Below, piece by piece: positions 1-64,000 of a stretch of DNA of 64,000 nt. Position 1 is the first letter of the stretch. Every line of letters starts with the position of its first letter. Origin of the DNA: an uncultured Pelagibacteraceae bacterium (GTDB lineage Bacteria > Pseudomonadota > Alphaproteobacteria > Pelagibacterales > Pelagibacteraceae). A program made the position numbers and the translations under genes. Location: contig CACBBX010000001.1 in NCBI GenBank assembly GCA_902537575.1, forward strand, positions 1 through 64,000, written 5' to 3'. A model generated the notes under the pieces. That model was not told where the DNA came from and searched no databases. It saw only the letters and a program-made list of their open reading frames with translations.

Positions 1-68
1 TACAAGGCGACATATAAAATATAGTAATATAAAGTATATTTTATTGAAATAAATTGTATTATTAGTCA

Positions 69-1109
69 ATGAATTTAATACATAAATTAAATATAGCACA
101 AAGAGTTTTAAAATCTTTAATTATTAATCAAATACCCAATTATGCAATTGTTTATGTCGATGGGAGATGTAATATGCATTGTGGTTTTTGTATTCATGCG
201 GCTATGGATGCTAGAAAAACTGGTAGGATATCCCCATCTGATTGGGGCAATGTTTTTAAAAAAGCAAAAAGTTTATTGCATTTAACGATTACCGGGGGCG
301 AACCATTTTTAAGAAAAGATTTAAGTGACATAATTAGCGAAATAGTAAAAAACTCAGGGGTGCCAAGAGTAAGTATTAAATCAAACGGATTTTATATTAA
401 AAGAATAAAAGAACACATACCAATATTAATCAAAAGACATCCAAATACAGAATTTACTTTATCTATATCATTGGATGGACCAAAAATTGTTCACGACAAA
501 GTTAGAAATTTTAAAGGAGCATATGATCAAGTTGTAAACACAGTCAATGAAATGGAAAAATACAGAAGAGAAAATAACTTTTTTTTAAGACTGGCATCAG
601 TATTGACTGAAGACAATAAAGATTTTCTTCCAGATTTTTTGACTCAGACCGATAAGTGGCCCATAGATTTTCATGAAATTATCATGATAAGAGATATACC
701 TGAAGAGGAGCAATTAAAACTTAAAGATATTTATAGAAAATTATCAGAAAGACAACAATCTAAATCATCATTAGGTTGGCAGAAGAGCTTTAATGGTAAA
801 ATTTTTGATAAGCTTTATAAAGAAACAATAAATAGATTAGATAAACACAAAGGACATTCCAAATGTGTTGCTGGAAGTAGATTTGTTGAAGTTTTTCCAG
901 ATGGTTTAGTCAGAGGTTGTGAGGTTGAAAAATTATGGGATATTTCCACTATTGGAAAGGTAGAAAAACATTTCGATATTGTTGATGTTTTGAATTCAAG
1001 AAAAGCTAAAGAATTCTCGAGAATTGCTAAAAACTGTAGTTGTACATTTGAGTGTGCTAATGCAATAAGCACTGTTTATGACAAAAAAAATTGGCCCTCT
1101 TTGATATAA
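69..1109 (+). CDS. Radical SAM/SPASM-type protein
   Basis: 346-aa ORF with CX3CX2C motif (CNMHCGFC), TITGGEPFLRKDL motif, and C-terminal Cys-rich region (NCSCTFEC) like a SPASM auxiliary cluster. Confidence 0.85.
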   Translation: MNLIHKLNIAQRVLKSLIINQIPNYAIVYVDGRCNMHCGFCIHAAMDARKTGRISPSDWGNVFKKAKSLLHLTITGGEPFLRKDLSDIISEIVKNSGVPRVSIKSNGFYIKRIKEHIPILIKRHPNTEFTLSISLDGPKIVHDKVRNFKGAYDQVVNTVNEMEKYRRENNFFLRLASVLTEDNKDFLPDFLTQTDKWPIDFHEIIMIRDIPEEEQLKLKDIYRKLSERQQSKSSLGWQKSFNGKIFDKLYKETINRLDKHKGHSKCVAGSRFVEVFPDGLVRGCEVEKLWDISTIGKVEKHFDIVDVLNSRKAKEFSRIAKNCSCTFECANAISTVYDKKNWPSLI

Positions 1110-1125
1110 AAATATAATTTAAAAG

Positions 1126-2145
1126 ATGAGTAAATTTAAATTTTCCATCATAATTCCAGCATACAATCCAGGGTATAAAATACATGAATGTTTAAATTCT
1201 ATAAAAAAAAGTATAAATTTTTTTAAAAATAAAAATAAAATTATTTACGAAATTTTAATAATTAATGATGGTGGGAATAAAATAAATATAGGATCAGATA
1301 ATAAATTAAAAAAAAAAATTAAATTAATAAACCTTAAAAAAAATAGAGGTGTAGGTTTTGCTCGTCAATATGGAACCAAAATATCAAAATATAGTTTTTT
1401 ATTTTTTATAGACTCTGATTTAATAATAAGGTCAAACACTCTCTATATTTTATACAAACACTTTAATAAATTAAAAAATGTTGGATCTATTGGACCAATC
1501 CAAGATTATAAAAATTTTAATAAAGATTTTAGCTCAAACTTTGTTTGTGCAAAAAGTTGCTACGGCTTTGAGCAAATTAGGGATTATGTTAAATTTTCTG
1601 CTATAAGATCAGAATGTTGTTTAATAAATAAGAATTTTTTGAACTTTGTTGGTGGATGGAAGTTTTTTCCAAATGCTGGTGGAGAAGAATTTGAATTAGG
1701 TAATAGAATAATAAAATACGGTAAAATTAATTATTTAACCAAAAGGACATCTTACTCTACATATTGGGATAATATTTTTAATAGAAGTAGAAATATAATT
1801 TTAAGAACTAGCAATTACTTGCCTGTATTTCTATCAAAAAAAAAATTTGAAAGCAAAGGGGCTTTTGCAACTTTTAATCAAGCATCATCAGCATTTATTA
1901 CGCTTATGATCATAATCTCTTGCATACTATTCATCAAAACAAGTTTTTTAAAAATTATTTTTGTTAATTTATTTCTATTAAATTTATTAATTGAACTTAA
2001 ATTTTTAATATTTGTTCAAAAGTACTTTGAAAAAAAAACCTTTTTTTTTTCATTTTTAGGAATTTTTGTAATTAATTTTTCAATCATAATTGGATTTATC
2101 TTAGGTATTTTTCAATTATTAAACTCATCTAAATTTCACAAATGA
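1126..2145 (+). CDS. Family 2 glycosyltransferase with C-terminal membrane segments
   Basis: FSIIIPAYNPGYKIHECLNSI start, FFIDSDLII (DXD-like) motif, hydrophobic C-terminus. Confidence 0.8.
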   Translation: MSKFKFSIIIPAYNPGYKIHECLNSIKKSINFFKNKNKIIYEILIINDGGNKINIGSDNKLKKKIKLINLKKNRGVGFARQYGTKISKYSFLFFIDSDLIIRSNTLYILYKHFNKLKNVGSIGPIQDYKNFNKDFSSNFVCAKSCYGFEQIRDYVKFSAIRSECCLINKNFLNFVGGWKFFPNAGGEEFELGNRIIKYGKINYLTKRTSYSTYWDNIFNRSRNIILRTSNYLPVFLSKKKFESKGAFATFNQASSAFITLMIIISCILFIKTSFLKIIFVNLFLLNLLIELKFLIFVQKYFEKKTFFFSFLGIFVINFSIIIGFILGIFQLLNSSKFHK

Positions 2146-2161
2146 AAATTACAATAATTAA

Positions 2162-2872
2162 ATGAGATTTTTAATTATAATACCAACCTTAAATGAAAAA
2201 GGTAATATTGAAATAATTTATAATAAAATATTTAAAATTTTCAAAAATGCAAATATTCTTTTTATAGATGATAATTCAAAAGACGGATCTAAAGACGAAA
2301 TTATAAAACTTAAGAAAAAAAATAAAAGGGTTAGTTTTATATTCAGAAAAAGAAAGCTAGGCATAGGCTCGGCTCATAAATTAGGAATAAATATAGGTAT
2401 TAGAAGAAAGTATCGCTTTATCTTAACTATGGATTGTGATGGAACCCATGATCCGAAATATATTGTTAATATGTTTAAAGCTATAAATAAAAATGATTTG
2501 GTTTTGACAAATAGATTTTTAAATAAAAATTCAATTAAAGGATGGGAATTTAAGAGAATTTTTATAACAAAAGTCAGGCACTACCTCGTTAAAATATTTT
2601 TAGGTTCTGAATTAGACTCCTCAGGTGGATTTAGACTTTATGATTTTAAAAAAGTTGATTATCTAGATATCAAAAAGGCAAAAGATAATGGGTATAGTTT
2701 TTTTATTGAGAGTACTATTTTGCTTGAAAATAGAGGTTACAAAATTTATGAGATACCTATAAATTTGCCAGCAAGAGTTTTAGGATCATCTAAAATGAGA
2801 TTTGTTGATCTATTTTATGGATTTTTAACACTGATAAAATTTTTTTACAAAAGATTAACTAATAAAATTTAG
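2162..2872 (+). CDS. Family 2 glycosyltransferase, dolichyl-phosphate-mannose-synthase-like
   Basis: IIIPTLNEKGNIE, FIDDNSKDGS, TMDCDGTHDPKYI motifs. Confidence 0.87.
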   Translation: MRFLIIIPTLNEKGNIEIIYNKIFKIFKNANILFIDDNSKDGSKDEIIKLKKKNKRVSFIFRKRKLGIGSAHKLGINIGIRRKYRFILTMDCDGTHDPKYIVNMFKAINKNDLVLTNRFLNKNSIKGWEFKRIFITKVRHYLVKIFLGSELDSSGGFRLYDFKKVDYLDIKKAKDNGYSFFIESTILLENRGYKIYEIPINLPARVLGSSKMRFVDLFYGFLTLIKFFYKRLTNKI

Positions 2873-2883
2873 ATATCCAAGTT

Positions 2884-3675
2884 TTATTCACCTATATTTA
2901 TCAAAGTACCTTTTTCTCTTGCTTTACTAAAAGAGTAGTAAAAAATTGAGATCGCAAAAAACATATACAGTCCATTTAAATATAGTGCATTTAAAATATT
3001 GTCGTAATTTACCAATCCATTTATTAATATATTTCTAGTTTCTTCAAAAATATAAACTAGTGGAAGTGCATAAGCTATAAATTGAAAAAAATTTGGAAGA
3101 GTTTCTATTGGATAATAGATACAACCAAATGGCGCCAATAAAAACATAGTTGACCAAGCTATGTTCTCAAATGAAGGGCCAAATCTCAATAGACCAGCTG
3201 AAACAAATATTCCCAAAGTAATCCCAAAAATATATAAACTCAAAAAGAGAAATGCTAACGGCACTCCTAGGTCTAATAAAGATATTCCAAAAAGAGGAGA
3301 TGTGAGTAGTATGGCAGGGATTAATCCAATTAGCGCTCTAATTAAAGCTGTAATAACAAGAGAAATAATAATTTCGCTAATTTTCATTGGTGCAATGAAA
3401 AGATTTGTAAAGTTTCTACTCCAGATTTCCTCTAAAAATAACATGTTGAAACCAATACTTGTTCTAAATAAAAAATCATAAAGTATTGCACACGATAGTA
3501 TCACACCCACAGCACTGCCATAATATGTACTATGTGCTGCAAAAAAATTTGAAATAAATCCCCATAAAGTTATTTGAATTGAAGGCCAATATATTAAGTC
3601 AAGTATTCTTGGAAATGATCTAGTTATTAAGTAAAAATGTCTTAAAAAAAGTCCATAAATTCTTACAAAATTCAT
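2884..3675 (-). CDS. ABC-2 type transporter permease
   Basis: 263-aa polytopic protein, ABC-2 permease pattern, adjacent to an ATPase on the same strand. Confidence 0.82.
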   Translation of the reverse strand: MNFVRIYGLFLRHFYLITRSFPRILDLIYWPSIQITLWGFISNFFAAHSTYYGSAVGVILSCAILYDFLFRTSIGFNMLFLEEIWSRNFTNLFIAPMKISEIIISLVITALIRALIGLIPAILLTSPLFGISLLDLGVPLAFLFLSLYIFGITLGIFVSAGLLRFGPSFENIAWSTMFLLAPFGCIYYPIETLPNFFQFIAYALPLVYIFEETRNILINGLVNYDNILNALYLNGLYMFFAISIFYYSFSKAREKGTLINIGE

Positions 3676-4400
3676 TTTTTATTTCTCGCTATTTCTAAAA
3701 ACACCTCTTCTAAATTTTTTCTACCATGTTTCAATATTAAATCATTAGGCGTTCCTCTATCTACAATAATTCCATTTTTCATCATTAAAACAGAGCCACA
3801 TAATCTTTTAACTTCATCCATATTATGTGAAGCAAGTAAAACTGAAATTTTTTTTTCTTTTTTATAATTTTCTAAAAATGTTCTTACAAAATCTCCTGTT
3901 TCAGGATCCAATGAAGCTGTTGGTTCATCTAGAAGCAGTACTGTAGGATCATTTATTAGAGCTTTTGCTAGACTGACTCTATTTTTTTGTCCTGAGGATA
4001 GTTCACCTGTGATTTTATCTAAAATATCAGATAGTCTAAGTTTATCTGAAAGATAATTAATTCTATTTTCTATATCTTTAACATTATATAATTTTCCATA
4101 AACAATTAAATTTTGTTTTACTTTTAATTTTTTTGGAAGTTCAATATATGGTGATATAAAATTCATTTTATGTAGTAGAGATATTTTATTTATCTCTAAA
4201 TCTTTTCCATTAATTAAAACTTGACCGTTTGAAGGTTTTAATAATCCTAAAATCATTCCAATGGTGGTTGTTTTTCCACATCCGTTAGGTCCCAGCAAGC
4301 CAACAATTTCGTTTTCACTAATTTTAAAATTTATATTATTTACAGCATTCTTTGATTTATATTTTTTAGAAAGGTTTCTTACTTCGATTGAATTTGTCAT
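3672..4400 (-). CDS. ABC transporter ATP-binding protein
   Basis: Walker A GPNGCGKTT, signature LSSGQKNRV, Walker B VLLLDEPTASLDP. Confidence 0.93.
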   Translation of the reverse strand: MTNSIEVRNLSKKYKSKNAVNNINFKISENEIVGLLGPNGCGKTTTIGMILGLLKPSNGQVLINGKDLEINKISLLHKMNFISPYIELPKKLKVKQNLIVYGKLYNVKDIENRINYLSDKLRLSDILDKITGELSSGQKNRVSLAKALINDPTVLLLDEPTASLDPETGDFVRTFLENYKKEKKISVLLASHNMDEVKRLCGSVLMMKNGIIVDRGTPNDLILKHGRKNLEEVFLEIARNKK

Positions 4401-5333
4401 TTAATATTTTGAAGCCCTCTCCAACCGATCATTAATTGTTTGTCCTATTCCAATATTAGGAATTTTTTCAACTGCTATTTTTTTGTAACCTTTATTTTTA
4501 ATTTTTCTTATAAGAGGATATAAATTTCTTGCTGCTTTGGTTAAATTATTATTTTTACTAAGGAAGAAATAGTTTTTATAATTTATTTTTCTTTTTTTTA
4601 TTAATACAAATGCTTCTCCTTTATTTGGCTTTTTAGCGTTCATTCTTAATGGTATTCCAGGAGAATAATGAAGAGAGAACAATCCTGGGGAAATTTTATT
4701 TTTAGATTTATTCTTAATTAATATTTGTTTTTTTATTATTTTTTTTATTTTTGAAACATTTAAACCCCCAAGCCTTAATATAGACATATTATTTGTAAGG
4801 TTTATAATTGTAGACTCTACTCCAATTGAACACCTCCCACCTTTAAGTATATACTTTAATTTTTTTCCAAATTCTTCTTTTACATCTGAGGGCTGAACAG
4901 AGCTTAGTTTTGATGAAATATTTGCACTTGGTGCTGCTAATGGATAATTTAAAACTTTAAGTAATCTTCGTAATAGCGGATGTTTTGGAAACCTAATAGC
5001 AATTGTATTTTTATTATTAGTTACAAATTTTGATATTTTTGAGTTTTTCTTTAATTTTAAAACATATGTAATTGGACCAGGAGAAAATTTATTATACAGT
5101 TTTTTAAAATCATTATTTATTATACAATCTTCATTGAGACCCTTAAGATTATAGTAGTGAACAATTAAAGGATTATTAGCTGGTCTTTTCTTTAATTTAA
5201 ATATTTTTTTTACTGAAGAGTCAGAATAAGCATTTCCAGCTAATCCATAAACTGTTTCTGTTGGTACTGCTATACATTCGTTACTGTCCAAATAGTTTTT
5301 TGCTTTTTTGATATTTGATTGATTAAATTTCAT
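4401..5333 (-). CDS. L-threonylcarbamoyladenylate synthase (Sua5/YrdC/YwlC family)
   Basis: ECIAVPTETVYGLAGNAYSD and KKRPANNPLIVHY motifs, C-terminal Sua5 extension. Start placed at internal ATG (5333) because the longer ORF overlaps divergent xseB. Confidence 0.92.
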   Translation of the reverse strand: MKFNQSNIKKAKNYLDSNECIAVPTETVYGLAGNAYSDSSVKKIFKLKKRPANNPLIVHYYNLKGLNEDCIINNDFKKLYNKFSPGPITYVLKLKKNSKISKFVTNNKNTIAIRFPKHPLLRRLLKVLNYPLAAPSANISSKLSSVQPSDVKEEFGKKLKYILKGGRCSIGVESTIINLTNNMSILRLGGLNVSKIKKIIKKQILIKNKSKNKISPGLFSLHYSPGIPLRMNAKKPNKGEAFVLIKKRKINYKNYFFLSKNNNLTKAARNLYPLIRKIKNKGYKKIAVEKIPNIGIGQTINDRLERASKY

Positions 5334-5350
5334 GTAATATTTATTAATAT

Positions 5351-5602
5351 ATGAAAGAAAAAAATTTACCACCTGATTATCAGCACAGCTCCTTAGAGGA
5401 GCTCACTGAAAAAGCAAATAGTATAATTGAGTCATTAGAGAAAGAAAAAAATTTAATTAATTCTGCTGACAGTTATCAAGAGTTATTAAAGTTAAATAAT
5501 TTTATTGAAAAAAAATTTCAAAAAAATCTTAAATCTATAAGCGAAACAACAAATAATAAAATCAAAAAAATTATAAAAAAAAATGAAAAACGAAGTTATT
5601 AA
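5351..5602 (+). CDS. xseB: Exodeoxyribonuclease VII small subunit
   Basis: Small helical protein with SLEELTEKANSIIESLE motif, upstream of ispA-dxs as in many proteobacteria. Confidence 0.78.
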   Translation: MKEKNLPPDYQHSSLEELTEKANSIIESLEKEKNLINSADSYQELLKLNNFIEKKFQKNLKSISETTNNKIKKIIKKNEKRSY

Positions 5603-6455
5603 AATTGCAAAAGATACAAATTATTTTTTAAAAAAATTTATTAATAATCAAAATAGTTCTCATCTTATCAATGCAATGAAATATGGTTTATTTCCTGGAG
5701 GAAAGAAAATTAGATCAAAAATACTAATAGACTTTGGTTCATTATTTTCAATTAGATACGAAACTTTAATACAGATTGGTGCAGCAGTAGAATGCATACA
5801 TGCCTATTCTCTTATTCATGATGATCTACCTTGTATGGATAATGATAAAGTTAGGCGGGGAAAAGCATCTACACATATAAAATATGGAGAGTCCACAGCG
5901 GTGCTAGCTGGTAATTCACTGTTGACAATGGCATTTGAAATTTTATCAAACCAAAATTTAGATTTATCTGAAAAAACTAAAGTTAATTTAATTAAAAAAT
6001 TGTCTGAATGCTCAGGACATCTCGGTATAGCCGGTGGGCAATACCTAGATTTGAATTATGAGAAAAAAAAAGTATCAAGGAATAAGATTATCGAAATGGA
6101 AATGAAAAAAACGGGAATGTTATTTAGTTTTTGTTGTGTAGCTCCAGCAATTATAAAAAATAAAAAAATCTTAGAGATTAGGTTTTTTGAAAATATTGGA
6201 TCAGACATAGGATTATTATTTCAAATTTCTGATGACCTAATTGACTATAAAGGAAATTCAAAAATAGCTGGTAAAAAAACAGGAAAAGATCAAAAAAAAG
6301 GTAAAGCCACACTTATTGGTTTACTTGGTTATAATAATGCAGTTAAATATTGTGATAATTTAATTATAAATATTAACAATAAATTACTAAAATACGGCTC
6401 AAATTCAAAAAAAATAAAACAGACTTTGGAATATATTCTAAACAGAGATAGATGA
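5583..6455 (+). CDS. ispA: Farnesyl/geranyl diphosphate synthase family
   Basis: GGKKIRSK, first Asp-rich motif DDLPCMDND, second DD motif [11 protein letters not shown]; next to dxs. Confidence 0.92.
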
Positions 6456-8368
6456 AACAAAAAAGTAAATTTTTAAAAGATATAAATTTTCCATCCGACT
6501 TAAGAAAAATTTCTGAAAAGGATTTATCAAAAGTTGCAAATGAAGTTAGAAGTGAAATGATAGACGCAGTATCTCAAACAGGCGGTCATTTAGGTGCAGG
6601 TTTAGGTGTTGTAGAGCTAACCGTGGCCCTTCATTATGTATTTGATACACCAAATGATAAATTAATCTGGGATGTAGGACATCAATCTTATCCACACAAA
6701 ATTTTGACTGGAAGAAAAGATAAAATTAGAACATTAAGACAAGGTAATGGATTATCAGGTTTTACAAAAAGAACTGAGAGTGAATACGATCCTTTCGGTG
6801 CTGCTCATAGTTCAACTTCAATCTCTTCTGCACTAGGTATAGCTGAGGCAAATAAGTTGGAAAATAAATCTTCAAACGTAATTGCAGTAATAGGAGATGG
6901 TGCGATGAGTGCTGGTATGGCTTATGAGGCGATGAATAATGCAGGAGCTTCAAAAACTAAAATGATTGTTATTTTAAATGACAACGATATGTCAATCGCA
7001 AAACCAGTTGGAGCAATGAGAACATATCTTGCGAAATTATTGACTGGAAAAATATATTTTAGTTTTAGAGAAACTATTAAATTAATTACTTCTGCATTTT
7101 CAAAGAGATTTAGTGCAAAGGCAGGTAAAGCAGAGGATTTCTTAAGATCTGCATTTACTGGTGGTACCATGTTTAATTCGTTAGGTTTTTATTATGTGGG
7201 ACCAATTGATGGACATGATCTATCAACTCTTATTCCCATTTTAAAAAATGCAAAGGACTCAAATCATGAGGGTCCAATTATGATCCATATTAAAACACAA
7301 AAAGGCAAAGGGTATAGTTACGCAGAAAAAGCTAAAGATCATTATCATGGAGTTTCAAAATTTAATGTAGACACTGGCGAACAGAATAAAAGTGGATCTA
7401 ATTTACCATCATATACAAAAGTATTCGCTAATACTCTTGTTAAGCACGCGAAAAAAGATAGTAAAATTGTTGGAATTACAGCAGCAATGCCTGGTGGAAC
7501 AGGAATGGATATATTTGGCAAAGAGTTCCCAAAAAGAATGTTTGATGTTGGTATAGCTGAGCAACATGCAGTAACTTTCGCCGCTGGTATGGCAACAGAG
7601 GGATACAAGCCCTATGCTGCAATTTACTCTACATTTTTACAAAGAGCGTACGATCAAGTTGTTCATGATGTGGCTATACAAAGTTTACCGGTAAGATTTG
7701 CAATTGATAGAGCTGGATTAGTTGGTGCTGATGGATCAACACACGCTGGTTCATTTGATATAACTTATTTATCAACTTTGCCAAATTTTATTGTAATGGC
7801 TGCAAGTGACGAAGCTGAACTGGTCAAAATGATAAATACTTCAGTAGATATTGATGACAGACCAAGTGCAATTAGATATCCAAGAGGAGTAGGTGTTGGA
7901 GTTGAACTTCCATCAATAGAAGAAAAAATTGAAATTGGAAAAGGAAGAATAATTCAAAATGGTAGCCAAGCATGCCTTTTAAGCTTGGGCACAAGACTTG
8001 AAGAATGTAAGCTAGCAGCAGAAAATTTAAAACAAAAAGGAGTTTCAACTACTATTATTGATGCTAGGTTTGCTAAACCTTTAGACGAAGAGCTGATTAT
8101 TAAATGTGCTAGAGAGCATGAAATTTTAGTTTCTATTGAAGAGGGTTCAATTGGAGGATTTGGTTCGCATGTAAAAAACTTACTTTCTGAGAAAGGGATA
8201 TTTGACAAAGGTCTAAAATTTAGGTCAATGAATTTACCAGACAAGTTTATTGAACAAGATACACCAGACAAAATGTACGAAATTGCTGGATTAAATGCTT
8301 CTCAAATTTCAAAAAAAATTTTAGATATTTTATTCAACAAAAATTCTATCAAAGTTGTAAAAAATTAA
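6452..8368 (+). CDS. dxs: 1-deoxy-D-xylulose-5-phosphate synthase
   Basis: 638 aa; [52 protein letters not shown] motifs. Confidence 0.98.
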
Positions 8369-8374
8369 ATCTTT

Positions 8375-9457
8375 CTACTGACACTGAGCTTTGTTCATTA
8401 GATAGTGATCTAATAAAACACAATTCATCATTGCCTCACCAACAGGTACAGCTCTTATTCCAACACATGGATCATGTCTTCCAGTAACAGATATTGTTGT
8501 ATTTTTCCCAAATTTATCGACAGTCTTTCTTGTTGTTAGGATTGAAGATGTTGGTTTTACTGCAAATGAGGCAATAATTTCTTGTCCGGTTGAAATACCA
8601 CCCAAAATACCGCCAGCATTATTTGAGTTAAACTTTAATTTTTTACCTTTTTGTGAGATTTCATCTGAGTTTTGTTCTCCAGTTAGTTGTGCAGAGTTCA
8701 TTCCCGCACCAATATTAACTCCTTTAACAGCATTAATACTCATTAAGCTAGATGCTATATCAGAATCTAGTTTTGAGTAAATGGGTGCGCCCAATCCTAC
8801 TGGAATTCCTCTCGCTCTTATTTCAATCACCGCACCACATGATGATCCAGATTTTCTTACCCCTAACAAATATTTTTCCCAAAGTTTTATCATCGATTTA
8901 TCAGGACAAAAAAATGGATTTTTTGTGATTGTTTTATCATTCCATTTCTCAGTATTACATCCTAATATACCTAATTGGGTAACAGCACCAACAACTTTGA
9001 AATTTTTACCTAATTTTTTTTGTAAGACTAACTTTGCTATTGCACCAGCTGCAACTCTTGATGCAGTCTCTCTTGCAGATGATCTGCCTCCACCTCTATA
9101 GTCTCTAATTCCATATTTTTTTAAGTATGTAAAGTCAGCGTGTCCAGGTCTAAATTTATCCCTAATATTTCCATAATCCTTAGATCTCATATCTTTATTA
9201 TAAATAATTAAAGATATTGGTGTGCCAGTAGTTTTCCCTTCAAAAACTCCAGATAATATTTGAACTTTATCATCTTCTTTTCTTTGTGTGGTGAATTTTG
9301 ATTGTCCTGGTTTTCTCTTATCCAGTTCTTTTTGTATGTCTTTTTCATTTAAATTAATATTTGGTGGACATCCATCAACAATACAACCTATAGCAGGACC
9401 ATGAGATTCACCCCAAGTAGAGAAACGAAATAGCTTTCCAAATGTATTAAATGACAT
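8375..9457 (-). CDS. aroC: Chorismate synthase
   Basis: [53 protein letters not shown] motifs. Confidence 0.98.
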
Positions 9458-9490
9458 TATCTATATTATATAGATTATTTTGTTTAAATT

Positions 9491-10117
9491 ATGAATCAAA
9501 AAAACTCACTTAAGCTTAATAGTTGTTTTCTGGATTTAGATGATCCAATACAATTATTTGATACTTGGATGGAAGAGGCAAAAAAAACTGAGCCAAACGA
9601 CCCAAACGCAGTAGCATTAGCAACATCAAGCAAAAATAACCTCCCATCTGTAAGAATGGTCTTATTAAAAGACTTTAGTCAAAATGGATTTGTATTTTAT
9701 ACAAATTTAGATAGTCAAAAAGGACACGAACTAAAACAAAATCCAAATGTAGCAATGTGTTTTCATTGGAAAAGTTTACTAAGACAAATTAGAGTTAATG
9801 GCACAGTTTCATTGGTTCCTAAAGAAGTTGCAGATGAATATTATAATTCAAGAAGTTATGATAGCAGAATTGGAGCATGGGCATCTAAACAGAGCAGAGA
9901 ACTTAGAAATAGAGATCAATTAGATAGTTCCATTAAAGAATATAAAAAAAAATACCCAAATAAAAATAAAGTTCCACGACCAAATTATTGGTCAGGATGG
10001 AACTTGTCTCCCACAAGTATTGAATTCTGGCTCGATGGAGAAAATAGAATTCATGAAAGATTAAAATATACAAAAAATTCTAAAGGACAATGGATCAGGT
10101 CTCTTTTGAGCCCTTAA
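9491..10117 (+). CDS. pdxH: Pyridoxamine 5'-phosphate oxidase
   Basis: PNAVALATSSKNNLPSVRMVLLKDF, FYTNLDSQKGHEL, C-terminal WLDGENRIHERLKY. Confidence 0.97.
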   Translation: MNQKNSLKLNSCFLDLDDPIQLFDTWMEEAKKTEPNDPNAVALATSSKNNLPSVRMVLLKDFSQNGFVFYTNLDSQKGHELKQNPNVAMCFHWKSLLRQIRVNGTVSLVPKEVADEYYNSRSYDSRIGAWASKQSRELRNRDQLDSSIKEYKKKYPNKNKVPRPNYWSGWNLSPTSIEFWLDGENRIHERLKYTKNSKGQWIRSLLSP

Positions 10118-11127
10118 AAACTTCTAGATAAGCTAAATGTTGTTAGTTTTTTTAAAATTTCTTTTTCCTTGGTATCTTTAAAAACACTCAATGAATTAGA
10201 AGCAAGATTAATATAATGTTGTGCTTTCTGGTAGCACTCATTTATAATTTTGTGTTTATTTATTAATGTAATTGTTTTATCTAAATCGTCTTTATTTCTT
10301 ATTTCTTTATTAAAAATATTAATTAAGTTATTTTTTTCACCTGTCTCCAACTTTTGATAAAGTAAAATTATTGGAAGTGTTATTTTTCCTTCGAAAAAAT
10401 CTTGACCTATTTTCTTTCCAAACAATTTAAGTTCAGCGTTGTAGTCAAGTGTATCATCAGCAATTTGGAAAGTAAGTCCAAGATTTCTTCCATAAAATTC
10501 AAGTGCATCTTTTTCTTTTTTATTACTATCAGATAAAATTGCACCAACCTTTGTAGCTGCTGCAAATAACTCAGCAGTTTTCGCAGAAATAATTTTTAAG
10601 TAAGTCTCCTCTAACATATCAACTTCACCTTTATGTTGAAGCTGTAAAACTTCTCCTTGAGCTATTTTTGATGATGTAGATGATAATAGTTTCAGCACTT
10701 CTATATTGCCATCTTCGACCATCATCTCAAAACACCTACTTAGCAAATAGTCACCTACTAAAACTGATGAATGATTATTCCAAACTTTATTTAAAGTTTT
10801 TTTTCCTCTCCTAACCACACCTTCATCTATAACGTCATCATGCATCAAAGTTGCACTATGTATCAATTCAACACATGCAGCCAAATTAACATCCCTTGAA
10901 CCTTTTCTATAGCCACATAATTTTGCAGTTCCTAAAGTTAGTAGAGCTCTCAACCTTTTACCACCAGTTTTCATATGATAGTCAGTCATTTTTTGAACTA
11001 ACTCTACGTCGCTAATTAATTTAGTTTTAATTTTTTCCTCAGTTAAAATAAGCTTGTCTTCAAGAGAATCCTTTAATTGAAAATAGGAATTATTTATTTG
11101 ATTTTTAAGCTGTACGACCGATCCCAT
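10114..11127 (-). CDS. ispB: Polyprenyl diphosphate synthase (octaprenyl-type)
   Basis: GGKRLRALLTL, DDVIDEGVVRRG, QIADDTLDY motifs. Confidence 0.88.
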   Translation of the reverse strand: MGSVVQLKNQINNSYFQLKDSLEDKLILTEEKIKTKLISDVELVQKMTDYHMKTGGKRLRALLTLGTAKLCGYRKGSRDVNLAACVELIHSATLMHDDVIDEGVVRRGKKTLNKVWNNHSSVLVGDYLLSRCFEMMVEDGNIEVLKLLSSTSSKIAQGEVLQLQHKGEVDMLEETYLKIISAKTAELFAAATKVGAILSDSNKKEKDALEFYGRNLGLTFQIADDTLDYNAELKLFGKKIGQDFFEGKITLPIILLYQKLETGEKNNLINIFNKEIRNKDDLDKTITLINKHKIINECYQKAQHYINLASNSLSVFKDTKEKEILKKLTTFSLSRSF

Positions 11128-11173
11128 ATTAAATTTAAACTAGTATAATTAACTTTTATTTATTACTTATCAA

Positions 11174-11201
11174 TTGACGCACCTTATTCTTCAATTATAA
11201 G
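11174..11201 (+). promoter_or_regulatory. Putative sigma70-type promoter upstream of S49 peptidase gene
   Basis: TTGACG at 11174-11179, 16-bp spacer, TATAAG at 11196-11201, in a divergent intergenic region. Confidence 0.4.
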
Positions 11202-11241
11202 TAGTCTTTATATTCAACTAATAACCTTATATGAAATATTT

Positions 11242-12045
11242 ATGTTCTCTTTTTTTAAAAAAAAAAAAATAGTAGCTCACTTAAAGCTTAGCGGTGTGAT
11301 AGGAAATGCAGGAAAATTTAAACAAGGTATTGATTTTGCTGGCCAGGAAGAGACAATTAAAAAAGCTTTTTCATTAAAAAAAGCTAAATGTGTTGCAATT
11401 ACTATAAATTCACCAGGAGGATCACCTGTCCAATCCCATCTTATTTATAGTTTAATTAGACAGCAAGCAAGAAAAAATAAGAAACACGTAATAGTATTTG
11501 CAGAGGATGTTGCCGCGTCCGGAGGCTATCTTATTGCATGTGCTGGGGATGAAATTTATGCAAATTCAAGTTCTATTATAGGATCAATTGGAGTCATCTA
11601 CTCATCATTTGGTTTTACAGAATTAATAAAAAAAATTGGTGTTGAGAGAAGAGTTCATACCGCTGGCAAAAATAAGAGTACTCTTGATCCTTTTCTTGAA
11701 GAAAAAAATGAAGATATAGAAAGACTTAAAAATATTCAGTTAGACTTACATAAAGATTTTATTAATGTTGTTGAAAAAAGTAGAGGCACTAAATTACAAA
11801 AATCCGATATTGAACTTTTTTCAGGTGAATTTTGGTCAGGTAGTAAATCAAAAACTTTAGGATTAATAGACGGAATAGGAAACGCTCACGAAGTTTTGAA
11901 AGAAAAATATGGAGATGACGTAATAATTAAAAAATTTGAAAAGACCAAAGGATGGCTAAGTCAAAAACTTTCTTCCTCTAATCACATAGATCAATTTGCA
12001 AATATTTTAGATGAGAGGTCAATCTGGCAAAGATATGGTTTCTAA
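11242..12045 (+). CDS. S49 family peptidase (SppA/SohB-like)
   Basis: [48 protein letters not shown] motifs. Confidence 0.92.
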
Positions 12046-12937
12046 AAATAAAAATAAAAATAAAAATAAAAAAAAACAAAAATCAAAATTTCAAACATTT
12101 CAAGAAACTATTTTAAATTTACAAAAATTTTGGAGCAAACAAGGATGTATTATTCTTCAGCCGTACGACATGGAAGTTGGAGCTGGAACCTTCCATCCTG
12201 CTACAACACTTAGATCGTTGGGCAGGCAACCTTGGAAAGCCGCTTATGTTCAACCATCAAGAAGACCAACCGATGGTAGATATGGTGAAAATCCAAATAG
12301 ACTTCAACATTATTATCAATTTCAAGTTTTGATTAAACCCTCTCCTGAAAATATAAAAAGGGTATATTTAAATAGTCTTACTACAATTGGAATTCATCAC
12401 AATGATCATGATATAAGATTTGTAGAAGATGATTGGGAAAGTCCTACATTAGGTGCAGCTGGCTTAGGCTGGGAAGTTTGGTGCGATGGAATGGAGATTA
12501 CTCAATTCACTTACTTTCAACAAATGGCAGGTTATGAATGCAAACCAGTCTCAGTAGAAATTACTTATGGTTTAGAGAGAATCTGTATGTTTACACAGCA
12601 ACAGAAAAATGTTTATGATTTGTTGTGGAATGAAGAGGATGTAAAATATAGAGAGGTTTTTCACCAAGCTGAAAAAGAGTTTTCTGCTTATAATTTTGAG
12701 CATGCCAATGTTGAACAACTATTCAAAATGTTTGATATGCACGAGTCAGAAGCAAAATCATTAGTTGAAAAAAAAGTTTCACTCCCTGCCTATGATCAAT
12801 GTTTAAAAGCAAGTCATGTGTTTAACATTTTAGATGCTAGGGGAGCAATAAGTGTTGCGCAAAGAGCAGGTTACATTGGAAGAATTCGTGACATTACTAA
12901 ATCTGCAGCTGGGATTTGGATAGATAGTCAAAATTAA
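12035..12937 (+). CDS. glyQ: Glycyl-tRNA synthetase alpha subunit
   Basis: [50 protein letters not shown]. Track ORF starts at 12011; ATG at 12035 is an alternative start. Confidence 0.97.
12043..12076 (+). repeat. TAAAAA hexanucleotide tandem repeat (about 5 units plus an A run) within the glyQ 5' coding end
   Basis: taaaaa repeated from 12043, encoding [11 protein letters not shown]. Confidence 0.85.
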
Positions 12938-12939
12938 TA

Positions 12940-15009
12940 ATGTCTGAGTTTTTTTTAGAACTATTTAGTGAGGAAATACCTGCGGGTCTTCAAAAAAATT
13001 TAAGGGAGAAATTATTGAAATCTTTTAATGATTTCTTTGAAGGGAAACTTATTTCATTTAAAAAAAGTTTTTCCTATTCAACCCCAAATAGATTGATAAT
13101 ATTATTTGAAGGGGTTCAAAAACAAGTAGTTCTTAAATCTGAGGAAATTAAAGGTCCCAGTACAAAAGCTCCTGAATTAGCTATCGAGGGCTTTATACGA
13201 TCAAATAAAATTTTAAAACAAAATCTTTATGAAAAGGAAACAGAAAAAGGTAACTTTTTCTTCTTTAAAACAAAATCAAAAAAACTTTATACCCATGAAT
13301 TATTAGAAGAGTTTGTTCCAAAAATATTAGACAGAATTCAATGGACAAAATCAATGCGTTGGGGTGATTTTAGTATGCAGTGGGGCAGACCATTGAAATC
13401 TATTTTGGCAATATTTAATAAAAAGACGCTAATTTTTCAATTTCATCATATTCGATCATCTAATTTAACTTTTATAGATAAAGATTTTGAGGAAAAAAGA
13501 AAAAAGTTTTCTGATTTTAAAGAATATAAAAATTTCTTTAAAAAGGAACAAGTAATAATTGATCAAGCTGAAAGAAAAAAAATTATTGAGAAAAAATTTA
13601 ATTTACTTTTAAAAAAGAAAAATATTACTATAGAGCAAAATCCAAAGCTATTGGAAGAAGTTGTTGATTTAATAGATCAACCCAATGTTATTGTTTGCCA
13701 GTTTGATAAAAAATTTTTAAAAATACCTAAAGAGATTCTAATAATCACAATGCAGCATCATCAAAAATATTTCCCCACTTTTGATAATAAGGGAAATATA
13801 ACAAATGAATTTTTAGTTGTATCAAACAAAAAAGATCAAAAAGGATTAATTAAGATAGGTAACGAGAGAGTAGTAGAAGCAAGACTTACAGATGCAGAAT
13901 TCTTCTGGCAAAAAGATAAATCTCAAAACTTAGTAAAACAAGTCTCAAGTTTAAAGTCTATGAATTATTTTAAAGGATTAGGAAGTTATTACGATAAAGT
14001 TCAAAGAATGAGAAAGCTTGGAGGAATGCTTTCAGATGAGCTTTTAATAAGCAAAGAAAAAGTAGAGTTATCAGCCTCAATTTCTAAAGTTGATTTATTA
14101 TCAGAAATGGTAGGTGAGTTTCCTGAGCTTCAAGGGATTATGGGTGGTTATTTTTCTGAGGCACAAGGTTTTGACAAGGATGTAGCACTATCAATAAGTG
14201 AACAATATTTACCTTCAGGGTCTGGGTCAAAGGTTCCCAAAAAACCTTTTAGTATAGCATTAGCTTTATCAGACAAAATAGATACCCTTGTAGGTTTTTT
14301 TGGAATTAATCAAAAGCCAACAAGCTCTAAAGATCCATTTGCTCTTAGAAGATTAACTTTAGGAGTAATAAGAATAATTGTCGAAAATAAAAATTATATT
14401 AAAATTAGAGATTTGATTAACTATTCAGCTTCTCTTTATATGGATCAAGGCTTCAAATTTGAAAACCAATTTCTTCAAAAAGAACTTTCTGAATTTCTAA
14501 TTGACCGACTAAAATTCTATATGAAAGAAGAAAATATTCGAAATGATATTATCCAAGCATCTATAAGTTCACATAATTTAGATCAAATTGTGATAATTTT
14601 TGAAAAGGCAAAATATTTAGACAAAATAATTTCTAAATCAAACGGACACGATATAATATCAAGCTACAAAAGAGCCTCAAACATCTTGGAAAGTGAGTTG
14701 AGAGGACAAAATTTTGATCTTTCTAATACAACTGACCCTGGTGTTTTCAAGACAGATTTTGAAAAAAATTTGTTTAAAAAAATAAATGAATTAAGAAAAT
14801 ATTTTTCTTCAATTAATAAAGATGAAGTTTATTCCGAAACTTTAGATAACTTATTAGATGCCAAAAAAGTAATTAACGATTTTTTTGACAACGTAATAGT
14901 TAATGATGTTGATCCAGGTATTCGAAAAAATAGACTAGAACTTCTTCAAATCTTATGTAAAACCTTTAATAACTATGTTAATTTTTCTCTAGTAGACTCC
15001 CAAAAATGA
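12940..15009 (+). CDS. glyS: Glycyl-tRNA synthetase beta subunit
   Basis: LLELFSEEIPAGLQ-type start, MQHHQKYFPTFD, VVEARLTDAEFFWQKD; follows glyQ. Confidence 0.97.
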   Translation: MSEFFLELFSEEIPAGLQKNLREKLLKSFNDFFEGKLISFKKSFSYSTPNRLIILFEGVQKQVVLKSEEIKGPSTKAPELAIEGFIRSNKILKQNLYEKETEKGNFFFFKTKSKKLYTHELLEEFVPKILDRIQWTKSMRWGDFSMQWGRPLKSILAIFNKKTLIFQFHHIRSSNLTFIDKDFEEKRKKFSDFKEYKNFFKKEQVIIDQAERKKIIEKKFNLLLKKKNITIEQNPKLLEEVVDLIDQPNVIVCQFDKKFLKIPKEILIITMQHHQKYFPTFDNKGNITNEFLVVSNKKDQKGLIKIGNERVVEARLTDAEFFWQKDKSQNLVKQVSSLKSMNYFKGLGSYYDKVQRMRKLGGMLSDELLISKEKVELSASISKVDLLSEMVGEFPELQGIMGGYFSEAQGFDKDVALSISEQYLPSGSGSKVPKKPFSIALALSDKIDTLVGFFGINQKPTSSKDPFALRRLTLGVIRIIVENKNYIKIRDLINYSASLYMDQGFKFENQFLQKELSEFLIDRLKFYMKEENIRNDIIQASISSHNLDQIVIIFEKAKYLDKIISKSNGHDIISSYKRASNILESELRGQNFDLSNTTDPGVFKTDFEKNLFKKINELRKYFSSINKDEVYSETLDNLLDAKKVINDFFDNVIVNDVDPGIRKNRLELLQILCKTFNNYVNFSLVDSQK

Positions 15010-17663
15010 AAAAACTAATTTTAAATTTCAAATCTAAAGATAGTAAAAAAATTAAAATCCCAAAAAATTTTTTGGGTGGAAAAGGTGCAAATCTTTCTGA
15101 AATGGGTCGAATGGGATTACCTGTTCCACCTGGATTTACTATTTCAACGAAAGTATGTGATTTATTTTATAAAGATAAAAAAAAACTTAATAAAAGTATA
15201 ATCACATCAATTAAAAAAGAACTAAAGGCTATTGAGAAGGAAGTTTCAAAAAAATTTGGTGATTTAAAAAATCCATTATTACTTTCAGTTAGATCTGGAG
15301 CTAGAGTTTCTATGCCTGGTATGATGGATACAATTTTAAATTTAGGGTTAAACGATAAAACTGTTAAGGCTCTAGCGTCAAAAACCTTTAATGGTCGATT
15401 TGCCAAAGATAGCTATAGAAGGTTTATTCAAATGTATGGCAATGTAGTAATGGGCGTTGAAGGGTATCATTTTGAGGAATTAATTGAGAATTACAAACTT
15501 ACGAAAGGTGTTTTATTAGATACTGATTTAGATGAAAAAGATTGGGATGGACTTATTGAAGATTTTAAAAGAACAGTTAAGGAAAAAGCAAATAGAGATT
15601 TTCCACAAGATGTTCATGAACAGTTATTGGGAGCAATTAGTGCAGTATTTCTGTCTTGGGATAGCAAGAGAGCAAAAGTTTATAGAAAATTAAATCATAT
15701 ACCTGCTGAGTGGGGTACAGCAGTTAATGTTCAATCAATGGTTTTTGGAAATATGGGAGATGACTGTGCAACTGGAGTTGTTTTCACAAGAAATCCATCA
15801 GATGGTTTAAACGAAATTTATGGAGAATATTTAATAAATGCACAAGGGGAAGACGTTGTAGCTGGCACAAGAACACCACAATACATAACAAAAAAAGCAA
15901 GAAAAAATGCAAAAGTTAAAGCTCTATCAATGGAAGAGTCTATGCCTAAAGTTTATAAACAACTTTATAAGATCCTAAAAAAATTAGAAAAGCATTACAA
16001 AGACATGCAAGATGTAGAGTTTACAGTTGAAAACAAAAAGTTATGGATGCTTCAAACACGTTCTGGAAAAAGAACTGCAAAATCTGCCGTCAAAATTGCA
16101 GTTGACATGGTTAAAGAAAAATTAATTTCAAAAAAAGAGGCTGTGTTAAGAATTGATCCAAATTCACTTGATACACTTCTCCATCCAACTCTAGATGAAA
16201 AAAGTTCGATTAATGTTATTGCAAATGGCTTGCCTGCATCACCAGGTGCTGCGAGCGGTAAAGTTGTATTTACATCTGAAGAAGCAGAAAGGCTGACATC
16301 AATGATGCAGGACGCAATTTTAGTTAGAATAGAAACTTCTCCTGAGGATATACAAGGTATGCATGCAGCAAAAGGAATATTAACTGCAAGAGGTGGGATG
16401 ACAAGTCATGCTGCTGTTGTAGCAAGAGGGATGGGAAGGCCCTGCGTTTCAGGATCAAGTGAAATTGATATAAATTATGAAAATAAGTCTTTTAAAACAT
16501 CGAAAGTCGAAATTAAAGAGGGAGATATAATAACGATTGATGGCTCAACAGGAAGAATAATTGAAGGTAGCGTTGATACTGTAAAGCCAGAAATATCTGG
16601 TGATTTTTCTAAATTAATGAATTGGGCTGATAATTATCGAAAATTAAATATTCGAACAAATTCAGAAACTTCAAAAGATACAAAAATCGCAAAAGATTTT
16701 GGCGCTGAGGGTATTGGACTTTGTAGAACTGAGCACATGTTTTTTGATGAAGAGAGAATTTTATCTGTCAGAGAAATGATTCTATCTAAAACTAAAGAGG
16801 ACAGAGCTAAAGCTTTAGATAAACTTTTACCACATCAAAAAAAAGACTTTACTGAAATTTTTAAGATTATGAATGGCTTACCAGTTACAGTGAGATTATT
16901 GGATCCTCCTCTGCATGAATTTTTACCAAAAACAAATAAAGAAATTAGTGAATTAGCAGAAACTGCTAATATTTCTAAAAAAGAGGTTGAAACAAGGATT
17001 GAGGAGCTTCACGAACACAATCCAATGCTAGGTCACAGAGGTTGCAGGTTAGCAATATCATTCCCTGAAATATATGAGATGCAATGTAGAGCAATTTTTG
17101 AAGCATTATGTGAACTTAAAAAAAATAAAATTAATTCAGCTTTTCCTGAAATAATGATTCCATTAGTTTCTACAGAGGCTGAAATTAAAATAATGAAAGA
17201 TTTAGTTAAAAGAATAGCAAGTAAAGTTCAAAAGGAAAATAAATTAAAAATAGACTTTATGGTTGGAACAATGATTGAGCTTCCAAGAGCAGCTATAAAG
17301 GCAAAAGAGATAGCAAAACACGCAGAATTTTTTAGTTTTGGAACAAATGATTTAACCCAAACAACCTTTGGAATAAGCAGAGATGATAGTGGAAAATTTT
17401 TAAATGATTACTTGGAAAATAAAATATTTTCTATTGATCCTTTTGTATCAATTGATGAAGGTGTTTCAGATTTAGTTGAGATTGCCGTTGCAAAAGGACA
17501 GAGCCAAAATAAAAATATAAAACTAGGGATTTGTGGTGAGCACGGTGGTGATCCCAAAAGTATTTCTTTTTGTGTAAAAGCAGGACTTAATTATGTGTCT
17601 TGTTCCCCTTATAGAGTACCAGTTGCAAGATTAGCTGCAGCACAAGCAGAGTTAAAAAAATAA
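15006..17663 (+). CDS. ppdK: Pyruvate, phosphate dikinase
   Basis: 885 aa; GGKGANLSEMGRMGLPVPPGFTIST, GGMTSHAAVVARGMGRPCVSG, GTNDLTQTTFG. Confidence 0.98.
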   Translation: MKKLILNFKSKDSKKIKIPKNFLGGKGANLSEMGRMGLPVPPGFTISTKVCDLFYKDKKKLNKSIITSIKKELKAIEKEVSKKFGDLKNPLLLSVRSGARVSMPGMMDTILNLGLNDKTVKALASKTFNGRFAKDSYRRFIQMYGNVVMGVEGYHFEELIENYKLTKGVLLDTDLDEKDWDGLIEDFKRTVKEKANRDFPQDVHEQLLGAISAVFLSWDSKRAKVYRKLNHIPAEWGTAVNVQSMVFGNMGDDCATGVVFTRNPSDGLNEIYGEYLINAQGEDVVAGTRTPQYITKKARKNAKVKALSMEESMPKVYKQLYKILKKLEKHYKDMQDVEFTVENKKLWMLQTRSGKRTAKSAVKIAVDMVKEKLISKKEAVLRIDPNSLDTLLHPTLDEKSSINVIANGLPASPGAASGKVVFTSEEAERLTSMMQDAILVRIETSPEDIQGMHAAKGILTARGGMTSHAAVVARGMGRPCVSGSSEIDINYENKSFKTSKVEIKEGDIITIDGSTGRIIEGSVDTVKPEISGDFSKLMNWADNYRKLNIRTNSETSKDTKIAKDFGAEGIGLCRTEHMFFDEERILSVREMILSKTKEDRAKALDKLLPHQKKDFTEIFKIMNGLPVTVRLLDPPLHEFLPKTNKEISELAETANISKKEVETRIEELHEHNPMLGHRGCRLAISFPEIYEMQCRAIFEALCELKKNKINSAFPEIMIPLVSTEAEIKIMKDLVKRIASKVQKENKLKIDFMVGTMIELPRAAIKAKEIAKHAEFFSFGTNDLTQTTFGISRDDSGKFLNDYLENKIFSIDPFVSIDEGVSDLVEIAVAKGQSQNKNIKLGICGEHGGDPKSISFCVKAGLNYVSCSPYRVPVARLAAAQAELKK

Positions 17664-17673
17664 TTATTTTAAT

Positions 17674-17700
17674 TAGGAGGCTTTTTGTTGCCAGGTGCCC
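17674..17700 (-). repeat. Remnant/duplicate of the tmRNA 3' end (left copy of island-flanking direct repeat)
   Basis: Ungapped 24/27 match to 21328-21354, including the exact 15-mer TGTTGCCAGGTGCCC (17686-17700 and 21340-21354). Confidence 0.8.
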
Positions 17701-17998
17701 AAATCATGTTTTGAGAATAATCATTAAACATTATAACATTTAAAGTCTAGTATATCTGGGTTTCTAGCTCAAGGTGTGGAAACAAAGTATGTACGTGATG
17801 AGACAGATAAGAGTAAGAATTGATTCGACTAAGGTGTTATGTCTTTTGACCATACCTATAATCCCTAGAAGGATCCTAAAAAATAGCAAATAACAATAGT
17901 TTATTGATCAAATTAAAGTAAAGTGAAAATTTAAATTCCAATTGAAATGAAAAAAAATAATCTTTTTTTAGTTATTGTGTTAAATTTGATTAATTTAA

Positions 17999-19324
17999 AT
18001 GAAAATAACAATTATAGGTTTTGGTTACATTGGCTCTGTAATAGGAGCAGTTTTATCAAATAGAGGACATAAGGTTACTGCAATTGACAATAATAAAAAT
18101 TGTATCGATGAACTTAATAATGGAGTTTGTCATGTTCCAGAACCATTATTAAAAGAAATGATTTCAGAGTCTGTTAAATCTGGACTTCTTAGTGGATCGA
18201 TCTCTTATAAAGATGTTGGTACTAGTGATGTTATCTTAGTAACAGTTGGCACTTCTCTTTCTGATGAGAATGATGCAGATTTAACCGCGTTACATGATGT
18301 TTTTAAAAATCTATCCAATTATGTTAATGAGGGTCAAGTTATAATGATTAAGAGTACAGTTCCTCCTGGAGTTACAAGACTTTTAGTTAATAAGCATTTA
18401 GGTTCAAAAGATAATATTTTTGTTGGATTTTCTCCAGAAAGATTAGCTGAAGGAGATGCCATTAAAGAGCTTAAGGAATTACCAATAATTGTTGGTGGTA
18501 TTAATGATGCTAGTACTGAAAAATGTTCTAATTTCTGGGTTAAAGCGCTTGGCTCAGAAGTCATAACAGTCTCAAGTTGTGAGGCAGCAGAATTAGTAAA
18601 ATTGGCAAATAATCAATGGATAGATTTAAATATTGCACTAGCAAATGAGCTAGCTATTTTATGTGACTCTCTTCCATATAATATTGATATTCTTGAAATA
18701 ATAAGAGCAGCCAATTCATTGAAAAAAGGTCAACATTTTGTAAACTTTTTAACACCCTCTATAGGAGTAGGAGGATATTGTTTAACAAAAGACCCCTGGT
18801 TCGTTTCAACACTTGGAGAAAAAAATCATAGATCATTGCAATTACCTAGTGCTGGAAGATCTGTAAACGATAGCATGCCCCATTACTGTGCTAATAGAAT
18901 TATTAATAAATTGGGTCTTAATGGTATAAAAATAGAAGATGTTAAAGTTGCTATATTAGGCTACTCATTTAAAACTAATTCTGGTGATACTAGATTTTCT
19001 CCCATGATAACATTTGCTAAGCTTCTAATAGATCAAGGCTGTAATCAAATTACATTTTTTGACTCTACTATTGGATATAATGAACAAATTCAGGATCAAT
19101 TATTAAGAGTACACTCATGGCAGGAGTGTGTTAAAAAAGCTGACGTTGTAGTATTTGGGGCAGCTCATGATGATATAAAATCGATCAAAATTGATGATCT
19201 TAAAGAATTAATTAGTAAAAATGCTATAGTTTTTGATGGAAGACGTTTTTTTAACAAAAAAGAAATTGATATTATAAAAAAATTAGGACTAAATTATATG
19301 GGAGTTGGCCGCACATTTGGCTGA
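17999..19324 (+). CDS. Nucleotide-sugar (UDP-glucose/UDP-ManNAc-type) dehydrogenase
   Basis: MKITIIGFGYIGSVIGAVLSNRGH Rossmann motif, STVPPGVTR, GVGGYCLTKDPWF catalytic Cys motif. Confidence 0.93.
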   Translation: MKITIIGFGYIGSVIGAVLSNRGHKVTAIDNNKNCIDELNNGVCHVPEPLLKEMISESVKSGLLSGSISYKDVGTSDVILVTVGTSLSDENDADLTALHDVFKNLSNYVNEGQVIMIKSTVPPGVTRLLVNKHLGSKDNIFVGFSPERLAEGDAIKELKELPIIVGGINDASTEKCSNFWVKALGSEVITVSSCEAAELVKLANNQWIDLNIALANELAILCDSLPYNIDILEIIRAANSLKKGQHFVNFLTPSIGVGGYCLTKDPWFVSTLGEKNHRSLQLPSAGRSVNDSMPHYCANRIINKLGLNGIKIEDVKVAILGYSFKTNSGDTRFSPMITFAKLLIDQGCNQITFFDSTIGYNEQIQDQLLRVHSWQECVKKADVVVFGAAHDDIKSIKIDDLKELISKNAIVFDGRRFFNKKEIDIIKKLGLNYMGVGRTFG

Positions 19325-19357
19325 TTTTTCAATTTAAATAATCATAGGTACTTTGTT

Positions 19358-20347
19358 ATGAAAAAGAAAATAATGGTCACTGGCGTTGCTGGTTTAATAG
19401 GAAGTCATTTAGTTGAAAAACTATTAAAACTTAACCACGAAGTTTACGGTTTTGACGTAGTTGATATAAATTTTAATAGAAATTTAGAAAACATAAAAAA
19501 TCATGAAAATTTTATATATTTTAAGGGTGATGTTAGATCCTCTGAAGATCTAAACTTATTTTTCCAAAGTGACGCATCTGTTCTGTACCATTTGGCATCT
19601 GTGGTGGGTGTCAATAAATATATGGAAGACCCTTTGAGTTTAATTGATATTGGCATATCAGGAACTAGAAACTTAATTAATATGTGCAACAAACATAATG
19701 TTAGAATGTTATTTACATCTACTTCAGAGGTTTATGGCAAGAACTCAAATATTCCTTGGTTAGAAAATGGGGATAGAGTTTTGGGTCCTACAAATATTGA
19801 TAGGTGGTCTTATTCAACATCAAAAGCTTTATGTGAGCATATGTTGTTTGGTATGCACCATAAGAATAATTGGCCAATGTCTATAGTAAGATTTTTTAAT
19901 GTTTATGGTCCACGACAGAACCCAATTTATGTAGTTTCTAAATCAATACACCGTGTTTTAAATGGCATATCCCCAGAATTATACGATGGTGGTAATCAGA
20001 CTAGATGCTTTACATATATAGATGATGTGATTGATGGGCTTATACTTGCTGCCACTCTAGAGTCAGCCGTTGGAAATGTTATAAATCTTGGAAATACAAT
20101 TGAAAATACTGTGAGAGAGGTAGTTAACACAATTTTGAAAGCATCTAATTCAAACCTTAAAATAACTCATATTAAAACAAAAGAAAGATATGGAAATGTC
20201 TATGAGGATATTCCCAGACGTGTACCATCAATTGATAAGGCTTTTAGTTTGCTTGGTTGGAAGCCTGCAACAAGTATGGAGGAAGGTGTTAAAAAAACAA
20301 TTGATTGGGCAAAGAAAAACGATTGGTACTTAGACTTAAATAAATGA
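19358..20347 (+). CDS. NAD-dependent epimerase/dehydratase (SDR extended)
   Basis: VTGVAGLIGSHLVEKLL, YSTSKALCE (YxxxK), VRFFNVYGPRQ. Confidence 0.93.
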   Translation: MKKKIMVTGVAGLIGSHLVEKLLKLNHEVYGFDVVDINFNRNLENIKNHENFIYFKGDVRSSEDLNLFFQSDASVLYHLASVVGVNKYMEDPLSLIDIGISGTRNLINMCNKHNVRMLFTSTSEVYGKNSNIPWLENGDRVLGPTNIDRWSYSTSKALCEHMLFGMHHKNNWPMSIVRFFNVYGPRQNPIYVVSKSIHRVLNGISPELYDGGNQTRCFTYIDDVIDGLILAATLESAVGNVINLGNTIENTVREVVNTILKASNSNLKITHIKTKERYGNVYEDIPRRVPSIDKAFSLLGWKPATSMEEGVKKTIDWAKKNDWYLDLNK

Positions 20348-20386
20348 TAGAAATATAATTAGCTCAAAAAACTAGTATTATTTTAA

Positions 20387-21034
20387 ATGACTGCTGAAAA
20401 ACATTATGATCAAAAATATTTTGGATGGCAAAAAAATGTTGGTATTTTTGGAGCAAAAGCAAATCAAATAAAATTTGAAAAACTAATTTCAGATAATTTA
20501 AAAGTTTTGGACTTTGGGTGTGGGGGTGGTTATTTATTAAATGAATTTAAATGTGAAATAGAAAAACATGGTGTTGAAATAAATGAAGTTGCTAGACGTC
20601 AAGCAATCGAGAATGGTTTAAAGTGCTATAAATCGTCAAAAGAGTTACCTTCTGATTATTTTGATTTAATTATATCCAATAATGCTCTTGAACATTGTGA
20701 AAACCCTTTTGTAGAATTAAATGAATTGTATAGGGCACTAAAAAAAAATGGTAAGATTTGTATAGTAGTACCTTTAGATAGTTTGAATTATAAATATGAA
20801 AGTGATGATATAAACTTTCATTTATATTCTTGGTCACCAATGAACTTAGGAAATATTTTAAAGGCGAGTAATTTTGAAGTAATTACTTCGAAACCCTTTA
20901 TTCATAAATGGTTTCCATTCTACAAAACTGTAAAAAAAATTATACCTTGGTGGTTGTTCCATCTTTTATGTTTTATTTATGGAAGATTAAATAGAAAATG
21001 GTTTCAAACTAGAGCTGTGGCAATTAAAAAATAA
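20387..21034 (+). CDS. Class I SAM-dependent methyltransferase
   Basis: KVLDFGCGGGYLLNEF motif I, LIISNNALEHCENP. Confidence 0.88.
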   Translation: MTAEKHYDQKYFGWQKNVGIFGAKANQIKFEKLISDNLKVLDFGCGGGYLLNEFKCEIEKHGVEINEVARRQAIENGLKCYKSSKELPSDYFDLIISNNALEHCENPFVELNELYRALKKNGKICIVVPLDSLNYKYESDDINFHLYSWSPMNLGNILKASNFEVITSKPFIHKWFPFYKTVKKIIPWWLFHLLCFIYGRLNRKWFQTRAVAIKK

Positions 21035-21330
21035 TTTTTTGTATTTAGCTTAACTCTCTACTCAACATATCGTTTATAAAGTTTTCAAACGTATTTAATA
21101 TTTATTTCATAGCTTCATTGGCGTTGACCTTAAATTAATCAATCGTATATTTGTTAATTTTGTAATTTACTCTCCTCTAATGTATCTTTAATTATTTAGT
21201 CTTTGAGTACATTTAATAGTAAATCTTTTTTAGACCTCTCCAGTGTCTTATTTCTGTTTTCTGACTTCATTACAACTTGATTGAGGTTTTAAAAAAAAAA
21301 TATTAAAAAATAAGGGATAATTGTTTATAG

Positions 21331-21588
21331 GGGGCGTTCTGTTGCCAGGTGCCCCGGACCCCGTTTGCTTAATTAAACAAGTTAATTAGGCAGCAAGTGC
21401 GTAACTTTCGTTAGCAATTATAAATTAGCCCGTTACGGTGGAACAATTCCGAACGAAAGAATAGCTTTTAGTCACCCGTCGAATCTAGTTCACCCCCATA
21501 AGTTGTAATGGTGGAGGTGGTGGGTACTGCCCCCACGTCCGCAATGGTTATTACGAAATTCGTTTATCGTCGTAGTTGGAAAACCAAC
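21331..21588 (-). ncRNA. ssrA: Transfer-messenger RNA, circularly permuted two-piece type (coding piece about 21331-21497; acceptor piece 3' CCA at 21509, 5' end approximate)
   Basis: Minus strand: acceptor-piece T-stem GTGGG-GGCAGTA-CCCAC, then CACCTCC-ACCA, an 11-nt spacer, then GGGGGTGAACTAGATTCGACGGGT. GGGGGTG pairs with CACCTCC with a G3:U70 wobble. Tag ORF GCT AAC GAA AGT TAC GCA CTT GCT GCC TAA (ANESYALAA*) at 21386-21415. Terminal GGGGC/GCCCC hairpin near 21331-21355. Confidence 0.95.
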
Positions 21589-21594
21589 ATTATT

Positions 21595-21622
21595 AATATA
21601 AAAGGAATTGCAATAGATTCAA
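21595..21622 (-). promoter_or_regulatory. Putative tmRNA promoter
   Basis: Minus strand TTGAAT (21622-21617), 16-bp spacer, TATATT (21600-21595), upstream of the acceptor piece. Confidence 0.5.
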
Positions 21623-21630
21623 TAACAATC

Positions 21631-22578
21631 ATGAAACTTACCAAAGAACAAGAAAAAGAAATAAAAAATCAACAATCTCAAAGTAATCAAACGAAAAGAG
21701 TCACTGTACCAGATCTTGAAAATATTCTTTATGAAGCAATTCCAGCTTTAGATCATGGTTTTGTTCGAGTGGTGGATTATATGGGTGATGATACTTCAAT
21801 TGTTCAATCAGCAAGAGTTTCTTATGGAAAAGGGACAAAACAAGTTTCAACTGATAAAGGATTGATCAAATACTTAATGAGGCATTGGCATAGCACTCCA
21901 TTTGAGATGTGTGAAATAAAATACCATATAAAGTTACCAATATTTATTGCTCGACAGTGGATTAGACATAGAACTGCTAATGTCAATGAATATTCTGCAA
22001 GATATTCTATTTTAGATAAAGAATTTTATTTACCTACTCAAGAAAACTTAGCTGCTCAATCTTCTAGCAACAGACAAGGTAGAGGAGATGTTTTAGAAGG
22101 AAAACAAGCAGAGGAAGTTTTAGAACTTTTAAAAAGTGATGCTGAGAGAACTTATGATAATTATGAAACGATGCTTAATGAAAGGTTTGATGGCTCAACT
22201 ATCGATGAAAATAAAAAAGGCTTAGCTAGAGAACTTGCAAGAATGAATTTGACTTTAAATACCTATACCCAATGGTATTGGAAAACTGATCTTCTAAACC
22301 TAATGAATTTTTTAAGATTAAGAGCAGATAGTCACGCTCAATATGAAATTAGAGTGTATGCAGATATCATGATGGGCACAGTTAAGAAATGGGTTCCAAT
22401 AACTTACGATGCATTTATGGATTATAGAGTTGGAGGTACTGAAGTTTCAGCTAAAGGAAAAGTGATTATTCAAAAACTTATTAAAGGTGAAAATGTTGAT
22501 GTAAAAAGTTCAGGACTTTCTAAAAGAGAATGGAATGAGTTAATGGAAGCTTTTGAATTAAAAGAAAAGAAAATCTAA
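21631..22578 (+). CDS. thyX: Flavin-dependent thymidylate synthase
   Basis: [19 protein letters not shown] (ThyX RHRxxSxNExSxRY-type motif). Track start at 21508 reads through the tmRNA acceptor piece; ATG at 21631 (MKLTKEQEK) preferred. Confidence 0.96.
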
Positions 22579-22618
22579 TCTAGTATTTTTTTTAAATATT
22601 AAATTCAAAATAAATACA

Positions 22619-24469
22619 ATGTATGACATTTTACTAAATTTTGTTTATTTTTCATTTATTACAATATTTATTTTTCAAATTGGAAGTTATCTATCTTATA
22701 AATTAAAAAATAAGGTTTTAGGTGAGTATAGATCATTAAATTTTTTATTCGGTATTTTTTTAATAGGCATTACTATTGTTGGTGTAAACTTTTTTTTACC
22801 CACAAGTTCATACGTAACATATGTGTTATTAATTTTACTTTTTGTTTTAAGCTACAAAGCTGTAATGCCAGCAAAATATATACTCAAGATAATTTTAATA
22901 AATCTTATTGTTTATCCGATTTGTTTAAAAATGGGCTTTGCATCTGATGCTGGTTTATACCATTTACCATATCAAAATATATTAAGGAGTGAAAAAATAA
23001 TTTTTGGTTTAGCTAATATGCCAAGATATGGTTTTAGTTCTTTTCAAGATTATTTGGGTTCTATCGTTTTTTCATCAAATTTTATTTTTCATAAATTTTT
23101 AATAGGTAGTGTTCTCAGTTTTTTTTTATTGTTTTTAGATGATTTAAGAAAATCGAAATTGAATTTTGACAATATATATTTTTACTTTGCACTTATATCA
23201 CTTCCATTTATATCTAGATATCTTAGTATTTACACTACATTAACTGATTTATCATCAGGACTCCTTTTAGTTGTACAATTTTATTTTGCTACCAAAATTT
23301 TCTTTCTTATAAAAATAAAAAAAGAAATTAATTTAGAAAACATTCAGATATTTATTCTTGTAACTTTTCTATGTGTTGCATTTAAAGCATCTTCAGCAAT
23401 GTCTGTAGTGCTTTTCTTTTTAATAATGATTTTATCAGCAAAGTCTTTAGAATTTATAAAATTAATTATATTTAAAAATATTTTTCTATTTTTATTCATA
23501 CTCTTATGGATATTTAAAAATATTATAATTTCAGGTTGTATAATATATCCTATTGAATTTTCATGCTTTGAATTCTTTGATTGGCATGCTTCTAAGCAAG
23601 CAAACGCTGACGCAGAAGCTATAATGTCTTGGAATAGACAACCTTTTGTCGGTGTTGAAAAAACTTTAGAAAGCACTGATTGGTTTTTTGATTATTGGAT
23701 AAAAACATATGATAAATTTATATTATCAAGCCTATATATATTATTTTTAATTTTTATTTTTAATTTTATATTTTCATATTTAAAGAAAAATATAAAGTTA
23801 TACAGTTTTTACTATGGCTTGTTACCGTTCATAATGTTAGTAACATTTCAAAGTCAAACTATAGAATTTATAATAGCCTTTTTAAATTTAAAGATATTTG
23901 CAGCTTTGGCTTTTTCATCTTTGCTTGTTTGTCTTTTAATATTCTACAATTACCGTAAAGTAATAGTAAAAAATATTACTATTGATTATAAATATTTCCT
24001 AATTTTCTTTACTTATATTGTTATAAGCATTTTCTTATGGTTTTATAATGCTCCAAATCCAAGGTATGGGTTTGGGAATTTTTATTGTTTATTTATATTA
24101 TTTGGATTCCATACATACTTTATATTTAATGGTAACCAGCTTATTTTAAATTATTCTGACAAATTTAAAAAGTCTAATCTTTTTTTTTTATATTTTTTTA
24201 TTATCATAATTTTTTCACAGTCAAATATGTATTCTACTAAATACTCAGTTTATAATTTTTTTAACAATTCATTTTGGACACAAAAAAAACATGCAAATTA
24301 TTTTAATAATTATGATATTCCAGATATTACACTTGTTAAAAGAAAAAATTATGGATTCTATCCAGATGGAATTGCATGCTGGTTAAAGCATCAATGTTAT
24401 TTAGGTGAAGATCTTCAAAAATATAATATGCCATTAAATTTTATTAAATTAAAAAAAGCTAAAAATTAA
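22619..24469 (+). CDS. Large polytopic membrane protein, possibly LIC_10190-like / surface-polysaccharide related
   Basis: 616 aa, many hydrophobic segments, very AT-rich; no decisive motif. Confidence 0.6.
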   Translation: MYDILLNFVYFSFITIFIFQIGSYLSYKLKNKVLGEYRSLNFLFGIFLIGITIVGVNFFLPTSSYVTYVLLILLFVLSYKAVMPAKYILKIILINLIVYPICLKMGFASDAGLYHLPYQNILRSEKIIFGLANMPRYGFSSFQDYLGSIVFSSNFIFHKFLIGSVLSFFLLFLDDLRKSKLNFDNIYFYFALISLPFISRYLSIYTTLTDLSSGLLLVVQFYFATKIFFLIKIKKEINLENIQIFILVTFLCVAFKASSAMSVVLFFLIMILSAKSLEFIKLIIFKNIFLFLFILLWIFKNIIISGCIIYPIEFSCFEFFDWHASKQANADAEAIMSWNRQPFVGVEKTLESTDWFFDYWIKTYDKFILSSLYILFLIFIFNFIFSYLKKNIKLYSFYYGLLPFIMLVTFQSQTIEFIIAFLNLKIFAALAFSSLLVCLLIFYNYRKVIVKNITIDYKYFLIFFTYIVISIFLWFYNAPNPRYGFGNFYCLFILFGFHTYFIFNGNQLILNYSDKFKKSNLFFLYFFIIIIFSQSNMYSTKYSVYNFFNNSFWTQKKHANYFNNYDIPDITLVKRKNYGFYPDGIACWLKHQCYLGEDLQKYNMPLNFIKLKKAKN

Positions 24470-24492
24470 AGCTATATTAAAAGTAAATATTT

Positions 24493-24599
24493 AAAAACTG
24501 ATCAAAGGTGAAATTGTGGATGTTGATAGTTCGAGACTTTCTAAAAGAGAATGAAACGAACTAATGATAGCTTTTGAATTTAAAGATAAGTTGATTTAA
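24493..24599 (+). pseudogene. thyX 3'-end remnant
   Basis: 107-bp ungapped alignment to 22472-22578 with 21 mismatches by hand count (about 80%). Translation KLIKGEIVDVDSSRLSKRE*NELMIAFEFKDKLI* versus [34 protein letters not shown]; Trp codon TGG became TGA. Confidence 0.95.
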
Positions 24600-25404
24600 T
24601 TTTATTTGCAAAATCTATATAAATTTTAGAAATCTCGTGCTCAGGATTAGCTTCAACGATAGGCTTTCCTTCGTCTCCATTTTTCCCAACTTCAGGATTG
24701 ATAGGTATTTCTCCTAAAAATTCTTTTTCAAATTCTCCTGCAGTTCTTCTGACACCACCCTCACCAAAAATTTTATACTTCTTTCCATCATCTCCAGTAA
24801 AGTAACTCATATTATCTACTAACCCTAAGATTTTTACTCCGAGCTTATCAAACATTTTAATACCTCTTGTTACATCTAAAAGCGCAACTTCTTGTGGAGT
24901 GGAAACAATTATTGCACCATCCATCTTTATTTCTTGCGAAAAAGTTAGTTGTGTATCTCCAGTGCCCGGAGGCATGTCAACAATTATAAAGTCTAGATCT
25001 TTCCAATTAACTTTTTGAGTAAAAGTCTTTATTGCACTTGTAACCATTGGACCACGCCATATCATCGGTGTCTGTTGGTCAGCTAAGAAGCCGATTGACA
25101 TACATTGAATATCATACTTAATAATAGGTTCTAACTTTTGGCCGTCACTTTTTGGTTTTTCATTAATATTGAACATTTTTGGAATTGAGGGACCATAAAT
25201 GTCTGCATCCAATAATCCTACTTTACATCCAACTTGTTTTAAGGCTAAAGCTAAATTTGTGGCAAAAGTAGATTTTCCAACTCCTCCCTTTGCGCTTGAA
25301 ATTGCTATTGTAAATTTGGTACCTAATATTGGATTTTTTGTAAATCTTTTAGGCTCAAGTTTCTGTTTCATTGCGGCACTAAGTTCGGGCTTTTTATCTG
25401 ACAT
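24580..25404 (-). CDS. mrp: Mrp/NBP35 (ApbC-type) Fe-S carrier P-loop ATPase
   Basis: SSAKGGVGKSTFATNLALAL, GLLDADIYGPSIPKMF, DMPPGTGDTQLT. Confidence 0.95.
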   Translation of the reverse strand: MSDKKPELSAAMKQKLEPKRFTKNPILGTKFTIAISSAKGGVGKSTFATNLALALKQVGCKVGLLDADIYGPSIPKMFNINEKPKSDGQKLEPIIKYDIQCMSIGFLADQQTPMIWRGPMVTSAIKTFTQKVNWKDLDFIIVDMPPGTGDTQLTFSQEIKMDGAIIVSTPQEVALLDVTRGIKMFDKLGVKILGLVDNMSYFTGDDGKKYKIFGEGGVRRTAGEFEKEFLGEIPINPEVGKNGDEGKPIVEANPEHEISKIYIDFANKIKSTYL

Positions 25405-25455
25405 ATAACTATCATTACTTGTTTTTTATAATAAAGACACTATATAGTTTTGCAT

Positions 25456-26559
25456 ATGTCAGATGATTTCAGAGGAAGGGGCGGAAGCCCATGGGGATCA
25501 CCGCCAGGTGGTGGAAACAATAACGGCTCAGGCAGAGGCCCTAAACCTCCAAACATAGATGAGATCTTAAAAGAAATTCAGGATAAAATAAAAAAATTTT
25601 TACCTGGTGGAAAATCATCAGGTGGCAAATCAGTTGGATTAGTATTATTAGTTTTAGCGTTTGTTTGGTTAGCAAGTGGACTTTATAGGGTTCTACCTGA
25701 TGAACAAGGTGTTGTATTAAGATTTGGTAAGTTTGTTAAAACTACTCAACCGGGATTGAATTATCACATACCATTTCCTGTAGAAAATGTGCTTACACCC
25801 AAAGTTACTAAAGTTAATCGTATAGATATTGGTTTTAGATCTGAAAGAGACAGCGGTTTTTCAACAGGCGGCGGTGTTGCTGATGTTCCACAAGAGAGCT
25901 TAATGTTAACGGGTGATGAGAATATTGTGAACATAGATTTTTCTGTATTTTGGGTAATTAAAAATGCAGGAAATTTTTTATTTAAAATTCAAGACCCAGA
26001 GGGAACAGTTAAAGCAGCTGCAGAAACAGCTATGAGAGAGGTTATTGCAAAAAGTGATATTCAACCAATTTTGACTGAAGGTAGATCTAAAATTGAGGTT
26101 GAAACACAAGAAATTATACAGAATATTTTAGATGATTATGAAAGTGGAATTCAGATTACCCAGGTGCAAACTCAAAAAGCTGATCCACCAGATCAAGTAA
26201 TTGATGCATTTAGAGATGTACAGGCTGCAAGAGCAGATATGGAAAGATCTAAAAATGAGGCCGAAGCTTATGCAAATGACGTCATCCCAAGAGCTAGAGG
26301 TGAAGGTCAAAAAATCTTACAAGCTGCTGAAGCTTACAAAAAAGAAGTTGTAGCTAAAGCGGAAGGTGAAGCGAGTAGATTTGTATCTATATATAATGAA
26401 TACAAAAATGCAAAAGTAGTAACTCAGGAAAGAATGTATTTAGAGACAATGGAAAAAGTTTTAGCCGATATTGATAAGGTAATTATTGAAAAAAATGCAG
26501 GTTCAGGGGTAGTACCTTATTTACCACTTCCTGAATTAAAAAAGAAAGCGACTAATTAA
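25456..26559 (+). CDS. hflK: FtsH protease activity modulator HflK
   Basis: Gly/Pro-rich N-terminus, single TM, SPFH/band 7 domain, PDEQGVVLRFGKF; followed by hflC. Track ORF starts at 25450. Confidence 0.95.
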   Translation: MSDDFRGRGGSPWGSPPGGGNNNGSGRGPKPPNIDEILKEIQDKIKKFLPGGKSSGGKSVGLVLLVLAFVWLASGLYRVLPDEQGVVLRFGKFVKTTQPGLNYHIPFPVENVLTPKVTKVNRIDIGFRSERDSGFSTGGGVADVPQESLMLTGDENIVNIDFSVFWVIKNAGNFLFKIQDPEGTVKAAAETAMREVIAKSDIQPILTEGRSKIEVETQEIIQNILDDYESGIQITQVQTQKADPPDQVIDAFRDVQAARADMERSKNEAEAYANDVIPRARGEGQKILQAAEAYKKEVVAKAEGEASRFVSIYNEYKNAKVVTQERMYLETMEKVLADIDKVIIEKNAGSGVVPYLPLPELKKKATN

Positions 26560-27432
26560 ATGAAAGCTGGAAAAATTTTAGGTGGATTAATAATTGCAAT
26601 AGGTGTTTTAGCTTTTTTGTCAGTAATTATTGTAAAAGAGGTTAATCAAGCCATCATTCTTCAGTTTGGAGATCCAAAAAGAATCATTACTAAACCTGGT
26701 TTAAATTTCAAAATTCCATTTATTCAAAACGTAGTTTACCTTGATAAAAGAATATTAAACTTGGATACACCACCAGAAGAAGTTATCGCATCTGACCAAA
26801 AACGTTTAATTGTTGATGCGTTTGCTAGATTCAAAATTGTTGATCCACTACAGTTCTATATTTCTGTTGGAGATGAAAGAGTAGCAAGATCTAGATTATC
26901 TACAATTATAAATTCAAGGATTAGAAATGTTCTAGGTCAAGAAGAGCTACAAACATTACTTTCTCAAGATAGATCGAAACAAATGGCTCTGATTAAAGAA
27001 GGAGTGAATAATGAAGCTAAAAATTTTGGAATTACTATTGTCGATGTAAGAATAAAAAGAGCTGATCTTCCCCAAGCAAATAGTGATGCAATTTATAGAA
27101 GAATGCAAACTGAGAGGGAAAGAGAAGCAAAAGAATTTAGAGCAAAAGGTGCGGAGATGGCAGTAACAATCACCTCAACTGCAGATAAAGAAGTTACAGT
27201 TATCCTGGCAGAATCTCAAAAACAGTCAGAAATTATGAAAGGTGAAGGTGATGGTTTGAGAAACAAAATCTTTGCTGATGCATTTGGACAAGATCCAGAA
27301 TTCTTTGCATTTTACAGAGCGATGCAGGCTTATGAAAAGGCATTAATTGGTGGAGAAACTTCTTTAATTTTATCTCCTGATAGCGAATTCTTTAAATTTT
27401 TTGGAAACATAAAACCCGAAATTCAACAATAA
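26560..27432 (+). CDS. hflC: Protease modulator HflC
   Basis: Band 7 domain: VKEVNQAIILQFGDPKRIITKPGLNFKIPF, VDVRIKRADLPQ. Confidence 0.95.
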   Translation: MKAGKILGGLIIAIGVLAFLSVIIVKEVNQAIILQFGDPKRIITKPGLNFKIPFIQNVVYLDKRILNLDTPPEEVIASDQKRLIVDAFARFKIVDPLQFYISVGDERVARSRLSTIINSRIRNVLGQEELQTLLSQDRSKQMALIKEGVNNEAKNFGITIVDVRIKRADLPQANSDAIYRRMQTEREREAKEFRAKGAEMAVTITSTADKEVTVILAESQKQSEIMKGEGDGLRNKIFADAFGQDPEFFAFYRAMQAYEKALIGGETSLILSPDSEFFKFFGNIKPEIQQ

Positions 27433-27439
27433 TTTTTTA

Positions 27440-27628
27440 ATGAATGAGCTAGTCATAGCTTTTGGTTTGTTCTTATTTATCGAGGGTATTCTATATGCCA
27501 TATTTCCAGCAAAAATGAAGAATATGTTAAAAAAATTAGGGCTTATTAAAGATAGTCAACTGAGAACAGGCGGACTTATTTTTGCAATTATAGGATTTAT
27601 AATTATTTATTATATAAAAGTTGAATGA
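27440..27628 (+). CDS. DUF2065 (YjeT-like) small membrane protein
   Basis: 62 aa, two TM segments, typical position between hflC and degP-like gene. Confidence 0.85.
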   Translation: MNELVIAFGLFLFIEGILYAIFPAKMKNMLKKLGLIKDSQLRTGGLIFAIIGFIIIYYIKVE

Positions 27629-29037
27629 AAAAAATTAAAATTTCCTTTTTAATTATATTTTTATCTTTTGGTTTTTTAAGCCAATCTTACTCGAAACCTG
27701 TTCCAAAGTCATTTGCTGATCTTGCTGAAAAATTAATGCCATCTGTTGTAAATATTTCGACTTCAACTACAGTAATTACAAAATCTAATCCATTACCGTT
27801 TCAATTTCCTCCAGGATCACCTTTTGGAGATATGTTTAAAGAATTTGGAGATCCTCAAGAAAGACAATCATCTGCATTAGGATCAGGATTTATAATTGAT
27901 GAAAAAGGAATTGTTATAACTAATAATCATGTAATTCAAGATGCAGACGACATAATAGTTAGAGTAAATGGCGATCAAGAGATTAAGGCAAAAGTCTTAG
28001 GAGCAGATCCATTAATGGACATAGCTGTTTTACAATTAGAAACTGATGAAAAATTTATTCCAGTTGCTTTCGGAGATTCGGATAAAGCTAGAATAGGTGA
28101 CTGGGTGATTGCCATTGGTAATCCATTTGGTTTAGGGGGGACAGTTACAGCAGGAATTATTTCAGCAAGAAATCGATCAATTGGATTGTCTAGATATGAA
28201 GATTTTATTCAAACTGACGCATCAATTAATTCAGGAAATTCAGGTGGCCCTTTATTTGATATGGAGGGAAATGTCATAGGAATTAATACTGCTATATTGG
28301 GACGAAATGGCTCAATTGGTATAGGATTTTCAATTCCATCAAACAGTGCACAAAATGTAATTAATCAACTTATCGAATTTGGAGAAACTAAAAGAGGATG
28401 GCTAGGTGTAAGAATACAAGATGTCACTAAAGAAATTGCAGAGGTTGAAAAATTAGATAAACCAAGAGGTGCTTTAGTTGCAAGTGTTGCAGAAAACAGT
28501 CCATCAGAAAAAGCTGGAATAAAAGCTGGCGATATTATTTTAGAATTTAATGGTGAAAGGATTAATCAAATGAAAGAACTTCCTGCTATAGTTGCACGTA
28601 CCGAGGTAGGCAAAAATGTAACTGTTAAAATTTGGAGAAATAATAGTGAAATGACCAAAAATGTTATTTTGGGAAGATTAGAAACTTCCGAGGATTTTAA
28701 AGTAGCCGAAAAACAAAAACCTACTGAAAAATCTAATAGAATTGACAGTTTAAAAATAACAGTAAGAGTATTAACGAAAGAAGATATCAAGAATCGTAAT
28801 TTACCAAATCAAACTACTGGTCTGATAGTCACAGGTATAGCAAATAACAGCCCACTTAAAAATACAACACTAACTATCAATAGTATAATTCTTGAAGCAC
28901 AAAAGAAAAAAATAAGAACAATCGAAAGCCTTAATAAAATTGTTAATCAAGTTTTAGAGTCAAACCAAAAAACTATTCTGTTATCTATTTATAATAATCA
29001 AAATCAAAAAAGATATATTGGTGTTAAACTTGACTAA
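27625..29037 (+). CDS. Trypsin-like periplasmic serine protease, DegP/HtrA family with PDZ domains
   Basis: Signal peptide, GSGFIIDEKGIVITNNHVI, DIAVLQLE, GNSGGPLFD. Confidence 0.95.
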   Translation: MKKIKISFLIIFLSFGFLSQSYSKPVPKSFADLAEKLMPSVVNISTSTTVITKSNPLPFQFPPGSPFGDMFKEFGDPQERQSSALGSGFIIDEKGIVITNNHVIQDADDIIVRVNGDQEIKAKVLGADPLMDIAVLQLETDEKFIPVAFGDSDKARIGDWVIAIGNPFGLGGTVTAGIISARNRSIGLSRYEDFIQTDASINSGNSGGPLFDMEGNVIGINTAILGRNGSIGIGFSIPSNSAQNVINQLIEFGETKRGWLGVRIQDVTKEIAEVEKLDKPRGALVASVAENSPSEKAGIKAGDIILEFNGERINQMKELPAIVARTEVGKNVTVKIWRNNSEMTKNVILGRLETSEDFKVAEKQKPTEKSNRIDSLKITVRVLTKEDIKNRNLPNQTTGLIVTGIANNSPLKNTTLTINSIILEAQKKKIRTIESLNKIVNQVLESNQKTILLSIYNNQNQKRYIGVKLD

Positions 29038-29039
29038 TC

Positions 29040-29948
29040 ATGGATTTTAAATCCAAAGTTATTTTAGTTTCAGGACCAACTGCCTCAGGTAAATCTAATT
29101 TTGCAGTTAAACTTGCTAAAAAAATAAATGGAGAGGTAATTAATGCAGATAGTATGCAAGTTTATAAACAATTAAAAATTTTATCTGCACGACCAAATCT
29201 AAAAGATTATCAAAAAATAAGACATCATTTATATGGATTTCATGATGTAAAAAAAAATTTCTCAACAGGTAAATGGTTAAAATTAGTAATAAAAAAAATT
29301 AAAGAAATAAAAAAAAGAAAACAAACTCCAATCTTAGTAGGAGGTACAGGTTTGTATTTTAAAGTATTAACTAATGGATTGGTAAAAATCCCAAATATAC
29401 CTATAAAAATTAGAAACCAGATAAGATCTAAACAATCAAAAATAGGTCAAAGCAGGTTTTATAAAAAACTTTTAAAACTTGATCCAAATTCTAAAAATAA
29501 AATTAATCCAACTGATACGCATAGATCTATAAGAGCTTATGAAGTTAAATTTTATACCCAAAAATCAATTCATGAATGGTACAAAAATACTAAATCAAAT
29601 TTCAAAAAAAACGACTTTTTTAAAATCTATATTGATTTCCCTCGAAGTGAATTGATTAAAAGAATTAATCTTAGATCTCAGCAAATGATTGAAAAAGGAG
29701 CAATTAAAGAAGTAAAAAATTTCATTAAATTAAAAGTCAGAAAAGATAAAAGCGCTAATAAGGCAATTGGTATCAATGAAATCAGACAATACTTGAATAA
29801 TGAAAAAGAAATTCAGGAGATTATTGAAAATATAGCAATAAAAACTAGACAATACGCTAAAAGACAAACTACCTGGGCAAGAGGCAACATGAATTCTTGG
29901 TTTAAATTGAAACCAAATGAGTTAAATAATTTTTTAAAAAAAATTTAA
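29040..29948 (+). CDS. miaA: tRNA dimethylallyltransferase
   Basis: VSGPTASGKSNFAVKLA, INADSMQVYKQLKILSARP, VGGTGLYFK. Confidence 0.96.
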   Translation: MDFKSKVILVSGPTASGKSNFAVKLAKKINGEVINADSMQVYKQLKILSARPNLKDYQKIRHHLYGFHDVKKNFSTGKWLKLVIKKIKEIKKRKQTPILVGGTGLYFKVLTNGLVKIPNIPIKIRNQIRSKQSKIGQSRFYKKLLKLDPNSKNKINPTDTHRSIRAYEVKFYTQKSIHEWYKNTKSNFKKNDFFKIYIDFPRSELIKRINLRSQQMIEKGAIKEVKNFIKLKVRKDKSANKAIGINEIRQYLNNEKEIQEIIENIAIKTRQYAKRQTTWARGNMNSWFKLKPNELNNFLKKI

Positions 29949-29999
29949 ATATCTCAATCAAAACTTGACCAATCAGTACAACTTCAGCTAGATTGCGAA

Positions 30000-31766
30000 A
30001 TGCCAAAATTATACACAGGAGCAGAAATTGTATTTAAGTGTCTTAAGGACCAGAGTGTAGAACATATTTTTGGATATCCTGGGGGAGCAGTTTTACCAAT
30101 TTATGATGAGCTTAAAAATCATACTTCAATTAAACATATTTTGGTAAGACACGAACAAGGAGCAGGTCATGCTGCTGAAGGTTACGCAAGATCGTCAGGA
30201 AAGCCTGGAGTTGTTTTAGTGACATCAGGACCTGGTGCAACAAATGTTGTTACTGCTTTAACAGATGCATATATGGACTCGGTTCCTTTGGTTTGTATTT
30301 CTGGTCAAGTTCCAACACATTTAATTGGAACTGATGCATTTCAAGAATGTGATACTACTGGTATTACTAGGCCATGTACAAAACATAATTGGTTAGTAAA
30401 AGATATAAATGATTTATCGGATATAATGCACGAAGCATTTAAAGTAGCAACCACAGGCAGACCAGGTCCTGTTTTAGTTGATATCCCCAAAGATATTCAA
30501 TTTGCAAAAACTAAATACAAAAAACCTAAAAAAGAAAAAAAATTAAATGAAAAATTTAATAATAAATTTTCTCAAAAACATATATATCAATTAATTGAAT
30601 TAATAAAAAAAGCAAAAAAACCAATTATTTATAGCGGTGGTGGAGTAATTAATTCAGGCCCTAAAGCAAGTAATGAATTAAGAGAGTTTGTAGAATTAAC
30701 TGGGTTTCCAATAACTTCTACACTTCAGGGTTTAGGCGCATATCCTGGTGATGATAATCAATTCCTTGGAATGTTAGGCATGCATGGAACCTATGAGGCA
30801 AACAATGCAATGCATGATTGTGATCTTTTAATAAATATTGGTGCAAGATTTGATGATCGTATCACTGGAAAAATAGATGAATTTTCACCAAATTCAAAAA
30901 AAGTTCATATTGATATTGATCCCTCGTCTATAAATAAAATTATTAAAGTTGATCTTGCTATTGTAGGTGATGTTGCAAAAGTAATTAGTAAAATAAATAA
31001 AACAATCTTGAAGAAAAAAAATGGCCATAGCAAATCTAATAAACCAAATATAGCTAAGTGGTGGGAACAAATACAAAAGTGGAGAGGAAAAGATTCTCTT
31101 AATTTTGTTAATAGCAATGACAGTATTAAGCCCCAACATGCTGTTCAAAGACTATATGAGCTAACAAAAGATAAAGATACTTATGTAACAACTGAAGTTG
31201 GTCAACATCAAATGTGGGCGGCACAACATTACAAATTTAACAAACCAAATAGATGGATGACATCCGGAGGTTTAGGTACGATGGGTTATGGTCTGCCAGC
31301 AGCAGTAGGAGTACAAATTGCTCATCCAGAAAAGTTGGTAGTTGATATTGCAGGAGAGGCCTCCGTATTAATGACGATGCAAGAAATGTCCACTGCAGTT
31401 CAATATAACTTACCAATTAAAATTTTTATTTTAAATAATCAGTACATGGGGATGGTAAGGCAATGGCAAGAGCTTTTGCATGAAAAGAACTATTCAGAGA
31501 GTTACTCGGAAGCACTTCCTGATTTCTTAAAAATGGCTGAGGCTTATGGTTGTAAGGGAATTAAAGCAGAAAACCCATCTGAATTAGACGAAAAAATCCA
31601 AGAAATGATAGATTATAAAGGCCCCGTTATTTTTGATTGCCATGTTGATCCAAATGAAAATTGTTTCCCAATGATACCTTCAGGAAAACCTCATAATCAG
31701 ATGATCTTAGGACCTAAGGATCAGGAAGATAATAAAATTAAGGGAAAAGGCAAAGCCTTAGTTTAA
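30000..31766 (+). CDS. ilvB: Acetolactate synthase large subunit
   Basis: TPP enzyme, EHIFGYPGGAVLPIYDEL, RHEQGAGHAAEGYARSSGKPGV; followed by ilvH and ilvC. Confidence 0.96.
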   Translation: MPKLYTGAEIVFKCLKDQSVEHIFGYPGGAVLPIYDELKNHTSIKHILVRHEQGAGHAAEGYARSSGKPGVVLVTSGPGATNVVTALTDAYMDSVPLVCISGQVPTHLIGTDAFQECDTTGITRPCTKHNWLVKDINDLSDIMHEAFKVATTGRPGPVLVDIPKDIQFAKTKYKKPKKEKKLNEKFNNKFSQKHIYQLIELIKKAKKPIIYSGGGVINSGPKASNELREFVELTGFPITSTLQGLGAYPGDDNQFLGMLGMHGTYEANNAMHDCDLLINIGARFDDRITGKIDEFSPNSKKVHIDIDPSSINKIIKVDLAIVGDVAKVISKINKTILKKKNGHSKSNKPNIAKWWEQIQKWRGKDSLNFVNSNDSIKPQHAVQRLYELTKDKDTYVTTEVGQHQMWAAQHYKFNKPNRWMTSGGLGTMGYGLPAAVGVQIAHPEKLVVDIAGEASVLMTMQEMSTAVQYNLPIKIFILNNQYMGMVRQWQELLHEKNYSESYSEALPDFLKMAEAYGCKGIKAENPSELDEKIQEMIDYKGPVIFDCHVDPNENCFPMIPSGKPHNQMILGPKDQEDNKIKGKGKALV

Positions 31767-31772
31767 ATTAAA

Positions 31773-33361
<1,589 letters not shown>

Positions 33362-33467
33362 ATTTTGATAAAGACCCAAAAAGATCGTAAAAATATAGGC
33401 CAAATTTAACATTTATTTTGCAATCTCACTTATAGATTGTAATATCAATTTTCTATAAAATTTAGTT

Positions 33468-35039
33468 ATGAGCAGCAAAGATAGAGTTGTAATTTTTGAT
33501 ACTACTATGCGAGATGGTGAGCAATCACCTGGAGCGTCAATGAGCTTGGAAGAAAAAATTCAAATTGCAAGAGTATTTGACGAATTAGGAATTGACATTA
33601 TTGAAGCGGGTTTTCCAATCGCATCCCCTGGAGATTTTGAAGCAGTAACCGAAGTTAGTAAAATTTTAAAAAAATCTATTCCTGCAGGATTATCTAGACA
33701 TTCTAAGAAAGACATTGATAGGGCATATGAAGCTTTAAAACATGCCCCAAGATTTAGAATACATACATTTATTTCTACAAGTCCTCTTCATATGAAGCAT
33801 AAATTAAATATGTCTCCAGAAGATGTTTACGATTCTATTGGACAGCATGTAGCTTATGCTAGAAAATTTACTGATGATGTAGAGTGGTCATGTGAAGATG
33901 GGACTAGAACAGATATGGATTTTATGTGTAAGACTGTAGAACTTGCAATTAAAAATGGAGCAACAACAATTAATATCCCCGATACAGTAGGTTATACCAT
34001 TCCATCAGAATTTACAAAAATTATTAAAACATTATTAAATAAAGTTCCAAATATAGATAAAGCAATTTTATCTACTCACTGCCACAATGATTTAGGTTTA
34101 GCAGTTGCAAATTCTCTAGCGGGTGTTCAGGCTGGTGCAAGACAAATTGAATGTACAATTAATGGTTTAGGAGAAAGAGCCGGAAATGCAGCGCTTGAAG
34201 AAGTTGTAATGGCAATTAAAACAAGACCTGACTTAATGCCTTATGATACAGGAATTAATACAACACTTCTAAGTAAAGCTTCTAAAATTGTATCAAATGC
34301 AACTGGTTTTCCTGTGCAGTACAATAAAGCAATTGTTGGAAAAAATGCTTTTGCTCATGAAGCAGGTATCCATCAAGATGGAATGCTTAAAAATAGACAA
34401 ACTTATGAAATTATGACACCTGAAAGTGTTGGTGTTAAACAAACTTCATTAGTGATGGGTAAACATTCTGGAAGACACGCATTTAAGGATAAATTGAATA
34501 GTTTAGGATATCCAGATTTAACTGATGACGTTGTTGGTAATGCTTTTGCTAAGTTTAAAGTTTTAGCAGACAAAAAAAAACATGTTTATGATGAAGATAT
34601 TATTGCACTTATAGATGATAGCCTAATTATTGATAACAAAGTTAATGCAATTAGTCTAAAATCTCTAAAAGTTTTTGCTGGAACAGGTGAACCCCAAAGA
34701 GCAGAGATGACCTTAGATGTTTATGGCGATGTTAAAAAAGCATCAGAAACCGGAGATGGTCCAGTTGATGCTATCTTTAAATGTATTAAAACATTATTTC
34801 CACATGAAGTTAATTTACAATTGTATCAAGTGCATGCCGTTACAGAGGGTACAGATGCTCAAGCGACTGTAAGTGTTAAAATTGAGGAAAAAGGAAAAAC
34901 TACTGTTGGACAAGCTGCTGATACAGATACATTAGTTGCTTCAGCAAATGCTTATATTAATTCATTAAATAAAATGATTATTAAACGAGACAAAACAGCT
35001 CCAATGGAGCAAGAAAGTCAGAAGGTAAGGGGAATATAG
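33468..35039 (+). CDS. leuA: 2-isopropylmalate synthase
   Basis: FDTTMRDGEQSPGASMSLEEKIQIA, HCHNDLGLAVANSLAGVQAGA. Confidence 0.97.
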   Translation: MSSKDRVVIFDTTMRDGEQSPGASMSLEEKIQIARVFDELGIDIIEAGFPIASPGDFEAVTEVSKILKKSIPAGLSRHSKKDIDRAYEALKHAPRFRIHTFISTSPLHMKHKLNMSPEDVYDSIGQHVAYARKFTDDVEWSCEDGTRTDMDFMCKTVELAIKNGATTINIPDTVGYTIPSEFTKIIKTLLNKVPNIDKAILSTHCHNDLGLAVANSLAGVQAGARQIECTINGLGERAGNAALEEVVMAIKTRPDLMPYDTGINTTLLSKASKIVSNATGFPVQYNKAIVGKNAFAHEAGIHQDGMLKNRQTYEIMTPESVGVKQTSLVMGKHSGRHAFKDKLNSLGYPDLTDDVVGNAFAKFKVLADKKKHVYDEDIIALIDDSLIIDNKVNAISLKSLKVFAGTGEPQRAEMTLDVYGDVKKASETGDGPVDAIFKCIKTLFPHEVNLQLYQVHAVTEGTDAQATVSVKIEEKGKTTVGQAADTDTLVASANAYINSLNKMIIKRDKTAPMEQESQKVRGI

Positions 35040-36074
<1,035 letters not shown>

Positions 36075-36079
36075 AAAAG

Positions 36080-36928
36080 ATGGCTACGGGCAGAGACGAC
36101 TTTGTAATTGCCTTTAGATCAGCTTTTTTAAAAAAAAAAGACAAACAAAAATTTTCATTACTTAGTTTAATTTTATTGTCAATAATTGTAATTATTTTAA
36201 GTAACATAAATTTTAAACCCATTCAGTTTGTAAAAATTGGTATTAATGAAATTATTTATAGATCTTCATATATAGTATCCAAACCTGAAAATTATCTTAA
36301 AAATACACTTCTTGTATTTACTGAACATATGAATTTATATGAAAACTATAAAATTACAAAATCAGAGTTTGAAAATTTAAAAGAAGAAAAAATTGTAAAT
36401 AATTTTTTAAAAATAGAAAATAAAAAATTGAGAAATCTGATTAATGAAAATATAGACTCTAATGAAATATTGGCCAAAGTTTTAATTGATCGAGAAAGCC
36501 CTTTTCTAAAATCTGTGATTTTAAATAAAGGAACAAAAGACAATGTAAAAATGGGGATGGCAATAATAGATGGTGTTTATCTTGTAGGTCAAATAATTGA
36601 GGTTAACTATACAAATTCTAGAGCTTTGCTGTTATCCGATCTAAATAGTAAAATACCCTCAGTTTTAGCTCCACAAAATATTCAAGCAGTAGTTTCAGGC
36701 ACAGGAAAGAATTATGGGATAATTGAACATACTAAAGAGGATATCGAGGAAGATTTGAATAAAGTGGACACAATAGTTTATACTTCAGGTCTTGGTGGTC
36801 TTTTTAAACCAGGTATACCTATTGGAAAAATTTACAAAGATTCGGAAAATAAGGTAGATTTCTTTTCTGATTTCACTCAATTAAACTTTATTAAAATAAC
36901 TTCATTTAATATCGGAGATAAAAATTAA
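36080..36928 (+). CDS. mreC: Rod shape-determining protein MreC
   Basis: N-terminal TM, LIDRESPFLKSVILNKGTKDNVKMGMAIIDGVYLVGQI; between mreB and mreD. Confidence 0.92.
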   Translation: MATGRDDFVIAFRSAFLKKKDKQKFSLLSLILLSIIVIILSNINFKPIQFVKIGINEIIYRSSYIVSKPENYLKNTLLVFTEHMNLYENYKITKSEFENLKEEKIVNNFLKIENKKLRNLINENIDSNEILAKVLIDRESPFLKSVILNKGTKDNVKMGMAIIDGVYLVGQIIEVNYTNSRALLLSDLNSKIPSVLAPQNIQAVVSGTGKNYGIIEHTKEDIEEDLNKVDTIVYTSGLGGLFKPGIPIGKIYKDSENKVDFFSDFTQLNFIKITSFNIGDKN

Positions 36929-37446
36929 TGTCTTCTCTAAACGAAAGTACATTTTTCAGAGTATTATTATCTTACTTACCTTTAATAATTTTGTTTGTTT
37001 CTGTATTTAATGAATTCGATTTTAATTATTTAAATATTGAAAATTTTTCATTTAATTTTGTTTACATTCTAATATTTTATTGGACCTTAAGAAATCCTGA
37101 TAGCTTAGGATACTTTTCTATATTTTTAGCAGGAATTATCAACGATGTGGTGTTAGGTATTCCAATAGGAATTAGTAGCTTATCTTATCTGATATTATGC
37201 GCAGTCACAGCATACGTAAGGAATATTACCTTAAGCCCAAATTTTGTAAAAGACTGGTTTTCTTTTTTATTTACAATGGTCCTAATTAATTCAATACAAG
37301 TAATTATTTTAGATTTGATATTTATCATAGAAATTAATTACTTGAGATATTTAGTTAATACAGGATTTACGTTTTTGTTTTACCCATTATTTTTCTTAGC
37401 ATTTAACTTTTTAAGTCAATTAATTTTACAGAAAAAAAATGATTAA
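36928..37446 (+). CDS. mreD: Rod shape-determining protein MreD
   Basis: 172-aa polytopic protein in mreBCD-mrdAB order. Confidence 0.85.
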   Translation: MSSLNESTFFRVLLSYLPLIILFVSVFNEFDFNYLNIENFSFNFVYILIFYWTLRNPDSLGYFSIFLAGIINDVVLGIPIGISSLSYLILCAVTAYVRNITLSPNFVKDWFSFLFTMVLINSIQVIILDLIFIIEINYLRYLVNTGFTFLFYPLFFLAFNFLSQLILQKKND

Positions 37447-39343
37447 AGAAAATTTAAGTATTAGAAAATCAGATGTCATAAACAGAAGAATGTTTATTAT
37501 TGGCGCTGCAAAAATAGTTATATTTGCAGGAATTGTTGCTCGACTTTTTTCACTACAAATAAATGAAAATAAAAAATATCTTACACTTTCAGATAAAAAC
37601 AGGATTAGAGAATGGAAACTCCCACCCACAAGAGGTAATATTGTTGATTATTTTGGAAATATAATTGCAGGAAATCTAAAAGTTTATCAACTTCATATTA
37701 TACCAGAACAAGTTGAAAATTTTAATTATCTATTAGTAAGATTAAAAAACCTTTTAAATTTAAGTGAGAAAAAAATTCAAAAAATAGTAAAGTTAAAAAA
37801 TAAATTAAAACCTTGGGACAGTATCATTGTATCTGAGAATTTAAGCTGGAGCCAATTCTTGAAAGTTAATAATTATTTATATGATTTGGTTGGTGTAAAA
37901 CCTGTGATGACAATCTCTAGAAATTATCCATTTAGTGAAATGTATACTCATGTTTTAGGATATGTGAGTCAGCCAAATGAGGAAGAAATATTAGAAAATG
38001 ATATAGTAAAAGAAAGATTTGTACCTGGTATGAAAATTGGCAAGTTAGGCCTTGAAAAAACCCTCGAGAACCAACTAATTGGAACTAATGCGATCCAAAG
38101 ATATGAGGTTAATGCTTATGGCAAAAGAATAAATCAACTTGAATATCAAAAAGGGCTACAAGGTAGCAAAATACGATTAACAGTAGATACTGAAGTACAA
38201 AAACTTTCTGCTGAATTACTTTCAAGTAAAGCAGGATCAATAAGTGTTATGGATATTTATACAGGAGATATTATAGCTATGTATTCATCACCATCTTATA
38301 ATCCAAATTTATTTTTGTTTGGTATTAGTCAAGATGAATGGCAATTAATTCGAAATAATCCTCTGAAACCATTGATTAATAAAACTCTTTCTGGACTGTA
38401 TTCGCCTGGCTCAACAATAAAACCTATTGTGGCACTTTCTGCTTTGGAAAATAAAATTATTAATCCAAATTTTAAAGTTAAATGCACAGGTAAAACAGAA
38501 CTATATGGGCAAACTTTTCATTGCTGGAAAGAAAAAGGACATGGTTTTGTAAGTTTAAAAAATGCTATGAAACAATCTTGTGATACCTATTTTTATGAAA
38601 TTGCAAGATTGTTAGGAGTTGATCGATTAAATGTAACAGCTAAAAAATTTGGTTTAGGTGAAAAGGTATTAGGAGATTATTTTGATAATGAAAAAAGAGG
38701 TTTATTTCCAAATACTAATTGGAAAAAAAATAATCTTGGAAAAGGATGGGTTTTAGGTGAGACATTGATTACAGGAATTGGACAAGGATACACTCAAACT
38801 ACACCTCTACAATTATGTTTAATGACTGCTCAAATTGCAAATGGTGGATATAAGATTAAACCAAAAATTATAGTAAATGATGATCCATTAAGTTTAGAAC
38901 AGGCAAAAAATTCAATGGAACTTCAGTCTTTGCAAAAATCTAATACAAGATTATTTAATGATCCAAAAAATATTAGAATAGTTCAAGAAGCAATGTTTAG
39001 TTCTACAAATGAGCAATTTGGCACTTCATATAGATCTAGAATCGATGATCCAAAATATCAATTTGCAGGTAAAACTGGGACTGCTCAAGTAAAAAGAATT
39101 AGTAAAAGAGAAAGGGAACTAGATCTAAAATTAGAACAAATACCTTATAAGGATAGAGATCATGCACTTTATGTTGCTTATGGTCCTTATAAAAATCCAA
39201 GATATGCATTAAGCATAATTGTTGAACACGGTGGTTCTGGCAGCAAAGCTGCAGCTCCAATGGCAAAAGAATTGTTTAAATTAATAATTGATAGAGACGA
39301 GCTAAGAGATAAACAATCTAATTTTGAAAATATAAATATCTAA
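37439..39343 (+). CDS. mrdA: Penicillin-binding protein 2 (peptidoglycan transpeptidase)
   Basis: SPGSTIKP (SxxK), GKTGTAQV (KTG) motifs; followed by rodA. Confidence 0.96.
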   Translation: MIKENLSIRKSDVINRRMFIIGAAKIVIFAGIVARLFSLQINENKKYLTLSDKNRIREWKLPPTRGNIVDYFGNIIAGNLKVYQLHIIPEQVENFNYLLVRLKNLLNLSEKKIQKIVKLKNKLKPWDSIIVSENLSWSQFLKVNNYLYDLVGVKPVMTISRNYPFSEMYTHVLGYVSQPNEEEILENDIVKERFVPGMKIGKLGLEKTLENQLIGTNAIQRYEVNAYGKRINQLEYQKGLQGSKIRLTVDTEVQKLSAELLSSKAGSISVMDIYTGDIIAMYSSPSYNPNLFLFGISQDEWQLIRNNPLKPLINKTLSGLYSPGSTIKPIVALSALENKIINPNFKVKCTGKTELYGQTFHCWKEKGHGFVSLKNAMKQSCDTYFYEIARLLGVDRLNVTAKKFGLGEKVLGDYFDNEKRGLFPNTNWKKNNLGKGWVLGETLITGIGQGYTQTTPLQLCLMTAQIANGGYKIKPKIIVNDDPLSLEQAKNSMELQSLQKSNTRLFNDPKNIRIVQEAMFSSTNEQFGTSYRSRIDDPKYQFAGKTGTAQVKRISKRERELDLKLEQIPYKDRDHALYVAYGPYKNPRYALSIIVEHGGSGSKAAAPMAKELFKLIIDRDELRDKQSNFENINI

Positions 39344-40467
39344 TGTTTCAACGAGATAGATTAAATTCTGAACTTTCTTTTTTTCAAAAAATTAAAGAAA
39401 TGGATTATACATTATTGATTTGTATTATTATTTTATCAATCATCAGTTTATTAGTAATGTACTCAACAGATGGTGGTGAAATTCTTTATCACACCAAAAG
39501 TCATTTTAGTAAACTAGTAGTTTTTTTTCCTATGATGATATTGATTGCATTTTTCAACATCAGACATTGGCATACATTTGCATATTTATTTTACTTCCTA
39601 GTTATGCTTTTATTATTATATGTTTCGTTTTTTGGTCTAAAAGCATCAGGCTCACAAAGATGGATGGATTTATATCTATTTGTCCTACAGCCTTCTGAGT
39701 TAATGAAAATCGCTATTATTTTATGTCTTGCAAAATACTATCATCGAATAAAAATTGAAAATGTAAATTCTCTAACAAGCATCATTTTTGTTTTATCAAT
39801 TATAACAATACCAACTATATTTGTAATCTCTCAACCTGATTTAGGAACATCTGTATTAATTGTATTAAGTGGATTAATTGTTTTGTGGTTAGGGGGAGTT
39901 AGGGTTAAATATTTTGTCTACTCACTTATTACTTTTCTAATATCTCTACCTTTTATTATATCTTTTTTGAAACCTTATCAAAAACTAAGAATATTAACAT
40001 TTTTAGATCCAGATAGAGATCCTCTTGGAGCAGGCTATCAAATAATCCAATCTAAAATTGCTATAGGATCAGGTGGACTAGATGGCAAGGGATTTTTAAA
40101 AGGAACACAAAGTTATCTAGATTTTTTACCAGAAAAACATACTGATTTTATTTTTACTTTATTTTCTGAGGAATTTGGTTTTATAGGATCTGTTGGTCTT
40201 TTAATTCTTTATACGGTAATAATATTTAGAATTATTCGTATTGGAGCTTTATCAAGAAGTAATTTTTCTAAATTATTCTGCTTTAGTTTTGCTTTTTCAA
40301 TTTTTATTTATATCGTTGTAAACTTATCAATGGTTTTAGGTTTACTTCCTATAGTTGGATCACCACTGCCGATTATGTCATATGGTGGTTCTTCAATGTT
40401 AGCTACCATGATAGGTTTTGGCATTGTTTTGAGTGCAAAAATTAATCATAAACAAACAATCGCTTAG
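39343..40467 (+). CDS. rodA: Rod shape-determining protein RodA (SEDS)
   Basis: LQPSELMKIAIIL, QPDLGTSVLI, PEKHTDFIFTLFSEEFGF, PIMSYGGSSML. Confidence 0.96.
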   Translation: MFQRDRLNSELSFFQKIKEMDYTLLICIIILSIISLLVMYSTDGGEILYHTKSHFSKLVVFFPMMILIAFFNIRHWHTFAYLFYFLVMLLLLYVSFFGLKASGSQRWMDLYLFVLQPSELMKIAIILCLAKYYHRIKIENVNSLTSIIFVLSIITIPTIFVISQPDLGTSVLIVLSGLIVLWLGGVRVKYFVYSLITFLISLPFIISFLKPYQKLRILTFLDPDRDPLGAGYQIIQSKIAIGSGGLDGKGFLKGTQSYLDFLPEKHTDFIFTLFSEEFGFIGSVGLLILYTVIIFRIIRIGALSRSNFSKLFCFSFAFSIFIYIVVNLSMVLGLLPIVGSPLPIMSYGGSSMLATMIGFGIVLSAKINHKQTIA

Positions 40468-40541
40468 TTATCCAGATTGTAGATAAGCATAATTTGTCAC
40501 TCTAAAAAAATATTTTTTGATTATATAATAAATGATTAAGT

Positions 40542-41783
40542 ATGAGTAAAAATATCAATATTGGAATAGTAGGTGCTGGTATCCAAGGTGTTTCTAATGC
40601 TTTATTTTTGCAAAAAAAAGGTTTCAGTGTAACTATTTTTGATAGGGACAATCCTGGTGCCCAAGCAGCTTCTTACGGAAATGCAGGACATTTCTCTCCG
40701 TATGCTTCTGTTCCGATAAATAGACCAGATGTATTAACAGATGTGCCTGCAATGCTAATGAGTTCCTCTGGTCCATTAGCCTTGAAATGGAATTATGTCC
40801 CTAAAATGATTCCATGGTTTTTAAAATTTATCATGAACTCAACCACTAATAAAATGATGCATACAGCAAAAAATATGCATCAAATTTTAGATCTAGCTTT
40901 ACCAGCATATGATGAATTGTTTGATGAAATAGATTTAGAAGGTTTAGTTGAGAGCAAAGGAATTTTATATATTTGGAATGATCAAAATTTAAAAAGTAGA
41001 GAGCTTGAAATAAATGTGAGAGAGGAACTGGGTGTGGAGCAGCAATTAGTTAACAAAGCTGAAATTCATGATTTAGAACCAAATATTAAACCAATTTATC
41101 ACGCGGGAGTTTACTACCCTTATGCGAGACATGCTCGTAATCCAAAAAAAATACTTTTAAAGCTATTTGATTTATTTTTGAAAAAAGGAGGTAAATTTAA
41201 CAAAGTTAATGTTCAAAATATTAATTTTGATGAAGAAAAACCTATTTTTAAAACTGATACACAAAGTTATATTTTTGATAAAGCAGTAATTGCATGTGGT
41301 GCATTTTCAAAAAAATTGACTGATAACTTTGGTGAAAAAATACCTCTAGATACAGAAAGAGGTTACCATGTTCATTTTAAAAATTGTGACCATTTACTAA
41401 GTAGACCAGTAATATTTTCAAATCGTGGTTTTGGTATTACTCCAATGGAACAGGGTTTAAGAGTAGTAGGAACCGTTGAGTTTGGTGGTTTGAACAATCC
41501 TTTATCAAAATCAAGAGTAAAAAATTTAATTAATAATGCAAAATTTATGCTTGGAGATTTACCCGAACATGAGGATGAGTGGTTAGGTTTTAGACCTACA
41601 CTTCCTGATTTTTTACCAGTTATGGGCCAGTCTAAAAATTATAAAAATATCTATTATTGCTTTGGACACCATCATTTAGGATGGACTTTAGGGCCAATAT
41701 CTGGGAAGATTGTTTCAGGTATGATTGCTAACGAAAATACTAATTTAGATTTAAAACCATATAGCTCATTAAGATTTAGCTAA
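40542..41783 (+). CDS. FAD-dependent oxidoreductase, DadA/D-amino-acid dehydrogenase-like
   Basis: IGIVGAGIQGVSNALFLQKKGFSVTIFDRDNPG dinucleotide-binding motif, C-terminal GHHHLGWTLGPISGKIVS. Confidence 0.88.
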   Translation: MSKNINIGIVGAGIQGVSNALFLQKKGFSVTIFDRDNPGAQAASYGNAGHFSPYASVPINRPDVLTDVPAMLMSSSGPLALKWNYVPKMIPWFLKFIMNSTTNKMMHTAKNMHQILDLALPAYDELFDEIDLEGLVESKGILYIWNDQNLKSRELEINVREELGVEQQLVNKAEIHDLEPNIKPIYHAGVYYPYARHARNPKKILLKLFDLFLKKGGKFNKVNVQNINFDEEKPIFKTDTQSYIFDKAVIACGAFSKKLTDNFGEKIPLDTERGYHVHFKNCDHLLSRPVIFSNRGFGITPMEQGLRVVGTVEFGGLNNPLSKSRVKNLINNAKFMLGDLPEHEDEWLGFRPTLPDFLPVMGQSKNYKNIYYCFGHHHLGWTLGPISGKIVSGMIANENTNLDLKPYSSLRFS

Positions 41784-42680
41784 GTGAACCAAAATATAAA
41801 AGCCTACTTTATGGTGGTTTGTGCAACTTTATTTTGGGCAGGTAATTTTAATATTGGCAAGTTCGCATCCATAGAAAACATATCTCCATTTACTCTTGCA
41901 TTCTTAAGATGGCTTTTAGTTTGGATTATTTTAATACCTTTTACATATAAAGAAATTTACAGATTAAAAAAATTGATTATTAAAAATTTTAAACTATTAT
42001 TCATATTAGGGCTAAGTAGTGTGTTTTTATACAGCGCACTCACGTATAAGGCATTAAACTATACTCAGGTTATTAATGCATCACTCTTTAATACTGCAGC
42101 GCCAGCAGCAATTATTTTAGTTTGCTTGTTATTAAAAATAGAAAAGACAAATATTTTCCAGTTATCAGGTTTATTAATTTCAACATTAGGAATTTTAGCA
42201 ATCATTACCAAACTTGATTTAAATATTTTTCTTTCTTTAGACTTTAACAGCGGAGATTTATTAATGATCATAGCAATAATATCTTGGGGTATTTACTCTG
42301 CATTTTTAAAAAAAAGAAATTTTGAAATTTCTTTACTAGGCCTTATTCAAATCATTTGCACATTTGGACTGCTTTTACTTGCACCTGCGTTTTTATTTGA
42401 ATTAAGTCAGGGTAATTCAATAAATATAGACTTGAACTTATTTTACATTTTAATTTATGTTGCAATTTTTCCTAGTATTGGCTCTTATTATTGTTGGGCT
42501 GGTGCAGTATCTATCATAGGCGCTAATAGAGCTGGTATATTTTTGTCATTAATTCCATTATTTAGCTCAATATTCGCAATCATTATTTATGACGAAAAAT
42601 TTTTATTTTTTCATTTAATTGGGATTATTTTAATTATATTAGGTTTAATTTTATCAAACAAAAAAAATATAAATGCTTAA
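41784..42680 (+). CDS. EamA/DMT family transporter
   Basis: About 10 TM, FWAGNFNIGKFA; GTG start. Confidence 0.88.
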   Translation: MNQNIKAYFMVVCATLFWAGNFNIGKFASIENISPFTLAFLRWLLVWIILIPFTYKEIYRLKKLIIKNFKLLFILGLSSVFLYSALTYKALNYTQVINASLFNTAAPAAIILVCLLLKIEKTNIFQLSGLLISTLGILAIITKLDLNIFLSLDFNSGDLLMIIAIISWGIYSAFLKKRNFEISLLGLIQIICTFGLLLLAPAFLFELSQGNSINIDLNLFYILIYVAIFPSIGSYYCWAGAVSIIGANRAGIFLSLIPLFSSIFAIIIYDEKFLFFHLIGIILIILGLILSNKKNINA

Positions 42681-43623
42681 AGTTGCTATTCTAGACGATT
42701 ATCAAAATGTTGCTCAACAGTTTGTAGATTTAGAAAAATTATCTGGAAAATATGAATTTAAAGTTTTTAGTGAGCCCTTTGCTGATGAGGCAGATGCTAT
42801 AGAAAAATTGTTAGAATTTGAGGCATTATTAATAATGAGAGAGAGAACACCAATTACCAAAAATTTAATTGATAATTTAAGTAGCTTAAAATTTATTATT
42901 ACTAGTGGATTAAGAAATAAATCAATTGATTTAGAATATGCAAAAAAAAGAAAAGTAATTGTTTGTGGAACAGACATAAATAAAAATCCAACACCAGAAC
43001 TAACATGGGCACTTATTCTAGGTTTAGCCAGAAATTTTAAAGAAGAATTAGATAATATGTATCAAGGATATTGGCAAACAACTCTAGGTGTCGAACTAAA
43101 AGGAAAAATTTTAGGTTTAATTGGTCTTGGTCGTGTTGGATCGCAGGTTGCGAAAATTGGGAAAGCTTTTGGTATGCAAGTTATAGCATGGAGTGAAAAT
43201 TTAAATCTCGATACTTGTAAGGAATTAGATGTACTTCCATGTAGTAAAGAAGATTTAATAAAAAATTCCGACTTTTTATCCATTCATGTTCAAGGTGGTG
43301 AAAGATATAAAAATTGTATTACAATTAAAGAATTTGATAAGATGAAAAGAACTTCATATATTATTAATACCTCAAGAGGAGAAATTATTAATGAAGATGA
43401 TTTAATTATTGCATTATCAACTAATGTAATTGCCGGTGCAGGTATTGATGTATACGAAAAAGAACCATTACCTGAAAACAACAAATTAAGATTTTTACCT
43501 AATGCTTTGTTAACCCCACATATAGGTTATGTTACAGAAGAAAATTATAATACATTTTATAATCAAATGATTGAAGGGTTGGAGGCTTGTGTCAATGGCA
43601 ACCCTACTCGTGTACTAAAGTAA
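42673..43623 (+). CDS. D-2-hydroxyacid dehydrogenase family protein
   Basis: GLIGLGRVGSQVAKIGKAFGMQVIAWS, NTSRGEIINEDDLI, DVYEKEPLP. Confidence 0.93.
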   Translation: MLKVAILDDYQNVAQQFVDLEKLSGKYEFKVFSEPFADEADAIEKLLEFEALLIMRERTPITKNLIDNLSSLKFIITSGLRNKSIDLEYAKKRKVIVCGTDINKNPTPELTWALILGLARNFKEELDNMYQGYWQTTLGVELKGKILGLIGLGRVGSQVAKIGKAFGMQVIAWSENLNLDTCKELDVLPCSKEDLIKNSDFLSIHVQGGERYKNCITIKEFDKMKRTSYIINTSRGEIINEDDLIIALSTNVIAGAGIDVYEKEPLPENNKLRFLPNALLTPHIGYVTEENYNTFYNQMIEGLEACVNGNPTRVLK

Positions 43624-43625
43624 CC

Positions 43626-44519
43626 ATGGAATTACCAGTTGTTAACCATGAAGATTATTTTGCAAGAATTGGAGATGATCATAAATTTCCAATTAATAAG
43701 TTTGGTGAATTAGCTAATTATTTATTAAAAAATAAAATAGTAGAAAAGTTTCATAAGCCTTATCCTTGTTCAATTGAAACTTTAAATTATGCACATTCAA
43801 AAGAATATATTTTTGATATTAAAAACAAAACATTAAGTAAAGAAGGGGTAAAGAAGATAGGATTTCCTTTAGTGGATAGTGTGGTTCAGAGATCACTTAT
43901 TGCAACTGGTGGTACAGTTCTTGCCTCAAAGCTTGCAATTAATTATGGAATAGCATGCAATACTGCAGGAGGAAGTCATCACGCAAATTATAATGGTGGA
44001 GCAGGATATTGTGTATTTAATGATGTAGCTGTTGCTGCTCACTATTTAATCAACAGAGGTTTAGCAAATAAAATTCTTATTGTTGACTTAGATGTTCACC
44101 AAGGAAATGGGAACTCCGATATATTTAAAGAAAACAGCAATGTATTTACATTTAGTATGCACTCAAAAACAAATTATCCAGCAAAAAAATCTACTAGTAA
44201 TTTAGATGTTGAGCTAGAAGATAATTTGGAGGATCAAAGTTATATAAATATACTAAAACATTATTTAATAGAGTTAAGTAGAGAGAAGTTTGATTATGTT
44301 TTCTACATTGCAGGCGTAGATATTCATTTTAACGACAGGTTAGGAAAATTAAAAATATCAGATGCGGGAATAAAAATGAGAGATGAATTAGTTATTGAAA
44401 ATTTTTATTCTAAAAAGATACCAATTTGTGGAGTTTTAGGCGGTGGATACAATAAAGATTTCAATAAACTTGTGGAATTACATTCAATTTTACATCAATC
44501 ATGTGCTAAATATATTTAA
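43626..44519 (+). CDS. Histone deacetylase-superfamily hydrolase
   Basis: TAGGSHHANYNGGAGYCVFNDVAVAAHYL, DLDVHQGNGNSDIF. ATG at 43626 preferred over track start 43587. Confidence 0.93.
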   Translation: MELPVVNHEDYFARIGDDHKFPINKFGELANYLLKNKIVEKFHKPYPCSIETLNYAHSKEYIFDIKNKTLSKEGVKKIGFPLVDSVVQRSLIATGGTVLASKLAINYGIACNTAGGSHHANYNGGAGYCVFNDVAVAAHYLINRGLANKILIVDLDVHQGNGNSDIFKENSNVFTFSMHSKTNYPAKKSTSNLDVELEDNLEDQSYINILKHYLIELSREKFDYVFYIAGVDIHFNDRLGKLKISDAGIKMRDELVIENFYSKKIPICGVLGGGYNKDFNKLVELHSILHQSCAKYI

Positions 44520-44521
44520 TC

Positions 44522-44896
44522 ATGGTAAAAAAAATTAATCAAAACTTAACTGCAGAACAAAAATTAATTTTATTTGAAGAAGGAACAGAGCTTGCAGGAA
44601 CAAGTGAGCTTAATCATGAAAAAAGGGAAGGAAGTTTTTATTGTGCAAATTGTGATATTAAACTTTTTGACTCTAAGACAAAATATGAAAGCGGTTCAGG
44701 CTGGCCTTCGTTTTATGAGTCTTTACCAGATGTATTTGAAACAAAAACAGATCATCATATAGGTTATGCTAGAACTGAGTACCATTGTAAAAATTGTGGA
44801 GGACATCATGGTCATATTTTTGAGGATGGACCACAACCAACAGGAAAAAGATACTGCAATAACGGTGTTTGCTTAGTTTTTAAACCTACTAAGTAA
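44522..44896 (+). CDS. msrB: Peptide-methionine (R)-S-oxide reductase
   Basis: SGSGWPSFYESL, CXXC Zn sites, GKRYCNNGVCLVF. Confidence 0.97.
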   Translation: MVKKINQNLTAEQKLILFEEGTELAGTSELNHEKREGSFYCANCDIKLFDSKTKYESGSGWPSFYESLPDVFETKTDHHIGYARTEYHCKNCGGHHGHIFEDGPQPTGKRYCNNGVCLVFKPTK

Positions 44897-44918
44897 TAAC
44901 AACTACAATTAAATAATT

Positions 44919-45173
44919 TTATTTTAAAAGATCTTGAAGTTTATTTTCTTTTTCTAGTGTTCTTGTTTCGTCATAACCACCTATGTGCTCATCATCAAAA
45001 AAAATTTGAGGAATTGTTCTTCTTCCGTTAGCTTTTTTAATCATTTCATCCATTGCACCCTCAACTTTTGATATATCTATTTCATTAAAAGGTGCATTAT
45101 TTCTTGCAAACAATCTTTTAGCAGCCTCGCAATAATTACAGTGTGGACCTGTGTACATTGTAATTTTTTTCAT
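44919..45173 (-). CDS. grxC: Glutaredoxin 3
   Basis: 84 aa, GPHCNYCEAAKRLF, RRTIPQIFFDDEHIGGYDE. Confidence 0.95.
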   Translation of the reverse strand: MKKITMYTGPHCNYCEAAKRLFARNNAPFNEIDISKVEGAMDEMIKKANGRRTIPQIFFDDEHIGGYDETRTLEKENKLQDLLK

Positions 45174-45176
45174 TAT

Positions 45177-45473
45177 TTATAGATAGTCACCTTTTTTAAT
45201 TTTGCTAGTAATTTCTTTTCTAGAATATTCAAATTTTTTTCTATGTTTTATACTTTTTTGATTAACTCTTTTTCTCCACAATCTAAAAGATGTTGGTTTT
45301 ATAGACCTTCTCATAATCTTGATTACTTCGGTTTCTGTTTTCCCTGTTTTTTTTTCTATTTCTTCAAATGTAATTCTATCTGCCCAGGCTGCCCAAATAA
45401 TCCAATCTGGGTCATTTATGTCTGGTTCTGGATTTTTGACTCTAGTGACTGGAATGCGACCTTTTTTTTTCAT
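45177..45473 (-). CDS. DUF2805 / TIGR03643 family protein
   Basis: NDPDWIIWAAWADRITFEEIEKKTGKTETEVIKIMRRSIKPTSFRLWRKRV. Confidence 0.85.
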   Translation of the reverse strand: MKKKGRIPVTRVKNPEPDINDPDWIIWAAWADRITFEEIEKKTGKTETEVIKIMRRSIKPTSFRLWRKRVNQKSIKHRKKFEYSRKEITSKIKKGDYL

Positions 45474-45535
45474 AAACCCTTTATAATTGAAATAAAAATT
45501 TAATGCATTTTTTTTAGTCTCTGATAATATGATTT

Positions 45536-45584
45536 AGATAGTCCTTCTTAGCCATCTTTAGCTCCCGGTTTTTAAGGACTATCT
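45536..45584 (+). promoter_or_regulatory. Leader hairpin directly upstream of LysE-family gene
   Basis: Perfect 11-bp inverted repeat AGATAGTCCTT (45536-45546) / AAGGACTATCT (45574-45584), 27-nt loop, 4 nt before the ATG. Confidence 0.6.
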
Positions 45585-45588
45585 TAAA

Positions 45589-46203
45589 ATGTTCCCCCTA
45601 AATTATTTTTTATTTCTTCAAATAATTCTTTTTTTATTCATTACACCTGGACCACCAAGAATTGTCATTGTTTCATATTCTATGAATTATGGAGTTAAAA
45701 AATGTGTTTGGACTGCACTTGGAGATATTACTGCAAATATTATACAAGCCACTTTAGTAATTTTTGTTATAGGATCTTTTTTTTCTGAAAATCCAAATTT
45801 TTTAAATATATTTAAATGGATAGGTGTAGCTTATATTTTATATTTAGCATTTGATATTTATAATTCTAGACCTAAAGAAATTAGTTCGAGTAAAAATTTA
45901 TCAAAAAGTTTTTTTTCTTTTTTTAAAGATGGATTTTTGGTTGCTGGAACTAGTCCAAAGGCTTGGATGTTTTTTCCATTAATTTTTCCACAGTTTATTG
46001 ACTTTAATGAAAATTATTTAATCCAATTTTTAATTTTAATCACAACTTATGTTGTTTTAGATTTTTTATCACTTATTGGTTATGCTTTACTAGCACAAAA
46101 GCTTATTGCTTGGATAAATACAAAACCAAGAACTATTAATACAATTTCTGCGAGTGTATTAGTAATTATTGCAATGATTATTGTTGTAACACAACAATAC
46201 TAA
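45589..46203 (+). CDS. LysE/RhtB family translocator
   Basis: LFLFITPGPPRIVIVSYSMNYGVKKCVWTALGDI, six predicted TM segments. Confidence 0.9.
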   Translation: MFPLNYFLFLQIILFLFITPGPPRIVIVSYSMNYGVKKCVWTALGDITANIIQATLVIFVIGSFFSENPNFLNIFKWIGVAYILYLAFDIYNSRPKEISSSKNLSKSFFSFFKDGFLVAGTSPKAWMFFPLIFPQFIDFNENYLIQFLILITTYVVLDFLSLIGYALLAQKLIAWINTKPRTINTISASVLVIIAMIIVVTQQY

Positions 46204-46293
46204 CAAATTTTTGTGGTCTTTATTGACACTTGCAATTAAGCAAAATTCTTTATTAAATTAATTATTAATTAATTAATAAATAGAGGAAATAAA

Positions 46294-47532
46294 ATGAAAA
46301 TAAATAAAATAATAGTAAGTTTTATTTCTGCAGCTGTAATTTTGTTATCAACATCAGTCGCATCTTTTGCGAAAGTTGTAGGAGATAAAATTGTTTTAGG
46401 TGCAGCAATTTCATTAACTGGTAAATACTCTTCTAATGGTGTTCATACTCAAAACGGTTACAACATGGCCGTAGATAGAATTAACAGCATGGGTGGAGTT
46501 AAAGTTGGTGGTAAAACTTATAAATTTGATATTATCTATTATGACGATGAGTCAAACCCAAAAAGAGCAGCCCAACTTGCTGAAAGATTAATTTCACAAG
46601 ATGGTGTTGAGTTTATGCTTGGTCCATATAGTTCAGGATTAACTAAAGCTATAGCTCCAGTTACGGAAAAGTATGGTGTTCCAATGGTAGAAGCAAATGG
46701 TGCTTCTAGATCTTTGTTTACAAAAGGTTACAAATATCTATTTGCAGTTTTAGCTCCAGCCAACTTATATCTTGATGTTGCTATAGATTTAGCAGTTGAA
46801 AAGAATAATGGAAAAGGTGTAACAGTTGCAATGGCATTTGAGCAAGATGCGTTTTCACAAGACGTAAGACTTGGAGTTTTAGATGCAATTAAAAGAACTG
46901 GCTCTAAAAAGGTAATTGATGATAAATTACCAAAAGAGTTAAATGATATGGCAGCTACTTTAGTAAAAGTGAAGCAAATGAAACCAGATGTTTTAGTTGT
47001 TTCAGGTCATACAAAAGGGGCTCTAACTGCTATCAGACAAATTTCTGAGATGAAAGTAGATGTTCCAATGTTAGCAATGACTCACTGTGATGCAGCTAAA
47101 TTATCAAAGCAACATGGCAAAAACTCACAATATGCTTTATGCGCTTCTCAATGGCATAAAACACTAACTTATAAAGATGACTTCTTTAAAGATGGTATGA
47201 CTTATGATGCAGACTTTACTAAAGAGTTTGGTTATGCACCACCATATCAAGCAGCAGAATCATCAGCTGCTCTATTGGTATTTAAAGATGCATTTGAAAG
47301 AGCAAATTCTTTTGATCAAAAGAAAGTAAGAGATGCTCTTGCAGCTACTAACATGCAAACTTTTTATGGAAACATAAAATTTGCAGAAGGTGGTCAGAAT
47401 GTTGACAAACCAATGGTACTTTTCCAAGTTATGTGTGATGATGGAGGAAAATGTGAAAACAAAGTTGTTGCTCCAACTAAATGGGCTTCAGCTAAATTGA
47501 TTCACCCAATTCCTTCGTGGTCTCAAAGATAA
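46294..47532 (+). CDS. Amino-acid (HAAT-type) ABC transporter substrate-binding protein
   Basis: Signal peptide, GAAISLTGKYSSNGVHTQNGYNMAVDRIN. Confidence 0.93.
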   Translation: MKINKIIVSFISAAVILLSTSVASFAKVVGDKIVLGAAISLTGKYSSNGVHTQNGYNMAVDRINSMGGVKVGGKTYKFDIIYYDDESNPKRAAQLAERLISQDGVEFMLGPYSSGLTKAIAPVTEKYGVPMVEANGASRSLFTKGYKYLFAVLAPANLYLDVAIDLAVEKNNGKGVTVAMAFEQDAFSQDVRLGVLDAIKRTGSKKVIDDKLPKELNDMAATLVKVKQMKPDVLVVSGHTKGALTAIRQISEMKVDVPMLAMTHCDAAKLSKQHGKNSQYALCASQWHKTLTYKDDFFKDGMTYDADFTKEFGYAPPYQAAESSAALLVFKDAFERANSFDQKKVRDALAATNMQTFYGNIKFAEGGQNVDKPMVLFQVMCDDGGKCENKVVAPTKWASAKLIHPIPSWSQR

Positions 47533-47542
47533 ACAAATCTAT

Positions 47543-47583
47543 AAATACCCCCTAATATAATATATATAGGGGGTATTTTTTAT
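47543..47583 (+). terminator. Rho-independent-like hairpin between SBP and permease genes
   Basis: AAATACCCCC (47543-47552) / GGGGGTATTT (47569-47578) followed by a T run. Confidence 0.85.
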
Positions 47584-47593
47584 AGGATTCATT

Positions 47594-48487
47594 ATGGATT
47601 TCATGGTCTTCCAATATCCAATGATTTCTGTTCAAGCATGTTTGGATGGAATTTTACTTGGTATTTTATTTGCATTGATTGCATATGGCATGGCACTTCA
47701 ATGGGGAGTAATGAATATAATTAATATTGCTCAAGGAGATCTAGTTATTTTAGGAGGATATATTGCTTATTTTATGTATCTTTACGGCATTCACCCAGCA
47801 TGGGGAGTTATTGTATCACCAATAATAATGTTTTTTGTAGGTATAGCAATTTACAAACTTGTAATTAATAAAGTCGTCGATAGAGATTTGTTCATATCTA
47901 TCTTAGCTACATTTGGAATAAGTATTCTGTTCATGCAGTTAATGAACTTTGCATTTGGAGCCGATGTTGTTCTTGCAAACTCAGATTATGGAACAACAAT
48001 GCTATTTAATAATAACGTTGTGTTACCAAATTCAAAAATATTTTCAGCTTTTATAAGCATTTTATTCGCTATTTGTTTAGTAATTTACATGAAAAAATCA
48101 AAGCTTGGTCGTGCAATTAGAGCTACAGCCCAAAATGCAAGAGCAGCAAAGATTTTAGGCGTCGACACAGAAAAAGTTTATGCAGCAACTTTTGGAATTA
48201 ATGCAGCTCTTTGTGGAGTTGCTGGAGCACTAATTTCAATTACTTTTACAATTCACCCTTATATGGGATTACCCTATACAATTCGATCATTTATGATCGT
48301 TATTGTTGCAGGATTAGGAAACTTACCTGGTGTTGCAATGTCAGGAATGGGCCTAGGCGTATTTGAAGAATTTGCAGATTATATACTTGGAACTGAATTT
48401 AGAATTGGATCAGTATTTTTGTTATTAGTTTTAATTCTAGTTTACAGAAGATTTAAACTTTCAAGAAAAAGAGAGTATTTAAAATGA
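47594..48487 (+). CDS. Branched-chain amino acid-type ABC permease (LivH-like)
   Basis: GILLGILFALIAYGMALQWGVMNIINIAQGDLVILGGY. Confidence 0.94.
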   Translation: MDFMVFQYPMISVQACLDGILLGILFALIAYGMALQWGVMNIINIAQGDLVILGGYIAYFMYLYGIHPAWGVIVSPIIMFFVGIAIYKLVINKVVDRDLFISILATFGISILFMQLMNFAFGADVVLANSDYGTTMLFNNNVVLPNSKIFSAFISILFAICLVIYMKKSKLGRAIRATAQNARAAKILGVDTEKVYAATFGINAALCGVAGALISITFTIHPYMGLPYTIRSFMIVIVAGLGNLPGVAMSGMGLGVFEEFADYILGTEFRIGSVFLLLVLILVYRRFKLSRKREYLK

Positions 48488-49542
48488 GCATCAGCAAAAA
48501 CAATTTAATTTTATATATTGGAATATTAGTATTTGGTATAGCTGCTCCATTCTTGTTTCCAGCTTTTAAAGTACAGTTATCTATTCTTTGTGTATTAATA
48601 GTTTTAGCAACCACATGGAATATTCAAGGTGGTGAAATGGGATATAATTCATTTGGAAATATACTATTCTATGGCCTTGGAATGTATCTTTGTGCTTCCG
48701 TGCAAGTTGGAATGTTTTTTCCGTTAGCTGAGTGGACAGAAAGTGGTGGTGAGAAAACATTTGTACACACTCCAGCACAATTTTTTCAGGGAATGGCTGT
48801 TGGATTAATCGTTGCTGCAGTTGTGCCTACCATTGTAGCGGGCTTAATTGGGTACTCTATTTTAGGACTTAGAGGACATTATTTTGCAATTTGTACATTA
48901 GGTTTGGGCGTTGCTGCTGGTGAAATTTCTGGAGGAATTGAAATTATTGGAGCTGGACAAGGTTTCACTACTCCACCGTTTCCCGATGTTGGATCTTTAG
49001 ATTCAAGAGGTGAATTTTTCTATTTCTTAAGTTTTTTTGTTTTAGTACTGACTTTCATAGCTGTGAGAGGAATTTACTCAACTAGATTTAAATTAATTTT
49101 AAATGCAATTAGAGACAATGAAGATAAAGCTGAGGCAATGGGAATTGAAACTATGAAGTACAAAATAGTTGGCTGGATGATATCAGCTTTCTTTTGTGGT
49201 CTTGCAGGAGGAATTATGGGAGGTTTAGTTGGATATATTGACTCAACTGATGTTGCATTTGACGGAAGAGAGATGGGAGTTTTCATGGTTTTGATGGCAA
49301 TCTTAGGGGGTAAAGGAACTCTTTGGGGACCAATAATAGGCGCAACAGTGTTTCATATTTTTAAAGAAGGTTTTTGGACATTCTTTTTAGGTTGGCAATA
49401 TGTTGCTCTTGGAGTTTTAATTGTTGTAATAGTTATCTATTTTCCAGAGGGGATAATGGGTTGGTTAAGAGAAAAATACCCTGAGCGATTTGGTGAAGTT
49501 GTAGATGAAAAAGATCGTAAGGCACAGGTGGAACTTAAATGA
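48484..49542 (+). CDS. Branched-chain amino acid-type ABC permease (LivM-like)
   Basis: GLRGHYFAICTLGLGVA, AIRDNEDKAEAMGIET. Confidence 0.94.
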   Translation: MSISKNNLILYIGILVFGIAAPFLFPAFKVQLSILCVLIVLATTWNIQGGEMGYNSFGNILFYGLGMYLCASVQVGMFFPLAEWTESGGEKTFVHTPAQFFQGMAVGLIVAAVVPTIVAGLIGYSILGLRGHYFAICTLGLGVAAGEISGGIEIIGAGQGFTTPPFPDVGSLDSRGEFFYFLSFFVLVLTFIAVRGIYSTRFKLILNAIRDNEDKAEAMGIETMKYKIVGWMISAFFCGLAGGIMGGLVGYIDSTDVAFDGREMGVFMVLMAILGGKGTLWGPIIGATVFHIFKEGFWTFFLGWQYVALGVLIVVIVIYFPEGIMGWLREKYPERFGEVVDEKDRKAQVELK

Positions 49543-50279
49543 GTATTTTAGAAGTAAGCAACGTAAGTAAATCATTTGGCGGTGTAAAAGCTAATGTTGA
49601 TATTTCAATGAATGTTGAAAAAGGTAGAATAGTTGGATTAATTGGTCCAAATGGATCTGGTAAAACAACATTGTTTAATTCAATAGTTGGAACATACCCA
49701 ATTGATAATGGTTCAATTAAGTTTAATGATAAAGAGGTTTCCGAATTACCAGTGCCAGTTATTGCAAAACTTGGATTGTTAAGAACTTTTCAACAAACTC
49801 GAATTTATGGAAAGCTTAATTGTGTAGAAAATATGCTGATCAGTCACAAAGGTAGTGATGAGAGTTTAATGAAGATCTTTTCAACTATTCCAAAAGAACT
49901 CACAGAAAAAGCAGAAAATTTATTAAATTTTGTGGGTTTATATCAAAAAAGAAATTTGAGAGCAGGTGATTTATCTTTTGGACAGCAAAAATTGTTGGAA
50001 TTAGCTATGGCACTAATGAATGAGCCAGAAATGCTTTTATTAGATGAACCAACAGCTGGAATTAATCCAACATTGATTAATGGAATTATAGACAGGTTAA
50101 TTAAAGTAAACCAAGATTTTGGAATTACTCTTTTGGTTATCGAACACAATATGAGAGTGATTATGCAGCTGGCTGAAAATATTTTCTGTTTAGCGCATGG
50201 CAAAATGTTAGCCAATGGGTCACCTGATGAAATTAAAAATGATAAGCGCGTAATAGATGCGTATTTAGGAGCTCAATAA
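49539..50279 (+). CDS. ABC ATP-binding protein (LivG-like)
   Basis: GPNGSGKTTLFN, LSFGQQKLLELAMAL, MLLLDEPTAGINP. Confidence 0.95.
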   Translation: MSILEVSNVSKSFGGVKANVDISMNVEKGRIVGLIGPNGSGKTTLFNSIVGTYPIDNGSIKFNDKEVSELPVPVIAKLGLLRTFQQTRIYGKLNCVENMLISHKGSDESLMKIFSTIPKELTEKAENLLNFVGLYQKRNLRAGDLSFGQQKLLELAMALMNEPEMLLLDEPTAGINPTLINGIIDRLIKVNQDFGITLLVIEHNMRVIMQLAENIFCLAHGKMLANGSPDEIKNDKRVIDAYLGAQ

Positions 50280-51064
50280 TGTCTAATCAATATGAAGTAT
50301 TAGGAAAAGCTCCTGGCCCAGAAGATTTAAAAAAATTATCACCAAGTGAAATACATTTAACTATTAAAGGTTTAAATGCTGGTTATGGAAAAATGGAAAT
50401 TTTGCATAATTTTGATTTATTTGTGAACAAGGCACAGTCTTTATGTTTAATAGGTCCAAATGGTGCAGGAAAATCTACGATACTTCATTCTATTTATGGG
50501 TTTACTAATATTTTTTCAGGTCAAATAGAAATTGATGGCAAAGAAATTACAAATTTAACACCAGCAGAAAAGCTAAAATCTGTAGGTATAGCTTATATAC
50601 TTCAAGATAATTCAGTATTTCCTGACATGACAGTCGAAGAAAATTTATTAATGGGTGGATATATAAAAGAAAATACAGACGAGTCCTATCAAGAAGCTGA
50701 AAGAATTTTTGAGAAATACGAAAGATTAAGAAATAGAAGAAACCAGCCAGCAAAAGTTTTATCGGGAGGAGAGCGAAGATTGTTAGAAATTTCTAGAGCC
50801 CTTGTGATGAAACCATCAGTTTTATTAGTTGACGAGCCATCGATTGGATTAGAACCAAGATATATTGATATGGTTTTTGAAATTTTAAGAGATCTTCAGG
50901 AAAATGAAAAAAAAACAATCATTCTTGTTGAGCAAAATGCTAAAAAAGGATTAGAATTTGCAGATATAGGATACGTCTTAGTATCTGGCGAAACTGCTAT
51001 AGCTGGCAAAGGAGATGATTTACTTAAAAATCCGGATGTTGGTCGACTATTCCTTGGTGGCTGA
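50279..51064 (+). CDS. ABC ATP-binding protein (LivF-like)
   Basis: GPNGAGKSTILHSI, LSGGERRLLEISRAL, VLLVDEPSIGLEP. Confidence 0.95.
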   Translation: MSNQYEVLGKAPGPEDLKKLSPSEIHLTIKGLNAGYGKMEILHNFDLFVNKAQSLCLIGPNGAGKSTILHSIYGFTNIFSGQIEIDGKEITNLTPAEKLKSVGIAYILQDNSVFPDMTVEENLLMGGYIKENTDESYQEAERIFEKYERLRNRRNQPAKVLSGGERRLLEISRALVMKPSVLLVDEPSIGLEPRYIDMVFEILRDLQENEKKTIILVEQNAKKGLEFADIGYVLVSGETAIAGKGDDLLKNPDVGRLFLGG

Positions 51065-51768
51065 TGATTAATAAGGAGTTTTTCTTTAAGGGATATAAAT
51101 CAATTCTCGCATCTGACAGTCCTGCAATAGCTTTGGGTTGTTGTTTCGTTGCTATAGGAGCTTTACTCAAAAATTTGGGATTTAACATTCAAGAAAGTAT
51201 TTTTTCTACAATGTTAACTTATGCTTTGCCAGGTTCATTAGTAATGGCGGAGTCATTATTAGTTGGAGCATCATTACTAAATATTTTTTTAGCAGTTTGG
51301 TTTGTTAATGCTAGACTTTACCCAATGGCAGTTTCTTTGTTTCCACTAATGATGCATAAAAATCAACCTAAATGGAAATACTACTTTTCATGCCATTTCA
51401 TTGCTGTATCCGCTTGGTTGATAATGAAAAGTAACTATAAAAAAGTTCCCAAGGAACAAAGAATTGATTTTTGGATTGGGATAGGTAGCGCAACGTGGAG
51501 TGTAGCAGTTTTAGGCACTTTTATAGGTTTTTATTTTTCAGAATATTTAAATAAAGATATGATGATGGGATTAGCTATTCTTAATCCAGTCTATTTCTTG
51601 TGTATGATGGTGGGGGCCTCAAAAACAATTCAAATTACATTGTCAGTTATACTTGGAACAATATTAGGACCTATCTTTTATTTTTTTTCGCCAGAATGGT
51701 CGATTTTATTAGGAGGTATAATTGGTGGAACAATTGCCTATATAATAGGAGAGCTAAATGTCAGTTAG
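51064..51768 (+). CDS. azlC: AzlC family branched-chain amino acid permease
   Basis: AIALGCCFVAIGALLKNLGF, partner AzlD directly downstream. Confidence 0.9.
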   Translation: MINKEFFFKGYKSILASDSPAIALGCCFVAIGALLKNLGFNIQESIFSTMLTYALPGSLVMAESLLVGASLLNIFLAVWFVNARLYPMAVSLFPLMMHKNQPKWKYYFSCHFIAVSAWLIMKSNYKKVPKEQRIDFWIGIGSATWSVAVLGTFIGFYFSEYLNKDMMMGLAILNPVYFLCMMVGASKTIQITLSVILGTILGPIFYFFSPEWSILLGGIIGGTIAYIIGELNVS

Positions 51769-52081
51769 TATTTTTTATGCAATCTTAGTTACTTCACTAG
51801 CAACTTTTATTTCAAGATTTCTTGGAGCTGTAAGCTCACAGGGCATTAAAGAAACTTCAAAATTATTTAAATGGTTTAATTGTTTAGCTTATGCAACTTT
51901 AGCAGCGCTAATAGCTAGAACAATTATTTTTCCTGCTGGTGTTCTTATTGACGTAAGTTATTTAAGCAGAATAATTGTTGTTGTATTGTCATTAGTTGTG
52001 TTCTTTGTATCTAAACAAAATTACGTATATCCCACAGTTTTTTCTGCCTTATGTATGGCAGCAATTAACAATTATTTTTAA
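51758..52081 (+). CDS. azlD: AzlD-like transporter subunit
   Basis: 107-aa polytopic protein overlapping azlC. Confidence 0.85.
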   Translation: MSVSIFYAILVTSLATFISRFLGAVSSQGIKETSKLFKWFNCLAYATLAALIARTIIFPAGVLIDVSYLSRIIVVVLSLVVFFVSKQNYVYPTVFSALCMAAINNYF

Positions 52082-52121
52082 TTCAAATTGATTTATTATT
52101 TAAGTTAATTTAAAATTTAAT

Positions 52122-53033
52122 ATGGAAAAAATTGAGGGAATAGAAGTTCACAATCACAATGACTCTAGCAGAATATTAAATATTCAATTAGATGATGAAA
52201 TTGTAAAAAAATTAATTTTTCCTTTTAACAAATTTGATCTTACCGCACTAGAACTTAAACCATTTACTAGATTTACAATTGCGAAAAGTCTTGACGATTT
52301 AACCAATAATAAACTAAGCAAGTTAATAAATTCGATACTCCGAGATAGGTCAACTGGTTGCTTTATTATTGGCCCTAAAAATATTTCATCAAAAATTAAT
52401 GATAAATTTTTAGTAAAATTGTCAACTGCTGTTGCTCACTTAATTGGAATTCCAAATCATGACTCAATGGCAGGAAAATACTATGCTAGATTTCATGTAA
52501 AGCATGAAGATGCTAGTGACTCTTATTTGAGAAAAGCTTATAGAAATATGGATTTGCACACAGATGGAACATATGTAAGGGAAGTTACAGATTGGTTAGT
52601 TATGACTAAACTAGAAGAGCAAAATGTACAAGGTGGTGAAACTGCAATGTTGCATTTAGATGATTGGGAGCATTGTGATGATTTATCTAATGATCCTGTT
52701 GGACAACAAGATTTCATTTGGGGATCTCCTAAAAGTAAAAATATTGATTATAAAGTGGAGCATCCTGTTTTTTCATTTGATAAAGAAGGAAGACCTAAAA
52801 TTTCATACATTGATCAGTTCCCAGAACCTAAAAATATGGAACAGGGAAATTTTTTACAAAAATTATCTGATGCTTTAGAGGAAAGTAAAAATAAAATAAT
52901 TACTAAATTACCAGTAGGTCATTCCGTTATAGCTAATAATTATTTCTGGCTTCATGGAAGAAAACCATTTAAAGAAAATAAAGAATTAAGTAGGGAATTG
53001 CTGAGAATTAGAGGCTCTTTTTTTGTTAATTAA
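52122..53033 (+). CDS. CsiD/GlaH family 2-oxoglutarate-dependent oxygenase (glutarate hydroxylase-like)
   Basis: YYARFHVKHEDASDSYLRKAYRNMDLHTDGTYVREVTDWLVM, QNVQGGETAMLHLDDWEH, SYIDQFPEPK, NNYFWLHGRKPF closely resemble E. coli CsiD as I recall it. Confidence 0.93.
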   Translation: MEKIEGIEVHNHNDSSRILNIQLDDEIVKKLIFPFNKFDLTALELKPFTRFTIAKSLDDLTNNKLSKLINSILRDRSTGCFIIGPKNISSKINDKFLVKLSTAVAHLIGIPNHDSMAGKYYARFHVKHEDASDSYLRKAYRNMDLHTDGTYVREVTDWLVMTKLEEQNVQGGETAMLHLDDWEHCDDLSNDPVGQQDFIWGSPKSKNIDYKVEHPVFSFDKEGRPKISYIDQFPEPKNMEQGNFLQKLSDALEESKNKIITKLPVGHSVIANNYFWLHGRKPFKENKELSRELLRIRGSFFVN

Positions 53034-53067
53034 TTCAATATAATCAATATAAAGTAATCAAAACTTT

Positions 53068-53835
53068 ATGAATTTAGGATTTATTGGCACTGGCAAAATA
53101 GCATCTTCAGTAATTACTGGAATTTGTACTTCTAAAATTTCCTATAAGAAAATAATAATTTCTCCAAGAAATACAAAAATAGCTAAGGCTTTAAAGGCAA
53201 AATTTAAGAAAATTACCATTGCTAAAACCAATCAGCAAATTGTCGATCAATCAGATTGGGTTTTCTTATCAGTAACTCCAAGCGTTGGAGAAAAAATTAT
53301 TAAAAACTTAAAATTCAAGTCCAAACAGACAGTAATAAGTTTTATTTCTACCATCACATTATCACAATTAAAAAAAGCTATAAAAGTGAAAGCTAAAATA
53401 GTAAGAGCAATACCTCTACCGCCAATCTCGTTAAAGAAAGGACCAGTGCCTATTTGCCCTCCAAATATTAAAGTTAAAAAGTTTTTTAATCATTTAGGAA
53501 CCACTGTTGAAATTAAAAAAGAAAAATCTTCAATTAACTTTTGGACAACTTCAGGCATGATGGCTCCATTTTACGAATTATTAAGAGTGATGACTGATTG
53601 GTTAGTTAGAAAAGGTGTAAAGAGACATAATGCTCAAAAATATATTACTTCTTTATTTTTAGCCTTATCTGAAGATGCAGTTAATAATTCAAAAGAAAAT
53701 TTAAAGTTTTTGGTTAAAGAGTCTCAAACTCCAAAAGGTTTAAACGAGCAAGGTGTTAAAGAGTTATCAAAAGCTGGATTTTATAAATCACTTGAAAAAA
53801 CTTTAAATAGCATTCATCGAAGACTAAATAAATAG
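53068..53835 (+). CDS. Pyrroline-5-carboxylate reductase-like protein
   Basis: NLGFIGTGKIASSVITGI, DWVFLSVTPSVGEKIIKNL; P5CR-like N-terminus, divergent C-terminus. Confidence 0.85.
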   Translation: MNLGFIGTGKIASSVITGICTSKISYKKIIISPRNTKIAKALKAKFKKITIAKTNQQIVDQSDWVFLSVTPSVGEKIIKNLKFKSKQTVISFISTITLSQLKKAIKVKAKIVRAIPLPPISLKKGPVPICPPNIKVKKFFNHLGTTVEIKKEKSSINFWTTSGMMAPFYELLRVMTDWLVRKGVKRHNAQKYITSLFLALSEDAVNNSKENLKFLVKESQTPKGLNEQGVKELSKAGFYKSLEKTLNSIHRRLNK

Positions 53836-53840
53836 ACTGA

Positions 53841-54629
53841 ATGTCAGAAAATATTCTAGAAATTAAAAATTTATCAAAATACTTTGGTGGATTAGCGGCT
53901 GTTTCTGATTGCTCATTAAAAGTTTCAAGAGGTACTATAACAGGAATTATCGGACCCAATGGATCTGGTAAAACAACATTATTTAATTTGATTGCTGGAA
54001 ATTTAAAGTCTTCTGGTGGAGAAGTAATTTTTGATAGCGAAAATATAACAAATGTACCTTCATTTGAATTATTTTCGAAAGGATTATTAAGAACTTTTCA
54101 AATAGCACATGAATTTTCAAACTTATCTGTTTTAGAAAATTTAATGATGGTACCTGGAAATCAATCAGGTGAAAAGTTAACGACAGCATTATTTAAACCA
54201 GGTTTGGTAGCTAAAGAAGAAAATATAATTAAGGAAAAAGCAAAAGAAGTAGTTGAATTTTTAAATCTTAAACATTTATCCAATGAACTTGCTGGAAATC
54301 TTTCCGGGGGACAGAAAAAATTACTTGAACTTGGAAGAACTATGATGGTTGATGCAAAATTAGTTTTATTGGATGAAGTTGGAGCTGGTGTTAACAGAAC
54401 TTTGCTTAAAGATTTAGGTACAGCTATTGAAAAGTTGAATAAAGAAAAAGGTTATACATTTTGTATGATAGAGCATGATATGGACTTTATTGGAAGATTA
54501 TGTGATCCAGTAATAGTAATGGCCGAGGGATCTGTTTTATTTGAAGGCTCAGTTGAGGAAGCAAAAAAAGATGAAAAAGTTATTGAGAGTTATCTTGGTA
54601 GAGGATCAAAATTAAGGGAAAATAATTAA
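53841..54629 (+). CDS. ABC ATP-binding protein (LivG-like), second system
   Basis: GPNGSGKTTLFNLIAGNLK, LSGGQKKLLELGRTM. Confidence 0.95.
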   Translation: MSENILEIKNLSKYFGGLAAVSDCSLKVSRGTITGIIGPNGSGKTTLFNLIAGNLKSSGGEVIFDSENITNVPSFELFSKGLLRTFQIAHEFSNLSVLENLMMVPGNQSGEKLTTALFKPGLVAKEENIIKEKAKEVVEFLNLKHLSNELAGNLSGGQKKLLELGRTMMVDAKLVLLDEVGAGVNRTLLKDLGTAIEKLNKEKGYTFCMIEHDMDFIGRLCDPVIVMAEGSVLFEGSVEEAKKDEKVIESYLGRGSKLRENN

Positions 54630-55336
54630 TGGCTTACTTTGAAGGAATAAAAATGACTGGAGGTTATGGAAATGGTCCAGATATTATTAATTCATGTTCA
54701 GTAGACGTAAATAAAGGTGAAATAGTTTCTATTCTAGGTCCTAATGGAGCTGGAAAGTCCACAGCCATGAAAGCCATGCTTGGTTTACTAAATCTAAAAT
54801 CTGGTGCAGTAAAAATAGGTGGTAAAGATATATCAAAACTTTCTCCACAAGATAGAGTTAAAGAAGGAATTTCTTTCGTACCACAAACAAAAAATGTTTT
54901 CTCAGGAATGACTGTTGAAGAAAATTTAGAAATGGGAGCTTTTCTTTTAAGTAATGAAATAAAAAGTGTAATTGATGAAATTTATGAATTGTTTCCTGTT
55001 TTAAGAGAAAAAAGAGATCAAATGGTTGGAGAATTATCTGGCGGACAAAGACAACAAGTTGCATTAGGAAGAGCTTTAATGATCAAACCAACAGTTTTGA
55101 TGTTAGATGAACCAACTGCAGGTGTTTCACCTATAGTTATGGATGAACTTTTTGATCATATTGTAAAAGTTAAAAAAACTAATGTTGCAATCTTAATGGT
55201 TGAGCAAAATGCCAAACAAGCTTTAAGTATATCTGATAGAGGATATGTTTTAGTAACAGGAGAAAATCGCTATTCAGGAACTGGAAAAGAATTATTAAAC
55301 GATTCAAGAGTCAGAAGCTCTTTTCTAGGAGGTTGA
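54629..55336 (+). CDS. ABC ATP-binding protein (LivF-like), second system
   Basis: GPNGAGKSTAMKAMLG, LSGGQRQQVALGRAL, LMLDEPTAGVSP. Confidence 0.95.
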   Translation: MAYFEGIKMTGGYGNGPDIINSCSVDVNKGEIVSILGPNGAGKSTAMKAMLGLLNLKSGAVKIGGKDISKLSPQDRVKEGISFVPQTKNVFSGMTVEENLEMGAFLLSNEIKSVIDEIYELFPVLREKRDQMVGELSGGQRQQVALGRALMIKPTVLMLDEPTAGVSPIVMDELFDHIVKVKKTNVAILMVEQNAKQALSISDRGYVLVTGENRYSGTGKELLNDSRVRSSFLGG

Positions 55337-55337
55337 T

Positions 55338-56348
55338 ATGGACTTTCTTAATGCATTAATTCTTTTACTAAATTATATTTTTATTCCAGCCTTAACATAT
55401 GGTTCACAATTAGCTTTAGGGGCAATATTTGTAACACTAATTTATGGAATTTTGAGATTTGCCAATTTTGCAACTGGAGACATGATGTCTTTTGGAACAA
55501 TGGTTACAATTTTATTTACTTGGTATTTTCAATCACTTGGGATTTCTTTAGGAGTTTTGCCTACAGCTTTATTAGCAATTCCATTCGGAATTTTTTTTAT
55601 GATCTTTTACATGCTAAGTATAGATAAGTTTGTTTTCAAATATTATAGAACAAACAAAAGTCCTCCGGTTCAATTAGCTATGGTTAGTATTGGAGTAATG
55701 TTTGTTACCCAAGCAGTAGTTAGAATTATTATTGGGCCTTCAGATCAAAGATTTTTTGATGGAGAAAAATTTATAATTAAAGCTAGAGAATTCAAAGAGA
55801 TTACTGGACTTAACGAAGGTCTAGCATTGAAATCAACCCAGGTAATTACTGTATTAGTTACAATAGTATTAGTCTCTTTACTATTTTGGTTTTTAAATAA
55901 AACTAAAACAGGTAAAAGTATGAAAGCTTATTCAGATAATGAAGACTTAGCCTTACTATCAGGAATAGACCCTAAAAAAATTGTAATGATCACTTGGATA
56001 ATCGCTGGAATATTAGCAACTATTGGAGGGGCATTATACGGTTTAGATAAAAGCTTCAAGCCGTTCACTTATTTTAATAACATGCTTCCTATATTCGCAG
56101 CTGCTATTGTAGGTGGAATTGGAAATCCATTTGGTGCATTTTTAGGAGGATATGTAATTGCTTTTTCTGAGATATTTTTAACCTACGCATATAAAAAGTT
56201 TTTTATGTACATGCTGCCTGAAAGCATGGAACCTGAAAGTTTGATACAGCTTTTATCAACAGATTATAAATTTGCGGTTTCTTTTTCGATACTTGTAATA
56301 GTATTGCTTTATAGACCATCAGGCATATTCAAAGGAAAAGTATTGTGA
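55338..56348 (+). CDS. ABC permease (LivH-like), second system
   Basis: QLALGAIFVTLIYGILRFANFATGDMMSFGTMV. Confidence 0.94.
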   Translation: MDFLNALILLLNYIFIPALTYGSQLALGAIFVTLIYGILRFANFATGDMMSFGTMVTILFTWYFQSLGISLGVLPTALLAIPFGIFFMIFYMLSIDKFVFKYYRTNKSPPVQLAMVSIGVMFVTQAVVRIIIGPSDQRFFDGEKFIIKAREFKEITGLNEGLALKSTQVITVLVTIVLVSLLFWFLNKTKTGKSMKAYSDNEDLALLSGIDPKKIVMITWIIAGILATIGGALYGLDKSFKPFTYFNNMLPIFAAAIVGGIGNPFGAFLGGYVIAFSEIFLTYAYKKFFMYMLPESMEPESLIQLLSTDYKFAVSFSILVIVLLYRPSGIFKGKVL

Positions 56349-57715
56349 GAAAAAATTTAAATGTAATTGCAGCATACAGTATTATGATGTCCTTAATAAT
56401 ATTGGTTGGAATTTTTCAATCGTGGAATATTGCATTATCAATATTTAACCTCTGTTTAATCTCTGCTGTTATGACTATGGGTGCTAATATTCAATGGGGC
56501 TATGCAGGATTAATAAATTTTGGAATTATGGGATACACAGCTTTAGGAGGTCTAGCTGCAGTTTTAATTTCTGTTGATCCAGTTCAAGAGGCATGGAGTG
56601 CTGGAGGGTTTGATATACTGATGTCTCTCTGGCTTATTATAGCAATGGTATTAATAATAAGATTTATTTTAAAAAGATTTAATAAATCCAAAATTAGAAC
56701 ATACAGTATTGCTGTAATAATTATCTCAGGAATATTATTAATAAGATTTTTAGCAGAGCCAGGTATAGAGGCTATTGAAGCAGTTAATCCAGCCAAGACT
56801 GGTTTTTTAGGTGGTTTTGGATTACCAATTATTTTTTCATGGATTGTAGGTGCTTTTTTCGCAGGAGGTTTGGCGTTTATTATTGGAAAAGTAGCCTTAG
56901 GCTTAAGAGCAGACTATTTAGCGATTGCTACTCTTTTAATATCAGAAATTGTCATAGCAATTATAAAACATGAAGACTGGTTAACCAGAGGTGTTAAAAA
57001 TGTAATTGGACTTAAAAGACCTGCTCCTTATGAAGTAGATCTTCAGTCAACAGATTGGTTTATAAATTTGGTTGAAAAATTTAACTCAGGAAAATTAGAA
57101 TTAATTTCTAATTTATCTGATAGACAAGCTGCACTAAACCAACTTGTAATTGAAGGCTCATCTATCTTTGTAAAACTTTGTTATTCAGGATTATTTTTGA
57201 CAGTAGTAATTATTTTATTAATTATTACACAAAAGGCTCTTTACTCTCCATGGGGTAGAATGATGAGAGCCATCAGAGATAATGAGGAAGCAGCAAATGC
57301 TATGGGAAAAAATGTTGTTAAACAGCATTTATTAATATTTATTTTAGGCTCAGCAATTGTTGGAATTGCAGGAGCAATGTTAGTTACACAAGATGGGTTG
57401 TTTACCCCAGGAAGTTATAGGCCTATGAGATATACTTTTTTGATTTGGGTTATGGTTATTGTTGGAGGAAGTGGTAATAATTTTGGAGCTATATTGGGTG
57501 GTTTTGCAGTTTGGTTCTTGTGGATAGAGGCTGCACCAATTGCATTATTCTTAATTAACTTTTTTACCGCAGGAATGTCTGAAACTCATGCTCTTAAACT
57601 TCACTTAATAGAGAGTGTACCTTACTTCAGATTTTTAATGATGGGTTTAGGTTTGTTGCTGATAATGAGGTATAGACCAAAGGGTATACTTCCTGAAAAA
57701 ATAGAAATAAAATAA
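56345..57715 (+). CDS. ABC permease (LivM-like), second system
   Basis: GLRADYLAIATLLISEI, AIRDNEEAANAMGKNV; GTG start. Confidence 0.94.
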   Translation: MRKNLNVIAAYSIMMSLIILVGIFQSWNIALSIFNLCLISAVMTMGANIQWGYAGLINFGIMGYTALGGLAAVLISVDPVQEAWSAGGFDILMSLWLIIAMVLIIRFILKRFNKSKIRTYSIAVIIISGILLIRFLAEPGIEAIEAVNPAKTGFLGGFGLPIIFSWIVGAFFAGGLAFIIGKVALGLRADYLAIATLLISEIVIAIIKHEDWLTRGVKNVIGLKRPAPYEVDLQSTDWFINLVEKFNSGKLELISNLSDRQAALNQLVIEGSSIFVKLCYSGLFLTVVIILLIITQKALYSPWGRMMRAIRDNEEAANAMGKNVVKQHLLIFILGSAIVGIAGAMLVTQDGLFTPGSYRPMRYTFLIWVMVIVGGSGNNFGAILGGFAVWFLWIEAAPIALFLINFFTAGMSETHALKLHLIESVPYFRFLMMGLGLLLIMRYRPKGILPEKIEIK

Positions 57716-57721
57716 GTTATT

Positions 57722-57790
57722 ATGAAATATATTATATTAGGTGCTGCAATTGCTTGGGCCATGTATATGGCAGACAAGTATATGTTTTAA
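57722..57790 (+). CDS. Putative 22-aa membrane microprotein
   Basis: ATG...TAA ORF MKYIILGAAIAWAMYMADKYMF, 6 nt after the permease stop; single hydrophobic helix. Confidence 0.45.
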   Translation: MKYIILGAAIAWAMYMADKYMF

Positions 57791-57795
57791 ATAAA

Positions 57796-57827
57796 AAAAC
57801 CCCAATAACTCTCGCTACTGGGGTTTT
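57796..57827. terminator. Bidirectional rho-independent terminator between convergent operons
   Basis: AAAACCCCA (57796-57804) / TGGGGTTTT (57819-57827), A run on one side and T run on the other. Confidence 0.88.
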
Positions 57828-57841
57828 ATATATTTAAAAAA

Positions 57842-59032
57842 TTATCTTTGTTTTTTAGTTTTAAATTTTCCACCTTTAATTTCTTGCTCTAAAAAAGAAC
57901 CTTCAGCTTCACCGACTGCAGTAAAAGTTACTCCGGTTGCACCTTCGTAATTAATCTTTTTACCTTTAGCTAGTAAATCTAAACCTTTTTTTAGCTCACC
58001 TGGATAAATTTTAGTACCAGGTGCATTAGCTACATCCATCACATTTTTTGCAATAGAACCTCTGTCAGCTGAATTTCCAGCTTGCATAGCTAAGACTATT
58101 AAGGCTGCTGCATCGTATGACTCACCTGTATAAGGTCCAGAAGAGTCTATTCCACTTGCTTTTGCAACATCAGCAAAAACACCAGCGCCTTTTCCAGTAG
58201 AACCAGGCATAGATCCAAAAGATTTACTTAAATCTTTTCCAAATGCATCAACCAAAGATTGACCAATCATACCATCAGATAAAATAAATTTATCAAATGC
58301 ACCAGAATCTAAAGACGCTTGGATAATTCCTTTTCCACCTTGGTCAAGATATCCAATGACTGCTACAGCGTCTCCACCAGCTGAAGCAAGTGTTGCAACT
58401 TCTGATGAATAGTCAGCTTTACCGTCTTCATGAGCAGTTACTGTTGTTACTTTAATGCCATGAGCTTTAACAGCTGCTTCGTATACATCAGCTAACCCTT
58501 TTCCATAGTCATTATTAGTATAAGTAATAGCTACACTCTTAACTTTTCTATCTTTAGTAATATCTGCAAGAATTTGACCACCTCTGGCGTCAGATGGAGC
58601 TGTTCTAAAGAAGTATCCCTTGTCGTCTAAAGTAGTTAATCCTGGAGATGTTGCTGAAGGTGAAATCATTACTACACCGTTTGGTACAGCAACGTTTGAT
58701 GCAATAGCACCAGTTACACCTGAACAATCAGCTCCCATAATAGCTGCTACACCTTGTGAAATAATTCCTTCAGCTGCTGCTGTTGCTGCTGCTGAGTCAA
58801 CACAAGTTGAGTCTGCTCTTACTGGTTCAATTTTTTTTCCACCCAATAGTGAACCTGAGTCAGAAGCTTCTTTGAATGCAAGCTCTGCAGATGCAGCCAT
58901 TGCTGGTGTTAGAGACTCAATAGGACCTGTAAATCCTAAAATAATCCCCATCTTAATAGCATGTCCGTCCGCCATTACGTTTGATCCAAAACTAGAAACA
59001 AACATAAATACGGCGATAAATAGTTTTCTCAT
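57842..59032 (-). CDS. Branched-chain amino acid-type ABC substrate-binding protein
   Basis: Signal peptide, IKMGIILGFTGPIESLTPAMAASAELAFKEASDSGSLLGGKKIE. Confidence 0.94.
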   Translation of the reverse strand: MRKLFIAVFMFVSSFGSNVMADGHAIKMGIILGFTGPIESLTPAMAASAELAFKEASDSGSLLGGKKIEPVRADSTCVDSAAATAAAEGIISQGVAAIMGADCSGVTGAIASNVAVPNGVVMISPSATSPGLTTLDDKGYFFRTAPSDARGGQILADITKDRKVKSVAITYTNNDYGKGLADVYEAAVKAHGIKVTTVTAHEDGKADYSSEVATLASAGGDAVAVIGYLDQGGKGIIQASLDSGAFDKFILSDGMIGQSLVDAFGKDLSKSFGSMPGSTGKGAGVFADVAKASGIDSSGPYTGESYDAAALIVLAMQAGNSADRGSIAKNVMDVANAPGTKIYPGELKKGLDLLAKGKKINYEGATGVTFTAVGEAEGSFLEQEIKGGKFKTKKQR

Positions 59033-59139
59033 TATCTTCCTCTATATTGTTAACAATTTATAAAAGCTAATTAAATTATGAATACAACCAATATTCAATG
59101 ACAAAATTATCCTATTTTAGACGGGTTAATTGATAAGGA

Positions 59140-60630
59140 TTATCTTATTGAGAAAGGGTCTAGAGAAGGTTCGTCAGATGTGTAGAACCAAGTTGTTTTT
59201 ACTCTTGTGTAGTCTTTAATTGAGTCAATTCCTGCTTCTTTTCCATATCCACTATCCTTAATACCTCCAAAAGGAGCTGATGGTGAAATTAGTCTATAAG
59301 TATTTACAAAGGTTATTCCTGCCCTAATTGCTTTAGAGACTCTCATCCCTCTGGATAGATTACTTGTATAAACACCAGAAGATAACCCATATTGATTATC
59401 ATTCATTTTTGAAATTACATCCTCTTCTGTATCAAATTTCATTACTGATAATACAGGTCCAAATAACTCGTTTTCTGCTACCGGAAGATTGTGATTATCA
59501 CATTCTATAATTGTAGGAGGAAAGTAATATCCTTTATTTGAAAAAGAATGTCTTTCACCTCCACACTTAATTTTTCCACCTTGATCAATTGTATCTTTAA
59601 TATTTTTTTCTATTACTTCTAACTGTTTAAAATTACTTAAAGGACCCATCTCTGTTTCTGGATCCATTGGCGCTCCAATTTTTATTTTTGATGCACGATT
59701 TGAAAGCTTATCTAAAAATTCATCGTAAATTCCTTTTTGCAAATAAAGTCTTGATCCTGCTATACAACTTTGTCCACTTGCACCGAATATACCTGCTGTA
59801 ATTCCATTTATTGCATTTTCTTGTTCTGCATCATCAAACACTGCAACTGGACTTTTTCCACCTAATTCTAAACTTACTTCAGATAAATTTTCTGCAGAGT
59901 TTCTAATTATATGTCTAGCTGTTTCAGGACCTCCAGTAAATGCAACTTTTTCAACTAAATTGTGAGTAGTTAAACTTTTACCACACGGATCTCCAAATCC
60001 TGTAATGACATTTACTACGCCTTTAGGGATACCAGTTTTTTCAATTAATTTTGCAAATTCAAACAAAACAGCAGGCGCAAGTTCTGAGGATTTAATTACA
60101 ACTGTATTACCCATTGCAAGTGCTGGCGCTACTTTAGTAGCAGTTAAAAACATTTGTGAATTCCAAGGAATTATTGCAGCTATAACACCTATAGGTATTC
60201 TAGTTGTTATTGCTTGAACATTTGGTTTATCTATTGGCAAAACTGTTCCCTCAACTTTATCTGCCAAACCTGCGTAATAGTCGTAGTATTCTGCTATATA
60301 AATTGCTTGTTTCTTTGTTTCTCTGTAGAGTTTTCCAGTATCAATTGTTTCTATTTCTCCTAGCATTTCTGCATTCTCTCTCAATTGATCTCCAATAGCT
60401 CTTAAGTATTTAGCTCTTTCTCTGGGAAGTAGCTTTGGCCATTCTCCCTCAAATGCTTTTTGAGCAGATTTGACTGCTTTATCAACATCTTTATCACTCG
60501 CCTCAGGAACAACTGCCCAAGGCTCATTATTTTCTGGATTTAGAGTTTCAAAAGTTCTTTTACTTTCAGAGTCAACCCACTCACCATTAATAAACATTTT
60601 ATATTGTTTTAGTTTATTCATTTGATCCAA
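59140..60630 (-). CDS. NAD(P)-dependent aldehyde dehydrogenase
   Basis: IPWNSQMFLTATKVAPALAMGNTVVIKSSE, LELGGKSPVAVFDDA, GQSCIAGSRLYLQ. Confidence 0.96.
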   Translation of the reverse strand: MDQMNKLKQYKMFINGEWVDSESKRTFETLNPENNEPWAVVPEASDKDVDKAVKSAQKAFEGEWPKLLPRERAKYLRAIGDQLRENAEMLGEIETIDTGKLYRETKKQAIYIAEYYDYYAGLADKVEGTVLPIDKPNVQAITTRIPIGVIAAIIPWNSQMFLTATKVAPALAMGNTVVIKSSELAPAVLFEFAKLIEKTGIPKGVVNVITGFGDPCGKSLTTHNLVEKVAFTGGPETARHIIRNSAENLSEVSLELGGKSPVAVFDDAEQENAINGITAGIFGASGQSCIAGSRLYLQKGIYDEFLDKLSNRASKIKIGAPMDPETEMGPLSNFKQLEVIEKNIKDTIDQGGKIKCGGERHSFSNKGYYFPPTIIECDNHNLPVAENELFGPVLSVMKFDTEEDVISKMNDNQYGLSSGVYTSNLSRGMRVSKAIRAGITFVNTYRLISPSAPFGGIKDSGYGKEAGIDSIKDYTRVKTTWFYTSDEPSLDPFSIR

Positions 60631-61396
60631 TAAAATTTTTGATCGTTAAATTTACATCATCAGCACACTCAATACCACAAAGATGTTTTCCATCTTTAAT
60701 GATCTTTAATTGACTTTTAGAGATTAAACTATTCAATTCTTGAGACATTTTTACTGTTGAGCCAATGTCGTATTCTCCTGTCATTACCAGCGTGCTAGCT
60801 TTTATTTGATTAAAATCTTCATCATTTTTATGATTAACAAATAACTCGTAAACTTTTAGAAAATTATCCATGTTATTTGCAGACAAAATTGAACTTATTT
60901 TTTCATATATTTCTGGATTATTTTTTAAATATTTATCAGTAAACCATCTCTTTAAAGCTTGCTTTGAAAGTTTTAATTCTTGTTTTGCTTGTTCAAACCT
61001 TTGATTAACAATTTTTTGTTGAACCTCAGTTCTTTTATAAATAGAACACAGAAGAGTTAATGTATGTAAACGTTCATTATATTTCGTTGCAAAATTTCGT
61101 GCAATTAAAGATCCTATAGAGAAACCTACAAGATGGATTTTTTTAATATTAAGATGGTTCAATAGCTCGATTAGCTGATTAGAAAAATCATCAAAACTTA
61201 TTTTTCCATCTTCTAATGAAGATTTGCCATGGCCTAAAATGTCGTAAGCAATATTTGAATGATAATTAAAAAATTCAAGTTGAGGCCACCAAATTTCATG
61301 AGTAAGACCAACGCCGTGTATAAATACTATTGGGACTTCTTGATCTTTTTTATTAAATAAGTAATAGGTTCCTGAGGCAGTAGTTCCTGTTGTCAT
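60614..61396 (-). CDS. Alpha/beta hydrolase
   Basis: VFIHGVGLTHEIWWPQLEFF, HLVGFSIGSLIARNFA nucleophile elbow. Confidence 0.92.
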   Translation of the reverse strand: MTTGTTASGTYYLFNKKDQEVPIVFIHGVGLTHEIWWPQLEFFNYHSNIAYDILGHGKSSLEDGKISFDDFSNQLIELLNHLNIKKIHLVGFSIGSLIARNFATKYNERLHTLTLLCSIYKRTEVQQKIVNQRFEQAKQELKLSKQALKRWFTDKYLKNNPEIYEKISSILSANNMDNFLKVYELFVNHKNDEDFNQIKASTLVMTGEYDIGSTVKMSQELNSLISKSQLKIIKDGKHLCGIECADDVNLTIKNFIGSNE

Positions 61397-61402
61397 GAAG
61401 AA

Positions 61403-61990
61403 TTATTTTGGCTCAATGCCCATTTCTTTCATATCTTGATATCTGTCACCAGTTCTTGCATGCGCTCTACCACTTGATGCGCCACCAATTGCAATAACCA
61501 CCTCATCATCGAAGGGTGCATCATGAATAGTAAATTCATGAGTGAGGTAATATGGTCTCAATCCTGAATCTGTTTTATGCATCATTGGAATAGATATTTT
61601 AGACCCAGCAGGTGATCTTGTATTGGTGAAACTTAAATAAGATGTACCTCCTACTGCATCTCTAAATTTATTTCCAAACCTTAAGGTATGAATAAATGCT
61701 GATGCATGTTCTATTTCACCACTTAAACCGACTACACCAGCCTTTCCATAGGCTAGTATTTTGTCTGGAGATCCCATTTCATTTATTAACTCTGGAACAA
61801 GTAAATCCCCAAGTTTTGGTGCTAAATCTAAAATAGTTGGTCTTAAATTTTCTACAAAACCTTGTCCATGCCATGGATTTTTAAAAACAGCTGCAACTGA
61901 AACTAATAAAACAGGTTCTTTAGCATCTTTGCCACCTTCAATGAAAGTTTTATCAACAAATTTTACAAATTTTCTTAATTCTAACTTCAT
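61403..61990 (-). CDS. DUF1185 (amino acid synthesis) family protein
   Basis: 195 aa; KNPWHGQGFVENLRPTILDLAPKLGDLL, GKAGVVGLSGEIEHASAFIHTLRFGNKFR, GGASSGRAHARTGDRYQDMKEMGIEP. Confidence 0.85.
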   Translation of the reverse strand: MKLELRKFVKFVDKTFIEGGKDAKEPVLLVSVAAVFKNPWHGQGFVENLRPTILDLAPKLGDLLVPELINEMGSPDKILAYGKAGVVGLSGEIEHASAFIHTLRFGNKFRDAVGGTSYLSFTNTRSPAGSKISIPMMHKTDSGLRPYYLTHEFTIHDAPFDDEVVIAIGGASSGRAHARTGDRYQDMKEMGIEPK

Positions 61991-63690
61991 TTTTTTTCTC
62001 TGTGTTTGAAACTATCTCGTCTAAAACTGTATAGGGCTTTTGGATCCACATCAACATCAATCACTGATGGTTTGTTACATTTTATTGCTGCTCTAACTGC
62101 TTCATTGATTTCAGAAATTTTTTTAACTTTAAATCCTTTTGCACCATACAATTCTGCAGCCTTATCAAATGACGGACTTTTTATATCGGCTCCCAAATAT
62201 CTTTTACCGAAAAAATCTTTTTGATAAGCTTTCTCTGCTCCCCAGCTTTGGTTATTCATTACTATTGTCGTAGTATTTATTCCATATTCTACTGCCGTTC
62301 CTAATTCAGATATTGTCATTCCAAATCCACCATCACCCATAAGACTAACTACGGTTTTTTTTGGTTTTGCAACTTTAACACCCAGTCCGCATGCAAATGA
62401 AAATCCTACCAATCCAAAATCTAATGGAGTAAATAATGACGGAGGGTCATAATATTCTAAGGCATCAGTAGCTTGTAAACACAATGTTCCAGCGTCTAAA
62501 GTTATAGCACTATTTTTTGGAAGAGCTTTTCTTAATTCTTTAAATAGGCCTTTAGGCTGTATGGGAGAATTCTTTCCTAAATTATATTTATCTCTATTAA
62601 TTAAAAATTTTTTTCTTTCTTTAAGATAGGAATTAGTCCAATTTTTTATATCTAATTTAAGTTTTTGTCTTTTTATTTCCTCAAATAATTGCTTTGTAGC
62701 AGTTGCTGCATCAGCATTAATTCCCAATACAATTGGAAAATATTTTCCAAGCATTTTTTTTTCTAGCTCAATTTGAATAATTTTTGCCTTTTTGTTAATG
62801 TTTTCATAAGAATAAAATGTTGAATTGAAGCCCAAACGAGTGCCTATTGCTAAAATAACATCAGCTTCTTTTACTAATCTTGATGCAACAGGATTTCCTC
62901 TTGGACCCATTTGTCCTGCGTTGAGTTTATAATTATATGGAATTGCATCACCATGTCCTGCTGCTGTTACAATTGGAATATTCAGCATTTCGGAGAGCTT
63001 TATTACTTCCTTATATTTAGAAGTATATTTAATCCCAGCACCTACTATTAGTACTGATTTCTTGGATCCTTGAATTATTTTGGCTGCTCTTTTTATTTTT
63101 TCTTGTTTACCTTTAACTTTGCACTCATTTTCAAATGACGTTTTTTTATAATTAATATTATAATTATTGGTTGCTGCCAGTATATTTCTAGGCAGGTTTA
63201 TACATACAGGTCCTCTTCTTGGTTTCATCGCAAGATTGAAGGCATCTCCAATTACATTTGGAATTATCTTAGAATTTTTTACCGTCCATGTTTTTTTGGT
63301 AATAGGTGTAAAAAGTGATTGTTGATCAAGACCTTGAAATGCATCTTCCATTTTGTCCTTCGTTGAGAATGATCCAGCAATAGCAACTACTGGCGAAAAA
63401 GCTGCTTTTGCTTGAGCGATACCTGTAACTAAATTTGTTGCTCCAGGACCATTTTGTCCTGCTAAAATTACCCCCGGTTTATTAGACGCTCTAGCATAAC
63501 CATCTGCCATATGAGTACCTGTTCTTTCATCTCTCACTCCAATAAATTTAATACTTTTCTCATGATAAAGAGCATCAAACATTTCCATTGTTGCAGAACC
63601 AATAAGTCCGAAGACATGTTTTACTTTTTCTTTTTTTAAAGATTGAACCGCGGCTTGACCACCGCTTATTTTTTTTCTTTTTTTTATCAA
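61987..63690 (-). CDS. Thiamine pyrophosphate-dependent enzyme (acetolactate synthase-like large subunit family)
   Basis: KVKHVFGLIGSATMEMFDALY, VRDERTGTHMADGYARASNKPGVILAGQNGPGATNLV, GDGGFGMTISELGTAVEYGINTTTIVMNN. Confidence 0.93.
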   Translation of the reverse strand: MIKKRKKISGGQAAVQSLKKEKVKHVFGLIGSATMEMFDALYHEKSIKFIGVRDERTGTHMADGYARASNKPGVILAGQNGPGATNLVTGIAQAKAAFSPVVAIAGSFSTKDKMEDAFQGLDQQSLFTPITKKTWTVKNSKIIPNVIGDAFNLAMKPRRGPVCINLPRNILAATNNYNINYKKTSFENECKVKGKQEKIKRAAKIIQGSKKSVLIVGAGIKYTSKYKEVIKLSEMLNIPIVTAAGHGDAIPYNYKLNAGQMGPRGNPVASRLVKEADVILAIGTRLGFNSTFYSYENINKKAKIIQIELEKKMLGKYFPIVLGINADAATATKQLFEEIKRQKLKLDIKNWTNSYLKERKKFLINRDKYNLGKNSPIQPKGLFKELRKALPKNSAITLDAGTLCLQATDALEYYDPPSLFTPLDFGLVGFSFACGLGVKVAKPKKTVVSLMGDGGFGMTISELGTAVEYGINTTTIVMNNQSWGAEKAYQKDFFGKRYLGADIKSPSFDKAAELYGAKGFKVKKISEINEAVRAAIKCNKPSVIDVDVDPKALYSFRRDSFKHREKK

Positions 63691-64000
63691 GAAACTTTTT
63701 TTACTTCAGTGTCAAAATCTTTTTTAAAATGAGGCATTACTTTCTCAGTAAATAATTTGATACTTCTCATACAATCCTCATGTTTAATTCCTGGAAAGTT
63801 CGACCAAACTTGTAAATTTTGTAAATTTAATTCTGATTTTAATTCATGAATTTTATCAATCACATATTCTGGTGTTCCAAAAAGCATGTTTCTCTTGTGC
63901 AAAAATTCATAATTTAACAAATCTAATTTACCTTTTGTTTCTGGAAGCTCTTCACCTGGATCCATATGATTTCCTAAACCTCTCCAATGACAAACCCACC
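63687..64000 (-). CDS. Luciferase-like flavin monooxygenase (LLM), C-terminal fragment truncated by window end
   Basis: Frame stays open to the window edge (WVCHWRGLGNHMDPGEELPETKG...); KRNMLFGTPEYVIDKIHELKSELNLQNLQVWSNFPGIKHEDCMRSIKLFTEKVMPHF. Confidence 0.72.
   Translation of the reverse strand, partial: WVCHWRGLGNHMDPGEELPETKGKLDLLNYEFLHKRNMLFGTPEYVIDKIHELKSELNLQNLQVWSNFPGIKHEDCMRSIKLFTEKVMPHFKKDFDTEVKKVS

Follow-up and report, generated by a model that had tools for sequence, protein, structure and literature searches.

A direct repeat of the tmRNA 3′ end around a sugar-nucleotide island of Pelagibacteraceae, and its likely place among integrase-less SAR11 cassettes

The direct repeat that flanks a sugar-nucleotide island in the DNA analysed here (a stretch of 64,000 nucleotides from an uncultured Pelagibacteraceae bacterium, hereafter the window) is very likely the pair of junctions left by an integrative element that entered at the tmRNA 3′ end, the island being an old member of a SAR11 system of small cassettes that carry no integrase and are presumably moved in trans. 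The tail end of the tmRNA gene in SAR11 is a docking site with repeated insertion of cassettes bearing sugar, restriction and secreted-protein genes. The window island is a poor and decayed example of them, and the evidence for the system comes mostly from relatives. SAR11 are the commonest bacteria of the ocean and their genomes are streamlined, yet contain hypervariable regions; the tmRNA-anchored cassettes provide a concrete route by which genes for defence, surface sugars and secreted proteins pass into and out of these genomes.

The repeat pair and the island in the window

A sequence-only reading of the window had proposed a pair of attachment sites on the basis of a repeat with an exact 15-mer, and its coordinates and degree of match were reproduced. 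Positions 17674–17700 and 21328–21354 are identical at 24 of 27 bases, with the next best match in the real window reaching 17 of 27, and the 15-mer TGTTGCCAGGTGCCC occurs exactly on the plus strand at 17686–17700 and 21340–21354. If up to three mismatches are allowed, a third copy appears at 29875 on the opposite strand, which is the sole extra match in the window. In each of 200 windows simulated with a first-order Markov model, the best match to the 27 bases of the tmRNA end reached 15–18 of 27, so the pair is not a product of chance. The source assembly (68% complete, 49 contigs) contains two copies of the repeat in total, both belonging to this pair.

The right copy had been assigned to the 3′ end of the tmRNA coding piece, which was borne out by Rfam model RF01849 (222 bits) and by ARAGORN (tag ANESYALAA): a permuted, two-piece alpha-tmRNA gene, the putative integration target, occupies 21327–21626 on the minus strand. 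The proximal copy of the repeat (21328–21354, minus strand, GGGCACCTGGCAACAGAACGCCCCCTA in the sense direction) is the intact 3′ end of its coding piece and would be the junction beside the restored gene. The distal copy (17674–17700, minus strand), located 10 bases past the ppdK stop codon, would be the far-end junction; its right half is decayed (AAAAAGCCTCC). Folding revealed that this copy has lost the tmRNA-type hairpin, and therefore it is not a conserved RNA element at that position.

The island body between the copies (17701–21327, 3.65 kb) carries the expected cargo, all on the plus strand and confirmed by Pfam and TIGRFAM profiles: a nucleotide-sugar dehydrogenase of the UDP-glucose type (17999–19324, 441 aa; PF03721, PF00984 and PF03720, with TIGR03026 above its cut-off), an NAD-dependent nucleotide-sugar epimerase/dehydratase (19358–20347, 329 aa) and a SAM-dependent methyltransferase (20387–21034, 215 aa). 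An ORF and profile search found no integrase or other recombinase between the copies, again as had been read from the letters. Core genes on the plus strand flank the island on both sides, namely ppdK for pyruvate phosphate dikinase (15006–17663, TIGR01828) on the distal side and thyX (21508–22578, TIGR02170) behind the tmRNA gene. The listed thyX ORF overlaps the tmRNA gene, and its true start is probably farther downstream.

Motif M and exchangeable cassettes in SAR11 genomes

In SAR11 genomes the tmRNA 3′ end forms a 25-bp site, GGGGCACCTGGCAACAGAACGCCCC (hereafter M), which bounds cassettes on both sides and recurs as a conserved block at the tmRNA end, after rnhA, pnp and other stop codons, and at the far ends of cassettes. 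The supposition that the tmRNA 3′ end serves as target thus stood in part: it is used, but it is not the sole target, since copies of the motif that follow rnhA, pnp and other genes also serve as such. The sense motif GGCACCTGGCAACAGAACGCC was registered with up to three mismatches in 102 of 121 same-genus genomes, 1–6 copies in each, and a 12-mer from the repeat is present in most same-genus genomes, frequently with two or three same-strand copies inside a few kilobases. In one lineage (G051, G097, G024) the variant CACCGGGTAAC, exact or altered at one base, is found both in the tmRNA gene and in the cassettes. Scanning of the GTDB genome collection with the distal-site pattern AAAGTTYGGGGCACCTGGCAACAGAAC, which preselects one left-end type, yielded 97 stretches, and all titled rows among them belong to Pelagibacteraceae/Pelagibacterales.

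Defining a cassette as the stretch between neighbouring M copies, we obtained 159 distinct cassettes in 101 loci, from 167 to 6291 bp long (median 832 bp), with arrays of at least four cassettes in loci such as L120 and L125. Their cargo ORFs of at least 60 aa (252 in total) fall into 154 clusters, 120 of which are singletons. Among the families are type I, II and III restriction-modification proteins, MrcB-like, SRA and GIY-YIG domains, polysaccharide lyase and glycosyltransferase, together with many small secreted or membrane proteins; the sugar genes of the window fit the surface-sugar part of this repertoire. Judged by eye, some cassette left ends look dif-like.

Whole M-to-M units occupy different chromosomal sites with unrelated flanks. 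A 640-bp cassette is common to locus L052, where it sits inside a tmRNA array, and locus L107, where it lies behind rnhA; the identity (99.56% over 685 bp) runs from M to M, with no homology in the flanks. Two further pairs of loci share cassettes in the same manner, with 97% (L046/L056) and 92% (L094/L167) identity.

Removal of a cassette restores an exact empty site. The rnhA site contains a single M, mostly of the variant ending in GAACTGC, in four loci (L045, L079, L130 and L132), while at the rnhA site of L088 a 670-bp cassette is inserted, its distal M having the chromosomal CTGC and its proximal M the cassette's CGCC. After excision of this cassette in silico by a cut inside M, L088 aligns with L045 without gaps over 1021 bp at 94.9% identity, and the marker base places the crossover inside M. 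Some cassette types diverge from M in its left half and agree with it only from about CAACAGAAC onward. Based on these left-half-divergent types and on the marker bases of L088, the exchange can be placed within or beside AACAGAA. The position profile also peaks at AACAGAA, in a region that the search pattern for M favours, this pattern biasing which positions look invariant.

Arm-type sites, recombinases and competing readings

Both ends of one cassette often carry a common word. A shared word of at least 9 bp was found in 45% of cassettes versus 4.8% of mismatched end pairs, and none of 20000 permutations reached the observed sum. The words are situated mostly 41–73 bp past the proximal M and 68–92 bp ahead of the distal one, and they are tandem repeats of about 10 bp, usually pairs, with an 11-bp period; repeats of period 11 were detected at 45% of left ends (2% in shuffles) and at 30% of right ends (4% in shuffles). 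The words themselves vary between cassettes (TGTACGGGATA, TGTCCGCACTA, TTGGCACAATA, TGTTCGGAATC, TACTCGTCCTG and others), and more than half of the cassettes have no clear arm pair. Judging from the sequences, this geometry of core and arms looks like that of the arm-type sites of lambda-like integrases, i.e. like a lambda-type attP, with such sites on both sides of the core for about 30–45% of cassette ends. By analogy with the lambda family, the words may be bound by the N-terminal part of an integrase. The combination of a fixed core with a changing arm word would make the cassettes a natural collection for studying how the arm specificity of integrases diversifies.

Words of this style accompany tyrosine integrases in SAR11, as follows from two loci. 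In an integrase-bearing element beside a tRNA-Met fragment (L242) the arm layout is the same on another core, the pair TTGTCACAACT–CTGTCACAACG being about 60–80 bp from the tRNA anticodon region and adjoining the integrase start; in the locus of a 509-aa integrase (L251) period-11 arms occur close to the gene, with a second occurrence at a distance of 8.5 kb.

An hmmsearch of 202 M-bearing loci detected no tyrosine recombinase ORF next to M. Searches of phage and IMG/VR collections revealed no integrase element bearing M, giving only viral-contig tmRNA genes and chance matches, a Pfam integrase was absent from the 23 viral contigs checked, and neither these collections nor the sampled genomes yielded a helper element with an M core. 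Since the recombinase gene is not found beside M, we infer mobilisation in trans. The cassette may pass through a circular intermediate, whose attP would consist of the left arm, core M and the right arm. This circle would recombine with any M through a lambda-like tyrosine integrase that has an arm-binding domain, and as recombination of M with M would give two copies of M, the tmRNA and other target genes would keep an intact 3′ end and cassettes would accumulate in tandem. Such an enzyme is presumably supplied by a helper element or phage outside the sampled genomes.

Another candidate for the enzyme is the host's own Cre/XerA-like tyrosine recombinase of 318–325 aa, which is present as one gene in most same-genus genomes and in nearly every genome of Pelagibacteraceae, is kept through the family with 57–100% identity and, in the loci inspected, borders the sugar/LPS variable region. 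Acting on M, it would make the cassettes a native integron-like system. This reading is unlikely, although several observations agree with it. The sister family, which has only distant Xer-like matches (305–325 aa), has a single tmRNA 3′ core in 34 of 35 genomes; tandem M copies are absent in G216 and G224, the two sampled family members lacking the host recombinase; and no serine resolvase was found in 121 same-genus genomes. However, the contrast between the two families is a single phylogenetic event, and the protein may just resolve chromosome dimers in place of XerC/XerD. It also shows only core-binding and catalytic parts, with no evident arm-binding part, and therefore would have nothing to read the cassette-specific arms. 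Its scores are well below the cut-offs for XerC, XerD and integron integrases (27 versus 265 bits for the integron model).

A broader possibility, to be held with low confidence, is a native integron-like cassette economy of SAR11, in which cassettes can dock equally at the tmRNA 3′ end or at any of its dispersed copies, are moved by the family Cre/XerA-like recombinase or by hidden arm-specific integrases, and arm words may serve as a self/non-self code for which enzyme moves which cassette.

For the window alone one can also suppose that the tmRNA end was duplicated locally, independently of any integration, and that the sugar genes were acquired otherwise. The left, ppdK-side cassette end is indeed unrecognisable in the window island: it scored −8.1 against the cassette-end profile, a background level reached by 7% of random positions, the median for other cassettes being 25.8; the distal M is without its canonical right half. 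Against this very improbable duplication, the same tmRNA–ppdK locus in L044 holds a cassette before ppdK bounded by two copies of M, and the window retains an arm relic on the expected side of M. This relic, TAATGAAGTCAGAAAAC (21256–21272, minus strand, inside the island about 60 bp from M), matches the arm block at the right end of the L042 and L237 cassettes exactly over 17 bp.

The sequence-only reading would have been undermined if island-free genomes carried the 15-mer after ppdK. Two relatives have the tmRNA gene near ppdK and no M-bounded island, i.e. L058, from the near-complete single-contig genome G105, and L083; in both of them M is present at the tmRNA gene only, the second M is absent and another small gene lies between tmRNA and ppdK. 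A truly empty tmRNA–ppdK site of the window type was thus not found among close relatives, and in others tRNA-Leu adjoins the tmRNA gene at the corresponding locus. With integration as the preferred origin, the attachment-site pair is supported by the many M-bounded cassettes, by cassettes common to different sites, by the exact empty site and by arm-type sites. In our view the window island is an old, fixed, immobile and degenerate remnant with one tmRNA-side arm relic and a decayed distal M. Probably it is a mosaic formed by fusion of two former elements whose inner M disappeared. The earlier description of it as a remnant or an element mobilised in trans fits the recombinase-free, M-bounded cassettes of relatives.

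The least probable reading takes M for an RNA element of 3′ ends or terminators that has been copied to a number of genes, with cassettes being neighbour genes swapped by homologous recombination between M copies. It is suggested by the fold of M into the tmRNA terminal hairpin and by a subset of loci in which M follows a stop codon by 1–17 nt in the same orientation. It was rejected because, of the 209 cargo genes with a length of 80 aa or more, 183 are antisense to M, which is hence not their terminator, because neither terminators nor RecA working on 25 bp would be expected to produce exact M-to-M transfer without flanks, gap-free empty sites and arms at a fixed distance, and because the window distal copy has no tmRNA-like fold left.

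Relation to known systems

We found no description of tmRNA-anchored cassettes in SAR11 in the open literature searched, which does not prove its absence. The attP sites of lambda-type phages have a short core and tandem arm-type sites on both sides at a fixed distance, as the cassettes do, and also contain IHF sites between core and arms. The cassettes differ in that the arm word changes on one shared core, the integrase is unlinked, and no excess of IHF sites over shuffles was found at the arms.

With integrons the cassettes share arrays of exchangeable short gene units. They are distinguished by the lack of intI and attI, by M being the tmRNA end and not attC, and by a cargo that is about 88% antisense to the site; that they are not integrons rests on the absence of an integrase beside the array, the score of the host recombinase and the identity of the site. 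Wilhelm et al. (2007) described SAR11 hypervariable regions without attC, one of which, HVR2, holds an integrase gene (PMC2217521).

Islands of the Islander type start at the 3′ end of an RNA gene and have a displaced direct fragment of this end on the far side, as observed in the window, but contain an integrase gene, which is lacking in the window island as it is, in the form of a tyrosine recombinase ORF, in the 202 loci. Tycheposons, first named in Prochlorococcus, resemble the cassettes in being cargo carriers that integrate site-specifically next to RNA genes in streamlined marine bacteria. They measure 4–200 kb, sit at tRNA genes and have a tyrosine recombinase (PMC10872708), whereas the SAR11 cassettes are far smaller, have no recombinase, use tmRNA as a target and form tandem arrays.

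The ssrA islands of Dehalococcoides lie in tandem downstream of tmRNA, and each terminates with 20 bp copied from the tmRNA 3′ end; an integration module is missing from 15 of them, which were suggested to be cis-mobilizable, while others encode the large serine recombinase DsiB (PMC3146451). In SAR11 no serine resolvase was found, nor an integrase in any cassette, and arm sites are undescribed in Dehalococcoides.

The closest known kind are additive genomic islands and cis-mobilizable elements at tRNA or tmRNA genes. The SAR11 system keeps both att junctions and has no recombinase, like a CIME, although the window's own distal site is decayed. As in additive flexible islands, strains differ in whether one and the same RNA-gene site is occupied by cassettes, and a direct repeat betrays the insertion. 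Such islands with tRNA direct repeats are known in Ca. Actinomarinales (PMC7771536) and Alteromonas (PMC4119200), and fGI-2 of Ca. Methylopumilus has recurring 20-bp tRNA-Lys ends (PMC10872708). Common to both are small cassettes at an RNA gene of streamlined aquatic bacteria and a direct repeat of its 3′ end, and the Actinomarinales islands also share the envelope-sugar cargo. In SAR11, unlike the additive islands, the target is tmRNA together with copies of its end behind rnhA, pnp and other genes, and precise empty sites, shared cassettes and cassette-specific arms of period 11 are seen.

Permuted tmRNA genes on viral contigs

Permuted tmRNA genes were also registered on the IMG/VR viral contigs L019, L026, L028, L029, L032, L033, L037 and L039, where all of them end (3') in the exact 25-bp tmRNA-end site M and most encode the tag ADENLALAA. 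Viral genes carrying exact M are potential docking sites within phage genomes.

Cargo of the cassettes

Two families of secreted proteins with no assigned role were found repeatedly, in many of the M-to-M cassettes; their clusters comprise 20 members (leader L164:4628–5266) and 18 members (leader L155:959–2740). At L064:1127–5966 a gene pair resembling type I restriction-modification systems is flanked on one side by the M of tmRNA and on the other by a distal M that is degenerate.

Recombinases and other repeated or structured elements

As seen at the tyrosine recombinase loci L252, L253, L254 and L255, Pelagibacteraceae have a single Cre/XerA-like tyrosine recombinase, which adjoins the variable sugar region; in its place, other Xer-like proteins occur in the sister family. 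In one genome of the latter the tmRNA 3' core occurs twice, 326 bp apart (G152:C8:25961 and 26287). In a complete SAR11 genome (L242:7013–10210) a fragment of tRNA-Met, together with the arm sites next to it, is present in two copies inverted relative to each other (127 bp, 99% identity), which enclose an integrase gene and two ORFs. The window itself contains an Rfam match (80 bits) to rhtB sRNA (RF01814) at 45519–45597 (+).
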